A DNA stretch of 64,000 nt from Polaromonas sp. (GTDB lineage: Bacteria; Pseudomonadota; Gammaproteobacteria; Burkholderiales; Burkholderiaceae_C): the NCBI GenBank assembly GCA_013298945.1, contig JAAFJR010000001.1, positions 372,001 to 436,000 on the forward strand. Direction: 5' to 3'. The position numbers were made by a program, and so were the translations under genes. Below are positions 1 through 64,000 of the stretch, piece after piece. Numbering within the stretch: the stretch's first letter is position 1; every line of letters starts with the position of its first letter. The notes beneath the pieces were generated by a model, which saw only the letters and a program-made list of their open reading frames with translations, was not told the DNA's origin and did no database searches.

Positions 1-1790
1 TAGTGACTGAGGCTCAACTCGGTGAAACGGTGAGTTTGTGTGGCTGGGTTAATCGCAGGCGTGACCATGGCGGCGTGATCTTTATTGATTTACGTGACCG
101 TGAGGGCTACGTGCAAGTTGTCTGTGACCCAGACCGTGCAGACATGTTCAAGCTGGCTGAAGGTGTGCGCAACGAATTTTGTATTCAAATCAAAGGTTTG
201 GTGCGCGCCCGACCTGCAGGCACGGTGAATGATGGTTTGAAGAGCGGCAAAATTGAAGTGCTGTGCCATGAGTTGAACGTGCTCAATGCGTCGGTGACAC
301 CACCGTTTCAGCTTGATGATGACAACTTGTCTGAGACAACGCGTTTAACGCACCGCGTGCTGGATTTACGCCGCCCTTACATGCAAAACAACTTGATGCT
401 GCGCTACAAAGTGTCTATGGAAGTGCGTAAGTTTTTAGATGCGAACGGCTTCATTGACATTGAAACACCCATGCTGACCAAGAGCACCCCAGAAGGTGCA
501 CGTGATTATTTGGTACCAAGCCGTGTGCATGATGGGCACTTTTTTGCATTACCACAGTCGCCTCAGCTTTTTAAGCAATTATTGATGGTGGCGGGCTATG
601 ACCGCTATTACCAAATCGTTAAATGCTTCCGTGATGAAGACTTGCGTGCTGACCGTCAGCCAGAATTTACGCAGATTGATATTGAAACATCATTCTTGGA
701 CGAGCAGGAAATTCGTGACATGTTCCAAGGCATGATCGCCACCGTATTCAAGAACACCATGAATGTGGACTTGGGCGAATTCCCAGTGATGACTTACCAA
801 GAAGCCATGCATGTGTACGGCTCAGATAAGCCCGATTTACGCGTCAGCCTTAAATTTACCGAAGTGACGGACGTGATGGCTGATGTTGACTTCAAGGTTT
901 TTTCAGGTGCAGCAACCATGAAAGGTGGCCGCGTGGTCGCTCTACGTGTGCCAGGTGGCGCACGTGAAATTGGCGGCTTAAGCCGTGGTGAGATCGACGG
1001 ATACACCGAGTTTGTCAAAATTTACGGCGCTAAAGGTTTGGCGTACATCAAAGTCAACGAGTTGGCAAAAGGTCGTGATGGCTTGCAAAGCCCGATTGTT
1101 AAAAATATTCACGACAAAGCAATTGCAGAAGTCTTAAGTCGCACTGGTGCGCAAGATGGCGACTTGATTTTCTTTGGTGCAGATAAAGAAAAAATTGTGA
1201 ACGATGCGATAGGCGCGTTACGCATCAAAATCGGTCATAGCGAGTTCGGTAAAAAGAACGGCTTGTTTGAAAAAGCTTGGCGTCCGATGTGGGTGGTTGA
1301 CTTCCCGATGTTTGAGTATGACGAAGAGGCACAGCGCTACACGGCAACGCATCATCCGTTCACAGCACCCAAAGACGGTCATGAAGACTGGATGGTTACA
1401 GCGCCTGAAAAATGTATCTCAAAAGGATACGACATGGTGTTGAATGGTTGGGAGATGGGGGGTGGCTCAGTACGTATTCACCGTGCAGATGTACAGCAAA
1501 AAGTATTTGACGCACTTAAAATCACACCTGAAGAAGCGCAAATTAAATTTGGTTTCTTGTTAGACGCATTGCAATATGGCGCACCGCCGCACGGTGGTTT
1601 GGCGTTCGGTTTAGACCGCATCGTGACATTGATGACGGGTGCAGAATCTATACGTGACGTGATTGCCTTCCCGAAAACACAGCGCGCGCAGTGTTTGTTA
1701 ACGCAAGCACCTTCGCTGGTTGATGAGAAGCAACTCAAAGAATTGCATATTCGCTTGCGTAATACAGATGTCGCTAAAACGACCACATAG
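1..1790 (+). CDS. aspS: Aspartyl-tRNA synthetase, 5'-truncated by window edge
   Basis: Class II synthetase that charges tRNA-Asp with aspartate. The window opens inside the gene: the frame is open from base 3 and the first visible residues ([16 protein letters not shown]) normally follow about ten more, so the GTG at base 3 is not the real start. The OB-fold anticodon-binding domain comes first ([13 protein letters not shown], residues 14-26 as seen here). Class II motif 2, [18 protein letters not shown], lies at about 209-226 and motif 3, [15 protein letters not shown], near 540, with the bacterial GAD-type insertion between them. The 595 visible residues match the family length of about 590-600. 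The 3' end overlaps the convergent DedA-like gene by 17 bases. Identity is certain; whether it also charges tRNA-Asn cannot be told from sequence alone. Confidence 0.97.
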
Positions 1791-2265
1791 GAAATTTACC
1801 AGGAAATACGTACAGCAATAGCGTTGTGATGAGTAAGTAACGCAAAAATTTGCCTACGGCCATGTACATCACACATGGCCAAAATGGTAACTTTAACCAG
1901 CCAGCGACAGCACACAGCGGGTCGCCTACGGCTGGGAGCCAAGCTAGCAAACAAGCTTTGGGACCCAAGCTTTCAAGCCACTGTAGCGCTTTGGCATGGG
2001 TATGAGATGCAGCGTATTTGTCGGCTACACGGTGAGCACCGTAGCCCATCCACCAATCTATCGCGCCGCCCAAGGTATTGCCAACCGTAGCCACTAAAAT
2101 AGTTGGCCAAAAAAGGTCTGGGCTGAGTTTGATGAGTCCAAAAACGACAGGTTCAGACCCCAATGGCAGCAACGTTGCGCTGATCAGCGACACCACAAAG
2201 ACGGTGGATAAGCCAAATTTTGGCAAAGCCAGCATGGTTAACAGATGTTCTAACCAAATTTCCAT
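1774..2265 (-). CDS. DedA/VTT-family inner-membrane protein, YqaA-like
   Basis: A 163-residue polytopic membrane protein of the short DedA (SNARE-associated/VTT) branch resembling E. coli YqaA. Family hallmarks are visible: [16 protein letters not shown] at about 29-44, [18 protein letters not shown] at about 59-76, and [20 protein letters not shown] at about 104-123, where the acidic and proline residues of the re-entrant loops sit. Three to four hydrophobic segments separate them. DedA proteins are linked to lipid-carrier flipping and membrane homeostasis; the substrate of the YqaA branch is not settled. It is convergent with aspS and overlaps its last codons. No partner gene is adjacent. 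Confidence 0.85.
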
Positions 2266-2374
2266 TCAAGTCCAAATATTAAAGTCGAAAACGACACGAT
2301 AGGCAGAGTATAGAGCGGTACAATTGTGCTTCTTTTTTAAGCAACTCCAAAGACGTCGTCAAGCTCCAACTCGC

Positions 2375-3415
2375 ATGAACATTGGCCAATACAAATTGCC
2401 AAATAATCTGTTTGTCGCCCCCATGGCGGGCGTGACGGACAGACCATTTCGTATGCTTTGCAAAAAGTTGGGGGCAGGGTATGCGGTTAGCGAAATGGTG
2501 ACATCTAAACGTGAGTTGTGGAACACCCTTAAAACGTCACGCAGAGCTAACCATGATGGTGAAAGCGCACCAATTGCGGTTCAAATTGCAGGAACATCTG
2601 CTGAGATGATGGCTGAAGCTGCGTTGTACAACATAGACAATGGCGCGCAAATCATTGATATCAACATGGGCTGCCCTGCAAAGAAGGTTTGCAACAAATG
2701 GGCTGGTTCCGCGCTGATGCAAGATGAGGGTTTGGCCTTGTCCATTGTTGAAGCCGTCGTTGCAGCTTGTGCCCCACGCAACGTTCCTGTGACTTTGAAG
2801 ATGCGAACGGGTTGGTGCCAAACTCATAAAAATGCAATAGTTTTAGCGCGTGCTTTTGAACAAGCTGGTGTGCAAATGCTGGCTGTACATGGTCGTACGC
2901 GTGAACAAGGCTACAAAGGTGTTGCTGAATATGAAACGATCGCTGCGGTAAAGTCTGCAGTTCATATTCCTGTCGTTGCAAATGGCGATATAACGACAGC
3001 AGAGAAAGCGTGCGATGTCTTGGCTTTTACTGGTGCCGACGCCATCATGGTTGGCCGTGCAGCTCAAGGTAAACCTTGGATTTTTCGAGAAATCGCGCAC
3101 TACATGGATACGGGTACGCATTTGGCCCAGCCTTTGGTTGTTGAGGTGAAGCGCTTGTTGTGTGATCACTTATCAGATCATTACGATTTGTATGGTGAAT
3201 TTTCCGGTGTCCGAACAGCGCGTAAACACATTGGTTGGTATGTGCGATCCCTGCCAGGTGGTGAGGCGTTTCGAGATGGCATGAACGCTCTTGAAACCTG
3301 TGAATCGCAGCATGCTGCTGTCGCGCAGTTTTTTGACGCGTTGGCGGATCAATACGAACGTTTACCGCAATCAATGGCAATTGCTCAAGATGAAGAAGCC
3401 GATGCGTTGATGTAA
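2375..3415 (+). CDS. dusB: tRNA-dihydrouridine synthase B
   Basis: FMN- and NADPH-dependent enzyme that reduces uridine to dihydrouridine in the D-loop of tRNAs. An in-frame codon exists upstream at 2324, but the preceding residues (CFFFKQLQRRRQAPTR) are not family-like; ATG 2375 gives the expected start MNIGQYKLPNNLFVAPMAGV. The TIM-barrel shows the flavin-binding MAGVTDRPFR near 18, the catalytic cysteine in MGCPAKKVCNKWAGSALM near 97, HGRTREQGYKG near 172 and the phosphate-binding GADAIMVGRAAQGKPWIF near 220. At 346 residues it has normal DusB length. It lies directly upstream of fis, the usual gammaproteobacterial and betaproteobacterial arrangement, and the two are probably cotranscribed. 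Confidence 0.95.
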   Translation: MNIGQYKLPNNLFVAPMAGVTDRPFRMLCKKLGAGYAVSEMVTSKRELWNTLKTSRRANHDGESAPIAVQIAGTSAEMMAEAALYNIDNGAQIIDINMGCPAKKVCNKWAGSALMQDEGLALSIVEAVVAACAPRNVPVTLKMRTGWCQTHKNAIVLARAFEQAGVQMLAVHGRTREQGYKGVAEYETIAAVKSAVHIPVVANGDITTAEKACDVLAFTGADAIMVGRAAQGKPWIFREIAHYMDTGTHLAQPLVVEVKRLLCDHLSDHYDLYGEFSGVRTARKHIGWYVRSLPGGEAFRDGMNALETCESQHAAVAQFFDALADQYERLPQSMAIAQDEEADALM

Positions 3416-3473
3416 ATACTGGGTTAACTGCAAATAATTTCGAATAACTAAGACGATCTGTACTGAGAATGCG

Positions 3474-3707
3474 ATGAGTAAAAAACAAATAGACGAATGT
3501 GTGCGTGAAAGTCTAGAAGCCTACTTCAAAGACTTAGATGGTGAGCAACCACATGCTATGTACGACATGCTGGTTAAAGCGGTCGAAAAGCCGTTACTCG
3601 AAGTGGTCATGAAGCAAGCAGATAACAACCAATCAAGAGCTGCAGAATGGTTGAACCTCAATCGCAATACTTTACGTAAAAAACTCTTAGATCACAATTT
3701 GATCTGA
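3474..3707 (+). CDS. fis: DNA-binding protein Fis
   Basis: Small homodimeric nucleoid protein that bends DNA and activates stable-RNA and other promoters. The 77-residue product has the Fis C-terminal helix-turn-helix (NNQSRAAEWLNLNRNTLRKK, about residues 52-71), preceded by the dimerisation helices (MYDMLVKAVEKPLLEVVMKQ). The ATG at 3474 is 58 bases downstream of dusB. The last sense codon (Ile) and the TGA stop are made by the first GATCT unit of a pentanucleotide tandem repeat that runs on into the gap before purH. Betaproteobacterial Fis is shorter than the 98-residue E. coli protein, as here. Confidence 0.95.
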   Translation: MSKKQIDECVRESLEAYFKDLDGEQPHAMYDMLVKAVEKPLLEVVMKQADNNQSRAAEWLNLNRNTLRKKLLDHNLI

Positions 3708-3740
3708 TCTGATCTGATCTGATCTGTTCCGTTCTGTTCT
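3701..3740. repeat. Pentanucleotide tandem repeat (GATCT)5 with degenerate tail
   Basis: Five perfect GATCT units at 3701-3725 are followed by three related 5-base units, GTTCC, GTTCT and GTTCT. The array begins at the end of fis and provides its stop codon, then continues into the fis-purH spacer. Slippage would mainly change spacer length, because the stop arises at the first unit junction. I see no promoter motif inside it. Confidence 0.95.
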
Positions 3741-3807
3741 AACTAACTCCAAAAATCACTTTCCTCGTAAGTTTTCACTCTTAATTTTCTCTCAAAAAAT
3801 ACAAACT

Positions 3808-5391
3808 ATGAATGCATTAATTTCAGTCTCTGACAAGACCGGTGTTGTAGATTTCGCACGCGAGTTGCATTCTTTAGGTGTCAAGCTTTTATCTACAGGA
3901 GGCACTGCAAAGCTTCTAGCTGATCTAGGTCTACCAGTCACTGAAGTTGCTGAGCTCACAGGTTTTCCTGAAATGTTAGATGGTCGCGTCAAAACCCTGC
4001 ACCCCAAAGTTCATGGCGGTTTACTTGCTAGACGCGACTTGCCAGAACACATGGCTGCATTGGCTGCACACAATATCGATACGATTGATTTGTTGGTGGT
4101 TAATCTTTATCCGTTTGAAGCGACAGTTGCCAAAGCAGGTTGTACCTTAGAAGACGCTATTGAAAACATCGACATCGGCGGCCCGGCTATGGTGCGTTCT
4201 GCTGCTAAGAATTGGAAAGATGTTGGTGTATTGACTGATTCCTCGCAATACGCGATTGTGCTTGCAGAACTCAAAGCCAGCGGGAAGTTGACGGACAAAA
4301 CAAAATTTGCGTTGTCGGTTGCTGCATTCAACCGTATCAGTCAATATGACGCTGCTATCAGCGACTACCTATCGCGCATTCAAGAAGACGGCAGCCATGC
4401 ACTCTTTCCAGCGCAATCCAATGGCCGTTTCGTTAAATTGCAAGACTTACGATATGGGGAAAACCCACATCAGCAGGCTGCTTTTTACAGAGATTTGTAC
4501 CCAGCACCAGGCTCACTCGTCACCGCTAAACAATTGCAAGGCAAAGAGCTCAGCTACAACAACATCGCCGATGCAGATGCAGCTTGGGAGTGTGTCAAAA
4601 GTTTTGATGTGCCAGCTTGCGTCATCGTCAAGCACGCCAACCCATGTGGTGTCGCCGTGGGTGATGATGCTCTGCAAGCTTACGAAAAGGCTTTTAAAAC
4701 CGATCCAACTTCAGCATTTGGTGGCATCATTGCCTTCAATCGCACCGTTGATGTGCCAGCAGCGCTACAAATATCAAAGCAGTTTGTAGAAGTGTTGATG
4801 GCGCCTGGCTACACACCTGAAGCGCTAGAACTTTTTAAAACCAAAGCCAATGTGCGTGTGATGCAAATTGAGTTGCCTGAAAACACGGGTAAAACCGGTA
4901 ATTCTGATTGGGACAATGGCCGCAATGCGATGGATGTGAAGCGTGTCGGTTCCGGCTTGTTGATGCAAACCGCTGACAATCACGAATTGACTTTGGCTGA
5001 CCTCAAAGTCGTCTCCAAAGTGCAGCCGACGCAGCAGCAATTGCAAGATCTGTTGTTTGCGTGGAAAGTGGCGAAATATGTCAAATCAAATGCTATCGTT
5101 TTCTGCGCCAGTGGTATGACCATGGGTGTGGGTGCTGGCCAAATGAGTCGTTTAGATTCAGCTCGTATTGCCAGCATCAAGGCGCAGCATGCTGGCTTGA
5201 CGCTGGAAAATACAGCAGTAGCCAGCGACGCTTTCTTCCCATTCCGTGATGGTCTAGATGTCGTCGTTGACGCAGGTGCGACTTCTGTGATTCAGCCTGG
5301 TGGCAGCATGCGTGATCCAGAAGTCATTGCGGCCGCAAACGAGCGTGGCGTGGTGATGGTATTCACGGGTGTGCGTCACTTTAGACACTAA
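3808..5391 (+). CDS. purH: Bifunctional AICAR transformylase / IMP cyclohydrolase
   Basis: Catalyses the last two steps of de novo purine synthesis: formylation of AICAR using 10-formyl-THF, then ring closure to IMP. The N-terminal MGS-like IMP cyclohydrolase domain (about 1-195) shows [19 protein letters not shown] and [16 protein letters not shown]. The transformylase domain shows [15 protein letters not shown] near 270 (catalytic Lys-His), [23 protein letters not shown] and the C-terminal [14 protein letters not shown]. Length 527 is standard. The ATG has no strong Shine-Dalgarno. It is about 100 bases from fis, with the GATCT array between. The glycerate kinase gene starts 22 bases after its stop. 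Confidence 0.97.
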
Positions 5392-5413
5392 GATTGAAAT
5401 TAAGGTTGGTTTT

Positions 5414-6769
5414 ATGACGGCACCAGACCCAACTCAGCAACCGCGTGAGTTTTTAACTTATTTGTTTCAAACAGCGGTCAAACGCGCGTTGCCATTGCAT
5501 AATACCGCCGATTATTTACCTTCACCGCCTAAAAACGGCGGACGCACGATTGTGCTTGGTGCAGGCAAAGCGGGTGCCGCGATGGCACAAGCGGTGGAAG
5601 CGTACTGGCCTGTTGACGTGCCTTTGTCTGGCTTGGTGGTTACCCGTTATCACCATACCCCAGCTCGGCCTGCTGGACTTGATGGTAAACCCGCCCGTAT
5701 TGAAATCGTAGAAGCATCGCACCCCGTTCCCGATGAAGCTGGTTTGCAAGCTGCGCAGCGGATATTGGAATTGACGCAAGGCCTAAACGCTGACGATGTC
5801 GTGCTTTGCCTGATCTCAGGCGGCGGTTCTGCCTTGCTCTCGTTGCCTGTGGACGGTTTAGATTTTGCCGACAAACAGCGCATCAACCAAGCTTTGCTAG
5901 ATTCAGGCGCACCGATTTCTGAGATGAATTGTGTGCGCAAGCACCTCTCGCGCATCAAGGGTGGACGTTTGGCTGCTGCGTGCTTTCCTGCAAAGCTTGT
6001 TACCTTGACGATCAGCGACGTGCCGGGCGACGATCCCAGCATCATCGCCAGCGGCCCCACTGTGCCAGACGACACCACATGTGCTCAAGCGCTGGCCATT
6101 TTGAAACGCTACAACATCGATATACCGGCTATTATTGAGGCGCAATTGAGCTCGGGTGCACTTGAAACACCCAAATCAAACGACCCTATTTTCAAGGGTC
6201 ATCTCGTTCACATGACAGCTACGCCGCAGCAAAGCTTGGATGCCGCAGCTCAAGTGGCTAGAGAAGCAGGTTTGCGCGCCTACATTTTGAGTGACGACAT
6301 GGAAGGCGAGTCGCGCGAGGTCGGCACCGTGCATGCTGCCTTGGCTCGTTCAGCGGCTAAAAGTACTGCAAACAATGATGCAACACAACAGCGAGCCTTC
6401 GTTCGACCTTGCGTCATTCTGTCTGGCGGCGAAACCACAGTCACTGTTAGGCCACGTCAGCCGGGCGCAGCCAAAGGACGCGGCGGCAGGGCTGGTGAGT
6501 TTTGCCTAGGCCTGGCGCAGTCATTACACGGCTTAGACAATGTGTATGCTTTGGCCGCAGATACAGACGGCATTGATGGCGTGCAAGACAACGCGGGTGC
6601 GTATCTTGACCCCACAACGTTAGCACGAGCTGACGCGTTGGGCATGAAAATTCATGACTATCTTGACCGCAATGATGCGTATGGCTACTTTGAACCTTTG
6701 GGTGATTTGGTGATAACTGGGCCAACTTTCACGAACGTCAATGATTTTCGGGCTATATTAGTACTGTAG
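5414..6769 (+). CDS. Glycerate 2-kinase (MOFRL family; TtuD/GckA type)
   Basis: Phosphorylates D-glycerate to 2-phosphoglycerate, linking glyoxylate, tartrate or serine breakdown to glycolysis; members are often misnamed hydroxypyruvate reductase. I chose ATG 5414, preceded by AAGGTTGG, over an earlier in-frame start at 5369 that would overlap purH. The N-terminal Rossmann-like domain shows VLGAGKAGAAMAQAVE near 42, then ISGGGSALLSLP near 135 and ASGPTVPDDTT near 215. The C-terminal MOFRL domain carries ILSGGETTVTV and AADTDGIDG. Length 451 fits the family. No glyoxylate-pathway genes are adjacent; it stands just before the nucleoside importer, 24 bases from its first gene, which may be coincidental. 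Confidence 0.88.
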   Translation: MTAPDPTQQPREFLTYLFQTAVKRALPLHNTADYLPSPPKNGGRTIVLGAGKAGAAMAQAVEAYWPVDVPLSGLVVTRYHHTPARPAGLDGKPARIEIVEASHPVPDEAGLQAAQRILELTQGLNADDVVLCLISGGGSALLSLPVDGLDFADKQRINQALLDSGAPISEMNCVRKHLSRIKGGRLAAACFPAKLVTLTISDVPGDDPSIIASGPTVPDDTTCAQALAILKRYNIDIPAIIEAQLSSGALETPKSNDPIFKGHLVHMTATPQQSLDAAAQVAREAGLRAYILSDDMEGESREVGTVHAALARSAAKSTANNDATQQRAFVRPCVILSGGETTVTVRPRQPGAAKGRGGRAGEFCLGLAQSLHGLDNVYALAADTDGIDGVQDNAGAYLDPTTLARADALGMKIHDYLDRNDAYGYFEPLGDLVITGPTFTNVNDFRAILVL

Positions 6770-6793
6770 AAATTATTTTCAAAAACTAAGACC

Positions 6794-8323
6794 ATGAATG
6801 AGATGCCAAGATTGCAATTGAACGCCATATCAAAACGATATGCATCTGTTGCAGCTAATCACGATGTTTCGCTCACCGTGCAGCCTGGCGAGATTCATGC
6901 GCTTTTGGGGGAAAACGGCGCGGGTAAATCGACCCTGGTCAAAATCATTTATGGTTCGGTCAAGCCGGATGCGGGCACAGTCAGTTTCAATGGATCAACT
7001 ACGCACGTTCGTAACCCACAAGAAGCCCGCGCTTTGGGAATTAGCATGGTCTTCCAGCATTTCAGTTTGTTTGAAACTTTGAGCGTGGCTGAGAACGTCT
7101 GGCTAGGATTGGACAAGCATTTGACGCTGGCTGAAGTGACGCAGCGGATTTCAGCCAAAGCCAGTGAATACGGTTTAGACATTGACCCGAACCGGCCGGT
7201 GCATACCTTGAGCGTTGGCGAAATGCAGCGCGTTGAAATCATCCGTGCTTTGCTGACCAATCCGCAACTTCTTATTTTGGATGAGCCCACGTCTGTGCTC
7301 ACGCCGCAAGCGGTTGAAAAGCTGTTTGTGGTGCTTAAAAAGCTGTCGTCCGAGGGCTGCAGCATCCTTTACATCAGCCACAAATTGCACGAAATTCGCG
7401 AGCTGTGTACCGCTTGCACGGTTTTGCGTGCTGGCAAAGTGACGGGGCATTGCAACCCGCAAAACGAGAGTAACGCCTCACTGAGTCGCATGATGATTGG
7501 CGCCGAACCACCGACGCTGGAGCACCGAGCGGCAAAAGTAGGCGATGTGGTTTTGGGCGTTCATCAGTTAACGCTGCCAAGGGTCGATCAATTTGGCATG
7601 AATCTGAATGCGGTTTCTTTGAATGTCAAAGCTGGCGAAGTGGTGGGTATCGCCGGTGTTTCAGGCAATGGCCAGCGCGAGTTGATGTATGCCTTGTCGG
7701 GTGAAGATACCCGTGCAGATGCAGCTATGGTGACATTGTTTGGCAAAGAAGTTGGGCATCTGGGACCAGCGCAGCGCCGTAGTTTGGGCGTGCAGTTTGT
7801 CCCAGAAGAGCGTCTTGGCCGTGGCGCAGTACCAAGCATGGGCTTGGCGCACAATTTAATACTGACTCGAAACGATGCTATTTCTAAAATGGGTTGGATT
7901 CGTATTAAAGACCTAGCGAAGCAGGCTGATGGCATCATCGCGCGTTTCAAAGTCAAAGCCAGTGGTGCGCAGGCAACTGCCAAATCGCTGTCCGGCGGTA
8001 ATTTGCAAAAATTTATTGTGGGAAGAGAAATTGATGCACAGCCCAAACTCTTCATCGTTTCGCAACCCACATGGGGCGTGGATGTAGGCGCAGCTGCGCA
8101 AATTCGTGGCGAGATATTGGCTTTGCGTGATGCTGGCTGCGCCGTGCTTGTGGTGAGTGAAGAGCTCGATGAGTTGTTTGAAATCAGCGACCGGCTTCAT
8201 GTCATGGCAAAAGGGCAGTTGTCGCCTTCGTTAAAGCGTGCAGACGCAACGGTGTCCTGGGTTGGTGAGTGGATGAGTGGTTTGTGGCCTACAGCAGAGG
8301 CAATGGATAAGGTGGTTGCATGA
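6794..8323 (+). CDS. BMP-type nucleoside ABC importer, fused double ATPase
   Basis: ATP-binding subunit of a BMP/CUT2-like importer (B. subtilis YufO/NupO type) that energises nucleoside or purine uptake. Two ABC cassettes lie in tandem. The first is intact: Walker A GENGAGKST near 38, signature LSVGEMQRVEI and Walker B LLILDEPTSVLTP. The second is the usual degenerate half: GVSGNGQREL instead of Walker A, signature LSGGNLQKFIVGREI, and IVSQPTWGVDVGAA in place of a catalytic Walker B. The family motif VPEERLGRGAVP lies near 335. The stop overlaps the start of the first permease gene by four bases, so translation is probably coupled. The adjacent deaminases argue for a purine substrate. Confidence 0.92.
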   Translation: MNEMPRLQLNAISKRYASVAANHDVSLTVQPGEIHALLGENGAGKSTLVKIIYGSVKPDAGTVSFNGSTTHVRNPQEARALGISMVFQHFSLFETLSVAENVWLGLDKHLTLAEVTQRISAKASEYGLDIDPNRPVHTLSVGEMQRVEIIRALLTNPQLLILDEPTSVLTPQAVEKLFVVLKKLSSEGCSILYISHKLHEIRELCTACTVLRAGKVTGHCNPQNESNASLSRMMIGAEPPTLEHRAAKVGDVVLGVHQLTLPRVDQFGMNLNAVSLNVKAGEVVGIAGVSGNGQRELMYALSGEDTRADAAMVTLFGKEVGHLGPAQRRSLGVQFVPEERLGRGAVPSMGLAHNLILTRNDAISKMGWIRIKDLAKQADGIIARFKVKASGAQATAKSLSGGNLQKFIVGREIDAQPKLFIVSQPTWGVDVGAAAQIRGEILALRDAGCAVLVVSEELDELFEISDRLHVMAKGQLSPSLKRADATVSWVGEWMSGLWPTAEAMDKVVA

Positions 8324-9435
8324 TGCGTTTAAAGCTTGAGCCTCGTGCACAAAACTCTGCATTTTGGAGCTATGGTTCACCCGTCTTAGCCTTGTTGTTG
8401 ACAGTGGTGATTGGCGTTTTGCTGTTCATCGCCTTGGGTAAAGACCCGATGCGTGGTTTGCAAATGTTTTTTTGGGAACCGATTCGATCTGGCTACGCTT
8501 TGGGCGAGCTGATGGTCAAGGCCACGCCGTTGTTGATCATCGCTCTCGGTCTGGCCGTCTGCTTTCGCTCCAATGTTTGGAACATTGGCGCTGAAGGCCA
8601 GTTTGTCATTGGTGCCTTGGCTGCTGGCGTTGTGGCGCTTTTGGCCACCAAGGAAACCAGCCGCTGGATTGTGCTGGCGATTTTGGCGGCTGGCATGTTT
8701 GGTGGCATGGCTTGGGCAAGCATCACGGCTTTTTTGCGCGACAAATTCAACGCCAATGAAATCTTGGTGAGTTTGATGTTGGTTTATGTGGCAGATTTGC
8801 TTTTGGGTTACATGGTTTACGGGCCGTTGAAAGACCCCAACGGGTTTAACTTTCCACAAAGCAAAACCTTTGAAGCAGTGACAAGTATTCCACGACTTAT
8901 GCAAGGCTCACGCATGTCGATTGGCTTGCTGATAGCGATGGCGGGGGCTGCTGGCTTGTGGGTATTTTTGTTTCGTACCCGTGCAGGCTTTGCGCAGCAA
9001 GTCGGCGGCTTAGCACCGGCTGCTGCTCGCTACGCAGGGTTTTCTAGCCGCAAGGCATTGTGGTTAGCCATGCTTTGCTCAGGCGCTGCCGCTGGCTTGG
9101 CCGGTGCGCTTGAAGTTGCAGGGCCGATTGGGCAGTTGACCCCCTATGTACCAGCCGGCTACGGATTTGCGGCCATCATTGTGGCTTTTGTGGGGCGCTT
9201 GCATCCCGTTGGCATGATTTTCTCAGCGGTGTTGATGAGTATGTTTTACATTGGCGGCGAATTGGCCCAGTCGCGTTTGGGTTTGCCTAAATCAATCACG
9301 GGTGTGTTTCAAGGCTTGTTGTTGTTCAGTTTGCTGGCTTGCGATACTTTGCTTGCCTACAAGTTGGTGATCAAATCAGATGCCAAATTTACTGTTAAAT
9401 CTACTATCGAATCTAACAATAGGAGTGCTGCGTAA
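8320..9435 (+). CDS. BMP-type nucleoside ABC importer, permease 1
   Basis: Inner-membrane permease (YufP/NupP type, BPD_transp_2 family), 371 residues with about eight to ten hydrophobic helices. The signature stretch FRSNVWNIGAEGQFVIGALA lies near 84, and ANEILVSLMLVYVADLLLGY near 146. The region near 275, PYVPAGYGFAAIIVAFVGRL, matches the conserved coupling segment. It overlaps the ATPase gene by four bases and touches the next permease gene by one, as expected for subunits made in fixed ratio. Permease 1 is normally the longer of the two, as here. The short hydrophilic tail (KSTIESNNRSAA) lacks obvious function. Confidence 0.92.
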   Translation: MMRLKLEPRAQNSAFWSYGSPVLALLLTVVIGVLLFIALGKDPMRGLQMFFWEPIRSGYALGELMVKATPLLIIALGLAVCFRSNVWNIGAEGQFVIGALAAGVVALLATKETSRWIVLAILAAGMFGGMAWASITAFLRDKFNANEILVSLMLVYVADLLLGYMVYGPLKDPNGFNFPQSKTFEAVTSIPRLMQGSRMSIGLLIAMAGAAGLWVFLFRTRAGFAQQVGGLAPAAARYAGFSSRKALWLAMLCSGAAAGLAGALEVAGPIGQLTPYVPAGYGFAAIIVAFVGRLHPVGMIFSAVLMSMFYIGGELAQSRLGLPKSITGVFQGLLLFSLLACDTLLAYKLVIKSDAKFTVKSTIESNNRSAA

Positions 9436-10349
9436 TGGAAGCCTATGCACTCTTGATAGCTGCCACACTCAATGCTGGCACGGTTTTAGCCATTGCTGCA
9501 CTGGGTTTATTGATCAACGAAAAAGCTGGCGTTGTTAACTTGGGCGCAGAGGGAATGATGCTATGCGCCGCGATTGCGGGCTTTTCCACGGTGGTGCACA
9601 CGGGTAATGTGTGGCTGGGTTTCTTAGCGGGCATGGGCGCTGGCGCGTTTTTAGCAGCGCTTTTTGGTGGATTGGTGATTTGGCTGGGCACCAACCAATA
9701 CGCCACGGGCTTAGCTTTAACGCTGTTTGGTACTGGGTTTTCAGCCTTTGCAGGCATCAAATATGTGCAAGAAAAATTGCCGGAGCAAACACAGTACAGC
9801 ATCCCGCTCTTGGGTGATATCCCGCTCGTCGGGCAAGCCTTGTTTCGCCATCACCCTATGGTTTACATCACGATTGGCTTGGTGTTTGGTTTGATCTGGT
9901 TTTTATACCGCACCCGCGCCGGTCTAGTGCTGCGCTCGGTGGGCGAGTCGCCCGAATCGGCGCATGCTTTGGGTTATCCTGTACGACGCATCCGGCTCTG
10001 GGCTGTCATGGCTGGCGGTGCGCTGTGCGGTTTGTCGGGTGCTTATTTGGCGACGATTTATACGCCGCTTTGGGTGGAAGGCATGGTGTCCGGTAAAGGC
10101 TGGATCGCTTTGGCTTTGACTACATTCGCTACTTGGCGGCCCGCCCGCGTGTTGTTGGGCGCGTACTTGTTTGGTGGATTTACCCTATTGCAGCTGCATT
10201 TACAGAGCGCGGGGGTAGAAATACCTAGTCAATTTCTCAGCATGATGCCGTATATTGTTACGATTGTGGTTTTGGTGCTGATTTCACGCAATCCGGCTTT
10301 TATTCGTGTGAACATGCCAGCCTCACTGGGCAAACCTTTTTCGACTTAG
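9435..10349 (+). CDS. BMP-type nucleoside ABC importer, permease 2
   Basis: Second permease of the importer (YufQ/NupQ type), 304 residues and almost wholly hydrophobic. It begins MEAYALLIAATLNAGTVLAI and carries the family motif EKAGVVNLGAEGMMLCAAI near 29-47, equivalent to the NIGAEGQ motif of its partner. GKGWIALALTTFATWRPARV near 215 is the second conserved block. The two permeases are expected to form the heterodimeric channel. After its stop a gap of 106 bases leads to the binding-protein gene; it contains T-rich stretches but no convincing terminator, so binding protein and membrane parts may share a transcript. Confidence 0.92.
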   Translation: MEAYALLIAATLNAGTVLAIAALGLLINEKAGVVNLGAEGMMLCAAIAGFSTVVHTGNVWLGFLAGMGAGAFLAALFGGLVIWLGTNQYATGLALTLFGTGFSAFAGIKYVQEKLPEQTQYSIPLLGDIPLVGQALFRHHPMVYITIGLVFGLIWFLYRTRAGLVLRSVGESPESAHALGYPVRRIRLWAVMAGGALCGLSGAYLATIYTPLWVEGMVSGKGWIALALTTFATWRPARVLLGAYLFGGFTLLQLHLQSAGVEIPSQFLSMMPYIVTIVVLVLISRNPAFIRVNMPASLGKPFST

Positions 10350-10455
10350 CCTATGAACTGGGTTAAAAGTTGGGTTAAAAGTTTTTTTGGCTTGTTTTTT
10401 GCTTTATATATTTTTCTAGCTCTCTCTTTGTTTAACTTTAAAAGGACTCTTTGAC

Positions 10456-11622
10456 ATGACAGATTTTCAAAAACGAACGCTCTTAAAAGTGGCTGCTATG
10501 TCCGCCATCGCTGCTGCCGCACTGGTCGGCTGCGGCAAAAAAGAAGAAGCCAAGCCTGCCGCAACTGCACCAGCAGCGCCAGTTGCGGCTGCACCAGCAA
10601 AAGCTGAGCCGCTTAAAGTGGCCTTCGCCTACGTTGGTCCTGTGGGCGACGGTGGTTGGACGTTCGCGCATGACAACGCCCGCAAAGCGGTTGAAAAAGA
10701 GTTTGGCGACAAGGTTGTTACCAGTTTCGTCGAAAAAGTGCCTGAATCAGCCGATGCTGAGCGCGTCTTCCGTGATTTGGCGGGTCAAGGTAACAAGTTG
10801 ATTTTTGGTACCACCTTCGGCTACATGGAGCCTATGCTCAAGTTGGCGCCTGAATTCAAAGATGTGAAATTTGAACATGCCACCGGCTACAAACAGGCCG
10901 ACAACATGCGCACCTACGACAGCCGCACCTACGAAGGCGCATACATGGCGGGCGTGATTGCAGGCAAGATGACCAAGACCAACACCTTGGGCGTCGTCGG
11001 CTCAATACCAATTCCTGAAGTGATTCGTAATATCAACAGCTTCACCTTGGGCGCGCAATCAATTAACCCGAAAATCAAAACCAAAGTGGTTTGGGTGAAT
11101 GAGTGGTTCAATCCAGGTAAAGAAACTGAAGCTGCTACGACCTTGATTAATGGCGGTGCAGACGTGTTGATGCAAAACACAGACTCTTCTGCTGTGCTGC
11201 AAACGGCTGAAAAGATGGGTAAACGCGCTTTCGGTTGGGATTCAGACATGACAGCCTATGGCCCGAAAGCCCATTTGGGTTCAGCCGTTATCAACTGGGC
11301 ACCGTACTACATCAAAGCCACTGGCGAAGCCTTGGCCGGTACATGGAAAGGCGGCAGCGCAGCTTGGTGGGGCGTGAAAGAAGGCGCGATTGACATGGTT
11401 TCTGTCGCTGCAGACGTTCCAGCCGAGACCAAAGCCAAGGTTGACGAAGTCAAAGCCGGCCTGAAAGCAGGCACTTTCGCTATTTGGAAAGGCCCAATCA
11501 TGGGCAACGATGGTAAAGAAGTGTTGGCTAAAGACGCGGTGGCGGATGACAAGTTCATGGGCGGCATTAACTTCTACGTCAAAGGCGTGGAAGGCAAAGT
11601 GCCAGGTGGTGACAAGAAGTAA
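10456..11622 (+). CDS. BMP-family nucleoside-binding lipoprotein
   Basis: Periplasmic substrate-binding component of the importer encoded just upstream. The N-terminus combines a twin-basic-free lipoprotein signal with lipobox LVGC (Cys 26), followed by an Ala/Pro/Lys-rich linker to about residue 52. The BMP (PnrA/Med-like) domain follows, starting LKVAFAYVGPVGDGGW and including TYEGAYMAGVIAGKM near 160 and INSFTLGAQSINP near 195. BMP proteins bind nucleosides or purines. The neighbouring adenine and guanine deaminases make purine bases or nucleosides the likely ligands, though this is inference. AAAGGACTC gives a good ribosome-binding site. A hairpin terminator lies 38 bases after the stop. 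Confidence 0.92.
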   Translation: MTDFQKRTLLKVAAMSAIAAAALVGCGKKEEAKPAATAPAAPVAAAPAKAEPLKVAFAYVGPVGDGGWTFAHDNARKAVEKEFGDKVVTSFVEKVPESADAERVFRDLAGQGNKLIFGTTFGYMEPMLKLAPEFKDVKFEHATGYKQADNMRTYDSRTYEGAYMAGVIAGKMTKTNTLGVVGSIPIPEVIRNINSFTLGAQSINPKIKTKVVWVNEWFNPGKETEAATTLINGGADVLMQNTDSSAVLQTAEKMGKRAFGWDSDMTAYGPKAHLGSAVINWAPYYIKATGEALAGTWKGGSAAWWGVKEGAIDMVSVAADVPAETKAKVDEVKAGLKAGTFAIWKGPIMGNDGKEVLAKDAVADDKFMGGINFYVKGVEGKVPGGDKK

Positions 11623-11660
11623 ATAAGGAGTAAGCAAGAAGTTAATTTTCTTGTGATCTC

Positions 11661-11690
11661 AAAAAGGCTACCCACGGGTAGCCTTTTTTA
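11661..11690 (+). terminator. Rho-independent terminator after the BMP lipoprotein gene
   Basis: A perfect GGCTACCC/GGGTAGCC stem with a three-base loop (ACG overlapping the stem edge) is flanked by A5 upstream and T6 downstream. It ends importer transcription 16 bases before the adenine deaminase start, so the deaminases are probably expressed by read-through or their own promoter. With A and T tracts on both sides it could work in either direction. Confidence 0.85.
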
Positions 11691-11705
11691 TTGCAAAATA
11701 CCTTG

Positions 11706-12755
11706 ATGAATACGTCCAAATACCAAGTTAAAAATATTTCTGTAGATCGCCTACCTGACTTGCTTCGCGCGATGCCAAAAGCCGAGCTGCACATCCACAT
11801 CGAAGGTTCACTAGAGCCGGAAATGATTTTCAGCCTAGCCAAACGCAACGGCCTGACTTTGCCCTACGCCAGCGTTGAAGAGCTGCGCCGCGCCTATGCA
11901 TTTACCAATTTGCAGAGCTTCTTAGACATCTACTATGCGGGCGCTAGTGTGTTGTTGAATGAACAAGACTTTTACGATCTAGCCAGCGCATATATTGCCA
12001 AAGCAGCTATAGATAATGTAGCAGTTTGCGAAATTTTCTTCGACCCCCAAACCCACACTGACCGTGGTGTGAGCATGGCTACCGTCATCAACGGTTTGCA
12101 CCGCTCTTGCGTGGAAGCGCAAGCCAAGCACGGCATCAGCGCCAGTTTGATCATGTGCTTCTTGCGCCATTTGAGCGAAGAAGCCGCGTTTGAAACACTT
12201 GAAGCTGCCATGCCGTTTCGCGACAAATTCATTGGTATCGGCCTGGATTCGGGTGAAGTGGGCAACCCACCTGAGAAATTCGCCAAGGTCTTTGCCAAAT
12301 GCCGAGAGCTGGGTTTTCACCTCGTCGCCCACGCAGGCGAAGAAGGCCCGCCAGCCTATGTGTGGACTGCGCTTGACCTGCTCAAAGTTGAACGTATCGA
12401 CCACGGCGTGCAGTCTAGCAAAGACGCTTTGTTGATGGCACGTCTGAAAAAAGACCGTATTCCGCTCACCGTTTGCCCACTTTCCAACTTAAAACTCTGT
12501 GTTTTCAAGGACTTAAGCGATCACAACTTGTCGCAATTGCTAGATGCTGGCCTGTGTGCTATGGTCAACTCAGACGACCCCAGCTACTTTGGCGGCTACA
12601 TGAATGACAACTTCGTCCAAACTTTTGCCGCTACTGGCATGACTGCTCAGCATGCCTATCAACTTGCATACAACAGTTTTGAAGCGAGTTTTCTAGAAGC
12701 ATCAGCCAAGAAACGGCATATTGACAAGTTGAATTCGGTTTTTGAAACCTTTTAA
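11706..12755 (+). CDS. Adenine deaminase (Aah1-like, adenosine-deaminase superfamily)
   Basis: Hydrolyses adenine to hypoxanthine and ammonia for purine salvage. The metal-dependent deaminase barrel is complete: AELHIHIEGSLEPEMIF near 30 (zinc His-x-His), HAGEEGPPAYVW near 202 (His plus catalytic Glu), RIDHGVQ near 227 and NSDDPSYFGGYMNDN near 287. EGSLEPE and SDDPxYFGGY are what I associate with the adenine-specific subgroup rather than true adenosine deaminase, so the usual label add would probably be wrong. ATG 11706 is chosen over an in-frame TTG at 11691 lying in the terminator tail. It is followed ten bases later by guanine deaminase. Confidence 0.85.
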   Translation: MNTSKYQVKNISVDRLPDLLRAMPKAELHIHIEGSLEPEMIFSLAKRNGLTLPYASVEELRRAYAFTNLQSFLDIYYAGASVLLNEQDFYDLASAYIAKAAIDNVAVCEIFFDPQTHTDRGVSMATVINGLHRSCVEAQAKHGISASLIMCFLRHLSEEAAFETLEAAMPFRDKFIGIGLDSGEVGNPPEKFAKVFAKCRELGFHLVAHAGEEGPPAYVWTALDLLKVERIDHGVQSSKDALLMARLKKDRIPLTVCPLSNLKLCVFKDLSDHNLSQLLDAGLCAMVNSDDPSYFGGYMNDNFVQTFAATGMTAQHAYQLAYNSFEASFLEASAKKRHIDKLNSVFETF

Positions 12756-12765
12756 GAGGTAAAGC

Positions 12766-14103
12766 ATGGTCAAAGCTTACCGCGCCCGTATTTTGAGCTT
12801 CGATGCGCAGGCAGAGCCGTCAAGATCGGCACGGTTAGATGAAGACGGCTTGCTCGTCGTGGGCGCGAACGCGCAGGGCAGGCAAGTGGTGCAAATGGTG
12901 GGCGATTACAACTTGTTGGCAGATGAGTTCAAAGCCCGCCACCCAGACGTTACCGTACAGCACTTGCCAGACCGCATCATCGCCCCTGGCTTTGTCGACA
13001 CCCATGTGCATTACCCGCAAACGGACGTGATCGGTTCCCCCGCTGAGGGTTTGCTGCCGTGGCTGGATAGCTACACTTTTCCAGAGGAAAAACGCTTTGT
13101 AGCCGGCGATTATGCAGCCCAAGCAGCTGCATTTTTTATAGCGGAACTGCTGCGAAACGGCGTCACCACCGCGCTCACCTTTGCCACCTCACACGTCGCG
13201 TCTGTTGATGCTTTGTTCACGGAAGCTCAGAAGAACAACCTGCGTCTTATCACCGGCAAATGCCTACAAGATCGTAATTGCCCAGATGGCGTGCGTGACG
13301 AAACGGAACAAAGTTTGATCGACACCGAGCTGCTGATGCACAAATGGCACGATGTGGACAGGCTAGGTTACGCTTTCACCCCACGCTTCGCGCCTAGCTG
13401 CAGCGACGCCCAATTGCGCGGCTTGGGCGACTTGGCGGCTAAGTACCCTGATGTGTGGATTCAGTCCCACGTCGCTGAAAACGTCGAAGAAATCACCTGG
13501 GCGCTCTCGCTTTTCCCCCAAGCCCGATCTTATTTGCAGGTGTACGACGACTTCGGTCTGATGCGCAAGCGCTCCGTTTACGCCCACTGCATCCACCTAG
13601 ACGCGGTTGACCGCGCCTTGATGAAAGCCAGGGGTGCAGCAGCGGCTGTTTGCCCAACCAGTAACTTATTCTTGGGTAGCGGCTATTTTGACTACCGCGC
13701 TTCGGACGAAGCCGGTATGCAATACGCACTGGCCAGCGACGTAGGCGGCGGCACCAGCTTCAGCCCCTTCCACACCATGCTGGCAGCATATTACGTCGGC
13801 CGCGCCACTGTCAAAACAGCGTTGTTCCAAGGCGGCCAGCCCAAGCTGGGCATGAGCTTATCGCCGCAAAACCTCTGGTGGCAGCACACCGCTGGTGCAG
13901 CCAAAGCACTGGGTTTAGAAGGCGTGGTCGGTAACTTATCCGTTGGCTGCGAAGCCGATTTCCTTATCCTCAACCCAGCCGCCACCCCGCTCCTAGCTCG
14001 CCGCACCGCCCGTGCGGAAAGCTTGGACGAGCTGCTGTTTGCGATGATTGTGTTGGGAGATGACCGTTTGATCGAGAAAACGGTAATTTCGCAGGCTGAT
14101 TAG
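12766..14103 (+). CDS. guaD: Guanine deaminase
   Basis: Zinc amidohydrolase converting guanine to xanthine. It begins with the composite-domain strand MVKAYRARILSFDAQ. The active-site blocks follow: PGFVDTHVHYPQTDVIGSPA near 76 (His-x-His), TALTFATSHV near 136, SHVAENVEEI near 233, YAHCIHLD near 270 and the final metal ligand in ASDVGGGTSFSPFHTM near 325. The length of 445 residues fits GuaD. It is ten bases downstream of the adenine deaminase with GAGGTAAAGC before the ATG, so the two deaminases form a transcription unit that feeds imported purine bases into the hypoxanthine and xanthine pools. Confidence 0.95.
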   Translation: MVKAYRARILSFDAQAEPSRSARLDEDGLLVVGANAQGRQVVQMVGDYNLLADEFKARHPDVTVQHLPDRIIAPGFVDTHVHYPQTDVIGSPAEGLLPWLDSYTFPEEKRFVAGDYAAQAAAFFIAELLRNGVTTALTFATSHVASVDALFTEAQKNNLRLITGKCLQDRNCPDGVRDETEQSLIDTELLMHKWHDVDRLGYAFTPRFAPSCSDAQLRGLGDLAAKYPDVWIQSHVAENVEEITWALSLFPQARSYLQVYDDFGLMRKRSVYAHCIHLDAVDRALMKARGAAAAVCPTSNLFLGSGYFDYRASDEAGMQYALASDVGGGTSFSPFHTMLAAYYVGRATVKTALFQGGQPKLGMSLSPQNLWWQHTAGAAKALGLEGVVGNLSVGCEADFLILNPAATPLLARRTARAESLDELLFAMIVLGDDRLIEKTVISQAD

Positions 14104-14137
14104 CTTAAATGGTTGAAAATATAGGCAAATACGCTTT

Positions 14138-14182
14138 TAGCCGGCGTATTAATTGCCTGAGAAGCTATTAAAATTATAGCAA
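14138..14182 (+). repeat. Dispersed element copy 1 (intergenic)
   Basis: Core TAGCCGGCGTATTAATTGCC followed by GCTATTAAAATTATAGC, close to consensus. It lies between guaD and the glycine-rich membrane protein, ending 22 bases before the latter's ATG, so it is in or near that gene's leader. Confidence 0.9.
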
Positions 14183-14204
14183 TACTCCACCTAATGCCAA
14201 TACC

Positions 14205-14978
14205 ATGCTAAAACGAAAACCAATATATTTAACCCGCTCACTAGCCGTGTTGAATTACAAAAGACAGCTGGAACGAGACTCTTTCCCAAGGTTGCAAATG
14301 GGTTTAATCGTCGCTGTAACAGCTGGCGTGGGCTTGATAACCTCTTTTTTGTTGCTGCAATCTGGCATGTACAGCATGGCGATGCGGTATCCGTTGGCAT
14401 TGGTTGTCGCATATGTCATGTTTCTCTTCCTTTTATGGGTTTGGCTTAGATCTAAAGACGAAGATTTCAGTCATATTTCAGACCTGCCAAACCCGATTCC
14501 CGATGTGAGCACTGGAGATATATCTACGCCTTTTCAGAGTGGCGGTGGAGGAGATTTTGGAGGCGGTGGAGCTAACGGTTCGTTTGATGATGGTATTGGT
14601 GATGGAATTGGGGGTGAAACAAGCAACGCAGTCGGCGACGCTTTGAGTTCAGTAGGTGATGGCGCTGATGAACTTGCGATTCCCCTGTTTGCCATTATTT
14701 TTGCTATCGGAATGGCAGTTGCTTCGCTATATGTCGTTTATCTAGCTCCCACGCTGTTTGCGGAATTACTTGTTGATGGCGTGTTGTCATACACGCTATA
14801 TCGCCACTTACATAAGGTGGAAACACATCATTGGCTTAGCACCGCGTTCAAACGAACAATAATTCCATTGTTAATGACTGGTGTTTTCTTAGCCATCTCA
14901 GGCGCATTGATGGCACATTACGCACCTGGTGCAAAGTCAATTGGCGAAGTGGTTCACTATTCAACCAAAAATAAATGA
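14205..14978 (+). CDS. Unrecognised membrane protein with glycine-rich linker
   Basis: I do not recognise this 257-residue protein. A basic N-terminus is followed by two hydrophobic helices (about 32-53 and 58-81). Then comes a hydrophilic, acidic and glycine-rich stretch (about 85-150, with SGGGGDFGGGGANGSFDDG), and two or three further hydrophobic segments (about 158-195 and 220-240). The central linker resembles the low-complexity tails of other Gly/Ser/Asp-rich bacterial proteins. Base composition is slightly more A+T-rich than the neighbouring deaminases. It stands alone between guaD and the convergent mtnN, with an element copy just upstream. The coding call rests on length, membrane pattern and the lack of a competing frame. 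Confidence 0.75.
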   Translation: MLKRKPIYLTRSLAVLNYKRQLERDSFPRLQMGLIVAVTAGVGLITSFLLLQSGMYSMAMRYPLALVVAYVMFLFLLWVWLRSKDEDFSHISDLPNPIPDVSTGDISTPFQSGGGGDFGGGGANGSFDDGIGDGIGGETSNAVGDALSSVGDGADELAIPLFAIIFAIGMAVASLYVVYLAPTLFAELLVDGVLSYTLYRHLHKVETHHWLSTAFKRTIIPLLMTGVFLAISGALMAHYAPGAKSIGEVVHYSTKNK

Positions 14979-15020
14979 GGAAATCACTGTTTGGAAGAAA
15001 AAACGGTGATTCTGAAAATG

Positions 15021-15755
15021 CTAAGTAGTTTCAGCTTGCTTTTTCAACCAAGCATCTACTAGCTGCACCGCCATTGGTCCCGCCACATCGCGTACAAACT
15101 GGCTGAAATCGACGTGCGCGGTATCATCTGCGCGGTCAGAAATGGTACGCACAGCGGCGAAGGGTAGGGCGTAGTCGTGGCAGACTTGCGCTACTGCTGC
15201 GCCTTCCATTTCTACGCAGAGCGCATCTGGCAAAGCGGTGCGCAGGGCTTGCACCTCGGCTGCGCTGGAGACAAAGCGGTCGCCGCTGGCGATTAAGCCT
15301 TTGTGAATGTTGTTTTTAGAGGTATTTATGCCTGTAGCCGGCGTATATATTGCCTGAGCAGCTATTAAAAGTGTAGTAATTAAATTTGCATCAGCGTCCA
15401 AAACTGCCTTACCTTTAGATGGCAACACAAAGCGCGGGAAGATGGGCGATGCATCCATGTCATGCTGCACGTAGCTGCTGCCCAGCACCACATCCCCCAC
15501 CTGCACGCCAGCCTGCAAACCACCCGCCACGCCAGTAAACACAATCCGCCGCACCCCAAACCGCTCAATCAGCGCAGTAGCCGTGGTCGCCGCAGCGACT
15601 TTGCCAATCCCAGACAACGCCAAAACAACCCGCTGCCCATGAATCTTCCCCACCCAAAACGTCCGCCCCGCGTGGGCAACTTGCTCAACGTTGTGCAGGA
15701 GCGTGGTTAAGCCGGTCTGTTCTTCGGGTAAGGCGCTTAGGATAGCGGTTGGCAT
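15021..15755 (-). CDS. mtnN: MTA/SAH nucleosidase with an in-frame dispersed element
   Basis: Cleaves the adenine from 5'-methylthioadenosine and S-adenosylhomocysteine, recycling by-products of methylation and polyamine synthesis. The fold is recognisable from MPTAILSALPEEQTGLTTLL at the start, ALSGIGKVAAATTATALIE near 47, GLIASGDRFVSS near 160 and the substrate-binding CVEMEGAAVAQVCHDYALPF near 189, with the catalytic Asp in TISDRADD near 213. Between about 125 and 155 the variable region contains LIAAQAIYTPATGI, encoded by an antisense copy of the dispersed element. The loop is about nine residues longer than the E. coli enzyme as I remember it, so the enzyme is probably still functional. 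Confidence 0.9.
   Translation of the reverse strand: MPTAILSALPEEQTGLTTLLHNVEQVAHAGRTFWVGKIHGQRVVLALSGIGKVAAATTATALIERFGVRRIVFTGVAGGLQAGVQVGDVVLGSSYVQHDMDASPIFPRFVLPSKGKAVLDADANLITTLLIAAQAIYTPATGINTSKNNIHKGLIASGDRFVSSAAEVQALRTALPDALCVEMEGAAVAQVCHDYALPFAAVRTISDRADDTAHVDFSQFVRDVAGPMAVQLVDAWLKKQAETT
15327..15379 (+). repeat. Dispersed element copy 2 (inside mtnN)
   Basis: ATGCCTGTAGCCGGCGTATA followed by TTGCC, GAGCA and GCTATTAAAAGTGTAGTAA. It is antisense to mtnN, where it is read as LLIAAQAIYTPATGI without interrupting the frame. Confidence 0.92.
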
Positions 15756-15779
15756 AGTTTGTAGGGGTAAATTCTTCTG

Positions 15780-15823
15780 TAGCCGGCGTATTTATTGCCT
15801 AAACAGCTATGAATTTTGATAAG
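15780..15823 (+). repeat. Dispersed element copy 3 (intergenic)
   Basis: TAGCCGGCGTATTTATTGCC followed by AACAGCTATGAATTTTGATAA; the 3' palindrome is degenerate. It fills the gap between the start of mtnN and the stop of the MazF-like toxin gene, both on the minus strand. Confidence 0.85.
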
Positions 15824-15830
15824 TATCGAA

Positions 15831-16148
15831 TTAAGCCAGCATCTCTAGCAGCACCGGATGCCAATGCTTTTCATCAATGCTGCCCATTTTTTTACCCAAA
15901 CGAGTTTTGTCGACACAGCGAATCTGGTCTAGCAAGATGCGGGCGGATTTTTGCTGGAAAACGACCTCGGGGCGGCTGCCTAGGGGCTGGCCTGCGCTGG
16001 TGATGGGGGCGATGATGATGCGGGGGAGCTTGGCATTCATGTCATTGGGGGAAATGACGAGGGCAGGGCGAGTTTTTTGAATCTCGCTGCCGACGGTGGG
16101 GTCTAAGTTCACCCAATAGACCTCGCCACGGCGGACGACATTTACCAT
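15831..16148 (-). CDS. MazF/PemK-family endoribonuclease toxin
   Basis: Toxin of a type II toxin-antitoxin pair; the family cleaves mRNA at short sequence motifs. The 105-residue product has the SH3-like PemK fold signatures: RRGEVYWVNLDPTVGSEIQK at about 5-25 with the conserved Arg and Gly, KTRPALVISPNDMNA, IIIAPITS, and the C-terminal LLDQIRCVDKTRLGKKMGSI. I start it at ATG 16148, which overlaps the antitoxin stop by seven bases (translational coupling); an in-frame GTG six bases upstream (16154) is the alternative. Antitoxin-first order and overlap fit mazEF. Dispersed element copy 3 follows the stop. Confidence 0.9.
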   Translation of the reverse strand: MVNVVRRGEVYWVNLDPTVGSEIQKTRPALVISPNDMNAKLPRIIIAPITSAGQPLGSRPEVVFQQKSARILLDQIRCVDKTRLGKKMGSIDEKHWHPVLLEMLA

Positions 16149-16378
16149 ACCCACTCGCTGTCGTCAGCCAAGTCGATGTTTGACCAATCTTGCACAGCTT
16201 GCTCTTCTACAGAGGAATCAAACCAACCCGCACGCGGTTTGTTGACCACGGGCGTGATGATGATTTGCCCGTCTTTGAGCTGCATGTCCACGTCGTTTTC
16301 GATTCGGCACGACGCAAGGAACGCAGCAGGAATGAGTATGCCTTTGGAGTTGCCGATTTGGCGCATGGTGGTTAGCAT
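16142..16378 (-). CDS. MazE-like AbrB/SpoVT antitoxin
   Basis: Labile partner of the overlapping MazF-like toxin and probable autorepressor. The 78 residues begin with a swapped-hairpin AbrB domain: MRQIGNSKGILIPAAFL (about 5-21), then VDMQLKDGQIIITPV. The acidic, tryptophan-bearing tail (WFDSSVEEQAVQDW and later DDSEWVW) would bind and block the toxin. Conserved GNSxGIxIP matches MazE/PemI proteins. A second in-frame ATG at residue 5 could be the start. The promoter region just upstream carries an imperfect palindrome over the -10 box. Confidence 0.9.
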   Translation of the reverse strand: MLTTMRQIGNSKGILIPAAFLASCRIENDVDMQLKDGQIIITPVVNKPRAGWFDSSVEEQAVQDWSNIDLADDSEWVW

Positions 16379-16393
16379 GTGAAGCCTTTAAAA

Positions 16394-16432
16394 GTAATAA
16401 CATTATTATAACAATTCAATTGCAGTCATCAA
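16394..16432 (-). promoter_or_regulatory. Predicted promoter and operator of the mazEF-like operon
   Basis: Read on the minus strand: -35 TTGATG (16432-16427), 16-base spacer, -10 TATAAT (16410-16405). An imperfect 19-base palindrome, GTTATAATAATGTTATTAC (16412-16394), about 14 of 19 positions symmetric, covers the -10 box and is a plausible operator for the antitoxin or its complex. The antitoxin ATG is 15 bases further on. Confidence 0.6.
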
Positions 16433-16529
16433 AATGTTATCCATAAAGTTATCCAAAATGCTATCAGTGAATACTACAAAATTTCTGTGAAAATAGGTTT
16501 TATATTCACATTGCGCACTGGAGATTCTT

Positions 16530-17096
16530 TTGTCTATCTTAGCCGACCACCAAATTCGCGAACTTGCGCAAAAGCACGGCATGATTGAGCCGTTTGAGCC
16601 TGGGCAGGTGCGGGAAAAAGAGGGTAAAAAAATCATCAGCTACGGCACCAGTAGCTATGGTTACGACATTCGCTGTGCGCCTGAGTTCAAGGTTTTCACC
16701 AATATTCACAGCACGGTGGTTGATCCTAAAAATTTTGACGAAAAAAGTTTTGTCGATTTTGAGGGCGACAGTTGCATCATCCCGCCTAATAGCTTTGCGC
16801 TAGCGCGAACCATGGAGTTTTTCCGTATTCCGCGTAATATTTTGACGGTTTGCTTGGGTAAAAGTACCTATGCGCGCTGCGGCATCATCGTCAACGTGAC
16901 GCCGTTTGAGCCTGAGTGGGAAGGTTTTGTGACGCTGGAATTCAGCAACACCACGCCGCTGCCGGCCAAAATCTACGCGGGTGAAGGCTGCGCGCAGGTG
17001 TTGTTCTTCAAAGCGGACCAAGTCTGTACCACCAGCTACAAAGACCGAGGGGGTAAATACCAAGGTCAAACTGGAGTTACTTTGCCTAAAACTTGA
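16530..17096 (+). CDS. dcd: dCTP deaminase
   Basis: Converts dCTP to dUTP, supplying the precursor for dTMP. The 188-residue protein shows the trimeric dUTPase-like fold: [20 protein letters not shown] near 37-56 and [20 protein letters not shown] near 109-128, the latter with the Arg and Glu that shape the active site, then AQVLFFKAD and the C-terminal [12 protein letters not shown] that closes over the nucleotide. Start is TTG at 16530 ([12 protein letters not shown] fits the family). It is divergent from the mazEF-like operon; the 151-base gap between them must hold both promoters. Confidence 0.97.
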
Positions 17097-17162
17097 GAAT
17101 CTAAAAGATAATCAGGCTATCTGCAGGTAAATTGCAACAACTTTGAATTCAGGAGTACGCGT

Positions 17163-18038
17163 ATGAAATGGGAAGGCAACCGAGAGTCTGACAACGTCGA
17201 AGACCGCCGTGGAAGTGGTGGCGGAGGCGGTGGGGGCGGCGGGCTGTTTGGCAGCAAGTTCGGCATTGGCTCCATCATCATCGCGCTGGCGGCGTCGTAC
17301 TTTTTGGGCATCAACCCACTGACCGTGCTTGGCTTCTTGGGCGGTGGCGATGCGCCACAAGTGCAGCAAGGCCCCGCAACCAAGCCACCGGCTACAGATA
17401 TGCAGGCCAAGTTTGTGTCGGTCGTGCTGGCTGATACCGAAGACGTTTGGGGCGATGTGTTCACCAAAGGCGGTGCCAAATACAGCCCACCCAAGCTTGT
17501 GATTTTCCGTGGCTCAACACCTACGCCGTGTGGTGCTGGCCAAGCGGCGATGGGACCGTTTTATTGCCCAGCAGATCAAAAAGTTTATATCGATTTGAGC
17601 TTTTTTGACACCTTGAAACGCCAGCTTGGCGCAGGTGGCGATTTTGCACAGGCTTATGTGGTTGCCCATGAAGTGGGTCACCATGTGCAAAACCTTTTGG
17701 GCGTGAATGACAAAGTTGAACAGGCACGTCGCCGTTTGAGCGAGCGCGAAAACAATGCCTTGTCTGTCCGTGTGGAATTACAAGCCGACTGCTACGCTGG
17801 TTTGTGGGCTAAAAAAGCCAACGAATCGCGCCAAATCTTGCAGTCTGGTGACATTGAAGAGGCGATGAACGCGGCAGCTAAAATTGGTGACGATGCTTTG
17901 CAGCGCCAATCTACTGGACAAGTACGCCCTGATAGCTTCACGCACGGCACCAGCGCCCAGCGTGCCAAGTGGTTCAATGTGGGTTTGCAAACGGGTAGTG
18001 TGAAGAGCTGCGATACGTTTAGCACGCGCGATTTGTAA
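17163..18038 (+). CDS. YpfJ-family neutral zinc metallopeptidase
   Basis: Membrane-anchored predicted metallopeptidase of the KPN_02809/YpfJ family, cellular role unknown. The N-terminus is hydrophilic and carries a run of glycines (residues about 20-27, coded by GGC/GGT/GGG), then a single transmembrane helix IGSIIIALAASYFLGINPLT near 36-55. The zinc site VVAHEVGHHVQNLLGV lies at about 167-182, and a downstream ELQADCYAGLWA near 203 supplies the third ligand. The length of 291 residues is typical. A good AGGAGTACGCGT precedes the ATG. It lies 66 bases from dcd and may be cotranscribed with it; a weak terminator follows. Confidence 0.9.
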   Translation: MKWEGNRESDNVEDRRGSGGGGGGGGGLFGSKFGIGSIIIALAASYFLGINPLTVLGFLGGGDAPQVQQGPATKPPATDMQAKFVSVVLADTEDVWGDVFTKGGAKYSPPKLVIFRGSTPTPCGAGQAAMGPFYCPADQKVYIDLSFFDTLKRQLGAGGDFAQAYVVAHEVGHHVQNLLGVNDKVEQARRRLSERENNALSVRVELQADCYAGLWAKKANESRQILQSGDIEEAMNAAAKIGDDALQRQSTGQVRPDSFTHGTSAQRAKWFNVGLQTGSVKSCDTFSTRDL

Positions 18039-18081
18039 ATTTGCAAAGACGCCCGTCCCGCCTTTAAGAGACGAAACGACC

Positions 18082-18120
18082 AAGCGATTAACTGTTTTTT
18101 TATCCAGTCGATCGCTTTTT
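18082..18120 (+). terminator. Probable terminator after the metallopeptidase gene
   Basis: AAGCGAT and ACTG pair with CAGT and ATCGCTT around a T-rich loop, with a two-base bulge, and the stem ends in a run of T residues. It sits 43 bases after the stop and 40 before rhlE. The mismatches and unusually T-rich loop lower the certainty. Confidence 0.5.
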
Positions 18121-18159
18121 TCACGTCTGTCACAACAAAATGCGACAATAGAGGGCTAA

Positions 18160-19746
18160 ATGACCTCATCTTTTTCACAACTATCGCTAGCCCCGTCGCT
18201 GGCACGCGCCGTAGCCGATATGGGCTACGAAACCATGACACCCATCCAAGCACAGGCCATTCCTGTGGTTTTGGAAGGCAGAGACGTGATGGGCGCTGCC
18301 CAAACCGGAACTGGCAAAACGGCTGCCTTCTCTTTGCCGCTGATTCAACGCATGTTGAAGCACGAAAACGCCTCCACCTCACCCGCTCGTCACCCCGTGC
18401 GCGCCTTGGTGCTGCTGCCCACGCGTGAGCTGGCTGACCAAGTCGCCCAACAAGTCAAAGCCTACGCCAAGTACACCAACATCCGCAGCGCGGTTGTGTT
18501 TGGCGGCATGGACATGAAGCCGCAAACGATTGAACTGAAAGCTGGCGTCGAGATTTTGGTTGCTACCCCAGGCCGTTTGTTAGATCACATTGAAGCCAAA
18601 AACTGCGTCTTGAACCAAGTTGAATATGTGGTGTTGGACGAAGCCGACCGCATGTTGGACATCGGCTTTTTGCCCGATTTAGAGCGGATTTTGAGCTTTC
18701 TGCCCAAGCAACGCACGACGCTTTTGTTCTCAGCTACGTTTTCGCCAGAAATCAAACGCTTGTCTAGCAGCTATTTGCAAAACCCCGTCACCATCGAGGT
18801 GGCGCGGCCGAACCAAACCGCGTCAACCGTTAAACAGCACTTTTTCAGCACGCCAACCGATGAAAAATTGCATGCTTTAACGGCATTGTTGAAGCAAAAA
18901 GAGATCAAGCAAGCCTTTGTCTTTGTGAACAGCAAACTGGGCTGTGCGCGTTTAGCACGCTCGCTGGAGAAATTTGGCCTCAAAGCCACCGCTTTGCATG
19001 GCGACAAGAGCCAAGACGAGCGATTAAAGGCATTAGAGGCTTTTAAATCGGGTGAGGTTGACTTGCTGGTCGCAACCGACGTGGCTGCACGCGGTTTGGA
19101 TATCAAAGACGTGCCAGCTGTATTTAACTTTGATTTGCCGTTTAATGCTGAAGACTACGTGCACCGAATTGGTCGCACAGGCCGTGCTGGTGCATCAGGT
19201 GTTGCTATTAGCTTTGTAGCGCCAAGTGATGGTCGTTTAGTGGTTGATTTAGAGAAATTACTCAAAACCAAAATCGAACTCGAAGGTATTGAGTACCCAG
19301 AAAACTTGCCAGACATTCGTAAACAAGGCCGCATCAACGATGGTCGTCGCATGTATTCTGAAGACGGTGATAGCAATGGCGAAGGCAGCAGCAGGTCAAA
19401 CCGCAACAGCAGCCGTGACCGCAGCGGTAGAGATGATTCGCAAAGCCAAGCTGATCGCGGAGAACGCTACGCGTTCAAAGGCCCAAAACCAAAAGCCCAC
19501 GATCCGTTTTTCGACAAGCCTTACGAATCCGCACCCGCTACAGCTTCGGCTGATGGCGCAGCCGTTGCACCAACACCCGCTTGGGAAGCTGCGGTAAAAG
19601 CCAGCCCTGCACGCGCAGGAAAATCAGCCAATATTCGCTCTAAAAAGCGTGTGGCAGCTTTGTTTAAAGCGATTGCTGAGCCTATCGTTGAGTCCCTACC
19701 TGAGCCAATAGCTGAGCCCAAGCAAGAAATTGCCGAAATCAACTAG
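18160..19746 (+). CDS. rhlE: DEAD-box RNA helicase, RhlE type (paralogue 1)
   Basis: ATP-dependent RNA helicase of the RhlE group, associated with rRNA maturation and RNA decay. Core motifs appear in order: Q motif TPIQAQAIP near 28, Walker [16 protein letters not shown] near 47, PTRELADQVAQQ, TPGRLLDHIE, DEAD in [14 protein letters not shown] near 162, SATFSPEIKRL, then in domain 2 FVNSKLGCARLAR, ATDVAARGLDIK and [13 protein letters not shown]. The C-terminal tail from about residue 400 is low-complexity and polar (NSSRDRSGRDDSQSQADRGE), ending in a Glu/Pro/Ile-rich segment. A second RhlE is encoded at 48.8-50.6 kb. It is convergent with apaH. Confidence 0.93.
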   Translation: MTSSFSQLSLAPSLARAVADMGYETMTPIQAQAIPVVLEGRDVMGAAQTGTGKTAAFSLPLIQRMLKHENASTSPARHPVRALVLLPTRELADQVAQQVKAYAKYTNIRSAVVFGGMDMKPQTIELKAGVEILVATPGRLLDHIEAKNCVLNQVEYVVLDEADRMLDIGFLPDLERILSFLPKQRTTLLFSATFSPEIKRLSSSYLQNPVTIEVARPNQTASTVKQHFFSTPTDEKLHALTALLKQKEIKQAFVFVNSKLGCARLARSLEKFGLKATALHGDKSQDERLKALEAFKSGEVDLLVATDVAARGLDIKDVPAVFNFDLPFNAEDYVHRIGRTGRAGASGVAISFVAPSDGRLVVDLEKLLKTKIELEGIEYPENLPDIRKQGRINDGRRMYSEDGDSNGEGSSRSNRNSSRDRSGRDDSQSQADRGERYAFKGPKPKAHDPFFDKPYESAPATASADGAAVAPTPAWEAAVKASPARAGKSANIRSKKRVAALFKAIAEPIVESLPEPIAEPKQEIAEIN

Positions 19747-19753
19747 GTTTTCC

Positions 19754-20623
19754 TTATTGCTTAGGTTTTTGCGCTTGCTCGCATTCAACGTGAATCAATT
19801 CATGTTCTGATGCGCCTGTGTCGTCTAGACGAAGCGCATTCAAGCAACCACCCCAGACGCAGCCCCCATCGAGTGCCAGCACATCCGGTCGGTTCAGCCA
19901 ACCCAGCGTTGACCAATGGCCAAACGCCACGGTGATGTCTTTGGTGGCTCTGTTCGGCACATCAAACCACGGCATATAGCCGGCAGGTGCTGCATTTGCG
20001 CTGTCTTTGGTGGCAAATTCCATGTGTCCATCTGCTGTGCTAAACCGCAAACGAGTGAGGGCGTTGAAAATGACGCGGTAACGTGCTGTTCCCGTTAAAT
20101 CATCGTTCCATACATCAGGTTCGTCGCCATACATATCTCGTAAAAATTCGCTTAATTCAGCTGGAGATGCTGCGCGTAAAATGGTTTCTACTTCGTTGGC
20201 ATATGCTATTGTATTTATAGCATTCCAGGCAGGTAATACGCCGGCATGAACCATTAGTAGAGGGTTATATTGTGTATATTTTGGAGATTGATAAAACATC
20301 GCCATGTTTTGATGCTTCAGCCAATACATCAATTCTGGCAACTTGGGTGATTGCAAAATTTCAGTCAAGGTGTCTTTACGGTGCGGCTGCCGAACACCAT
20401 GTGCTATTGCCAATAAGTTCAGGTCGTGGTTACCAAGCAAACATTGCGCAGCATTGCCGTAATTCATCAAACGCTCTAAAACAGCTAGAGATTCTGCCCC
20501 GCGGTTGACCAAATCGCCTAAAAAGAACAGCACATCACGGCTGGGAGAAAAATCAATTTTTGAGAGCAATCGCCCTAATGCGCTGTCACAGCCTTGCAAG
20601 TCGCCAATCAAGTAGTTTGCCAT
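19754..20623 (-). CDS. apaH: Symmetrical bis(5'-nucleosyl)-tetraphosphatase
   Basis: Hydrolyses Ap4A to two ADP, controlling alarmone-like dinucleotides and Np4 RNA caps. Calcineurin-like metallophosphatase motifs are present: YLIGDLQGCDSALGRLL near 4-20 (GDxxG), LFFLGDLVNRGAESL near 33 (GDxxxRG), CLLGNHDLNLLAIA near 61 (GNHD/H) and the later MVHAGVLPAWNAI near 128 and FGHWSTLGW. At 289 residues it matches E. coli ApaH. The HAGVLPAW region coincides with a weak copy of the dispersed element without lengthening the protein, and could simply be convergence. It faces rhlE convergently and is divergent from the PaeA-like gene with only 31 bases between starts. Confidence 0.95.
   Translation of the reverse strand: MANYLIGDLQGCDSALGRLLSKIDFSPSRDVLFFLGDLVNRGAESLAVLERLMNYGNAAQCLLGNHDLNLLAIAHGVRQPHRKDTLTEILQSPKLPELMYWLKHQNMAMFYQSPKYTQYNPLLMVHAGVLPAWNAINTIAYANEVETILRAASPAELSEFLRDMYGDEPDVWNDDLTGTARYRVIFNALTRLRFSTADGHMEFATKDSANAAPAGYMPWFDVPNRATKDITVAFGHWSTLGWLNRPDVLALDGGCVWGGCLNALRLDDTGASEHELIHVECEQAQKPKQ
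20204..20245 (-). repeat. Weak dispersed-element match (inside apaH)
   Basis: On the minus strand GCCGGCGTATTACCTGCCT is followed five bases later by GCTATAAATACAATAGCA, with the same spacing as the family and roughly three quarters of positions matching. It overlaps the conserved HAG motif of ApaH, so chance or convergence is a real possibility. Confidence 0.45.
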
Positions 20624-20654
20624 CAGTTATTATCTCGTCTATGGATGGAGTGTT

Positions 20655-21953
20655 ATGGATTTAATCTTGATTTTAGTGTTGACACTGTTCAACGCTGTCT
20701 TTGCCATGTCGGAAATGGCGTTGACAGCCAGCAAAAAAGCGCGTTTGGCAGCCATGGCCGAGGCGGGAGACAAGGGTGCTGCAAAGGCGCTGGCCTTGAT
20801 GGATCAACCCACGCATTTTTTATCAACGGTGCAAGTCGGCATCACTTCCATCGGCATGTTGAACGGTATTGTGGGCGAAGCAGCGTTCTCTGAAGGCGTC
20901 TCTTTGTTTCTGCAAAGTTTTGGTACAACGCCAAAAATTGCGAGTGTCGCAGCAACAACCATCGTTGTCGTCGTTATCACCTTCATCACCCTGATATTTG
21001 GTGAACTTGTTCCTAAGCGCATCGGTCAATTGCATCCTGAAGCGGTAGCAAGACTTATTTCTCGACCCATGAGTGCTATTGCAACAATAGCAGCACCTTT
21101 CGTAAAATTACTGGCTACATGCACACAAGGCATTCTTAAACTGCTCCGTTTTGACGTGCATGCCGTACGCAGCGTGACGGAAGAGGAAATCACCGCGAGC
21201 TTGGAAGAAGGCGTTGATGCAGGTTTGATCGAAGAGCATGAGCACCAAATGGTACGCAATGTGTTTCATCTTGACGACAGACCACTCACATCGCTGATGA
21301 TTCCGCGCATGGATATTGCGTGGCTGGGGGCGCAGCTCACCGTTGCACAGGCGCTTCAGCAAATTGGCGAGCATGAAGCGCATGCCAGCCATTCGTGGTA
21401 CCCCGTGTGTCGTGGTGGGTTAGACCATGTGGTGGGGGTGATCAGTGTGGCGAAGTTGCTGGCTACTCAAGAAGCGGAGAAAACCATTGAGTTGCTTGCG
21501 CTCCCCGCATCTTTTGTACCAGAAACTCTGACAGGTATGGAAGTTTTGGAACAGTTTCGACAACGCTCAGAACGCATCGTGATGGTGGTGGACGAATACG
21601 GTGAAGTACAGGGTTTGATGACCCCGCGCGATATGCTGGAAGCCATCACCGGTGAATTACGACCGAATGCCCAAGTAGATGCATGGGCGACGCACAGCGA
21701 CGATGGCACGTGGTTGCTAGATGGCTTGATGCCCTTGGCCGAGCTTCGCTCACGCTTGGAAATCAAACAGCTCCCTGACGAAGACAAAGGCCGCTACAAC
21801 ACCGTAGGCGGCTTGTTGATGTCTGTATCTGGTCGGTTGCCAGTTGTGGGCGAGCGCATTATCTGCGAGGGTTGGGAGTTTGAAGTGCTGGCGCTAGAAG
21901 GGCGAAGGATTGATAAATTACAGGCGAGACCGTTAACTGATATTCAAAGTTAA
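20655..21953 (+). CDS. CNNM/CorC-type membrane protein with CBS pair (PaeA/YtfL-like)
   Basis: A 432-residue inner-membrane protein of the HlyC/CorC family. An N-terminal DUF21/CNNM domain (about 1-190) has three to four helices, including AMSEMALTASKKARLAAMAE near 16. A central CBS pair (about 205-330; MIPRMDIAWLGAQLTVAQAL, VGVISVAKLLA, MVVDEYGEVQGLMTPRDML) follows, then a C-terminal CorC_HlyC domain (DDGTWLLDGLMPLAELRSRL). Salmonella PaeA/YtfL exports putrescine and cadaverine, while other members move magnesium or cobalt; the substrate here is inferred at best. The short 31-base gap to the divergent apaH start must contain at least one promoter. Confidence 0.85.
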   Translation: MDLILILVLTLFNAVFAMSEMALTASKKARLAAMAEAGDKGAAKALALMDQPTHFLSTVQVGITSIGMLNGIVGEAAFSEGVSLFLQSFGTTPKIASVAATTIVVVVITFITLIFGELVPKRIGQLHPEAVARLISRPMSAIATIAAPFVKLLATCTQGILKLLRFDVHAVRSVTEEEITASLEEGVDAGLIEEHEHQMVRNVFHLDDRPLTSLMIPRMDIAWLGAQLTVAQALQQIGEHEAHASHSWYPVCRGGLDHVVGVISVAKLLATQEAEKTIELLALPASFVPETLTGMEVLEQFRQRSERIVMVVDEYGEVQGLMTPRDMLEAITGELRPNAQVDAWATHSDDGTWLLDGLMPLAELRSRLEIKQLPDEDKGRYNTVGGLLMSVSGRLPVVGERIICEGWEFEVLALEGRRIDKLQARPLTDIQS

Positions 21954-21979
21954 GCTAGCTAAGATTAAGCTAACTACGA

Positions 21980-22984
21980 TTAGTCACTTTTTATCGCTGT
22001 AGCTGCAATATCGAGCGAACGTAAGCGCAGCGCAGGGTCAAAAACGTCACACACCAGCATGAATTCATCCGCTTGCGTGGCCTCAGCCATAGCTGTTAAA
22101 CCCGCTTTCACGGTGTCAATTCCGCCCACCACAGCGCACGCCAAGAAGTCAGCGATGGCGGTACGTTCTTGCAAGTGGCGTTGCGCCATGTAGTTTTCAA
22201 CTGGTGGCAAAAGTTTGCGTCTGTCACCCGTCAAAATACCCAAAACGCGCTGGTAAGTGCTGCTGGCAAGATACTGTGCTTCGTCATCTGTAGGTGCTGC
22301 TATCAACTGCAAGCCAACAACGACATACGGTTTTGCAAGCGTTTCAGATGGCCGAAAATTTGAGCGATATACATCCAAAGCTTGTAGTAATAAACGTGGC
22401 GCAAAGTGAGACGCAAAGGCATAAGGCAAGCCGCGTTCAGCAGCCAGTTTTGCGGAAAACAAGCTAGAGCCCAGCAGCCAAATCGGCACATTCGTACCCG
22501 CGCCAGGCATCGCAATCAAGCGCTGTCCAGCTTGCGGCGCTGACAGCAAATGCTGAAGCTCTGCCACATCACGGGGAAAATCACCTTCGGTTTCCACGCG
22601 GTCACGTCGCAGCGCCCGCATTGTGGCTTGGTCTGTGCCGGGAGCGCGCCCCAAGCCCAAATCAATGCGGTTCGGGTACAGCTCAGCCAAAGTCCCAAAC
22701 GCCTCCGCAACCACCAGCGGCGCATGGTTAGGCAGCATGATGCCACCAGAGCCGACGCGAATCGTCTTCGTGCCACCTGCCAAATGCCCCACCAAAACCG
22801 CAGTGGCCGAGCTGGCAATACCCGCCATATTGTGATGCTCTGCCACCCAGTAGCGTTTGAAGCCAAGGGATTCAACATGTTGCGCCGTATGAAGCGCAAT
22901 TTTCAGCGCATCCCCCACCGTGCCGCCTTCTCGCACGGCTACCAGGTCGAGCATGGATAAAGCGATGTCGTGCAGTGGTTTCAT
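21980..22984 (-). CDS. LLM-class flavin-dependent oxidoreductase, YhbW-like
   Basis: Luciferase-like monooxygenase (334 residues), a TIM barrel that uses reduced FMN or F420; in Proteobacteria FMN is expected. Signatures are the N-terminal [37 protein letters not shown] near 43, [19 protein letters not shown] near 77 and [13 protein letters not shown] near 107. The C-terminal [12 protein letters not shown]-like segment ([20 protein letters not shown]) belongs to the 'alkanal monooxygenase-like' clade. The substrate is unknown. No partner flavin reductase is adjacent. It is 43 bases downstream of pepN on the same strand and may be the last gene of the prfB-HAD-pepN run. Confidence 0.85.
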
Positions 22985-23027
22985 GGTGAGTTTTATCGTG
23001 GTTGATTGACTGGCGTCATTCGCTAAA

Positions 23028-25766
23028 TTAGTCTGCCAAAGCCCGCGAAATCACTTCTCGTGTGTCGTTGCTCAAATCTTTTTTCGCCGCCACACGTGCA
23101 ATCGCAGTTTGCGCTGCACTGCGGTAGGGTTCAGCCAGTTTCTTCCAACGGTCTAAAGCACGCGCCAAACGGGCAGCGACTTGCGGGTTAAAGCTGTCTA
23201 GCTCAATCACTCGGTCACTCCAAAACACATAGCCGGCTGCATCTGCACGGTGGAAAGCACCGGGGTTGGCGCTGCAGTAGCTGAAGGTCACGCTACGTGC
23301 GCGGTTTGGGTTTTTTAGGTTGAAATCTGGCAAAGTCATTAATTGACGAACGATGGGCAAGATGTTGCCACCATCATCAGGCGCACCTGCTTGCAGGGAG
23401 AACCATTTATCCAAAACCAGTGGTTCATTTTTAAACATGGCATGGAATTGAGCCAACGCAGGTGTTGCCAAAGCATGGCCAGCGTTCACGAGCGCGCTTA
23501 GAGCATTGAACCTGTCGGTCATATTGCCAGCGTCTTTAAACCGCTGTAACGCTTTATCTGGCCAAACGGAATCGCAGGATGCTTTAGCCGCCAAGCACAA
23601 ATTCGCCAAAGCCATGCCAGCCAAAGCACGGCGACCGCTGGCATAGGCATCTGGTGTGTACGCGCCATTGTTGTGATGCGCATCGAACGCCCATTGCCAA
23701 TCAGCTTGCAAGGCGGTAGCAATCTGCAATCTAAGCTCTTGACGAACGGCATGGATGCGTTGCGGGTCAACCATGTCTAGTTGCTCTGCGATGTAGCTCT
23801 CGGAAGGCAGCGTCAGCACCAACTCTTTGAAGGCCGCATCCAAGGCGGGATCACGCAATAGTTTGCGCATCGCTTCAATATAGCTCTGTAGGGTAGTATT
23901 TACGATAGTAGCCGACGTATTCATTGGCTCATTAGCTATCAAATAAATAGCTATTTTTAAGCCTAAACGTTGCCCAGCTTCCCAGCGGCAAAAAGGGTCA
24001 GTGTCGTGAGCTAACAATGTTAAAAGTTCAGCTTCGGTGTACGCATACTCCAAAATAATCGGTGCGCTGAAGCCACGCAACAGAGACGGCACGGGCTGAG
24101 CATCGACATTGATAAAGCTCATCGTTTGACTGCTTTGCGTCAATACAATGGTGCGGCTCCCCGAAGTTGCAGAGGTTTCATCACTAAGTTGCACAGGCAA
24201 TTCAACACCTTCGCTGCTTAATAAACCTAAGGTGAACGGAATCACAAATGGTTCATTGCCAGCTTTTAAATGCTGTGTGAATGTGATGCTGTAAGTGCGT
24301 GCTGTCGCGTCATACACGCCGCTGGCTTGCACGCGCGGTGTGCCCGACTGGCTGTACCAGCGTTTGAATTGGAGCAAATGGCGGTCAAGCTCAGAATTAG
24401 GATTGGCAGATGCAATTGCCAAAGCAAAGTCATCACACGTGACCGCTTGGCCATCAAAACGTTCAAAATAACGTTTCATGCCTTTTGCAAAACCTACTTG
24501 CCCGCTTGGTGAGTCTGGAGAGCTCACCAAAGTTTGCATCATGCGCACCACTTCAGCACCTTTTTCGTAGATGGTTGCGGTGTAGAAGTTGCTGATTTCT
24601 ACATATTGGTCAGGCCGTACAGGGTGCGACATCGGCCCTGCGTCTTCCACAAACTGGGCTGCACGCAAACCGCGCACGTCTTCAATGCGTTTGACCGCGC
24701 GGGCAGAGGCGATACCTGCCATGTCTTGTGAAAACTCTTGGTCACGGAAGACGGTCAGCCCCTCTTTGAGCGACAGCTGAAACCAATCACGGCAGGTGAT
24801 GCGGTTACCCGTCCAGTTGTGAAAATATTCATGACCGACAACTGATTCAATGTTGGCAAAATCCACATCGGTTGCCGTGGCTTGGCTGGCCAGCACGTAC
24901 TTGGTGTTGAAGATGTTGAGGCCCTTGTTTTCCATCGCCCCCATGTTGAAGTCGCTGGTTGCAACAATCATGAAGCGCTCTAAATCCAAGCTGAGGCCAA
25001 AGCGTGCTTCATCCCAAGCCACGCTGGCCATGAGTGAGTTCATGGCATGCTCGGTTTTCTCCAAATCTCCGGGGCGCACATAGACTTGTAGTAAATGTGT
25101 GTTGCCAGCGCGGGAGGTGATGCTTTGCTCGCGGCACACCAGTTGCCCAGCGACCAGGGCGAACAAATAGGCTGGTTTTTTGTGCGGATCAACCCACTTG
25201 GCAAAATGGCGATTTTCATTGCCAACGCCTTCTAAAATACCTTGTTCGACCAAATTGCCGTTAGATAGCAGCACGGGGTAAGCAGTTTTATCTGCGCGCA
25301 TCGTCACCGTGAAACTCGCCATAACATCGGGACGGTCTAAAAAGTAGGTGATGCGTCTAAAACCTTCGGCCTCGCACTGTGTGAAAAACGATTCGTTGCT
25401 GACGTACAAACCCATCAACTTGGTGTTTTTAGCGGGAGCGCAGGTGGTAAAAATCTCTAAATCAAACTCGTCTGGCAAGTTGTCCAAGACCAAACGACTA
25501 CCTTCCATCTTGAAGCTGCAACCTTGCCCGTTGACCAAAACGCGCGACAGATTTAGCTCATCGCCATCCAATTTGAGCGGCTGAGCATCTACTGCAGCGT
25601 TGCGGCGAATGTGCATTTTGTTCAGCACGCGGGTTTTTGCGGGGTCAAGATCAAAGGTTAAATCAACCGTATCAATCCAATACGCTGGCGCTGTGTAATC
25701 TAGGCGGTTGATCGTGATGGCTTGGCCTATACCTTCACCTGTTTCGTCGTTCTTATGCTGCAACAT
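23028..25766 (-). CDS. pepN: Aminopeptidase N (M1 family), carrying a dispersed element
   Basis: Zinc exopeptidase that removes N-terminal residues in the final stage of cytosolic protein turnover. The substrate-anchoring motif [20 protein letters not shown] lies at about 268-287 and the zinc site [20 protein letters not shown] at about 313-332, with [11 protein letters not shown] after it. The long alpha-helical C-terminal domain follows ([33 protein letters not shown] near 830). The length of 912 is slightly above the E. coli 870. Around residue 605-630 the helical domain contains [15 protein letters not shown], encoded by the element. The start overlaps the HAD gene end by 14 bases, which implies coupling. 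Confidence 0.95.
23909..23955 (+). repeat. Dispersed element copy (inside pepN)
   Basis: TAGCCGACGTATTCATTGGC followed by TAGCTATCAAATAAATAGCTA, the last part being a near-perfect palindrome. It is antisense to pepN and read as [15 protein letters not shown], the same frame as the other antisense copies. Confidence 0.85.
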
Positions 25767-26436
25767 GCAGATTCTCCAAAAAGTTGGTGTCTAATAATTC
25801 GTTGTAGTTAGCTACCGCAGCAATCACGTGTGGGCCAGCTAATTCTGCTGCCGAGTGCCCTGTACAAATCGCCACGGCACGCATACCAGCGCGACGTGCA
25901 GCTTCAATGCCAAAGGGAGCATCATCAAAGACTATACAGTCTATAGCCGGCGTATTTATTCGCTTGGCAGCTTCTAAAAATATAGCGGGTGTGGGTTTTC
26001 CGGTCAAACCTTCGTCACCTCGTGCAATCGCGTCTGGCGCGGGGTACATTTGCAAATGCTTCATGACAAATTCAACGTTATGAATATCTCCCGCCGTGCC
26101 CACTCCGATTTTTAAACCACGTGCCCGCGCTTGTGTGGCGAAGGTTTTAAAACCTGCCACTTCTTTAAAAACAGGGCCAAAAACGTCACGGTACAGCTGC
26201 TCTTTTTCATGCACCATTGCCCAAGCTACTGCCTCGTCCAAGTCAGGCTGATCCAGCAACACGCGCACACATTCCAAACCGGTGCGCCCTGTGGTGCGGC
26301 GCATGATTTCCTCAATGCTGAGTTTGACCTTGTGCTTTTCTGCAAATATCAACCAAGTCGACGCATGGTGCGGCATGGAATCAACCATGGTCCCATCCAT
26401 ATCAAAAATCAAGGCTTTTGTGGGCGTGCGATTCAA
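25753..26436 (-). CDS. HAD-superfamily phosphatase (beta-phosphoglucomutase-like)
   Basis: A 227-residue haloacid-dehalogenase-like hydrolase, subfamily IA with a helical cap, acting on an unknown small phosphorylated metabolite. Motif I, ALIFDMDGTMVDSMPHH, starts near residue 8 (nucleophile Asp). Motif II is in GVGTAGD near 115 and motifs III/IV in GKPTPAIFLEAAKRI and CIVFDDAPFGIEAARRAGM near 170-188. The stretch IFLEAAKRINTPAI in this conserved region is encoded by a close copy of the dispersed element, yet spacing to the DDA motif looks normal for the family. It starts three bases after the prfB stop and overlaps pepN, so prfB-HAD-pepN is an operon. Confidence 0.88.
   Translation of the reverse strand: MNRTPTKALIFDMDGTMVDSMPHHASTWLIFAEKHKVKLSIEEIMRRTTGRTGLECVRVLLDQPDLDEAVAWAMVHEKEQLYRDVFGPVFKEVAGFKTFATQARARGLKIGVGTAGDIHNVEFVMKHLQMYPAPDAIARGDEGLTGKPTPAIFLEAAKRINTPAIDCIVFDDAPFGIEAARRAGMRAVAICTGHSAAELAGPHVIAAVANYNELLDTNFLENLHVAA
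25944..25986 (+). repeat. Dispersed element copy (inside HAD hydrolase gene)
   Basis: TAGCCGGCGTATTTATTCGC followed by GGCAGCTTCTAAAAATATAGC. It differs from consensus at only a few positions. It is antisense to the gene and coincides with the IFLEAAKR segment between HAD motifs. Confidence 0.82.
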
Positions 26437-26439
26437 AAC

Positions 26440-27544
26440 TCAGACCCCTTGCTTCAATGATGCCTCAATAAACAAGTCCAAATCCCCATCCAGCACCTTC
26501 TGCGTCGCTGAGGTTTCCACATTGGTACGGAGGTCTTTGATGCGGCTGTTGTCTAGCACGTAGCTGCGAATTTGGTGGCCCCATCCCACGTCGGTTTTGG
26601 TGTCTTCCAGCTTTTGCTGTTCTTCTAGTTGTTTGCGCATTTCCAAGTCATACAACTTAGAGCGCAAGCGCTTCCAGGCCACCTCGCGGTTGCCGTGCTG
26701 GCTGCGTCCATCTTGGCATTGCACAACCGTGTTGGTGGGAATGTGCGTTAAGCGCACCGCAGAATCTGTTTTGTTGATGTGCTGACCACCCGCACCGCTG
26801 GCGCGGTAGGTGTCCACGCGCACATCGGCAGGGTTGATGTTGATTTCAATCGAATCATCCACCTCAGGGTATACAAACACAGAAGCAAACGAAGTATGGC
26901 GTCCACCTGACGAGTCAAATGGCGATTTGCGCACCAAGCGGTGTACGCCAGTCTCGGTACGCAGCAGACCAAACGCATATTCACCCTCGATTTTGATGGT
27001 GGCGCCCTTGATGCCAGCCGTATCGCCCGGCGTTTCGTCTTCAATGATGGTGGTGAAGCCTTTGCGTTCGGCGTATTTGAGGTACTGGCGCAGCAGCATA
27101 CTCGCCCAGTCGCAGGCTTCGGTGCCTCCCGCGCCCGATTGGATGTCCAAAAAGCAATTCAACGGGTCGGCCGGTTTGTTGAACATGCGGCGGAATTCCA
27201 TCTGCGCGACTTGCTCTTCCAGCTTGCTGGCTTCTTCTTTGATGTGCTCCAAGCTGTCAAAATCGCCTTCTTCCTTGGCCATGTCGTACAACTCGGTGTT
27301 GTCAGCCAGCTCGGTGTCCAAGGTTTGAATCGTCAATACCACGCCGTCCAGCGCTTTTTTCTCACGCCCGAGTTCTTGGGCTTTTTTGGGGTCGTTCCAG
27401 ACTGTGGGGTCTTCTAGCGATGCATTGACCGTGCGCAGACGCTCAGATTTGGCATCGTAGTCAAAGATACCCCCGTAAATCAAGCGTCCGAGCGGTCAAG
27501 TCGACCAAGTGGCTGCCAATGCTGTTGATTTGTTCTGCGTCCAT
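26440..27544 (-). CDS. prfB: Peptide chain release factor 2, programmed +1 frameshift
   Basis: RF2 recognises UGA and UAA stops. The reading frame is split: the zero-frame start ATG at 27544-27542 gives [16 protein letters not shown] and, after 27 codons, meets TGA at 27463-27461. The slippery CTTTGAC preceded by GGGGG three bases earlier is the classic RF2 autoregulatory site; a +1 slip continues as [10 protein letters not shown]. The main part carries the stop-recognition SPF loop ([14 protein letters not shown] near 205) and the peptidyl-hydrolysis motif [20 protein letters not shown] near 250. Total length is about 368 residues. It heads the prfB-HAD-pepN operon. A GGAAAGAG ribosome-binding site precedes the ATG. 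Confidence 0.97.
27461..27474 (-). promoter_or_regulatory. RF2 programmed +1 frameshift site
   Basis: Reading the minus strand: GGGGG (internal Shine-Dalgarno-like), TAT, CTT, TGA, C. Low RF2 lets the ribosome slip from CTT TGA to CTTT GAC, restoring RF2 synthesis. The arrangement and 3-base spacing equal those of E. coli prfB. Confidence 0.95.
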
Positions 27545-27660
27545 GAAGCTCTTTCCTAGCAATAATTTGCGAAATTTTTATAGTTAAATTGAGACAAAAC
27601 ATCTCGTTAACCATGCATTTTCGCATGTTGCCATGCTCAGGACGAAAAAATGTTATTTGG

Positions 27661-29049
27661 TCAAAACACACCCGGTCTTTTACAGGGATCACATTTAGGT
27701 GGCTTTGAATCAGGAACTCGTGTTAATAAACGATTCAGTGTTTCTTCTGTACCAGGTGTGCTTGAGCCAGCGCTTGGTAAGTCAAGTCTAGAGGTGCGGA
27801 TGAGGGTGCTAGGTGCGTTTGGACTAGCAACCAATTGCGGGGCATTGAATTCGTCAAATGGCTGCATCGTGGCTGATTTCACGCGAATACGAGCGTTCCA
27901 GCTAGCGTTCCTGCTTTTTAGATTGGTTTCTTCGCCATAAGCAATGCCGTTCAGCATCGCCCCACCAGTTTGGCTAAAAATGCCTGCAGGTATGCTGCAA
28001 CTGGTCTGATTGGGCGCGAGCACAATTTTGTCGCGCTTCCACTGCGTCAAGTTCTCGTTGCTGGCGTAATCCATCAAGCCCCAGCCGGGTTCTGGCAATT
28101 CTGACGAGGTCCAAACGATGACTTCGCGGTTGTTTTTCGCAGTCGCCATCAAAAAATAGCCCTGTGCTGTGGTGATTCTGCTCCAGTTCAAGGTGGTAGC
28201 GCTGCCTTTGATGCCGTTTACATTGATGGCAAGTGCGGGCATAAAGTCTTGCTTGGGCTTCAAATCAAACTGCATATTCGCTGGAATATTGTCGCCACTG
28301 AAAGCATGCTTACCAACCAAAGAAGCCTCTTTGGGTACCACAGACCTGCTGGCACTGTTAGGCCAAGTCGCAACGCCACTGTCCAGGCTGGGGAAAGGCT
28401 CTGCAACCGCGCGCCCTTTTAAGCCAGTAGCGGGGCTAGTGCTACTTTCAGTGGTCATGTCTAAATGCCGAGGTTGACCAGCTCGTACTCGGTCGCCACA
28501 GCCCCAGTAAAGCAGCAGTTTTTTAGGTGCGTTGCGTTCAATCGCCTCTGTTGACGTTACAAATTGGCTGGTATATTTAACAGCTTCAATCAATTGCTCG
28601 CCCGTATCTGGACCGCGTAGCACGACGTTTGTTTGACGCTCGTTGGGCGATACGGTTGCACTGGCTGACACTGCACGCGACAGTTGCAAACTATTGCCCA
28701 TGTTTTGGCCCTTTGGAATGATTTGCAGCACAGACAACTCGCCACCTGCTGCCTTTGCTGAATCAGCCGGCACCGCCAAAGCCACATCCAACCAGCGCCC
28801 GGGCTGCATTCCCTTGGTGCCGCCAAATTGGGTGCTGGTGTTACCCGTTAATTGACCTAAGGCATCTGTAGAAATGGCGTCTTGCGCTGAGGTTGTATTG
28901 GTGATGCCAGAGACCGTCAGCGTGGCTACGTCCATCCAATATTGCACGGCAGCAGGTTTTTGCGCAGTCGCCGCACATGCAACGCTTAGCCAGACCAAAG
29001 TGATCAGAACTAAAAATATAGCAAAACGGGGCAAAGTTTGTAAAAACAT
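27661..29049 (-). CDS. Secreted protein of unknown function
   Basis: I do not recognise this 462-residue protein. It has a clear signal peptide (MFLQTLPRFAIFLVLITLVW, then LSVACAATAQ with a plausible AxA cleavage near residue 29). The mature part is Ser/Thr/Ala-rich with little internal repetition. Distinctive stretches are KKLLLYWGCGDRVRAGQPRH near 175, ARSNxxxW-poor loops, and GWGLMDYASNENLTQWKRDK near 325. Two cysteines sit near the C-terminus (KCDPCKRPG), suggesting a metal site or disulfide. No transmembrane helix follows the signal. It lies between prfB and the alpha/beta hydrolase, both on the same strand, with about 100 bases either side and no evident functional link. Confidence 0.75.
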   Translation of the reverse strand: MFLQTLPRFAIFLVLITLVWLSVACAATAQKPAAVQYWMDVATLTVSGITNTTSAQDAISTDALGQLTGNTSTQFGGTKGMQPGRWLDVALAVPADSAKAAGGELSVLQIIPKGQNMGNSLQLSRAVSASATVSPNERQTNVVLRGPDTGEQLIEAVKYTSQFVTSTEAIERNAPKKLLLYWGCGDRVRAGQPRHLDMTTESSTSPATGLKGRAVAEPFPSLDSGVATWPNSASRSVVPKEASLVGKHAFSGDNIPANMQFDLKPKQDFMPALAINVNGIKGSATTLNWSRITTAQGYFLMATAKNNREVIVWTSSELPEPGWGLMDYASNENLTQWKRDKIVLAPNQTSCSIPAGIFSQTGGAMLNGIAYGEETNLKSRNASWNARIRVKSATMQPFDEFNAPQLVASPNAPSTLIRTSRLDLPSAGSSTPGTEETLNRLLTRVPDSKPPKCDPCKRPGVF

Positions 29050-29146
29050 AAGCCCATGTTAGCCGTCGCATCAGCCTATAACAATCACCCAAAGGGGGTA
29101 ATTTAGATACCCTGAATGAGGTATTTTTGGGATATTTCTAAATACT

Positions 29147-30076
29147 TTAAGCCACAAACGCCTCAATCATCTTCGCCAGCACCAGCGGTTGGTCGTGGTG
29201 CATCATGTGGCCGGCGTCTTGCACGACTTTGATGGTGCAATCGGGCACATTTTTCAAGCGCTCGTGAAACTCTGCTAAAGTGTATTTGCCATTCCACCAG
29301 CCGCTGAGCGAGTCATCGCTTGCCTCTACCACCAACACTGGTGCGGTGATACTTTTGTAAAGCGCCAGCGCTTCAGCCACATTGTTAAGGTTAGCGTTGA
29401 TGATTTTGTGCGCAGGGTCACCCAAAATCTCCCATTTGCCCTGTGTGTTTTCAGCCGCCCAGTGGCGCGCCAACCAGTTGGCTTTGGCTTTGCCGGCCTC
29501 GTCGCGGCCTAGGCGTGGGTTGGTTTTCATCAAGCGGCGGGCCACGCCGTCGGCTTTGTCGTAAGCGGTTAAATCTAGCTCGCCACGGTGCAGTTTTTTC
29601 AGCTCATCCATCCATTGCGCATAGCGCGAGGGGGCTTTTTCTGCGGCAAAAACCGGCATGCCGAAGCCTTCTAAATTGACCAAGCGGCGCACGCGCTCAG
29701 GTCGGCTGCCGGCGTACATCATCACCACATTGCCGCCCATGCTGTGGCCGATCAAATCGACAGCTTGATTAGGCGAATAATGATCCAGCAAAAAGTCTAA
29801 ATCTGCCAAATAATCTGGGAACCAGTAGTTGTCTACGGGCGCGCCTGTGGTTTTGCCGTAGCCGCGCCAGTCTGCTGCGATGATGAGCCGGTCTGCAAAA
29901 AAAGCGTCACTCAGCATATCAACGACGAACTGGTATGAGGCTGCCACATCCATCCAGCCATGCATCAGCACCAATGGCGGCAAAGTAGAGGCAGTGTTTC
30001 CCCACACTAAAACATGGTAATTCAGCTTGCGAATCGGGATAAATTCACTTCTGGGGGCTCTTTTTACGGTGTACAT
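29147..30076 (-). CDS. Alpha/beta hydrolase
   Basis: A 309-residue alpha/beta-fold hydrolase of unknown substrate. Starting at ATG 30076 gives MYTVKRAPRSEFIPIRKLNY; an upstream in-frame start would intrude on the divergent acyl-CoA synthetase promoter. The oxyanion strand VLMHGWMDVAASYQFVVDML lies near 36-55, the nucleophile elbow GHSMGGNVVMMYAGSRP near 119 (Ser in GHSMGG), and the final His in VVQDAGHMMHHDQP near 290, completing a Ser/Asp/His triad. The closest recollection is the epoxide-hydrolase/haloperoxidase-like group. It is divergent from the acyl-CoA synthetase gene with a 74-base gap, so the two may be co-regulated. Confidence 0.85.
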   Translation of the reverse strand: MYTVKRAPRSEFIPIRKLNYHVLVWGNTASTLPPLVLMHGWMDVAASYQFVVDMLSDAFFADRLIIAADWRGYGKTTGAPVDNYWFPDYLADLDFLLDHYSPNQAVDLIGHSMGGNVVMMYAGSRPERVRRLVNLEGFGMPVFAAEKAPSRYAQWMDELKKLHRGELDLTAYDKADGVARRLMKTNPRLGRDEAGKAKANWLARHWAAENTQGKWEILGDPAHKIINANLNNVAEALALYKSITAPVLVVEASDDSLSGWWNGKYTLAEFHERLKNVPDCTIKVVQDAGHMMHHDQPLVLAKMIEAFVA

Positions 30077-30150
30077 TGGAAGTTCTGAAAAAGTATCTGC
30101 AAGATTATTTTTGTGCATTGCAGCATCATAAAGAAAATAAAGAGGCAAAC

Positions 30151-31962
30151 ATGGCTAAAAATCGAGAAATGAGTCAACTGGAAGACAGTTACGCCCAACT
30201 CCATCGTCAATTTGGCTGGCATGTCCCTGAAGATTTCAACATCGCAGATGTGTGCTGCACCCGCTGGGCTAAAAAGACGCCAAACGCGGTGGCGATTCGT
30301 GAGCATGCGATTGGAAAATCACAAGCAAAATCAAAGGCTTACACGTACTTGCAACTGCAGCAAGCAGCGAATCAACTATCTCAGAAATTGGCGCAATTGG
30401 GTGTATCTCGCGGCGACCGCGTCGCCATCGTGCTGCCGCAGCGCTTTGAAACCGCCGTCGCCTACATCGCGGTGCTGCAAATGGGGGCAGTCGCCGTGCC
30501 GCTGTCCATGTTGTTCGGCCCTGACGCACTGGAATACCGCATCAACGACGCAGACGCCGTCGTCGCTATCGTGGACGAGGTTTCAGAACCAGTTTTGCGT
30601 CAAATTCAGTCAAAATGCCCTAAATTAGCATCAATTATGGCTATAGCCGGCGTATTTTCTGCCTTAGAAGCTATTAAAAGTATAGTAAAAAACAAGTTTC
30701 ATGTGGCCACAAAAGCCGATGAAGGCGCGATTTTGATCTACACCAGCGGCACGACTGGCCCACCAAAGGGCGCGTTGATTCCGCATCGGGCGTTGATTGG
30801 CAATTTGACGGGCTTTGTTTGCAGCCAGAATTGGTTTGGTTTTGACAGCAAGACAAGTAAATCCTCTCAAGCGGTTTTCTGGAGCCCCGCAGACTGGGCT
30901 TGGACAGGCGGGCTGATGGACGCGCTCTTGCCCACGCTGTACTTTGGCCGCGAAATCATTGCTTTGAATGGCAGATTCAGCCCAGAAGCCGCCTTTGAGC
31001 TGCTGCAAACCCAGCGCGTGACCCACACCTTCCTCTTCCCCACGGCGCTCAAAGCCATGATGAAATCCTTCCCTGAGCCGAAAAAGCACTACAAATTGCG
31101 TCTACAAGCCATCATGAGCGCGGGCGAGGCCGTGGGCGACGCGGTTTACGACTACTGCCGCGATAAATTGGGCGTGGTGGTGAACGAAATGTTCGGCCAA
31201 ACCGAGATCAACTACATCGTCGGCAATTGCGCCATCAATTATCCGAGCAAAGCCAACAGCATGGGCAAGCCCTACCCAGGCCACAACGTCGCGGTGATAG
31301 ACGACGACGGCAACATTTGCCTCGACGGTGTGCCGGGCGACGTGGCGGTGAACCGCTTTGACATCCATGGCCAGCCCGACCCGATTTTCTTCCTCGGCTA
31401 CTGGAAAAACGAAGCCGCCACAGCCGCCAAGTTCACAGGCGACTGGTGCAGAACCGGCGATTTAGCCACGAGAGACGCCGACGGCTACCTCTGGTATTCT
31501 GGCCGTGCCGACGACGTTTTCAAAGCCGCCGGCTACCGCATTGGCCCCAGTGAAATCGAAAACTGCCTCGTCAAACACCCCGCCGTCGCCAACGCCGCCG
31601 TCGTGCCCAAACCCGACACCGAACGCGGCGCGGTGGTCAAGGCCTATGTGGTTTTAGCGTCTAATTATTTTGCTACTAATTCAATAGCTCCTCAGGCAAT
31701 AAATACGCCGGCTACAGCCGAAAATGGCATTAAAAATAACATCAAAAATGATAGCAAAAAGCTCGCAGCACTCATTTTGGAGCTGCAAACCCATGTGAAA
31801 AGCCTGCTCGCTCCCTATGAATACCCCAAAGAGATTGAATTTATTGATGCCCTACCCATGACGACGACCGGCAAAGTGCAGCGGCGGGTGCTGCGGCTGC
31901 AGGAGGAGCAGAGGTATAGGGAAAATGTGCAGAATAAAGCAAGCAAGACGGTAAGGGAATAG
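30151..31962 (+). CDS. AMP-dependent acyl-CoA synthetase with two element insertions
   Basis: Activates a carboxylic acid to its CoA thioester through an acyl-AMP; the acid is unknown, but the sequence most resembles the acetyl/medium-chain (ACSM-like) group. ATG 30151 follows AAGAGGCAAAC; an in-frame start 75 bases upstream would reach the divergent hydrolase start. The AMP-binding P-loop ILIYTSGTTGPPKGALIPHR is at about 193-212, EMFGQTEINYIVGNC near 346, the hinge motif WYSGRADDVFKAAGYRIGP near 449 and the C-terminal catalytic lysine in MTTTGKVQRRVLR near 572. Two element copies sit in opposite orientation: IAGVFSALEAIKSIV before the P-loop, and SIAPQAINTPATAENG in the C-terminal domain, the latter clearly lengthening a loop. 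Confidence 0.9.
   Translation: MAKNREMSQLEDSYAQLHRQFGWHVPEDFNIADVCCTRWAKKTPNAVAIREHAIGKSQAKSKAYTYLQLQQAANQLSQKLAQLGVSRGDRVAIVLPQRFETAVAYIAVLQMGAVAVPLSMLFGPDALEYRINDADAVVAIVDEVSEPVLRQIQSKCPKLASIMAIAGVFSALEAIKSIVKNKFHVATKADEGAILIYTSGTTGPPKGALIPHRALIGNLTGFVCSQNWFGFDSKTSKSSQAVFWSPADWAWTGGLMDALLPTLYFGREIIALNGRFSPEAAFELLQTQRVTHTFLFPTALKAMMKSFPEPKKHYKLRLQAIMSAGEAVGDAVYDYCRDKLGVVVNEMFGQTEINYIVGNCAINYPSKANSMGKPYPGHNVAVIDDDGNICLDGVPGDVAVNRFDIHGQPDPIFFLGYWKNEAATAAKFTGDWCRTGDLATRDADGYLWYSGRADDVFKAAGYRIGPSEIENCLVKHPAVANAAVVPKPDTERGAVVKAYVVLASNYFATNSIAPQAINTPATAENGIKNNIKNDSKKLAALILELQTHVKSLLAPYEYPKEIEFIDALPMTTTGKVQRRVLRLQEEQRYRENVQNKASKTVRE
30637..30688 (+). repeat. Dispersed element copy (acyl-CoA synthetase, sense)
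   Basis: ATGGCTATAGCCGGCGTATT followed by GCCTTAGAAGCTATTAAAAG and TATAG. The consensus TAA of the sense frame is TTA here, keeping the frame open: MAIAGVFSALEAIKSIV. Confidence 0.9.
31670..31719 (-). repeat. Dispersed element copy (acyl-CoA synthetase, antisense)
   Basis: On the minus strand: GGCTGTAGCCGGCGTATTTA, TTGCCTGAGGA and GCTATTGAATTAGTAGCAA. On the plus strand it is read as ATNSIAPQAINTPATAE in the C-terminal domain of the synthetase. Confidence 0.9.
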
Positions 31963-32010
31963 AGTAACGCAAAAAATTTCATAAGTACTGCATTCAAGAC
32001 AATTAACCTA

Positions 32011-32814
32011 ATGACATATCGCACATTCCCAATTTCAATATCTTACAAACGTAGTATTCAAACCCTCTGGTACGCCAAGTGGTTCGCTTTTCCTGTGCTT
32101 CCCGCCTTGATGGCTATTTTTATCTTTGACAAAACGTCACACCGCCTTGTGTTTGGGTTGCTATGTTGGGCCTTGTTGTTTGCACTTCATGCATGGGAAG
32201 CTAGCAAAAGACGTCAGTTTGTGAGGGAATCGCAACTGCCACGATTTATTGCAGGTAAGCTGCGCGAAAAATACCCTCATTTGACGCTGAGTGATACTGA
32301 TTTGGTGATGCGCGGGCTGCGGCAGTTTTTTATTACTTATTTACGCAGCGGTAAAGTATTCGTTGCCATGCCTTCACAAGTGGTTGATCTAGCTTGGCAT
32401 GAATTTATATTGCATACGCGTGGCTACGAAGCGTGGTGTAACGTGGCTTTTGGTAAATTATTGCACCATTCACCCGCTGAAATATTGGGAAAAAGTGGCG
32501 TTCGAAATGATGGCTTGCGCCGCACATGGTACTGGGCGTGTAAGGAAGAGAGCATCAACCCGCGCTTGCCAACGCGACTACCTTTGTTATTTGCGCTAGA
32601 CAAAAAGCTCAATATTCCTGGTGGTTTCAACTATGTGCCTGATTGCAGAGATATTGATAACAAAAGCGGTTCTGATGCATATTGCGGCTCAGATTTTGGC
32701 GATAGCGGCGGTGGCTCGGGCGATTCGGGTGGCTTTGGTGGTAGCGATTCATCCAGCTCAGACGGCGGTGGTGGTGACAGCGGTTGCGGTGGTGGCTGTG
32801 GCGGTGGTGACTGA
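32011..32814 (+). CDS. Glycine-rich-domain (GRDP-like) membrane protein
   Basis: A 267-residue protein with two hydrophobic helices near the N-terminus (about 22-40 and 48-62). A conserved-looking core follows: LVMRGLRQFFITYLRSGKVF near 99, then VVDLAWHEFILHTRGYEAWC near 124, where the His/Trp/Cys arrangement resembles the 'glycine-rich domain-containing protein-like' family, and KLLHHSPAEI near 150. The last 45 residues are almost only Gly, Ser, Asp and Cys (GGGSGDSGGFGGSDSSSSDG), ending GCGGGCGGGD, which may bind metal or act as a flexible tail. Function unknown. It is 48 bases downstream of the acyl-CoA synthetase gene. Confidence 0.78.
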   Translation: MTYRTFPISISYKRSIQTLWYAKWFAFPVLPALMAIFIFDKTSHRLVFGLLCWALLFALHAWEASKRRQFVRESQLPRFIAGKLREKYPHLTLSDTDLVMRGLRQFFITYLRSGKVFVAMPSQVVDLAWHEFILHTRGYEAWCNVAFGKLLHHSPAEILGKSGVRNDGLRRTWYWACKEESINPRLPTRLPLLFALDKKLNIPGGFNYVPDCRDIDNKSGSDAYCGSDFGDSGGGSGDSGGFGGSDSSSSDGGGGDSGCGGGCGGGD

Positions 32815-32877
32815 CAAATATTTTTAAAGTTGTTAAGCTAAACTAGACTCAAATCTATTCATCTCACTTTTTTCATT

Positions 32878-33957
32878 ATGACAAACCTAAAAAATAACCA
32901 CGTCCAACTCGGCTCAAGCGAGCTCAAAGTAACCCCCATCTGCCTAGGCACCATGATTTTTGGCGAGCAAGTCGATGAACCCACGGCATTTGCCATCATG
33001 GACAGAGCCTTGGAGCATGGCATCAACTTCTTTGACACGGCTGAAATGTACGCCGTGCCGCCACGCCCGGGCACGTATAACTTGACGGAAACCATCATCG
33101 GAAACTGGTTTGCTAAGCGGCCGGATGCGCGTAAGAAGTTAGTGCTTGCCACCAAGGTGGCCGGCCCAGCGCGGGGTATGGATTGGGTGCGCAATGGCGA
33201 CCCTGATTTGACCGAGCAGATGATTATTGACGCCTGTGAAGCGAGCTTGAAGCGCATGAAGACGGATGTGATTGACCTGTACCAAATCCACTGGCCGTCA
33301 CGCGTGGTGCCTGCTTTTGGCGCTGTGTATTTCACGCCCAACAAAGACGCGCACACCACGCCGATTTTGGTGCAGTTGCAGGCGATGGACAAGTTAATCA
33401 AAGCTGGCAAAATCCGCGCTTTTGGTTTGTCCAACGAAACGCCTTATGGCGTGCACGAGTTTGTGAATTTGGCAGCACAACACGGCTTGGCTAAAGTAGC
33501 TACCGTGCAAAACCCCTATTGCTTGCTGAACCGCACGCTTGAGAACGGTTTGGACGAAACCATGCACCGCCTAGGTGTGTCGCAAATTCCGTATTCGCCT
33601 CTGGCGTTTGGCTTGCTTACGGGCAAGTTTGACAAGAGTGGTCTGAGTGGTGAGGGTGCGCCAGCTGATGCACGCTTGGCCATGTTTGAATCCACCCGCA
33701 AACAGCGCTGGGGCCGCCCAGATGCGTTGATCGCTGCGCGCCGCTACAACGCTTTGGCGATTGCCAATGGCATGACACCGACGCAAATGGCATTGGCTTT
33801 TTGCTACACCAAATGGCAAATCGCCAGTACCATCATCGGCGTGCGCACGGTGGCGCAGTTGGACGAGTGCGTAGCGGCTTACGGCACGGTGTTGTCCAAA
33901 GAGGTGTTGGCAGAGATTGACAAAATCCGCTGGGAAATTCGTGATCCTGCGCAGTAA
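32878..33957 (+). CDS. Aldo/keto reductase, Tas-like
   Basis: NADPH-dependent (alpha/beta)8-barrel reductase of 359 residues, close to E. coli Tas. Features are LGTMIFGEQVDEPTAFAIMD near 22, FDTAEMYAVPPRPGTYNLTE near 50 (catalytic Asp and Tyr), KLVLATKVAGPARGMDW near 90 (catalytic Lys), DLYQIHWPSR near 140 (His) and the C-terminal cofactor loop STIIGVRTVAQLDECVAAYG near 317. The physiological substrate of Tas-type enzymes is unknown. It stands between the glycine-rich protein and plsY on the same strand, with no obvious pathway link. Confidence 0.9.
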   Translation: MTNLKNNHVQLGSSELKVTPICLGTMIFGEQVDEPTAFAIMDRALEHGINFFDTAEMYAVPPRPGTYNLTETIIGNWFAKRPDARKKLVLATKVAGPARGMDWVRNGDPDLTEQMIIDACEASLKRMKTDVIDLYQIHWPSRVVPAFGAVYFTPNKDAHTTPILVQLQAMDKLIKAGKIRAFGLSNETPYGVHEFVNLAAQHGLAKVATVQNPYCLLNRTLENGLDETMHRLGVSQIPYSPLAFGLLTGKFDKSGLSGEGAPADARLAMFESTRKQRWGRPDALIAARRYNALAIANGMTPTQMALAFCYTKWQIASTIIGVRTVAQLDECVAAYGTVLSKEVLAEIDKIRWEIRDPAQ

Positions 33958-34002
33958 AACTATAAAAATCATTAAAAATAAACTATCTGCAGGAGACTTG
34001 CT

Positions 34003-34680
34003 TTGGAGAAACTCGCCGCTTTCTACCCTATCCTCGCCGCCATCGCTGCCTATCTCATCGGCTCGCTGTCCTTCGCTGTCATCGTCAGCAAGTTGATGGG
34101 GCTGAACGACCCGCGCACCTTTGGCAGCAAAAACCCAGGCGCTACCAACGTGTTGCGTTCAGGCAGCAAGTTAGCAGCCATCCTCACACTTGTTTTAGAC
34201 GCACTTAAAGGCTACATCCCCGTCGCCTTGGTACAGTGGTTTGGTAAAGATTACGGGCTGAGCGACGGCACGATTGCCATGGTTGGCATTGCAGCGTTTT
34301 TGGGGCATTTGTACCCTATATTTTTCAAATTCGTCGGTGGCAAAGGCGTGGCCACTGCACTTGGCGTGGTGTTTGGTGTGCATTGGGCGTTGGGGCTGCT
34401 GTGCATCGCCAGTTTTGCCATCATTGTGTACTTTTTCCGCTGGGTGTCTTTGGCATCCTTGGTCGCCGCAGCTTTTGCCCCCATAGCCTACTTGTTTGGC
34501 GACCGTGTGCTGTGGGCGGCTGACAAGTACATCACCCTCATGCTAGCTCTCATGGCGATGTTTCTCATCTATCGCCACGGTGCCAATATCACCCGATTGA
34601 TACAAGGTAATGAACCCAAATTAGGCAACAAAAAGCCCGCTGCAGCTGCTGATATCAAGCCTAAAGCCAAAAAACAGTGA
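34003..34680 (+). CDS. plsY: Acyl-phosphate:glycerol-3-phosphate acyltransferase
   Basis: Inner-membrane enzyme that transfers the acyl group from acyl-phosphate to glycerol-3-phosphate, the first step of phospholipid synthesis in the PlsX/PlsY route. The 225-residue protein has about five to seven helices and the three conserved motifs: AYLIGSLSFAVIVSK near 15, FGSKNPGATNVLRSGSK near 40 (GS-N-G-T-N) and FLGHLYPIFFKFVGGKGVAT near 98. It has a short Lys/Ala-rich cytoplasmic tail. The start is TTG 34003 with GCAGGAGAC upstream. A dispersed-element copy follows its stop. Confidence 0.95.
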   Translation: MEKLAAFYPILAAIAAYLIGSLSFAVIVSKLMGLNDPRTFGSKNPGATNVLRSGSKLAAILTLVLDALKGYIPVALVQWFGKDYGLSDGTIAMVGIAAFLGHLYPIFFKFVGGKGVATALGVVFGVHWALGLLCIASFAIIVYFFRWVSLASLVAAAFAPIAYLFGDRVLWAADKYITLMLALMAMFLIYRHGANITRLIQGNEPKLGNKKPAAAADIKPKAKKQ

Positions 34681-34703
34681 GAATGTTCTTTCTAGAGGTG
34701 TAA

Positions 34704-34757
34704 ATATGCCTCTAGTCGGCGTATTTATTGCCTAAGCAGCTATTAAAATTATAGCAA
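34704..34757 (+). repeat. Dispersed element copy (intergenic, upstream of GNAT gene)
   Basis: ATATGCCTCTAGTCGGCGTA, TTTATTGCCTAAGCA and GCTATTAAAATTATAGCAA: one of the most complete copies. It ends 21 bases before the GNAT start codon. Confidence 0.93.
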
Positions 34758-34778
34758 TAATCATCAAAAGCCAAATCC

Positions 34779-35258
34779 ATGACCAGTATTCAATTTGCAG
34801 ACTTCAACAACCCCACCCACGCCAGCGCTATTCTTTTCCTGCTCAACGAATACGCCAAAGACCCCATGGGTGGTGGCGAGGCTTTGTCTGACTTTACGCA
34901 GGCAAATTTGGTCAAAGAAATGGCCAAACGACCAACGTTTCACGCGGCGATTGCGTTTGTAGACAGTAAACCCGCTGGTTTGATCAATTGCATCGAAGGC
35001 TTCTCTACCTTTGCTTGCAAACCGCTGTTGAACATCCACGACGTCGTCGTTTTGGCAGAGTTTCGAGGGCAGGGCATCAGCAGCTTGCTACTCAAAAAAG
35101 CCGAAGAGATTGCCAATAGTTTGGGCTGCTGCAAGCTCACCCTAGAAGTTTTAGAAGGCAATAAAACAGCTCAATCCGCTTACATTGCTAACGGTTTTGC
35201 TGGCTACCAGCTTGACCCAGAGATGGGTCGGGCGATGTTTTGGCAGAAGAAGTTGTAA
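34779..35258 (+). CDS. GNAT-family N-acetyltransferase
   Basis: A 159-residue GCN5-related acetyltransferase with unknown acceptor. The acetyl-CoA pyrophosphate-binding motif A is EFRGQGISSLLLKKAEE at about 95-111, preceded by the beta-4 strand NIHDVVVLA, with the typical motif B KLTLEVLEGNKTAQSAYIAN near 125 and GFAGYQLD after it. The N-terminal half (FNNPTHASAILFLLNEYAKD) is not diagnostic. The gene is flanked by two same-orientation element copies (34704-34757 and 35278-35332), so it sits like a cassette between direct repeats of about 50 bases. Confidence 0.88.
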   Translation: MTSIQFADFNNPTHASAILFLLNEYAKDPMGGGEALSDFTQANLVKEMAKRPTFHAAIAFVDSKPAGLINCIEGFSTFACKPLLNIHDVVVLAEFRGQGISSLLLKKAEEIANSLGCCKLTLEVLEGNKTAQSAYIANGFAGYQLDPEMGRAMFWQKKL

Positions 35259-35277
35259 GCTCTTAAATAAATGAAAA

Positions 35278-35332
35278 ATATGCCTGTAGCCAGCGTATTT
35301 GTTGCCTAAAGTGCTATTAAAAATATAGTGAA
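35278..35332 (+). repeat. Dispersed element copy (intergenic, downstream of GNAT gene)
   Basis: ATATGCCTGTAGCCAGCGTA, TTTGTTGCCTAAAGT and GCTATTAAAAATATAGTGAA. It lies between the GNAT stop and the stop of the convergent aspartic protease gene. Confidence 0.93.
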
Positions 35333-35341
35333 ACAGCTGTT

Positions 35342-35980
35342 CTAAAAGCGACGTTCAAGCACCATTTGATCAGCATCTCGCCGCATAGAAAAGCGGGTTA
35401 AAAAACTGTTTCCCAAAAGCACATAGGGCATGGCTTGCTGGGAGACGATGGCTTCTACGTTTTGCACTTCTACGTCGCCAATGCGCACCGTGTTCAAGGT
35501 GAGCAGGTAGCCTAGCGCTTGGCCGTTCGCGGTGCTCATGCGTACAGGTTTGCCGGCTGCGTAGTCAATGCCCATGCGTTTAGCCTCAGCCGCACCCATC
35601 GCCACGGTGGTTGCGCCTGTGTCGACCATGAACTGCACCGCTTTGCCGTTAATGCTGCCCTGCGCCAAAAAGTGTCCGCCATCGCCTGCAGTTAACACGA
35701 TTTTGCTACCACTGCTTTTGCTACCCGCTTGCTCGCCCACGCTGGCGGGCGCATCGCCTACACGCACATTGATGCGTTTGCCGCCCACCATCAGTACAGC
35801 GCTGTCACCTTGGGTGGAGATGACTTTGACGTCTTTGAAAGATTCACCAGCTGCTACGATTTTTGGAGCGCTACCGTCAACAATCAAGAGAGCTTTGTTG
35901 CCGACCATGCCAGATAAGGTGACGGATTGGGACTGCGCGGTTGCTGCAAAAAAAAATACAAGTAATGGTAGTAATCGCAT
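35342..35980 (-). CDS. Exported retropepsin-like aspartic protease (TIGR02281 type)
   Basis: A 212-residue periplasmic or membrane-associated protein with a signal peptide (MRLLPLLVFFFAATAQSQS). The N-terminal half (about 20-100) is a beta-rich region of repeated hydrophobic strands (NKALLIVDGSAPKIVAAGES). The C-terminal half is a retroviral-type aspartic protease domain: AVQFMVDTGATTVAMGAAEA near 112-131 carries the catalytic DTGA, and PYVLLGNSFLTRFSM near 183 the structural glycine. One catalytic Asp per chain means it must dimerise. Members are common in Burkholderiales; the target is unknown. It lies 18 bases downstream of yajQ on the same strand. Confidence 0.88.
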   Translation of the reverse strand: MRLLPLLVFFFAATAQSQSVTLSGMVGNKALLIVDGSAPKIVAAGESFKDVKVISTQGDSAVLMVGGKRINVRVGDAPASVGEQAGSKSSGSKIVLTAGDGGHFLAQGSINGKAVQFMVDTGATTVAMGAAEAKRMGIDYAAGKPVRMSTANGQALGYLLTLNTVRIGDVEVQNVEAIVSQQAMPYVLLGNSFLTRFSMRRDADQMVLERRF

Positions 35981-35998
35981 AGTGATTAATTTTTAAAA

Positions 35999-36490
35999 TC
36001 AATCACGGAAATTATCAAAACTAACCGGCATGTCGTTGACCTCTGACCGAATCAGCGCCATTGCGGCTTGCAAATCGTCACGCTTTGCTCCCGTCACACG
36101 GATGGCATCACCTTGAATCGCGGCTTGCACTTTGAGCTTGCTTTCTTTGAGCAGCTTGGTGATTTTCTTCGCAGCTTCGGCTTCAATGCCGTTTTTCACT
36201 TTGATATGTACTTTCACTTTGTCGCCACCAATTTTTTGCATATCGCCTTTGTCTAAAAAGCGAATATCGACATTGCGCTTGGTCAGCTTGTTGCGCAGCA
36301 CGTCTTCCACTTGGTCCAGCTGAAAAGCGGCATCGCCAAAAACAATGATTTCTTTGTCTTTTTCCTTCAGCTCCACAGCGGCAGATGTGCCTTTGAAGTC
36401 AAAACGGGTGTTGATTTCTTTGCTGGTGTTGTCGATGGCGTTTTTAATTTCGACGAAATTGGCTTCGCAAACGGTGTCAAATGATGGCAT
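35999..36490 (-). CDS. yajQ: YajQ-family nucleotide-binding protein
   Basis: A 163-residue cytosolic protein of the YajQ (DUF520) family, two ferredoxin-like halves. It begins [20 protein letters not shown] and contains [20 protein letters not shown] near 27, the typical [15 protein letters not shown] and the C-terminal [20 protein letters not shown]. Members bind tRNA or GTP, and in Xanthomonas YajQ binds cyclic di-GMP and acts with a LysR-type regulator; whether this applies here is inference. It is divergent from murB with a 63-base gap. Confidence 0.95.
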
Positions 36491-36553
36491 GGCGGGTTTC
36501 TTTATTGTGTTTTTGGGTAAATATTTGAGGGAATAGAATGCGACAATTGTCCC

Positions 36554-37618
36554 ATGTTCATAGAGAAAAATGTAGCCCTAGAGCCGTTAAATACCTTTCA
36601 TATCGTCGCCAAAGCGCAAACTTTGGTGCGAATTGGCGCTGTTAACGACGTTTTGGCTGTTTTGGCGAATCCAGAATTAGCCGAACAGCCCAAGTTCGTC
36701 TTGGGCGGCGGCAGCAACATCGTCATCACCGGTGATATCAAACCGCTGGTGTTGAAGGTCGAAATCACGGGCATGCACTTGGTGAAAGAGACTGATAAGC
36801 ACTGGATCATTGAAGCTGGTGCAGGTGAAAACTGGCACGATTTTGTGACCTGGTGCGTCTACAGCGGCTACCCAGGTTTGGAGAATATGGCGCTGATTCC
36901 AGGCTCAGTCGGCGCAAGCCCAGTGCAAAACATTGGCGCGTACGGCGTGGAGCTGCAAGACCGTTTCCATGAGTTGGACGCTATCAACCTAGAAACTGGC
37001 GAGACTTTCACTTTGAACGCCGCACAATGCGCCTTTGGCTACCGCGACTCGGTGTTCAAGCACGTGGCAGCACGAGCGGGCGATTTTGGTTTGAGCGGCA
37101 AAGCACTCATCACCCATGTGCGATTTGCATTGCCCAAAGCTTGGCAGCCAGTGTTGGGTTACGCCGATATTGAACGAAAAATGATCGAAGTATTGGGTGA
37201 AAAAGAGCTTTGGCCAGCATATTACTTGCCTGAACCGCTACAAATTTATGAGTGGATTTGTAGTATCAGAAGTGCTAAATTGCCCGATCCCAAAGTCATT
37301 GGCAACGCCGGCAGCTTCTTCAAAAACCCAACCGTCAGCGCCGAGCAGTGCGCCGACATCATCCAGCGCGAACCCAAAATTGTGCATTACCACCTCGACG
37401 ATGGCACGGTGAAGTTGGCAGCGGGTTGGTTGATTGATGCTTGCGGTTGGAAGGGTAAAAGTGTAGGTAACGCAGCGGTCTATGAGAAACAGGCGCTGGT
37501 GATTGTCAACAAAGGCAGTGCCACGGGTGGCGAGGTGATGACCCTCGCCAAAGCCATTCAAACCAGCGTTTATGAGCGCTTCGGTATCCGGCTGGAGCCG
37601 GAGCCTGTGGTGGTTTAG
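36554..37618 (+). CDS. murB: UDP-N-acetylenolpyruvoylglucosamine reductase
   Basis: FAD- and NADPH-dependent reductase making UDP-MurNAc, the second committed step of peptidoglycan synthesis. Type I MurB of 354 residues: FAD-binding [20 protein letters not shown] near 49, [20 protein letters not shown] near 117, [10 protein letters not shown] near 160 and the catalytic serine segment [19 protein letters not shown] near 249, followed by [14 protein letters not shown] near 292 and the C-terminal glutamate region. Its stop codon abuts the argG stop directly (convergent, no spacer). Confidence 0.96.
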
Positions 37619-38977
<1,359 letters not shown>

Positions 38978-38991
38978 TTATTAACCGTATA

Positions 38992-39315
38992 TCAACCGAA
39001 ATGGCAAATGTAGTGATACGCCTCAGTCACGCGTATCTCAAAGCTGGAGTTACCCGAAATGCTGAATTTTTCACCCGCAGCAGACTTCACCCAAGCGTCC
39101 GTTCCTGCCAATTTGTACTCACAGCTGCCAGCTGTGCATTCCATGATTTCAGGTGCGCCGGTGTTGAAGGTCAGCGTTGACGGCAGCACCACACCGACTG
39201 ATTTTTTTGTGCCATCCGCAAACGTGATGCCGTGGCTCACGCATTTACCGTCAAAGTAAACGCTGGCGGTGGTGGAAACGGTGACGTTGTGAAAATGTGG
39301 TGTAACTGTAGACAT
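38992..39315 (-). CDS. ppnP: Pyrimidine/purine nucleoside phosphorylase
   Basis: A 107-residue cupin of the PpnP/YaiE (DUF1255) family that phosphorolyses a broad range of nucleosides to base and ribose-1-phosphate. Key stretches are NVTVSTTASVYFDGKCVSHG near 10-29, TFADGTKKSVGVVLPSTLTF near 32-51, APEIMECTAGSCEYKLAGTD near 55-74 and the C-terminal FEIRVTEAYHYICHFG that closes the barrel. It complements the purine-uptake and deaminase locus at 6.8-14.1 kb at the pathway level, although it is not linked to it. It is encoded 38 bases upstream of argG. Confidence 0.92.
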   Translation of the reverse strand: MSTVTPHFHNVTVSTTASVYFDGKCVSHGITFADGTKKSVGVVLPSTLTFNTGAPEIMECTAGSCEYKLAGTDAWVKSAAGEKFSISGNSSFEIRVTEAYHYICHFG

Positions 39316-39345
39316 GTGAATCTGACTTAAGTGTTTGAGTTAGCA

Positions 39346-39382
39346 ATAAAAAAGGGGCTGTGCCGCATGCACAACCCCTGAT
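39346..39382 (-). terminator. Terminator after the glycine-zipper protein gene
   Basis: Read on the minus strand: AGGGGTTGTGC, a five-base loop and GCACAGCCCCT followed by TTTTTT. The stem has one mismatch. It lies 41 bases downstream of the glycine-zipper gene stop and before ppnP. Confidence 0.85.
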
Positions 39383-39422
39383 TTTAAGACACTCTAAGCC
39401 AGCTACTTAGGGATATCGCGAT

Positions 39423-40229
39423 TTAGCGCCAATTGCGGTGCTCATCGTGCTCACGGTGGTGGCGCACAGGATGCGCTGGGTGAATAGGGTACGCAGGGCG
39501 ACCATGGTAGTTCACCACATGCACGGGCTGGCGGTAAACAGGGCGCTGCGCGGCGCGGGGAGCGTAGTAAGGCTCGCTGTAGATGTAGCGCGGTGCAAAA
39601 TGGTCAAAACCGGTGTAATAAACCACTGGCGCAACTGGTGCAAACACTGGCTGCGGGCGGGTGTAAGTCACTGTTTGTACAGGCTGATACACGGGGGCTT
39701 GCACTTGGGCTGGCACATAAGCAGGAGTCTCTACGTGCAACGCGATTTGTGAACCGACACGGAACGTACCTTCAGCTGGCATCTGCACTGTGTAGCGCTG
39801 GCCTGCATATTCATACAGCACATTTTGCGCCACAGTGCGGTTTTCTACGACGTTTTTGGTGTGGCATGATTGTGTCGGATAGCTGTTTGCCTCAATCTGG
39901 TTGCCCACCAAACCACCGCCCAATGCGCCAATCACAGTAGCTACGGCTCGACCATCGCTGTGCTGACCACGACCGATTTGGTTACCAATCACACCGCCAA
40001 CCAAAGCGCCCACCAATGCGCCACCGCCGTTAGGCTGCACATATTGTGATGTGGTTGTGGTGCAAATTTGCTTAGGCACAGTCACTTGCTGAACCACTGG
40101 CGTCGCGGAAATCACCACACCATAAGCATTAGCTGGGCCAGATTGAGCCATGCTTACGCCAGCAGCGGCCAACAAAGCGGTAGAAACAATACCTTTAACG
40201 ACAATGCTTTTTGCAACAATATTCTTCAT
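39423..40229 (-). CDS. Glycine-zipper 2TM-domain surface protein
   Basis: A 268-residue exported protein of unknown role. The signal peptide (IVSTALLAAAGVSMAQS, cleavage near 30) is followed by a Thr/Val-rich segment with one cysteine. The glycine-zipper (Rick_17kDa-type) membrane motif follows: GGGALVGALVGGVIGNQIGR near 68-87 and IGALGGGLVGNQIEAN near 98. A disulfide-capable QSCHTKNVVENRT and the C-terminal Pro/Tyr/His-rich region (PVYYTGFDHFAPRYIYSEPY, then HPAHPVRHHREHDEHRNWR) complete it. Such proteins are outer-membrane-associated, sometimes stress-induced. The 267-base upstream gap holds one element copy and otherwise nothing I recognise. Confidence 0.85.
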   Translation of the reverse strand: MKNIVAKSIVVKGIVSTALLAAAGVSMAQSGPANAYGVVISATPVVQQVTVPKQICTTTTSQYVQPNGGGALVGALVGGVIGNQIGRGQHSDGRAVATVIGALGGGLVGNQIEANSYPTQSCHTKNVVENRTVAQNVLYEYAGQRYTVQMPAEGTFRVGSQIALHVETPAYVPAQVQAPVYQPVQTVTYTRPQPVFAPVAPVVYYTGFDHFAPRYIYSEPYYAPRAAQRPVYRQPVHVVNYHGRPAYPIHPAHPVRHHREHDEHRNWR

Positions 40230-40413
40230 GTCTTAGCTCCTATTAAATCCTTAAATGTTGTTACTTATCAAGGACTTGAAACTGAAGCCATCTGCACACC
40301 ATGCGCAAATTTGTTTCAGTGAAGCTACAACGGCTGCATGAATCGTCTAGCTGACCGGCAATTGCAACGATTGTGTAAAGGTGCGGTAACTGTTTGTGAA
40401 GAAAGTGTGATTT

Positions 40414-40467
40414 TTGCTATAAATATAATAGCTGCTTAGGCAATAAATACGCAGGCTACAGGCATAT
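40414..40467 (-). repeat. Dispersed element copy (intergenic, minus orientation)
   Basis: On the minus strand ATATGCCTGTAGCCTGCGTA, TTTATTGCCTAAGCA and GCTATTATATTTATAGCAA, close to consensus. It lies in the 267-base gap between the divergently oriented upstream region of the glycine-zipper gene and the stop of the YffB-like gene; the rest of this gap shows no gene or clear signal. Confidence 0.93.
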
Positions 40468-40496
40468 TTGATACCTTTTTTGATGGTTTTTAGCTA

Positions 40497-40856
40497 CTAA
40501 ACCCGTTTCGCCCAGTTTTCAGCATCAAAACCCACGGTGATATCGGCTGCAGCGTTCGAATTTACCCATTCCACCACAGGTCGTTTGACTAAACTTGTGT
40601 TCAATATCAACAACTTAGCCGCAGATTCAGCATCCACGGCGGTGGCTTGCGTGGCGGCGTCTAGTTTGCGCCACGTTGTGCCTTGGCGGTTTAGCAGTTT
40701 TTCCCAGCCTACGGCGGCTATCCACGCGTTTAGGCGGTCGGGCGGGACGCCTTGCTTTTTGAAATCGTGAAATTGGTAGTCCAAGCCGTTTTGAGTGAGC
40801 CAAGCGCGGGCTTTTTTGACGGTGTCACAGTTGGGGATGCCGAATAGGATGATCAT
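40497..40856 (-). CDS. ArsC/Spx-family protein, YffB-like
   Basis: A 119-residue thioredoxin-fold protein of the arsenate-reductase-like Spx/MgsR/YffB branch. The N-terminus FGIPNCDTVKKARAWLTQNG contains a single cysteine (no CxxC), followed by YQFHDFKKQGVPPDRLNAWI. The conserved KRPVVEW near 92 resembles the RPL/RPI motif of ArsC. YffB proteins bind glutathione, but their function is not established. It is a single gene facing away from folC, with about 100 bases between the two starts. Confidence 0.88.
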   Translation of the reverse strand: MIILFGIPNCDTVKKARAWLTQNGLDYQFHDFKKQGVPPDRLNAWIAAVGWEKLLNRQGTTWRKLDAATQATAVDAESAAKLLILNTSLVKRPVVEWVNSNAAADITVGFDAENWAKRV

Positions 40857-40957
40857 TTTTGTATTTTCCCAGTTTTAAACGAGCTTGGAGCACCAACATA
40901 AGGGAAAATACGTAGTTGATGACTTTTATAGTTCGCTGATAACCACATTGAGCATCC

Positions 40958-42298
40958 ATGCCAAACCCTTCAAATAACTTCCAAACCCTAGCCGAATGGC
41001 TGGAATATTGCGAGAAGCTGCACGCCAAGCCGATTGATTTGGGCTTGGATCGGGTGCGTGAGGTGGCAAAACGGATGGAAATTCGTTTTGACTGCCCGGT
41101 GATTACGGTGGCTGGCACGAACGGCAAAGGTTCAACCTGCGCGATGGCGGAGTCGATTTTGAGTCAAGCGGGGTACAAAACGGGCGTTTTCACCTCGCCG
41201 CATTTGGTGCATTTTGAAGAGCGGCTGCGGATTGCGGAGATTCCCGTTAAAGCATCGGAATTGATAGCAAGCTTTGCACGTGTTGATACTGCTAGAAGAT
41301 CAAAAGGCACTACAGAAGTGCCAGAGATTTCCCTTACATATTTCGAGTTCACCACGCTGGCTTTGCTGGATGTGATGGCCAACGCCGAGCTAGATGTGGC
41401 GATTTTGGAGGTTGGGTTAGGCGGGCGGCTGGATGCAGTGAACATCATTGACGCAGACTGCGCCATCATCACCAGCATCGACCTGGACCACATGGAGTTT
41501 TTAGGCGATACGCGGGAGAAAATCGGGTTTGAGAAGGCGGGCATCATGCGCGCGGGTAAGCACGCCATCGTCAGCGACCCCATGCCGCCAGCGTCAGTGC
41601 AGGCGCATGCCGAGGCAATTGGGGCAGATTTGTGGCTGGTGGGGCGCGATTTCAACTTCTCAGGTGACAAATTGCAGTGGGCTTGGGCGGGGCGAGGTAA
41701 AAGATTCTCTGGCTTGGCTTACCCCGCGCTGCGTGGGGCGAACCAGTTGGTCAACGCTTCTGGTGTACTCGCCGCTTTGACTGCTTTGCGTGAACGTTTG
41801 CCAATTACCGCGCAAGCGGTGCGCAACGGGCTGGCTTTTGTTGAGCTGCCGGGTCGCTTTCAAATTATCCCGGGTGAACCTAATTTGATTTTGGACGTGG
41901 GGCACAACCCGCATGCGATTGCCGCGCTGGCGGTGAATTTGGACGCTATGGGCTTTGCGCCCTGTACGCATGCCGTTTTTGGGGCGATGGCGGACAAAGA
42001 CCTTGCGCCTATGTTGGCACGCATGCATCCTTTGGTCGATAAATGGTATTTCACCGACTTGCCCACAGCTCGGGCGGCAAAAGCTGCTGATTTATTAAGC
42101 ACTTGGCTGGGTGTCAATATCGGTGAAAAGTCCCGAAAAGACGTGTCTGGCCAGTGTTTTGCCAGCCCTAAAGCTGCCTTGGACGCAGCCATCGCCGATT
42201 CAGCCCCCACTGATAGAATCGTGGTGTTTGGCTCCTTCTTCACCGTAGGCGGCGTGCTGCAAGATGGCGTGCCAAGGTTGCAGGCTAAACATGTCTAA
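40958..42298 (+). CDS. folC: Bifunctional dihydrofolate / folylpolyglutamate synthase
   Basis: Adds glutamate to dihydropteroate (FolC step of folate synthesis) and to tetrahydrofolates. Mur-ligase-like protein of 446 residues: P-loop VAGTNGKGSTCAMAESILSQ near 52, TSPHLVHFEERLRI near 80, the omega loop ALLDVMANAELDVAILEVGL near 134, and DSIDLDHMEFLGDTREKIGF (starting at TSIDLDH, near 171). The C-terminal domain shows GRFQIIPGEPNLILDVGHNP near 298 and FGAMADKDL near 335. It leads a conserved co-directional run: folC, SPOR protein, cvpA, purF, metZ, gltX. Confidence 0.95.
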   Translation: MPNPSNNFQTLAEWLEYCEKLHAKPIDLGLDRVREVAKRMEIRFDCPVITVAGTNGKGSTCAMAESILSQAGYKTGVFTSPHLVHFEERLRIAEIPVKASELIASFARVDTARRSKGTTEVPEISLTYFEFTTLALLDVMANAELDVAILEVGLGGRLDAVNIIDADCAIITSIDLDHMEFLGDTREKIGFEKAGIMRAGKHAIVSDPMPPASVQAHAEAIGADLWLVGRDFNFSGDKLQWAWAGRGKRFSGLAYPALRGANQLVNASGVLAALTALRERLPITAQAVRNGLAFVELPGRFQIIPGEPNLILDVGHNPHAIAALAVNLDAMGFAPCTHAVFGAMADKDLAPMLARMHPLVDKWYFTDLPTARAAKAADLLSTWLGVNIGEKSRKDVSGQCFASPKAALDAAIADSAPTDRIVVFGSFFTVGGVLQDGVPRLQAKHV

Positions 42299-42374
42299 TC
42301 GCATGTCTAGATTTCATGTCTAAATTTCGCACATAAACTTCGCACTTTAAAGTACATCAAAGACGACTCATCAC

Positions 42375-43262
42375 ATGGCCATATTTAGCACCCGTTCCGG
42401 CAAACGCGACGCAGACCAAGCGCCAACACGCAACGTCCCCATCGACAGTATCGAAACCCTGCGCACCCGTGCACGCCAGCGTTTAATCGGCGCAACAGTA
42501 CTGGTGGCGCTGGGAATTATCACTTTTGCGCTGCTGTTTGACAGCCAGCCAAGACCTATTCCTGTCGATATTCCCATTGTGATACCTAACAAAGACAAGC
42601 CAGATGCCACGGTGGCCTCGGTTGTGCCCACGCCTGTTGTTGTGCCAGGTGCACCCTCAGCGCCAGTTTCAGTGGTCGAAACGCCAGTTACTGCCGCAGC
42701 GCCAGCCGCTGTCCAGGCCTCTGCCAGCTTGAGCGCGAAGGAGGAAATCGTTGCGTCTAAAACAGATAAAAAACCTGAAGTGAAAGCAGAAACAAAGGTT
42801 GAGCCAAAAGTTGAAGCTAAGCCGGCGGTGAAGCCAGAAATAAAGCAAGAGGCTAAACCAGAGGTTAAGCCAGAAGTTAAACCAGAAGTTAAACCAGAAG
42901 TCAAACCCGCTCCAAAACCAGTGGCAAAACCTGCTGCCAATGACGAAGCTGCCAAAGCTTTGGCAATCTTAGAAGGCAAAGAGCCGCCTAAAACCGCATC
43001 GACTGCTGCCGTAGCATCTGCGGACGCGATAGTTGGCAGATTCGTTGTGCAAGTGGGCGCATTTGCTGAAAACGACAAAGCCAGAGAAGCACGCCTGAAA
43101 GTCGAACGAGCAGGCTTGAAAACTTATGTGCATGTGGCCGAAACGCCGAACGGGAAACGCATTCGCGTACGCGCCGGGCCTTTTGCAACGCGTGCTGAGG
43201 CTGAAAAAGCGGCAGCAAAAATCAAAACGCTGGATTTACCAGCAGCCATTTTGACGCTGTAA
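42375..43262 (+). CDS. SPOR-domain inner-membrane protein (DedD-like)
   Basis: A 295-residue bitopic protein predicted to bind denuded peptidoglycan at the septum. A short cytoplasmic N-terminus leads to a transmembrane helix (LIGATVLVALGIITFALLFD near 37-56), then a long Pro/Ala/Lys/Glu-rich periplasmic linker that contains four 12-base repeats coding for KPEV units (42855-42902). The SPOR domain occupies about 215-290: GRFVVQVGAFAENDKAREAR near 216 and GKRIRVRAGPFATRAEAEKA near 257. It lies between folC and cvpA, its usual location in beta- and gammaproteobacteria. Confidence 0.92.
   Translation: MAIFSTRSGKRDADQAPTRNVPIDSIETLRTRARQRLIGATVLVALGIITFALLFDSQPRPIPVDIPIVIPNKDKPDATVASVVPTPVVVPGAPSAPVSVVETPVTAAAPAAVQASASLSAKEEIVASKTDKKPEVKAETKVEPKVEAKPAVKPEIKQEAKPEVKPEVKPEVKPEVKPAPKPVAKPAANDEAAKALAILEGKEPPKTASTAAVASADAIVGRFVVQVGAFAENDKAREARLKVERAGLKTYVHVAETPNGKRIRVRAGPFATRAEAEKAAAKIKTLDLPAAILTL
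42855..42902 (+). repeat. Four 12-base tandem units coding KPEV
   Basis: AAACCAGAGGTT, AAGCCAGAAGTT, AAACCAGAAGTT and AAACCAGAAGTC follow each other. They lie in the linker of the SPOR-domain protein; change in copy number would alter linker length by four residues without frameshift. Confidence 0.95.
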
Positions 43263-43277
43263 GAAATTTATAAAACC

Positions 43278-43763
43278 ATGACATTCGTAGACTGGACACT
43301 GCTAGGCATCTTGGGGTTGTCGTTTGCGATAGGTGCTTGGCGTGGATTAGTTTTTGAGGTGCTGTCGGTGTTTGTCTGGATTGCGGCGTTTGTGCTGGCA
43401 CAGTGGTATGCACCTGAAGTGGCTGGCAAATTACCTATGGCTGGCACAGCGCAGTCGTTGCGTTATGCGGCTGGTTTTGTGTTGGTTTTTATCGGTACGG
43501 CATTTGTGGCTGGCTTGTTCGTGCAGTTGATCAAAAAAATGGTGACTGCTGTGGGGCTGCGGCCTGTGGATCGCACCTTGGGGGCGCTTTTTGGTTTGCT
43601 GCGCGGTGCAATATTGCTGTTGGCCATCGCCGTGGTGATGAATATGACGGCTTTGCGCAACCAAGCAGATTGGCAAGGGTCACAAGGCGCAACGATGTTG
43701 ACGGAGCTATTGATCAAGCTAAAACCGCTGTTGCCCCAAGAATTTAGCAAATACTTACCTTAA
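43278..43763 (+). CDS. cvpA: CvpA-family membrane protein
   Basis: A 161-residue inner-membrane protein with four hydrophobic helices. It begins MTFVDWTLLGILGLSFAIGA and includes WRGLVFEVLSVFVWIAAFVL near 22-41 and GLRPVDRTLGALFGLLRGAI near 93-112, the conserved CvpA loop. CvpA is needed for colicin V production in E. coli and for bile or stress resistance in other bacteria; the mechanism is unknown. It lies 15 bases after the SPOR gene and 58 before purF, the classic cvpA-purF pair. Confidence 0.93.
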   Translation: MTFVDWTLLGILGLSFAIGAWRGLVFEVLSVFVWIAAFVLAQWYAPEVAGKLPMAGTAQSLRYAAGFVLVFIGTAFVAGLFVQLIKKMVTAVGLRPVDRTLGALFGLLRGAILLLAIAVVMNMTALRNQADWQGSQGATMLTELLIKLKPLLPQEFSKYLP

Positions 43764-43821
43764 AGTTTTTTGCCGTGAATGAATTGTATATTTTCAAGGT
43801 TACTTTTATGTTTGGAATTTT

Positions 43822-45360
43822 ATGTGCGGCATAGTCGGCGTCGTTAGCACCGCCCCAGTCAATCAGTTGATTTATGACGCTTTGCTGCTCTTGCAGCACC
43901 GTGGGCAAGATGCCGCTGGCATCGCCACGCAGTTAGACCGCAAGTTTTTCATGCACAAAGCCAAAGGCATGGTCAAAGACGTTTTTCGTACCCGCAACAT
44001 GCGCTCGCTCCCAGGTAATTGCGGATTGGGCCAGGTGCGCTACCCAACTGCGGGCAATGCGTTCAGCGAAGAAGAGGCACAGCCTTTTTACGTCAATGCG
44101 CCGTTTGGTATCGTGCTGGTGCACAACGGCAATTTAACGAACGCCCATGCGCTCAAATCTGAGCTGTTCGTGACTGACCATCGCCATATCAATACCGAGA
44201 GCGATTCAGAAGTCTTACTCAACGTGTTGGCGCATGAACTTGATAAAGCCACGCAAGGCGTGCCACTCACACCGACGGATGTGTTTGCCGCAGTTGCCAA
44301 AGTACATCAACGTGTACGCGGTTCGTATGCTGTGGTGGCATTGATTGCAGGCCATGGTTTGCTGGCGTTCAGAGATCCGTTTGGTATCCGCCCATTATGC
44401 ATGGGAAAAACTAGCAAGGCCGGCGTGGATTCTGTCATGTTCGCTAGTGAATCTGTAGCATTAGAAGGCACAAGCCATTCATTTGAACGCAATTTAGAAC
44501 CTGGCGAAGCAGTTTTTGTTGATTTGCAGGGAAATGTCCAAGCGCAGCAATGTGCCGTAGCACCCGTGCTGAACCCATGCATTTTTGAATTTGTTTACTT
44601 AGCTCGACCTGATTCGGTGATGGATGGTATTTCTGTCTATCAAGCACGCTTGAATTTGGGTGAAACTTTGGCTAAGCGTGTGATTTCCACCGTACCGCCT
44701 AGTGATATTGATGTGGTGATTCCGATTCCAGAATCTAGCCGCCCCAGCGCCGCGCAATTGGCGCAGTTGCTGGGTTTGCCGTACAGAGAGGGCTTCGTTA
44801 AAAACCGCTACGTTGGGCGTACATTTATTATGCCTGGTCAAGCTGTGCGCAAGCAATCTGTGCGGCAAAAGCTTAATGCAATCTCTAGCGAGTTCAAAGG
44901 ACGCAATGTGCTGCTGGTTGACGACTCTATCGTGCGCGGAACCACTTGCAAAGAAATCGTGCAAATGGCGCGTGATGCTGGCGCAAACAAAGTCTACATG
45001 GCCAGCGCTGCGCCACCAGTGCGTTTCCCAAATGTTTATGGCATTGATATGCCGAGCAAAGATGATCTAGTCGCGCACAACCGCACGGTTGAGCAAATTC
45101 GTGAAATCATCGGATGTGATGCCTTGATTTACCAAGACGTAGATGCAATGAAATCAGCCGTATTGAAGCTTGCCCCCAAAGCGGCCAAAGACCATCCACA
45201 GCTGACAGGTTTTGATGCCTCTTGTTTTGACGGCGTGTATGTGACGGGAGACATCACCGATGGCGTGCTAACCCGCATGCGCGACAGTCGCAGTGCGAGT
45301 GCTAAAAACACTGAAGATGCAGAGGATAGTTCACGGCTTGCATTACCTAACCCAATATAA
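43822..45360 (+). CDS. purF: Amidophosphoribosyltransferase
   Basis: Commits PRPP to purine synthesis: glutamine amide nitrogen is transferred to give phosphoribosylamine. The N-terminal Ntn glutaminase begins MCGIVGVVST with Cys 2 as nucleophile, so no propeptide is expected, and shows HRGQDAAGIA near 27. The phosphoribosyltransferase domain carries PIPESSRPSAAQLAQ near 300 and the PRPP loop VLLVDDSIVRGTTCKEIV near 365. At 512 residues it has the usual length. The tail beyond about 490 is polar and variable. It pairs with purH at 3.8 kb as the second de novo purine gene of the window. Confidence 0.97.
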   Translation: MCGIVGVVSTAPVNQLIYDALLLLQHRGQDAAGIATQLDRKFFMHKAKGMVKDVFRTRNMRSLPGNCGLGQVRYPTAGNAFSEEEAQPFYVNAPFGIVLVHNGNLTNAHALKSELFVTDHRHINTESDSEVLLNVLAHELDKATQGVPLTPTDVFAAVAKVHQRVRGSYAVVALIAGHGLLAFRDPFGIRPLCMGKTSKAGVDSVMFASESVALEGTSHSFERNLEPGEAVFVDLQGNVQAQQCAVAPVLNPCIFEFVYLARPDSVMDGISVYQARLNLGETLAKRVISTVPPSDIDVVIPIPESSRPSAAQLAQLLGLPYREGFVKNRYVGRTFIMPGQAVRKQSVRQKLNAISSEFKGRNVLLVDDSIVRGTTCKEIVQMARDAGANKVYMASAAPPVRFPNVYGIDMPSKDDLVAHNRTVEQIREIIGCDALIYQDVDAMKSAVLKLAPKAAKDHPQLTGFDASCFDGVYVTGDITDGVLTRMRDSRSASAKNTEDAEDSSRLALPNPI

Positions 45361-45394
45361 CTAATCCAATTTAACGAATTTACTTTACGTTGCT

Positions 45395-46621
45395 ATGACA
45401 GAAAACACTAACAAATCCGGGCTGCCAGCCAATTTGCAGTTGGATACGCTAGCCGTGCGTATGGGTTTGCCTCCCAGCCAATACGGTGAGAATTCAGAAG
45501 CGCTGTTTCTGACAAGTGGCTACGTGCAGTCCAGCGCGGAAAGCTCAGCACGTCGCTTCGCTGGCGAAGAAGAGGGCTACACCTATGGCCGTGGTGGCAA
45601 CCCCACTGTTACTAGTTTCGAGATGCGCCTTGCTGCCCTAGAAGGTACAGAAGCTGCTATTTCAACGTCATCTGGTATGTCGGCCATCATGTTGATGCTG
45701 TTTAGTTTGTTGAAGGCGGGTGACCACGTTGTGTTCTCTCAGTCCATGTTTGGCTCTACCATAAAATTGATTGGTTCAGAGTTCGCACGTTTTGGTGTCG
45801 AGTCCACCATGGTGCCTCAGACCGATTTGGCAGCATGGAAGGCGGCCATCAAAAGCAATACCAAAATTTTGTTTGCTGAGACGCCAACCAACCCTTTGAC
45901 GGAAGTGTGTGACATTGCCGCACTAGCTGATATGGCGCACAATGCTGGCGCATTATTTGCATTAGACAACTGCTTTGCGACGCCTGCGTTGCAGCGCCCT
46001 GCGTTGATGGGGGCTGACATCATCATGCACTCGGGCACCAAGTATTTGGACGGTCAAGGCCGCGTCATGGCGGGTGCACTGTGTGCAAGTGCCGCCATGG
46101 TGAGAGAGAAGTTTTTGCCGGTGATGAAAAACAGCGGCATGATTTTGTCGCCGTTTAATGCCTGGGTGATTCTCAAAGGTATGGAAACTTTGGGCATTCG
46201 CATGGAAGCGCAAAGCAAACGCGCCTTAGAAGTCGCACTGTGGCTGGAGAAACATCCCGCTGTGGCACGCGTCTATTACCCAAGTTTGCCCAGCCACCCG
46301 CAGCATGCCTTGGCGATGAAGCAAATGAGCGGGCAGGGCGGCGCCGTTTTGTCGTTCGATGTGAAAGCCAGCAACGCTGCGCAAGCACGTGAGCGTGCCT
46401 TTCATGTGTTGGACGGCATGCAAGTACTTTCGCTGTGTACCAATTTGGGTGATACCAAAAGCTTACTTACCCACCCTGCGAGTACGTCGCACGGCAAATT
46501 GTCAGAAGAGCAACGCCAATTAGCCGGCATTGGGCAAGGCATGATTCGCGTGGCCGTGGGCTTGGAAGCGCCTGTAGATATACAAAACGATTTGGCCATT
46601 GGCCTGAACAGCATTCAATGA
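45395..46621 (+). CDS. metZ: O-succinylhomoserine sulfhydrylase
   Basis: PLP enzyme that makes homocysteine directly from O-succinylhomoserine and sulfide, the pseudomonad/betaproteobacterial methionine route. It is a 408-residue Cys/Met-metabolism fold: [20 protein letters not shown] near 64, [20 protein letters not shown] near 88, [10 protein letters not shown] near 160, and the PLP lysine in [19 protein letters not shown] near 212. The C-terminal SLGD-like segment reads [20 protein letters not shown]. Its stop overlaps the gltX start (ATGA). Substrate preference (succinyl vs acetyl) is assigned from context. Confidence 0.92.
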
Positions 46622-48051
46622 CTACTTTGACACAAAAATCATCGCCAAATTCTGGTACGCGTACACGTACACGTTTTGCACCATCACCTACAGGATTTAT
46701 CCATTTAGGTAATATTCGCTCTGCTTTGTACCCATGGGCGTTCGCACGTGCCACTGGCGGCGATTTTATTTTACGAATCGAAGACACCGATGTTGAGCGC
46801 TCCAGCCAAGAGGCTGTGGACGTGATTTTGCAAGGCATGGCATGGTTGGGGCTGAACCATGACGAAGGCCCGTTTTACCAAATGCAGCGCATGCCGCGTT
46901 ACAAAGAAGTTTTGGCACAACTCGTCGCTTCTGGCCACGTCTATCCTTGCTACATGAGCGTTGCTGAGTTGGACACCCTGCGTGAAACGCAAATGGCAGC
47001 CAAACAAAAGCCACGGTATGACGGAACTTGGCGACCCGAATCTGGCAAAACGTTGCCACCAATCCCTGCTGGTGTTGAGCCAGTGCTACGCTTTAAAAAC
47101 CCGCAAACGGGCTCAGTTGTATGGGAAGACAAAGTCAAAGGACGCATCGAAATCAGCAATGACGAGTTGGATGATTTGGTGATTGCCCGACCCGCACCCT
47201 TGGGCGAGATCGGCACACCGACCTACAACTTTTGCGTCGTGGTAGATGATTCAGACATGGCGATCACTCACGTGATTCGCGGTGACGACCATGTCAACAA
47301 CACACCGCGCCAGATTAATATCTTCAAAGCCTTGGGTAAAGAGCCGCCGGTCTATGCTCACTTGCCAACCGTGTTGAATGAGCAGGGCGAGAAAATGAGC
47401 AAACGTGCAGGTGCGAAGCCTGTCACGCAATTCGCAGAAGATGGCTATTTGCCAGATGCAGTCGTCAACTATCTGGCACGTTTGGGTTGGAGCCATGGTG
47501 ATGATGAAATTTTTAGCCGCGAACAATTTGTTGCGTGGTTCAACCTAGACCATTTGGGTAAAAGCGCTGCGCAGTTTGACGAAGCCAAGTTGCGCTGGGT
47601 CAATGGCCAGCACATCAAAGCCATGGCGGATGAAGAGCTTGCACCTTTGGTTGCGACGCAATTGGCGAAACGTGGGATTCCAGAAGATGCACGTTTGCCT
47701 GCTATCTGTGCGCTGTTCAAAGACCGATGCGATACAACTGTGGTTTTGGCTGACTGGGCAGCAGCTTTTTATGCTGATGTGCAAATTAAACCCGAAGATT
47801 TAGCGCAGCATGTGACTGAAGCTATTAAACCTGTATTGCAGACTTTGGCTGAAAAGTTAAATATTTGTGTGTGGGACAAAGCTGCAATTGCCGCCGCTAT
47901 TAAAGAAGTTTTGTCCGTGCACAGCCTCAAAATGCCGCAGTTGGCCATGCCAGTGCGTGTATTGCTGATGGGAACTCCACAAACACCATCGTTAGACGCC
48001 ATCATTGCATTATTTTCTAAGCATGAAGTTCAGAAGCGCTTGAAATTTTAA
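46618..48051 (+). CDS. gltX: Glutamyl-tRNA synthetase
   Basis: Class I enzyme charging tRNA-Glu. HIGH-like signature [20 protein letters not shown] near 18-37, the zinc-free connecting region, [20 protein letters not shown] near 222, and the KMSKS-like loop [20 protein letters not shown] near 258. The C-terminal anticodon-binding alpha-helical cage completes 477 residues. Start at ATG 46618 is coupled to the metZ stop. tRNA-Ala(GGC), tRNA-Glu(TTC) and tRNA-Asp(GTC) follow within 500 bases, so this synthetase is next to the gene of its own substrate. Confidence 0.97.
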
Positions 48052-48056
48052 AGCGC

Positions 48057-48086
48057 TTGCAAAAAGTGTGATTTTCGGGCTATAAT
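48057..48086 (+). promoter_or_regulatory. Predicted promoter for the tRNA cluster
   Basis: TTGCAA (48057-48062), an 18-base spacer and a perfect TATAAT (48081-48086) just after the gltX stop. Transcription from here would give a leader of about 70 bases before tRNA-Ala. Confidence 0.7.
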
Positions 48087-48164
48087 TCAAGGCTAGCATG
48101 CAACGTAATTAATTAGAGAAATCTAGATAAATGCGTGACTTCTAGTGTGGCCTAGTGTCAATAT

Positions 48165-48240
<76 letters not shown>

Positions 48241-48328
48241 GAGGTTTGCATAAGAAGTGATTAGATAGAGTTAGTAAAATTTAAGTAAGTAGGTTGGACA
48301 GAACCTACGCCGGAAGTTCCAAGGTTTT

Positions 48329-48404
48329 GACCCCATCGTCTAGAGGCCTAGGACATCACCCTTTCACGGTGAGTACCGGGGTTCGAATCCCCGTGGGGTC
48401 GCCA
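48329..48404 (+). tRNA. tRNA-Glu, anticodon TTC
   Basis: A 76-base cloverleaf, acceptor GACCCCA pairing to TGGGGTC, with encoded CCA. Anticodon loop CTTTCAC in the TCACC/GGTGA stem gives TTC. The sequence resembles E. coli tRNA-Glu closely (TCGTCTAGAGGCC in the D arm). It is downstream of its synthetase gene gltX. Confidence 0.98.
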
Positions 48405-48431
48405 AGTTTTGTTGTAACTTGGCTTGAGAGT

Positions 48432-48460
48432 TTGAATTGCGTGTTATGCGCTGTTAAAAT
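48432..48460 (+). promoter_or_regulatory. Possible promoter upstream of tRNA-Asp
   Basis: TTGAAT (48432-48437), 17-base spacer, TAAAAT (48455-48460), 26 bases before tRNA-Asp. It could supplement transcription from the promoter after gltX. Confidence 0.4.
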
Positions 48461-48486
48461 AATCAAGCGAAAGCAACAACCGCTGC

Positions 48487-48563
48487 GGAGTGGTAGTTCA
48501 GTTGGTTAGAATATCGGCCTGTCACGCCGAGGGTCGCGGGTTCGAGTCCCGTCTGCTCCGCCA
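48487..48563 (+). tRNA. tRNA-Asp, anticodon GTC
   Basis: A 77-base cloverleaf beginning GGAGTGG, with discriminator G and encoded CCA. The loop CTGTCAC in the stem TCGGC/GCCGA gives GTC. D arm AGTTCAGTTGGTTAGAAT and T arm GGGTTCGAGTCCC match bacterial tRNA-Asp. Confidence 0.98.
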
Positions 48564-48571
48564 AAAGTTTA

Positions 48572-48605
48572 AAAGCCTCGTCATTCTTTGAGTGACGAGG
48601 CTTTT
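48572..48605 (+). terminator. Terminator of the tRNA cluster
   Basis: AAGCCTCGTCA and TGACGAGGCTT form an 11-base perfect stem around a 9- to 12-base loop, followed by T5. It begins nine bases after tRNA-Asp. Confidence 0.92.
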
Positions 48606-48625
48606 TGCTTTGCAGTGACGAATTT

Positions 48626-48677
48626 ATGCCTACAGCCAGCGTATTCATTGCCTGAGTAGCTATGAAAGTTATAGTGG
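48626..48677 (+). repeat. Dispersed element copy (intergenic, after tRNA cluster)
   Basis: ATGCCTACAGCCAGCGTATT, CATTGCCTGAGTA and GCTATGAAAGTTATAG. It lies between the tRNA terminator and the terminator of the convergent RhlE gene. Confidence 0.9.
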
Positions 48678-48695
48678 TCTACACTCTGTGTAAAC

Positions 48696-48734
48696 AAAAA
48701 AGCGACCTAGCTTATTACAGCTAGGTCGCTTTTT
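48696..48734 (-). terminator. Terminator after the second rhlE gene (bidirectional)
   Basis: AAAAAGCGACCTAG pairs perfectly with CTAGGTCGCTTTTT around a ten-base loop. It lies 41 bases beyond the minus-strand rhlE stop and, being symmetric with A and T tracts, can act in both directions. Confidence 0.92.
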
Positions 48735-48774
48735 CATGGGATAAAGAACAAATCTGTTTCTCTAGTATCTGGTA

Positions 48775-50562
48775 TTAACGACCAAACGATCTTGGTGGAT
48801 TGCCACCTGGGCCGCGTGGTGCAAAACCACCACCGCCAGAGCGGTTGCCACCACGGTTGCCACCGAAGCCGCCGCCATTACTACCACCACCACGACGTCC
48901 GCTGCCGGCCATGCTGTCTACGCTGGTGCGCAAAGGGTCAGGCTGACCCCCGGCGTTGTTGCGCTGGCCTTGATTATTTGAGCTAAAGCCGGTCACATTT
49001 CGACCAGCGTCGTGGCGAATGTTGCGGGGCTGGAAGTCATCTCCACCATTGCCAGAATTATTCTGATTGCCGCCAAAGCCACCCCCACCACCGCCAAATG
49101 GACGGCCACGACCTGCTTGCGCTGGACGCTGAACAGGAGGGCGCCCACCATTCTCAGCACCAGCAAAGCCTTGGCCGGGCTGGCTTGGACGACCACCACG
49201 ATGGCCACCAGAGTTACCGCCATTTCCACCGCGTCCGCCGCCAGCTGGGCCACGACCTGGCGCGTTACCGTTGCTTGCACGGTTTTCACGTACTCGGTTC
49301 AGCATATCTGTGCGCGCCGCTTTGGCTGCAGCCGCCATCACGTCACGACCTGGTGGTTTGCCTAAGCCGCCCCAAATGGTTTGGCGACCCATGGCTAATG
49401 GCTCCGCTTTTTCGCCAGCATCAGGGCCAAAGCCCTCGACGATTTCGACATTGATGTTTTGCTTGGTAAAGACTTCAATGTCTTTCATAAAACCTTCTTC
49501 GTCCAAGCAGACAAAATTAACCGCTTGGCCATCCGCGCCCGCGCGACCCGTGCGGCCAATTCGGTGCACGTAGTCTTCGCTAACGTTCGGAATTTCGTAG
49601 TTGACCACATGTGGCAGGTCGTCGATGTCGATACCACGTGCTGCAATATCCGTAGCTACCAAAGCACGTACTTCGCCGCTTTTGAAGCCAGCAAGTGCTT
49701 GTGTGCGAGCGCTTTGGCTCTTGTTACCATGCAATGCCATGGCGGTGATGCCGTTTTTCTCTAAAAACTCAGCCACGCTGTTGGCACCAAATTTTGTACG
49801 TGTGAAAACCAGCACTTGGCTCCACTTGTTTTCAGTGATGATATGTGCGAGTAAAGCTTTCTTTTTCGCGCGACCGACAGGGTGAATGACTTGCGTGATG
49901 CGCTGCACAGTGGTATTGCGTGGCGTCACCTGAATGTGTAACGGATCGTTCAGCAAGTTAGCGGCCAAGTCACGAATTTCATCGCTGAAAGTAGCAGAGA
50001 ACAACAAGCTTTGTTTGTCTTTGGGCACTAGGGCCAAAACTTTTTTCACGTCATGGATAAAGCCCATGTCCAACATGCGGTCGGCTTCGTCCAAAATCAG
50101 CATTTGTACTTGACCGAGGTCTAGCATGCCTTGCTGTTGCAAATCCAGCAAACGTCCGGGTGTGGCAACCAAAATGTCCACGCCTTTTTTGAGTTTGCTA
50201 ATTTGCGGATTCATTCCCACGCCGCCAAAAATGACGGTGGAGCTAAGTTGCAAGTATTTACCGTAAGTACGCACAGATTCTTCAACCTGTGCTGCTAATT
50301 CGCGAGTAGGGGTGAGCACTAGTACGCGAATGCCTGTGCCGCCAAATTTGTTTTGTGCGCTGCGTGACATCGATAGACGATGCAGCATAGGCAGTGTGAA
50401 AGCGGCCGTTTTGCCGGTACCGGTTTGAGCGCCACCCAACAGGTCGCGGCCTTCCAAGACGGCCGGAATGGCTTGGGCTTGAATAGGGGTAGGGGTGTCG
50501 TAGCCTTGTTCGAGTACAGCTTTCAAAATGGCAGGAGCCAAGTTCAATTCAGAAAAATTCAT
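48775..50562 (-). CDS. rhlE: DEAD-box RNA helicase, RhlE type (paralogue 2)
   Basis: Second RhlE-like RNA helicase, 595 residues. Core motifs: [16 protein letters not shown] near 26, [20 protein letters not shown] near 44, [44 protein letters not shown] near 160, [52 protein letters not shown] and [13 protein letters not shown]. Beyond about residue 400 comes a long glycine/arginine/asparagine-rich tail ([20 protein letters not shown] and similar), typical of RNA-binding, phase-separating helicase tails and different from the polar tail of paralogue 1. The 279-base upstream gap contains small hairpins (for instance GTTATGC and GCATAAC near 50760-50786) that could be a structured leader. Confidence 0.94.
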
Positions 50563-50841
50563 ATTAATAAGAGGCGCTCGTCCGGAGCGCTAGGGTATCA
50601 GCCCGTCGCAACCATAAGTAGGTTGCACCAGTCAAAGGCAGATGAAAAGCAAAAATGGATAAAAAGTTCTGACGAATAGAAAAACGGATTTTCAGAAAAG
50701 CGGGTTTTGGTTGAAATCCGCTAGCGCGTCAGGCTGATTTAGCCCCAGCAGGGTGCTGGCGTTATGCGCAACTGGAGTGCATAACATCTCCATTATCGCA
50801 CAAATGGCTAGTTATACCTGCCTAAAAGCTATTTCTTACGA

Positions 50842-51636
50842 TTAGTTGAGCTGAATACGTTCTAAACCGTTGTTTGATAGTTGTAGCACTTCGGCTCGGT
50901 TTGGCGTGGCTTTCAAGTCCCAATCCGTCATGACCACACGTTTAAAGCCGTTGCCTAAGTCGTGATTGGCTGGTTTGTGTGTGTGGCCGTGAATCATTGT
51001 TTTAGCATTCGAAGCTTCTAACCACGCTATAGATGCGGCATCGTCAACATCTGCGTATTCAAGCAAATTTTGCTGATTTTTTTGACTCTCAGCCCGCATG
51101 TGACGGCCAATGGCTTGTCTCTCAGCCAGCGGTTTTGCCAACTGAGTATGTTGCCAAGCAGGTTGACGTACTATGTCTCGAAAAGCGAGGTATTGGGTAT
51201 CATCCAAGCACAACATATCTCCATGGGTGAGCAGGTAGCGTTGTTGTTGAAACGTCAGCACGGTGGGGTCTGTCATTAATGTCGCTTTGCAAACGTTCAT
51301 CATTGACTCGCCCATTAAAAAATCGCGGTTGCCATGCATGAAAAACAGATCGAGGCGTTTGCCTGCAGCTTGCAACACAAGCGAACAACGTTCTTCGAAG
51401 TTCAATCCTGATAATTGCGTTGAAAGATCAGCACGGATACTGTCGTCGCCCACCCATACTTCAAACAAATCGCCGAGAATGAACACTGCATCTGCAGTGG
51501 TGCTAACCATGTAGCGCTGCCACGCGTCGAAGATAGAAGGTTCTGACTCGCTGAGGTGCAAGTCAGAGATGAAGTCTACCGTAGCCCAAGACTGAGAAGC
51601 GTGCAGCTCCGCAAAATTGGGAATGGTAGCAACCAT
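50842..51636 (-). CDS. lpxH: UDP-2,3-diacylglucosamine pyrophosphatase
   Basis: Manganese-dependent hydrolase that yields lipid X and UMP, the fourth step of lipid A synthesis. The calcineurin-like motifs are FISDLHLSESEPSIFDAWQR near 22, FILGDLFEVWVGDD near 53, FFMHGNRDFLMGE near 98, LLTHGDMLCLDD near 134 and MIHGHTHKPANHDLG near 213. The length of 264 is slightly above the E. coli 240 owing to a C-terminal extension. It follows ppiB by six bases on the same strand, so ppiA-ppiB-lpxH is an operon. Confidence 0.96.
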   Translation of the reverse strand: MVATIPNFAELHASQSWATVDFISDLHLSESEPSIFDAWQRYMVSTTADAVFILGDLFEVWVGDDSIRADLSTQLSGLNFEERCSLVLQAAGKRLDLFFMHGNRDFLMGESMMNVCKATLMTDPTVLTFQQQRYLLTHGDMLCLDDTQYLAFRDIVRQPAWQHTQLAKPLAERQAIGRHMRAESQKNQQNLLEYADVDDAASIAWLEASNAKTMIHGHTHKPANHDLGNGFKRVVMTDWDLKATPNRAEVLQLSNNGLERIQLN

Positions 51637-51642
51637 AGAAAA

Positions 51643-52149
51643 TCAGAGCGCGACAGCTTTGGCAATTACAACCGCTTCTTTGGGTACGTCATCATGAAAC
51701 CCGCTGCGACCAGTTTTAACAGCTTTGATTTTGTCAACGACATCATTGCCTGCCACCACTTTGCCAAACACGGCGTAGCCCCAACCGGAAGCGGATGGTG
51801 ATGTGTGGTTCAAAAAGCCATTGTCAGCCACGTTGATGAAGAATTGTGCCGTCGCAGAATGAGGGTCGCCCGTACGCGCCATGGCGACGGTGTAGTTGGC
51901 GTTTTTGACGCCGTTGTTGGCTTCATTTTCAATGGGAACTTGGGTTGATTTTTGAGTCATACCAGGCTCAAAACCACCGCCTTGCACCATGAAACCCGGA
52001 ATCACGCGGTGAAAAATAGTGTTGTTGTAATGACCACTGTTCACATAGCTCAAAAAATTAGCAGTTGATTTTGGCGCTTTAACAGCATCAAGTTCAAGCG
52101 TGATAACGCCGTAGCCAGAAATGTGAAGTTCTACTTGTGGATTGCTCAT
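51643..52149 (-). CDS. ppiB: Cytosolic cyclophilin-type peptidyl-prolyl isomerase
   Basis: A 168-residue isomerase accelerating cis-trans prolyl bonds during folding, no signal peptide. The cyclophilin fold shows [20 protein letters not shown] near 19, [20 protein letters not shown] near 42 (catalytic Arg in FHRVIPGF), [20 protein letters not shown] near 90 and [20 protein letters not shown] near 126. It lies 18 bases downstream of the exported cyclophilin and shares its architecture, suggesting an old duplication. Confidence 0.95.
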
Positions 52150-52167
52150 GGTGTTTACTTTCTATAA

Positions 52168-52878
52168 TTACTTAACAAGGGTTGCAGAGGTGATAACGAT
52201 TTGGTTTTTTGGAACATCAGTTGAGAATGGCCCGCCTGCGCCAGTAGGCGTCGCTTTAATTTTAGTCACCACATCCATGCCTTCAACCACTTTACCGAAA
52301 ACGGTGTAACCAAACAGTTGCGGCGAAGACGTTAGCTGGTTGCGTGGCACGTTTTTGTAGGTTTTGTTTTGGTATTCAAACGACGGCACTGGGTCGCCTG
52401 GTGGAATCACTGTTGGGTCTAAAAACGCGTTGTCTTTCACATTGATGAAAAATTGTGCGGTAGCAGATTGTGGGTCACCAGTTCGCGCCATGGCCAAGGT
52501 GCCAACCACGTTTTTCATACCGCCTTTGGCAAGGGCTACTTGACCTTCGTGCTCAACGGGAGCGCGTGTCTTCTTCTCGGCATATGCCGCATCAAAACCT
52601 CCGCCTTGCACCATAAAGTTGTCAATCACACGATGAAAAATCGTGCCGTCGTAGTGTTTGTCATTCACGTATTGTAAAAAATTAGCGACAGTTTTAGGTG
52701 CTTTATCAGCGTGGAGTTCAACCACAAAGTTGCCCGCCGAAGTGGTGAATTGAACTTTTGGATTTGGTTCTGATTTTGTTTGTGAAATGGCTGTAGCTGG
52801 CGTAATTATTGCCTGAATAGCTATATAAATAATAGCAAATAATTGCATTTTAAATTTCGATTCAGATCTCAATTTCAT
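52168..52878 (-). CDS. ppiA: Exported cyclophilin with element-derived signal peptide
   Basis: Periplasmic peptidyl-prolyl isomerase. Starting at ATG 52878 gives [20 protein letters not shown], a good signal: basic n-region, hydrophobic core [12 protein letters not shown] and c-region TPATA before SQTKS. The stretch [12 protein letters not shown] is encoded by a dispersed-element copy. Other in-frame starts at 52905 and 52848 are less suitable (overlap with the transpeptidase gene, or no basic n-region). The mature cyclophilin domain shows [40 protein letters not shown] and [20 protein letters not shown]. An insertion [20 protein letters not shown] near 155 distinguishes it from the cytosolic paralogue. 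Confidence 0.88.
52787..52838 (+). repeat. Dispersed element copy (in ppiA signal peptide)
   Basis: ATGGCTGTAGCTGGCGTAAT, TATTGCCTGAATA and GCTATATAAATAATAGCAA. It is antisense to ppiA and read as [15 protein letters not shown], i.e. it makes the core and cleavage region of the signal peptide. Confidence 0.9.
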
Positions 52879-52888
52879 TTCTGTCATT

Positions 52889-54163
52889 TTAAATAACACC
52901 TTCAAAAAATATTTTCCAAACTTTATTTTCTCGTGTCCAGTATTGCCGCTTGGTCACGCCGGTACGCTTACCAACAATCACTTCGTCAAAAGTCACCACC
53001 ATGGTATCGCTTTGGTCTACCCAGCGCATCATGCTGATATTGCTCAGCGCAATATCTTGCCCTTTGAGCTTAGCGAGTTCATTGCTTGCAATGTCTGTCC
53101 ATTGTGTGATATTTTTACCGTAATTAGAAAAATCCGCTGTGTAAAACGACAAAAATTTAGGCAAATCGGATTGCACTTTGGCTTGCCGCCAGGCCATCAA
53201 GCTGTTGTTGAAGCTGGATTTTTCAAGCTCCAAATTTGAATTTGTAACCCAATTCAAACGATCCGCGATGACGACTGGTGTGGTTCTTGCACTGACACTT
53301 TTTAAAATGTGGTTGAGGTCGGGATTTGCTAAAACCACACAACCGTCAGAGGCTTTGGGCGCACGAGAGAATTGTTCCGAAGGCGTGCCGTGTAACCAAA
53401 TGCCACCGCCAGTTTTTCCGCGTTTCAGATCTAGCGGATTCGGGTAATTGATAGGCAAAGCACCAACGCCATAAAAGTCTACCAACGATGTAGGATTCAA
53501 GCTGCCAGTAATGTAGTAAACGCCAAGCGGCGTTCGCTGGTCGCCCTCTAGCGTTTTCTCAATCCCTAATTTCCCGATAGAGATATAGAAATCAGAGATG
53601 AGTTTTACACCCTGATTGGTATTCTCAAAAAGGTATAAGCGAGAGCGAGACGCATCAACGGCGATAGCATGCTTGTTACGATCCGAGAGCGCTAAAAATT
53701 GAGAAGGAAATGTGTTGGACGGAGGTCGTTCCCGTAGTGCTTTAAGACGTTGCAATGACTCTTCACGCAATTCATTCAGAGCAGCAGTGTTTGAATTGGC
53801 AGATGCTCCTAGCGGCATTGATTTCGGCAAATCGCCAAGGCCATTCACAGGACGCACGAAGCTGCTGAGCAAATCGCCATGTACCAGTTGTGCCAGCTGG
53901 AAATTGGGTTGTACTTTTAGCAGTTGCTCTGATTCCGCCAGCGCTTGCCTATTTTGCCCTTTGCCTATCAACTGGTAAATTTTAAGTAGCTTAGCCTCGG
54001 CTTGAGAATCTATCCTGCGTTGTGCAATATTTTTGTTTTTACCACTGTTAAGGATAGTTGCTTTGTTGCTTTGCGCCGCTACTATCTGCGTGAAAAGCAC
54101 ACTGCTACACACAAGCAATGTGCCTACAACAGTCGTCGAGAAAAAATTTCGGAAACAGTTCAT
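52889..54163 (-). CDS. Exported L,D-transpeptidase (YkuD) with NTF2-like tail
   Basis: Predicted periplasmic peptidoglycan L,D-transpeptidase. ATG 54163 gives the signal [20 protein letters not shown] followed by a cleavage region near TQIVAAQ; an in-frame TTG lies 39 bases upstream. A helical segment (about 45-120) precedes the YkuD domain (about 150-290), whose active site is [20 protein letters not shown] near 255, with catalytic Cys and His. The C-terminal about 105 residues ([20 protein letters not shown] to the end) form an NTF2-like domain that resembles the end of the neighbouring TPR protein. It lies 43 bases downstream of that gene, so cotranscription is likely. Confidence 0.88.
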
Positions 54164-54206
54164 CAATCGGTTCAAAGGAACCTCCGCGCAAGCCGATCGC
54201 AAAAAT

Positions 54207-55286
54207 TTAACCGCCTGTGGTTTCTTTGGCGATCAACCAGCGGTCGCCAACTTTATTTAGCTCAAGCGTTTTACGGCTAGATGTAGACAAAGCATCGGCA
54301 TCGTAAGTCTGGCGGAACTTCACAGTTGCTGTGCTTCCGTTAGATTTTGTCACGATATCTGTCACCTTCACGCTGATGCGTGATTTGCCCATGATGCGGT
54401 CACGGCGCTCTTCTTCCCAAGCTTTGCGGGGCAGGTTTTTAGGCGTGTCAAAGTTTTTTGCATACGCACCTAAGTAAGCGTTCATATCTTTGCTAGACCA
54501 TGCTTTTGCCCAAGCTTGTACAGCTTGCTCGATGTCTTTGTCAGACGATGCAACAGCAGCAGATAAGGCTGGAGCTGGCGTAGTTGTGACGGGTGCTGTG
54601 GCAACAGGCGCCGTAGGCTTCACCGTTGGAGTAGCAGGCGTTACAACCACGGGTGCAACGGGTGTAGATGGTGTTGAGGGTGCGGCAGCCACAGGTTTCG
54701 CTGCATTTGGATTCACTCCTTTGCTGCCTGGCGTGAAGAGTTCACGAATCAAGGTCAGCTTAGGTTGCAGTGTTGAGCTAGAGCCACCCAATTGCAACGC
54801 TTTGCTGTAGGCTTGGCTGGCCAAATTGGCGTAAATATCCCCCAAGTTTTCATGTGCTGTTGAATAGCTAGGGTTGGTGCGAATCGCCATTTCTAATGCG
54901 GCTCGCGCTTTGTCAAACTGGCCACCACTGGCATGCAGCACGGCCAAGTTGTTGTATGGCTCAGGCAACTCTGGGTATTCTTCGGTCAACTTGGTGAAAG
55001 TTCCAATCGCATCTTGCGGTTTGCCCAGCTCGGTTTGAATCACACCTTTGAGGAAGCGTAGCTGCGGGTCACGCGGCTTGGCGGTCAAAGACTGCTCCAC
55101 CTTGGTCAACGCCTGCGCTTGTTTACCGGCTTTAAGCAACTGGTTGACTTCATCAATGTCGTTTGCGTGAACGGACACCGCAAACAAGGCTGCCGTGAGC
55201 GCAAAAGTCGCTGGCAACAAACGCAACAAAGAGGTGGGCGTGAACGAAGAGGTAAACGAAGAGGTAAAGGAACGGATGCTTGACAT
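54207..55286 (-). CDS. Exported TPR protein with NTF2-like C-terminal domain
   Basis: A 359-residue periplasmic protein. The signal peptide is unusual in its n-region, SFTSSFTSSFTPTS, encoded by a 12-base tandem repeat, then LLPATFALTAALFAVSVHA. TPR-like helices run from about 45 to 175 (LKAGKQAQALTKVEQSLTAK, PYNNLAVLHASGGQFDKARA, AHENLGDIYANLASQAYSKA). A Pro/Ala/Thr/Val-rich linker spans about 190-250. The C-terminal domain, VQAWAKAWSSKDMNAYLGAY onwards, is NTF2/SnoaL-like and similar to the tail of the adjacent L,D-transpeptidase. The pair probably works on cell wall; this is inferred from context. Confidence 0.85.
   Translation of the reverse strand: MSSIRSFTSSFTSSFTPTSLLRLLPATFALTAALFAVSVHANDIDEVNQLLKAGKQAQALTKVEQSLTAKPRDPQLRFLKGVIQTELGKPQDAIGTFTKLTEEYPELPEPYNNLAVLHASGGQFDKARAALEMAIRTNPSYSTAHENLGDIYANLASQAYSKALQLGGSSSTLQPKLTLIRELFTPGSKGVNPNAAKPVAAAPSTPSTPVAPVVVTPATPTVKPTAPVATAPVTTTPAPALSAAVASSDKDIEQAVQAWAKAWSSKDMNAYLGAYAKNFDTPKNLPRKAWEEERRDRIMGKSRISVKVTDIVTKSNGSTATVKFRQTYDADALSTSSRKTLELNKVGDRWLIAKETTGG
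55245..55268 (-). repeat. Two 12-base tandem units in a signal-peptide region
   Basis: Two identical copies of CGAAGAGGTAAA (plus strand), reading TSSF on the minus strand; a third, degenerate unit adjoins. They lie in the n-region of the TPR protein's signal peptide. Confidence 0.9.
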
Positions 55287-55404
55287 AGGTGGTCTTTTCT
55301 AGCTGTTAAACTTTAAACTTAAACTGCAGTGCAAATTGTACCCGCTGTACCTTCTTTGCCAGCCCTACTTGTTACCCCATCAGTTACCTACTTAAAATTG
55401 TCCC

Positions 55405-56784
55405 ATGAGTTTGCGCATTTACAACACGATGTCTCGTGATTTGGAAGTTTTTTCACCGATTGAGCCCGGCCACGTGCGGATGTACGTCTGCGGCATGACG
55501 ATTTATGACCTATGTCATATCGGCCATGCGCGCATGATGATGGCATTTGATGTGGTACAGCGCTGGCTCAAAGCAAGCGGTTACAAAGTCACTTATGTGC
55601 GAAATATAACGGATATTGACGACAAAATCATCAAACGTGCCTTAGAACGCGGCATCACCATCCGTGCACTAACCGACGAAATGGTCGCCGCCATGAACCA
55701 AGACATCGGCGCTTTACACATAGAAACCCCCACGCACGAGCCCCGCGCCACCGAGTTTGTTCCGGAAATGTTGAGCATTATCAAGACCTTAGAGCAAAAA
55801 GGCTTGGCTTACCAAGCGCCTAGCGGTGACGTTAATTTCTCAGTACGCCAGTTTCCGGGCTACGGTAAATTGTCTGGTAAATCAGTGGATGAACTACGTG
55901 CAGGCGAACGAGTGGCGGTTTTGGAAGACAAAGAAGACCCGTTAGATTTCGTATTGTGGAAGTCGGCCAAGCCTACTGAGCCTGAAGACGCAAAATGGGC
56001 AAGTGACTACGGCGCTGGCCGCCCTGGCTGGCACATTGAGTGTTCTGCAATGAGCTGCGCGATGCTGGGCGAAACCTTTGATATTCACGGTGGTGGCGCA
56101 GATTTGCAGTTTCCGCACCATGAAAATGAAATCGCCCAAAGCGAGGGCGCGAATGGCAAGCCCTTGGCTAACTATTGGATTCACAACGGTTTTGTGCGGG
56201 TGGACAATGAAAAAATGTCCAAAAGCTTGGGCAATTTCTTCACGATTCGTGAAGTTTTGGCCAAATACGACCCCGAAACCGTGCGTTTCTTCATCGTTCG
56301 CGTGCATTACCGCACTGGTTTGAACTACAGCGATGTGCATTTGGACGATGCACGTGCTTCGTTGAAGCGCCTTTACACCGCTTTAGACACCGTTAAGCCA
56401 GCTGATATCACCATTGATTGGCATGATGCCTACGCTGCCAGATTCAAAGCCGCCATGGACGAAGACTTCGGTACTCCCGAAGCCGTCGCCGTTCTTTTTG
56501 ACTTGGCAACGCAAGTAAACAGCACCAAATCAGCGCAACTGGCGGGTCTGTTAAAAACGCTAGGCGGTATTTTGGGATTGCTGCAAAATGAGCCGACAAA
56601 ATTTTTACAATCTGGCACGGTAAATGCTGTTGACACAATGCAAATTGCTCTTAGGATAGCGGATCGCAACGATGCTAAAAAAGCCAAAAACTTTGCCTTA
56701 GCCGATGCGATTCGCAATGACTTGCTCGCGCAGGGCATTGTGCTGAAAGACTCGCCAACAGGAACGACGTGGGAAACGATTTAA
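55405..56784 (+). CDS. cysS: Cysteinyl-tRNA synthetase
   Basis: Class I synthetase for tRNA-Cys, 459 residues. The zinc and HIGH region [20 protein letters not shown] lies at 26-45, with further zinc ligands in [12 protein letters not shown] near 212 and [20 protein letters not shown] near 230. The KMSKS loop is [20 protein letters not shown] near 265. The C-terminal anticodon-binding helices follow. It heads the cysS-alkA-accA segment; a dispersed-element copy lies between it and the glycosylase gene. It is divergent from the TPR protein gene with a 118-base gap. Confidence 0.97.
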
Positions 56785-56814
56785 CCATGAATTTATTCGA
56801 TAAAAAGGCATCAA

Positions 56815-56867
56815 ATATGCCTTTAGCCGGCGTATTGATTGCCTAAGTAGCTATAAAAAACATAGCA
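56815..56867 (+). repeat. Dispersed element copy (intergenic, cysS-alkA)
   Basis: ATATGCCTTTAGCCGGCGTA, TTGATTGCCTAAGTA and GCTATAAAAAACATAGCA. It ends 17 bases before the glycosylase ATG. Confidence 0.93.
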
Positions 56868-56884
56868 TAATTGAAGTATATAAC

Positions 56885-57520
56885 ATGGTATCGACTGGCA
56901 TAACTGTTCCCGATTATTGGCAAGACGCTTGCAAACATTTGGGTAAAAAAGACCGCGTCATGAAACGGCTGATCGCACAGTTTCCAGATGTTTCTTTAAG
57001 CTCACGTGGCGACGCTTTCACCACATTGGCGCGTAGCATTGTGGGGCAGCAAATTTCTGTGAAAGCCGCGCAAACAGTGTGGGACAGGTTCGCACTTTTG
57101 CCTAAAAAAATGGTGCCAGCACAGGTGCTGAAACTCAAAATCGACGACATGCGGGCAGCAGGTTTGAGTGCCCGCAAGATTGAATATTTGGTCGATTTGG
57201 CGATTCATTTCGACTCTGGCGCGATCAGCAGTGAGAGCATGATAGCGATGGACGACGAAGCCATCATCGCCGAGCTGGTCGCCATTCGCGGTATTGGCCG
57301 CTGGACGGCGGAGATGTTTTTGATGTTTTACCTGCTGCGACCCAATGTGCTGCCATTGGACGATATTGGGCTGATCAACGGCATCAGCAAAGGTTATTTT
57401 TCGGGCGAAGCCGTCAGCCGCAGCGATATTAGGGAGGTGGCTGAGCCGTGGGCGCCATACCGCAGCGTCGCCACTTGGTATATTTGGCGCTCGTTAGACC
57501 CCGTACCCGTAGCGTATTGA
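56885..57520 (+). CDS. DNA-3-methyladenine glycosylase II (AlkA-like)
   Basis: Helix-hairpin-helix base-excision glycosylase that removes alkylated purines. It is a 211-residue version lacking the N-terminal AlkA domain, usual in Burkholderiales. ARSIVGQQISVKAAQTVWDR near 48 starts the HhH core; the hairpin is LVAIRGIGRWTAEMFLMFYL near 130, with the catalytic Asp in LPLDDIGLINGISKGYF near 158. The C-terminal EPWAPYRSVATWYIWRSLD is characteristic. It lies between cysS and accA, as in related genomes, though no functional link is known. Confidence 0.93.
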   Translation: MVSTGITVPDYWQDACKHLGKKDRVMKRLIAQFPDVSLSSRGDAFTTLARSIVGQQISVKAAQTVWDRFALLPKKMVPAQVLKLKIDDMRAAGLSARKIEYLVDLAIHFDSGAISSESMIAMDDEAIIAELVAIRGIGRWTAEMFLMFYLLRPNVLPLDDIGLINGISKGYFSGEAVSRSDIREVAEPWAPYRSVATWYIWRSLDPVPVAY

Positions 57521-57549
57521 CCAGTAGCGTATTAGAATAAAACACAAGC

Positions 57550-57577
57550 TGTCATTCCCACAAAGGCGGGAATCCAC
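57550..57577. repeat. dRS3-like palindrome (ATTCCC-N8-GGGAAT)
   Basis: GTCATTCCCACAAAGGCGGG followed by AATCCAC. The ATTCCC and GGGAAT arms are separated by exactly eight bases, the pattern of the Neisseria dRS3 repeat; similar sequences occur in many Proteobacteria. Only one copy is seen in this window, between the glycosylase gene and accA. Confidence 0.7.
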
Positions 57578-57604
57578 AAGCGATTTAACAAAAGGACAAA
57601 ACCC

Positions 57605-58615
57605 TTGGCTAAAAAAACATTTCTAGATTTTGAGTCACCGATTGCTGAGCTAGACGCCAAAATCGAAGAGTTGCGCTATGTGCAAACCGAGTCTGCGGTC
57701 GATATTTCCAGTGAAATCGACCAGCTGGCCAAGAAAAGCCTGCAACTGACCAAAGACATCTACAGTGATTTGACGCCGTGGCAAATCACCAAAATCTCGC
57801 GCCACCCTGAGCGTCCTTACACCATGGACTACATCAACGACATCTTTACTGATTTCGTTGAAATGCACGGCGACCGTCATTTCGCGGATGATTTGAGCAT
57901 TGTGGGCGGCTTGGCACGCTTCAATGGTGCGGCCTGCATGGTCATCGGCCAGCAAAAAGGTCGTGACACCAAAGAGCGTGCGATGCGCAACTTTGGTATG
58001 AGCAAGCCCGAAGGCTACCGCAAAGCGCTGCGCTTGATGAAAACGGCTGAAAAGTTCAAATTGCCCGTTTTCACCTTTGTTGACACACCAGGCGCTTACC
58101 CAGGCATTGACGCTGAGGAGCGCAGTCAGTCTGAAGCCATTGGCCGCAATATTTTTGAAATGGCGCAGTTAGAAGTGCCCATTATCACCACCATCATTGG
58201 CGAAGGCGGATCTGGCGGCGCACTGGCTATTTCGGTGTGTGACCAGTTGGTGATGCTGCAATACGCGGTTTATTCCGTGATCAGCCCTGAAGGCTGTGCC
58301 TCTATTTTGTGGAAAACCTCCGAAAAGGCCGAAGTTGCGGCAGATGCGCTGGGTATTACCGCGCACCGGCTGAAGGCGCTTGGCATCGTAGACAAAATCG
58401 TCAACGAACCCGTGGGCGGCGCGCACCGCGACCACAAGCAAATGACTGCATTTTTAAAGCGCGCGCTGAATGATGCCTATCGCCAAGTCAGCGATTTGAA
58501 GACCAAAGAGCTGTTAGAGCGCCGCTATGAGCGCTTGATGAGCTACGGTAAGTTCACCGATATCAAGGCGGATGCCAAAGCCGAAAGGGCCGAGAGCAAA
58601 GCTAATCAGAGGTAA
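57605..58615 (+). CDS. accA: Acetyl-CoA carboxylase carboxyltransferase, alpha subunit
   Basis: Transfers carboxyl from biotinylated AccB to acetyl-CoA, forming malonyl-CoA for fatty-acid synthesis, as an alpha2-beta2 complex with AccD. Sequence landmarks: [20 protein letters not shown] near 8, [20 protein letters not shown] near 75, [20 protein letters not shown] near 153, [20 protein letters not shown] near 198 (oxyanion GG) and [12 protein letters not shown] near 230. The 336-residue length includes a polar, Lys/Ala/Glu-rich tail beyond the usual 320. The start is TTG 57605 with AAAGGAC upstream. Confidence 0.97.
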
Positions 58616-58700
58616 TTTTGATTGCAAAGCGAGGCGCTAAATAAGAAGCTGAGAAACTATTTTTCAAGGAACTATTTTTCTTGTTTAGCACCTGAACAAT

Positions 58701-59531
58701 ATGTTTAAACGAGTTTTCATTCTTGGTGGGTTAGTCCTGAGCCTGTTTGTTGCGCAGGTGCAAGCGCGCACGCTGTTCATTGATTTCAACAATGCCGAGA
58801 GCGAAATAGCTGTTTTCAAGCAAAGCCACCAAGGTGTTGCTTCTGAAGTCGTGGTCGTCCCGTCTTACCAGCGCATCACCCGCAAGCAGCGTTTGCATAT
58901 CGTGAAAGTCAACGAGGCGATTGAGGCCTACACAGTTAAATTACAAGATTGTGCTGTCGCCATCAAACGCGACGCTAAATGCGACAGCTACTACGACAAA
59001 ATTTATAGCTTAGAGCAAGAGCGTGAAAAAACCACGGCTTATTACAGTGCCGAAGACTTGAAAAAAGAGTTGTTAGCGCTTTTAGAAGATAAAAACGCTG
59101 TGCCTTTTGACATGGTGGTGATTTCTGGGCATCACGAGCAAGGGTTTTATCGCGGCGAGTTGACCGATGCCAAAGTCAAAGAATTTGTCGAGATGATGGA
59201 TGAAAGCCGCGCTTTGTTCAGCAAGGTCAACACCGTGGTTTTTTTGGGCTGCGAGACAGGTACCAAAGCCGTGTTTCAAAATACCTTGCTCAATATGTTT
59301 CCAGCCGTTCCCGTGATTTTGGCCTCTGAAGACAACGCCCCCACACGCAACGAAGCACGGAATTTGGCTTACATCCGCCACGTCATCCAAATTCGCCCCA
59401 AATTGCTAGCTGCCAGAACCGTCAAAGAAGTTCAACCTTTGTTCAATAGCCTGTTAGCCAGAAACTGGCCTGCCAGCTTGTTGTGGCGGCAAAACGTTGT
59501 CTTTTTCAAAGAATCTACCGAGTTGCTTTGA
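58701..59531 (+). CDS. Secreted protein with caspase-like His/Cys signature
   Basis: I do not recognise a named family. The 276-residue product has a signal peptide (MFKRVFILGGLVLSLFVAQV, cleavage near VQA-RT at 22). A helical region with two cysteines (84 and 94) precedes a segment that looks like clan CD cysteine peptidases (caspase/gingipain/CHAT): a hydrophobic strand ending in SGHHEQG (DMVVISGHHEQGFYRGEL, His 144/145), and about 40 residues later a second strand ending in FLGCETGT (Cys 184), then VPVILASEDNAPTRNEARN. If right, it is a periplasmic peptidase-like protein with unknown substrate. It lies between accA and tilS; its last 35 bases overlap the annotated tilS start. Confidence 0.7.
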   Translation: MFKRVFILGGLVLSLFVAQVQARTLFIDFNNAESEIAVFKQSHQGVASEVVVVPSYQRITRKQRLHIVKVNEAIEAYTVKLQDCAVAIKRDAKCDSYYDKIYSLEQEREKTTAYYSAEDLKKELLALLEDKNAVPFDMVVISGHHEQGFYRGELTDAKVKEFVEMMDESRALFSKVNTVVFLGCETGTKAVFQNTLLNMFPAVPVILASEDNAPTRNEARNLAYIRHVIQIRPKLLAARTVKEVQPLFNSLLARNWPASLLWRQNVVFFKESTELL

Positions 59532-60555
59532 CGCACTCTGCCGTCCTTTGACATTGTCTTTAGACCAGGCTATAGCTAGTTTTGAGCCCAATTTGCCTCT
59601 GGCTATTGGTTACAGCGGCGGTGCAGATTCAACAGCTTTGCTCTTGGCTTGCGCCCGTAAATGGCCAAGCCAAGTCAGCGCTATCCATATTCACCACGGT
59701 CTGCAAGCTGCTGCGGATGACTTTGCCGCACACTGCTTAGCGTTTTGTAAGCGCATCAACGTACCGCTGACGGTTAAAAAAGTCGATGCTAGGCATGAAC
59801 TTGGCGAAAGCCCTGAATCGGCAGCTAGAAATGCCAGATATAGTGCTTTTTCAAGCTCAAATATGCCATTATCCGCCGTATTTAATGCCTCAGAAGCTAT
59901 TAAAAATATAGCAAATAATGTGAATATTGCCAATATTGCATTGGCGCAGCATGCGGATGACCAAGTAGAAACCCTTTTACTTGCCTTGAGCCGTGGCGCT
60001 GGTTTGCCCGGTTTGGCTGCCATGCCAGCCGTTTGGCAGCGCGATGGCATTCAGTATTACAGGCCCCTGTTACAAGTTTCCGCTGCTGAGATTCGCCGCT
60101 GGTTGGCAGTACAAACCGAATTTGGACCAGCTGGTGCGCCGTATGTGGAAGACCCGACGAATACCGACGAGTCCTTCACACGCAACCGCATACGCGCAAA
60201 GCTTTTACCCGCTTTGGATGCTGCATTTCCGCAGTTCCGCGACACCTTTGCCCGCAGCAGCGCCCATGCAGCGCAGGCGCAGGAATTGCTTAATGAAGTA
60301 GCGGTAGAAGATTTGTTTAAAACAGAAATTCCACCAAATATCAAGCAATTACAACAACTTAGCGATGCCAAAATGGGCAATGCACTGCGTTTTTGGCTGA
60401 AAACAAGCCACCAAACCACCCCCAGTACTGCACAGCTAAGTCAGTTGGTCGATCAAATCAAGGCTTGCACCACGCGTGGGCACCAAATCCACCTCAAAGT
60501 GGGGCGTGGTTTTATTAAGCGCCAAGAGGCGTGTATTGATTGGTACAATCCCTAG
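59497..60555 (+). CDS. tilS: tRNA(Ile)-lysidine synthase with element insertion
   Basis: Modifies C34 of tRNA-Ile(CAU) to lysidine, converting it from Met to Ile reading; essential in most bacteria. The ATP pyrophosphatase P-loop is LAIGYSGGADSTALLLACAR near 35, then HIHHGLQAAADDFAAHCLAF near 62 and IALAQHADDQVETLLLALSR near 145, followed by GLPGLAAM, YYRPLL and EDPTNTDESFTRNRIRAKLL near 216. Start TTG 59497 overlaps the upstream gene; a TTG near 59548 is an alternative. Between ARYSAF and IALAQH an extra stretch of about 19 residues, MPLSAVFNASEAIKNIANNV, is encoded by a sense copy of the dispersed element; E. coli TilS has only about nine residues in this loop. Confidence 0.93.
   Translation: MSFSKNLPSCFDALCRPLTLSLDQAIASFEPNLPLAIGYSGGADSTALLLACARKWPSQVSAIHIHHGLQAAADDFAAHCLAFCKRINVPLTVKKVDARHELGESPESAARNARYSAFSSSNMPLSAVFNASEAIKNIANNVNIANIALAQHADDQVETLLLALSRGAGLPGLAAMPAVWQRDGIQYYRPLLQVSAAEIRRWLAVQTEFGPAGAPYVEDPTNTDESFTRNRIRAKLLPALDAAFPQFRDTFARSSAHAAQAQELLNEVAVEDLFKTEIPPNIKQLQQLSDAKMGNALRFWLKTSHQTTPSTAQLSQLVDQIKACTTRGHQIHLKVGRGFIKRQEACIDWYNP
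59861..59914 (+). repeat. Dispersed element copy (inside tilS)
   Basis: ATATGCCATTATCCGCCGTA, TTTAATGCCTCAGAA and GCTATTAAAAATATAGCAA. The consensus TAA of this frame is TCA here, keeping it open: MPLSAVFNASEAIKNIA. Confidence 0.92.
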
Positions 60556-60602
60556 GTTTTACTATTTTTCTACACTTTTTCTCCTAGCTCATTTAAATTC
60601 CT

Positions 60603-61871
60603 ATGGCTTTGATAGTTCATAAATACGGCGGCACTTCCATGGGCTCGACAGAGCGCATTGCCTTGGTCGCCAAACGCGTTGCCAAATGGGCGCGCGCCGG
60701 TCACAAAATGGTCGTTGTTCCCAGCGCCATGAGTGGCGAAACCAACCGTTTACTGGCTTTGGCGAAAGAGTTGGCACCTGCTAAACCCGCTGAGGCGTAC
60801 AACCGCGAACTCGACATGCTGGCCTCCACGGGCGAGCAGGCCTCGTCTGCCTTGTTGGCTATTGCCCTGCAAGCTGAGGGCTTAGAAGCCGTTAGCTACG
60901 CGGGCTGGCAAGTGGCTATCAAAACCAACAGCGCTTACACCAAAGCGCGGATTGAGTCGATTGACGACAAAAAAGTCCGCGCCGATTTGGATTCAGGCCG
61001 TGTCGTCATCGTCACCGGTTTTCAGGGTGTGGACGACTTGGGCAACATCACCACGCTGGGTCGTGGCGGGTCAGACACTTCTGCCGTGGCCGTCGCCGCT
61101 GCATTGAAGGCTGACGAGTGCCTGATTTACACAGACGTCGATGGCGTTTACACCACCGACCCACGCGTCGTGCCCGAAGCGCGCCGTTTGCACACCGTCA
61201 GCTTTGAAGAAATGCTGGAAATGGCGTCCATGGGCTCCAAAGTGCTACAAATCCGCTCGGTCGAATTTGCGGGTAAATACAAGGTAAAAATGCGCGTGTT
61301 GTCCAGCTTCACGCCGTGGGATATTGACATCAACGAAGAAGCCGTCTCCGGCACTTTGATTACTTTTGAGGAAGATGAAGACATGGAACAAGCCGTCGTA
61401 TCAGGTATCGCATTCAACCGCGATGAAGCCAAAATTTCCGTCCTAGGCGTGCCAGACACCCCAGGCATTGCGTACAAAATCGTTGGTGCTGTGGCGGATG
61501 CCAATATCGAAATCGACATGATCATTCAAAACGTCAGCAAAGAAGGCAAAACCGACTTCAGCTTCACCGTGCACCGCAATGATTTTGCCAAAGCGGTCGA
61601 TTTGTTGAACACCCAAGTCATTGGCACTTTGGGCGCTAAAGAAGTGGTAGGCGACGCCAAAATCTGCAAAGTCTCCATCGTCGGCATCGGCATGCGCAGC
61701 CACGTTGGCATTGCCAGCAAAATGTTCAGCTGCTTGGCGCAAGAAGGTATCAACATTCAGATGATTTCTACCTCAGAAATCAAAACCTCGGTGGTGATTG
61801 ACGAGAAATACATGGAATTGGCCGTGCGCGCGCTGCACAAAGTGTTCGGTTTGGACCAAGTGGCTGCATAA
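60603..61871 (+). CDS. lysC: Aspartate kinase
   Basis: Phosphorylates aspartate, first step to lysine, threonine, methionine and isoleucine. The catalytic domain begins LIVHKYGGTSMGSTERIALV and contains VTGFQGVDDLGNITTLGRGG near 137, SDTSAVAVAAALKADECLIY and TDVDGVYTTDPRVVPEARRL near 178. Two pairs of ACT half-domains form the regulatory C-terminus: VLGVPDTPGIAYKIVGAVAD near 280 and VSIVGIGMRSHVGIASKMFS near 358. The length of 422 matches class II aspartokinases subject to concerted feedback in related bacteria. It is 47 bases from tilS, the usual Burkholderiales order; tRNA-Ser follows. Confidence 0.97.
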   Translation: MALIVHKYGGTSMGSTERIALVAKRVAKWARAGHKMVVVPSAMSGETNRLLALAKELAPAKPAEAYNRELDMLASTGEQASSALLAIALQAEGLEAVSYAGWQVAIKTNSAYTKARIESIDDKKVRADLDSGRVVIVTGFQGVDDLGNITTLGRGGSDTSAVAVAAALKADECLIYTDVDGVYTTDPRVVPEARRLHTVSFEEMLEMASMGSKVLQIRSVEFAGKYKVKMRVLSSFTPWDIDINEEAVSGTLITFEEDEDMEQAVVSGIAFNRDEAKISVLGVPDTPGIAYKIVGAVADANIEIDMIIQNVSKEGKTDFSFTVHRNDFAKAVDLLNTQVIGTLGAKEVVGDAKICKVSIVGIGMRSHVGIASKMFSCLAQEGINIQMISTSEIKTSVVIDEKYMELAVRALHKVFGLDQVAA

Positions 61872-61911
61872 ATCACCGTAAAAATCGTGCGATAATATCG
61901 CTTGATAAGTA

Positions 61912-62004
61912 GGAAACGTGACCGAGTGGCCGAAGGTGCTCCCCTGCTAAGGGAGTATGGGGTGTTGAGCCTCATCAAGGGTTCGAATCCCTTCGTTTCC
62001 GCCA
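61912..62004 (+). tRNA. tRNA-Ser, anticodon GCT
   Basis: A 93-base tRNA with long variable arm, acceptor GGAAACG pairing with CGTTTCC, discriminator G and encoded CCA. The loop CTGCTAA in the CTCCC/GGGAG stem gives GCT, reading AGC and AGU. The variable arm is at GTATGGGGTGTTGAGCCTCA. Confidence 0.98.
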
Positions 62005-62009
62005 GTACT

Positions 62010-62045
62010 AAAGCTCTGTAAACCTTGGTTTACAGAGCTTTTTTT
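62010..62045 (+). terminator. Terminator of tRNA-Ser
   Basis: AAAGCTCTGTAAACC pairs with GGTTTACAGAGCTTT around a two-base loop (TT), followed by T5. It separates the tRNA transcript from the TPP-riboswitch unit. Confidence 0.93.
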
Positions 62046-62060
62046 ATGGAAAAAAGTCTT

Positions 62061-62103
62061 TAGTCAACGTATTTATTGCCTATGATGCTATCATTTTTGA
62101 TAT
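62061..62103 (+). repeat. Dispersed element copy (intergenic, degenerate)
   Basis: TAGTCAACGTATTTATTGCC followed by GATGCTATCATTTTTGATA; two changes in the GCCGGC block and a changed palindrome. It sits between the tRNA-Ser terminator and the TPP riboswitch. Confidence 0.75.
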
Positions 62104-62128
62104 TTTATTGAATAGGCTACAATTGAGA

Positions 62129-62222
62129 TTCACCAGGGGTGTCTTTGCATTGAAAAATATGTGCGGACTGAGAAATACCCTGTTTACCTGATCTGGGTCA
62201 TGCCAGCGTAGGAAGCGTGAGA
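62129..62222 (+). ncRNA. TPP riboswitch (THI element)
   Basis: The thiamine pyrophosphate aptamer is clear: CCAGGGGTGTC on the 5' side, the pyrimidine-sensor helix with GGACTGAGAAATACCC, and the pyrophosphate-sensor segment ACCTGATCTGGGTCATGCCA followed by GCGTAGGAAG, closed by a TCAC/GTGA P1 stem. It precedes thiB by about 72 bases. A pyrimidine run with TTCCTT (62230-62235) could pair with AAGGAA (62285-62290) at the thiB ribosome-binding site, favouring translational control, but this pairing is inference. Confidence 0.96.
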
Positions 62223-62293
62223 CTGAAAGTTCCTTCTGTTCTTTCTTTTTATGCGTCCTATTGTGGCGTTTTAGAAGAGTACAAAAGGAAATC

Positions 62294-63322
62294 ATGAACA
62301 AAATTAGCAAACATTTTTTACTCGCTTCAGTTGCACTTGCTGCTGGCGTGTTTTCAGTCTCAGCTTTGGCCAAAGACTTGCGCGTCATCGTGCACAGCTC
62401 GTTTGATTTGCCCAAGCCTTTATTGGCAAAGTTTGAATCTGAAGCTGGTGTGACACTCAAAATTATCAAAGGTGGCGATTCTGGTGAGATGTTGAATAAG
62501 CTGATTTTGACGAAGAAAGCGCCGATTGCTGATGTGGTTTACGGCATCGACAATGCGCAAGCCGTCAAAGCCAAAGCGGCTGATGTGCTGGATACTTATG
62601 AAGGAGCTAGTTCGCAAGGCGAATCAAAAACTGAGTTCGCTGGTATGGCTGTTGCAGTTGACTATGGCTTTGTGACCTTGAACTACGACAAAGCCACCGT
62701 GGCCAAACGTGGCACACCACTGCCAAAATCATTGGAAGAATTAACACAGCCCGCCTACAAAAAATGGTTGGTCGTCGAAAACCCAGCTACGTCGGGCCCA
62801 GGCTACGCATTTTTACTGGCAACGATTGCCCACATGGGTGAAGAAAAAGCGTTTGCTTGGTGGAAGAGTATGCGCGGCAACGGCATGAAGGTCGCCAAGG
62901 GGTGGACGGAAGCGTATTACACCGACTTCAGCCGCAATGGTGGCGCTTACCCGATTGTGGTTAGCTACGCCAGCAGCCCAGCCGCTGAGGTGTTTTACAG
63001 CAAAGAAAAATTAGCAGATTCACCGACAGCCAGTTTGTTTTTGCCGGGCGCAGTGTTCCGCCAAGTTGAAGGCGCAGCGCTTATCAAAGGCGGCAAGCAA
63101 CGTGCTGAAGCCGAAAAATTCTTAGAATTCATGCGCTCAAACGATGTGCAAGAGGCGATGCAAACGACGATGTGGATGTTCCCGATGCAAAGCACCACCA
63201 AGCGTGCTGATGTGATGAAGTACGCGCCAGAGCCAGCTAAATTTGAAAGCTTGCCAGCAGCGGTCATCGCTGAAAAAGGCGCTGGCTGGATCAGCCGCTG
63301 GACTAAGACTGTTCTGAAATAA
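62294..63322 (+). CDS. thiB: Thiamine-binding periplasmic protein
   Basis: Substrate-binding component of the thiamine/TPP ABC importer ThiBPQ. ATG 62294 with AAAAGGAAATC upstream gives a signal peptide, MNKISKHFLLASVALAAGVF then SVSALAKDL (cleavage near 26). The mature part is a type II periplasmic binding protein: LRVIVHSSFDLPKPLLAKFE, GDSGEMLNKLILTKKAPIAD, VVYGIDNAQAVKAKAAD, then VENPATSGPGYAFLLATIAH near 175 and YPIVVSYASSPAAEVFYSKE near 220. The TPP riboswitch just upstream supports a thiamine-type ligand. Length 342 is slightly above E. coli ThiB. thiP follows after 16 bases. Confidence 0.94.
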   Translation: MNKISKHFLLASVALAAGVFSVSALAKDLRVIVHSSFDLPKPLLAKFESEAGVTLKIIKGGDSGEMLNKLILTKKAPIADVVYGIDNAQAVKAKAADVLDTYEGASSQGESKTEFAGMAVAVDYGFVTLNYDKATVAKRGTPLPKSLEELTQPAYKKWLVVENPATSGPGYAFLLATIAHMGEEKAFAWWKSMRGNGMKVAKGWTEAYYTDFSRNGGAYPIVVSYASSPAAEVFYSKEKLADSPTASLFLPGAVFRQVEGAALIKGGKQRAEAEKFLEFMRSNDVQEAMQTTMWMFPMQSTTKRADVMKYAPEPAKFESLPAAVIAEKGAGWISRWTKTVLK

Positions 63323-63338
63323 CACACCTCGTTTGGTC

Positions 63339-64000
63339 ATGAAGCGCTCGTCAAGAGTGGCCTTGCTCCTGCTGCCCAGCACGGCAGTGGTACTGATGCT
63401 GTTGTTGCCGATGCTGCGTTTGGCTGCAGAAGGGTGGGGCGAATCCGTCAAAGAGCCGTTTTTCACGGTTTGGGAAGATGACTTTTTAAAGTGGCGACTA
63501 CTTTGGTCTTTCACGCAAGCTGTTCTTACATGCGCACTCGCTTTCATTTTTGGTCTTCCCGTTGCTTGGGTATTGGCAAGGTTTGAGTTTCCCGGTCGCC
63601 AACTCATGTTGAGACTGTTGATGTTGCCTTTCGTTGTGCCCACACTGGTCGCCGCATTGGGCGTATTGGCATTGTGGGGGCCACAAGGTGTGTTTAGCCA
63701 AGCCTTAGGCATCGATTTGCAAGATACACCTTGGCTACTGTTGTACGGCAATTTGTTTTTTAATCTTTGCTTGGTCGTCCGCGCTGGCGTAGATGCACTA
63801 GGGCAGGTGAACGCGCACTGCGTCGCCGCCAGCCGATCGTTGGGCGCAACACCCTGGCGAGCTTTTTGGCGGGTGGAGTGGCCGGTGATAGCGCCTTGGC
63901 TCACGTCAAGCTTGTGCTTGGTTTTTTTGTATTGCTTCTCTGGCTTTGGCTTGGCACTGGTGCTTGGTGGCCAGCGCTATGCCACGTTAGAAGTCGAAAT
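63339..64000 (+). CDS. thiP: Thiamine ABC importer permease, 3'-truncated by window edge
   Basis: ABC permease of the thiamine importer. From ATG 63339 the frame stays open to the window end and reads MKRSSRVALLLLPSTAVVLM, then WRLLWSFTQAVLTCALAFIF near 51 and the typical permease region PVAWVLARFEFPGRQLMLRL near 73. The EAA-like cytoplasmic coupling segment is HCVAASRSLGATPWRAFWRV near 164, followed by VIAPWLTSSLCLVFLYCFS. About 220 of the expected roughly 530 residues are present, corresponding to the first of two permease halves. It depends on thiB for the riboswitch; thiQ would be expected beyond the window. Confidence 0.93.
   Translation, partial: MKRSSRVALLLLPSTAVVLMLLLPMLRLAAEGWGESVKEPFFTVWEDDFLKWRLLWSFTQAVLTCALAFIFGLPVAWVLARFEFPGRQLMLRLLMLPFVVPTLVAALGVLALWGPQGVFSQALGIDLQDTPWLLLYGNLFFNLCLVVRAGVDALGQVNAHCVAASRSLGATPWRAFWRVEWPVIAPWLTSSLCLVFLYCFSGFGLALVLGGQRYATLEVE

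Follow-up and report, generated by a model that had tools for sequence, protein, structure and literature searches.

The question raised by this locus is where the predicted export signal of a cyclophilin came from, its core coinciding with a copy of a short dispersed repeat. The window, that is, the whole stretch of 64,000 nucleotides that was analysed, covers bases 372001-436000 of contig C1 (GC 49.7%) of a 3.07-Mb genome, G000, and carries on its minus strand a 239-residue cyclophilin-type peptidyl-prolyl isomerase that is predicted to be exported (52168..52887; Pfam PF00160, 2.9e-45; reading frame). The best NCBIfam match of this protein is PRK10903.1, peptidylprolyl isomerase A, and since the score of 182.8 bits is under the 308-bit equivalog cut-off, we call it PpiA-like only, with ppiA as shorthand for its gene. 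Judged by the cyclophilin, the nearest named relatives are mostly Comamonadaceae, e.g. Rhodoferax, Polaromonas and Limnohabitans. The start of ppiA is most likely the ATG at 52887, one base past the TAA that ends an L,D-transpeptidase-like gene lying upstream (52889..54202, minus strand; PF03734 YkuD, 1.1e-18). Residues 1-33 (52789..52887, minus strand) make up the predicted signal peptide (SP), with cleavage between ATA and IS or, alternatively, between AIS and QT, according to a rule-based call and the (-3,-1) rule; the leader displays a positive n-region, a hydrophobic h-region and small residues at -3/-1, the features of a Sec type I SP as scored with a home-made rule rather than SignalP. 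Next to ppiA lies a PpiB-like cyclophilin (51643..52149, minus strand; PF00160, 4.4e-44), which the initial annotation had described as devoid of an export leader, as its sequence confirms.

In silico comparison revealed that the ppiA leader and the repeat are homologous at the DNA level. A copy of the ~57-bp repeat (family D1) lies at 52786..52840 on the minus strand, in gene-sense orientation and in frame within the cyclophilin gene, and was recognized by nhmmer at 43.0 bits (E 5.1e-11 in a 1.636-Mb sample), being identical to the repeat consensus at 44 of 54 positions; it codes for the hydrophobic core and cleavage region of the predicted SP, just as the initial annotation had proposed. One might argue that hydrophobic leader codons came to resemble the repeat by chance, given that triplets of this kind abound in DNA that codes for SPs. 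We regard such convergence as scarcely credible and, on the strength of a recoding test, rule it out: among 1000 random synonymous recodings of the leader none reached 43.0 bits (mean 2.8, best 27.2), the three codon positions match about equally well (15/18, 15/18 and 14/18), and a scan of the reversed sequence gave no match vs. 366 in the real one. Because the recodings fall short and the match is about equally good at third codon positions, the likeness is one of DNA homology and not of protein convergence.

The gene-sense consensus of the repeat, derived from 30 copies and ~57 bp in length, reads TTTGCTATATTTTTAATAGCTGCTTAGGCAATAAATACGCCGGCTACAGCCATATTTA. Family D1 occupies 14 places in the window, with further ones inverted, and a degenerate copy at 62038-62094 was seen just upstream of a TPP riboswitch aptamer (62125-62232; Rfam RF00059, 60.5 bits). 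With up to 3 mismatches allowed, a 31-base core of the repeat has 371 matches in G000 and 290, 52 and 107 in the three other genomes of the genus, whereas 56 further genomes from the family and order yielded none; the same core read backwards had no match in any genome. An HMM scan of the 1.636-Mb sample (53% of the genome) yielded 366 copies, 186 of them intergenic, 142 wholly within called genes and 38 partial, with genes called by a simple codon-usage script rather than a standard gene finder. The many similar copies, dispersed over unrelated contexts, give the repeat a MITE-like character. The consensus harbors no long stable hairpin, and since its fold does not surpass that of shuffled sequence (z -0.25), a conserved RNA structure was rejected. 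Weakly similar short hairpin-like repeats (GCTAT..ATAGCTGCT), scoring 21.5 bits at most, were noticed in the outgroup loci L095 (4249-4306), L074 (3844-3886) and L117 (524-559); these could possibly represent a wider, Comamonadaceae-wide family from which the element was amplified, which we offer as a lead only.

The relatives carrying and lacking the element bear directly on the origin of the leader. In ppiA of G001 the element occupies the corresponding position, in the same frame (47.7 bits, LAIILIAAQALITPAISFSQ), making G000 and G001 the only two genomes with a copy of the element in ppiA, whereas ppiA of G002 is without the element and starts with a different leader that resembles an ordinary SP; G003, which is 86% complete, gave no match to the gene. 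Since the stop-start junction between the transpeptidase-like gene and ppiA is closely alike in G000, G001 and G002, we consider these genes to be the same locus. Beyond G001, the 110 loci from the ppiA search (L001-L030 and L061-L140) contain nothing near ppiA above 12.9 bits, and the match at that score is antisense; among named ppiA orthologs, the best element matches are this antisense one in L063 and a sense match of 6.1 bits in L065. Scoring 47 of the 80 named ppiA loci with the SP rule at a hydrophobicity threshold of 1.7 (L108-L140, mostly split or weaker matches, being left out, as was the G022 gene, which is split over contig ends) gave 45 with an SP. The comparison of relatives that the initial annotation had called for thus showed SP sequences that differ with vs. 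without the element, and not the same SP in genomes lacking it, which would have spoken against its proposal.

That proposal left open whether the copy had created or replaced the SP, and only the latter agrees with these data. The thought that the copy conferred export on a formerly cytosolic cyclophilin has as its sole support the PpiB-like neighbor without an SP; in view of the SP-like leader in G002 and the SP-bearing outgroup orthologs (45/47), parsimony on the genomes compared refutes de novo creation, and we attach next to no likelihood to it. Because ordinary-looking SPs occur in G002 and in the outgroup orthologs examined, without the element, the element would have taken over an existing SP rather than created export, with parsimony giving the direction of change. 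Ahead of the conserved VQF there are 40 residues in G001, 44 in G000 and 42 in G002, compared to a median of 34.5 (range 29-58) in the 28 outgroup orthologs whose leaders were printed in full; as all three genomes exceed this median, the length of the ppiA leader changed within the genus whether or not the element was present.

As to why a repeat should serve as a leader, the initial annotation surmised that its frame is pre-adapted as a signal sequence. This holds in part. The consensus in the ppiA frame, FAIFLIAA*AINTPATAIF, is interrupted by a TAG stop at one variable codon, but 51 of the 167 intergenic copies that score at least 27 bits keep it open throughout, so that roughly one copy in three is pre-adapted without further change. 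Frame usage within genes, with frames matched by their peptides, does not follow this openness: the sense FAIFLIAAxAINTPATA frame accounts for 54 of the 142 in-gene copies, and the antisense AVAGVFIAxxAIKNIA frame for 63 while open in 29/167 intergenic copies; the sense CYIF.. and antisense KYGCSRR.. frames, whose peptides contain Cys, are open in 57/167 and 93/167, respectively, and are used by only 8 and 5 in-gene copies. Since usage does not track openness, it is largely the peptide that sets which frame survives in genes. Besides leaders, in-gene copies lie in proteins that we take, from their sequences, to resemble LpxB, MetG, TilS, DapE, MiaA, HscA, TrmB and others. One window gene, presumably for an AMP-binding-enzyme-like protein (30043-31959), comprises two in-frame copies in opposite orientations, an antisense-frame copy at 30633..30690 (minus strand, 53.2 bits) and a sense-frame copy at 31667..31721 (plus strand, 50.1 bits), the second being in a stretch that exceeds its G002 and G005 counterparts by 29 and 17 residues, respectively.

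The recruitment seen in ppiA recurs in other predicted SPs. One home-made SP rule with a hydrophobicity threshold of 1.9 was run over the full set of 1378 called genes encoding 100 or more residues; it was positive for 219 of them, SPs making up 1.13% of residues. In this 53% of the genome, sense-frame copies were found in SPs in 12 of 54 cases vs. 0.61 expected (p 9e-13), and antisense-frame copies in 4 of 63 vs. 0.71 expected (p 0.006), with one more in another antisense frame. Because the element itself helps a leader to satisfy the rule, a stricter count was made of the six among these 12 that have element-free SP-like leaders in outgroup orthologs (PpiA, judged by rule, and LolA, MlaA, SCO1, MltB and the M14 peptidase, judged by eye), and the excess persisted (p 3e-5); the polysaccharide deacetylase is a seventh such carrier, outside that count. 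Scores are as low as 22-24 bits in three of the 12 sense-frame leaders. The recoding test was extended to another 17 leaders from the sample (12 sense, 5 antisense), with 300 synonymous recodings apiece, and in no case was the real score reached.

Together with five identified by eye (the copper-binding protein, missed by the rule, and, from beyond the sample, DsbD, LolB, SIMPL and the L183 protein), the 12 rule-called leaders bring the predicted sense-frame leaders with the element to 17. By Pfam the carriers belong to the LolA, MlaA, SCO1, SLT_2, Peptidase_M14, DUF547, Peripla_BP_6, Polysacc_deac_1, MucB_RseB and copper-binding families, and further to DsbD, LolB, SIMPL, TctC (twice), TonB plug and SLT, families that are exported as a rule; apart from the carrier C1:627325, which was left out, the L183 protein, another of 574 residues and a third that resembles a lipoprotein and has a CxxCH motif had no Pfam match. 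In LolB (L177, 2019-2076) the lipobox LIAGC lies inside the element copy, with its cysteine at the variable codon of the element; LolB of G005 and G015 has the same LIAGC without the element. The antisense frame likewise forms predicted SP cores, at G000:C1:290680 (RseB), C1:535663 and C10:290087, the RseB element being common to G001, G002 and G003. For 14 carriers, the element reached at least 17 bits in 28 of 36 orthologs of G001-G003 vs. none of 24 orthologs of the outgroups G005 and G015, where the best was 10.0 bits; this count left out L294, L295, L296 and a G015 match to the L183 protein, for which there was no G015 locus. The orthologs below 17 bits are ppiA, SCO1, copper-binding and SIMPL in G002, MlaA (11.4) and SIMPL (9.5) in G001, and MlaA (3.2) and DUF547 (10.1) in G003.

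Taken as a comparison of sequences, these data make it highly probable that the repeat landed in the ppiA leader and took over the core of an existing SP, and that the same occurred repeatedly in other leaders. We postulate that a short dispersed repeat was amplified in one Comamonadaceae genus and, in the ancestor shared by G000 and G001, came to lie in frame within the 5' end of ppiA, the gene of a cyclophilin that probably already had a Sec-type SP. With CAG at the variable codon in place of the consensus TAG stop, the FAIxxIAxQAIxTPATA frame of the repeat would supply a hydrophobic run and, after it, an AxA-type site (PATA), so that the repeat may have assumed the roles of the h- and c-regions while the old core was lost and export presumably continued. 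Similar events would account for at least 17 predicted sense-frame leaders, and a few antisense ones, with a repeat-derived core. In-frame landings would survive selection more often in SPs than elsewhere in genes, likely because SPs tolerate many hydrophobic stretches and the frame of the repeat is near a working one; it is long known that hydrophobic sequences of considerable variety can function as SPs, as Kaiser and others are said to have found in 1987.

How much of this survival reflects fit is where a rival has to be weighed, namely that the SP copies are tolerated passengers only, with SPs, being degenerate, counting among the few parts of genes that let a hydrophobic in-frame stretch survive, and the element having no special suitability. 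We hold this to be quite possible, if a little short of probable: the antisense frame is also enriched in SPs (the 4/63 above) and many copies lie in other parts of conserved proteins, but the sense frame is more enriched than all other frames combined (12/54 vs. 5/88, Fisher p 0.006), a difference that weakens to 9/43 vs. 5/65 (p 0.076) once copies below 27 bits are dropped. Our preferred account of a takeover of existing SP cores would combine the two, tolerance by the leader and fit of the frame.

How the repeat arrived at these sites bears on whether it inserted or overwrote. It could have spread not by insertion but by templated replacement of short patches where the target is partly similar, SP coding DNA being a hot spot through resemblance, which we view as a tentative alternative with less than an even prospect. 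Consistent with replacement are: 1) the similar lengths of the ppiA leader with (44, 40) and without (42) the element; 2) the gap-free alignment of the LpxB-like protein with G002, G005 and G015; 3) a net change of 0 in the HscA-like protein vs. G015 (the G005 HscA being without a locus) and of +2, -4 and -9 in the MTA-nucleosidase-like one; 4) the LolB lipobox LIAGC, present in outgroups and overlapping the element; and 5) the weak matches of the outgroup leaders PDA and G005 LolB, at 10.0 and 9.1 bits. In contrast, the DapE-like protein (+16 to +18 residues) and the intergenic site G000:C11:77156-77213 (net 45 bp) resemble insertions, and vs. the outgroups TilS (+13/+17), MiaA (+13/+13), MetG (+9/+10), SpoU (+6 to +8) and TrmB (+7/+18) are all longer; moreover, loops change length fast, and an insertion after which the redundant core was lost would lead to the same end state. 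In the LpxB-like gene (G000:C1:589351), the element segment shares residues with G002, G005 and G015, suiting replacement better than insertion. On the whole, the LpxB-, HscA- and MTA-nucleosidase-like cases resemble swaps of equal length, and other sites fall between these and the insertion-like ones.

Comparing G000 with G003, 33 of 45 mapped G000 copies were present in G003 and 12 absent, and 31 of 32 mapped G003 copies were present in G000. Nine of the 12 G000-only sites were viewed and proved to be a mixture of insertions or losses with shared copies that had decayed, and a clear insertion footprint from presence and absence was discarded. As to short-patch double illegitimate recombination, the phrase is absent from the papers listed by one literature search. 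Carried further, the repeat would be a portable SP cassette, pasted over existing leader cores by short templated replacement, with the leaders of envelope proteins sharing one selfish origin. This extension, which we deem improbable, concerns LolA, LolB, MlaA, DsbD, RseB, PpiA, SCO1 and MltB, a notable share of the envelope proteins of the genus, and, if true, might possibly imply a shared export property for the carrier proteins.

Incorporation of a repeat into a predicted SP has a precedent. As far as the available text of Delihas (2007; PMC2759123) goes, the 168-bp RU-2 (YPAL) repeat of Yersinia forms part of the predicted SP of YPO1552, homologs of which in other genera have predicted SPs unrelated to RU-2. 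Our repeat is similar in being a small dispersed repeat in a predicted SP, with homologs bearing unrelated predicted SPs; it differs from RU-2, for which that text gives one main case plus the weaker YPO2495, in another lineage, in being ~57 bp long and in reaching 17 predicted leaders, many of them in known envelope families, and in the availability here of congeners carrying vs. lacking the element and of an enrichment test. The Rickettsia palindromic elements (RPE; Ogata 2000, 2002) are, according to the portions of PMC10969869 and PMC2229807 available, ~105-150 bp long with predicted long stem-loops, and lie both in frame inside conserved genes and in intergenic DNA. The present repeat is likewise dispersed, coding and in frame inside conserved genes; its length of ~57 bp, weak fold, enrichment in SPs and occurrence in a Comamonadaceae genus set it apart from the RPE as defined in those portions. 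Coxiella QMITEs (PMC5896051) and the enterobacterial RU-1 (PMC2759123) are, in the accessible parts of these papers, short non-autonomous repeats that are fused in frame to genes. The term signal peptide is absent from the main text on QMITEs, in contrast to the SP enrichment seen here, and most of the RU-1f fusions described concern small putative membrane proteins, a single one having a predicted SP. A literature search by title and start of abstract, with subscription journals mostly outside its scope, found no account of this repeat or of recurrent recruitment into SPs. What is new is the element itself, how many leaders carry it, the contrast both within the genus and with outgroups, and the enrichment; the idea of an SP made in part from a repeat is known from RU-2.

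SPs are quick to evolve, and where their sequence came from can seldom be traced. Because a genus-specific repeat marks the segment that was replaced, SP turnover can here be followed gene by gene. The findings also add the Comamonadaceae to the groups with in-frame coding repeats like those of Rickettsia, and, as far as genome comparison can speak, suggest that selfish DNA has repeatedly been taken into protein targeting in this genus, including the leaders of proteins that assemble the envelope.
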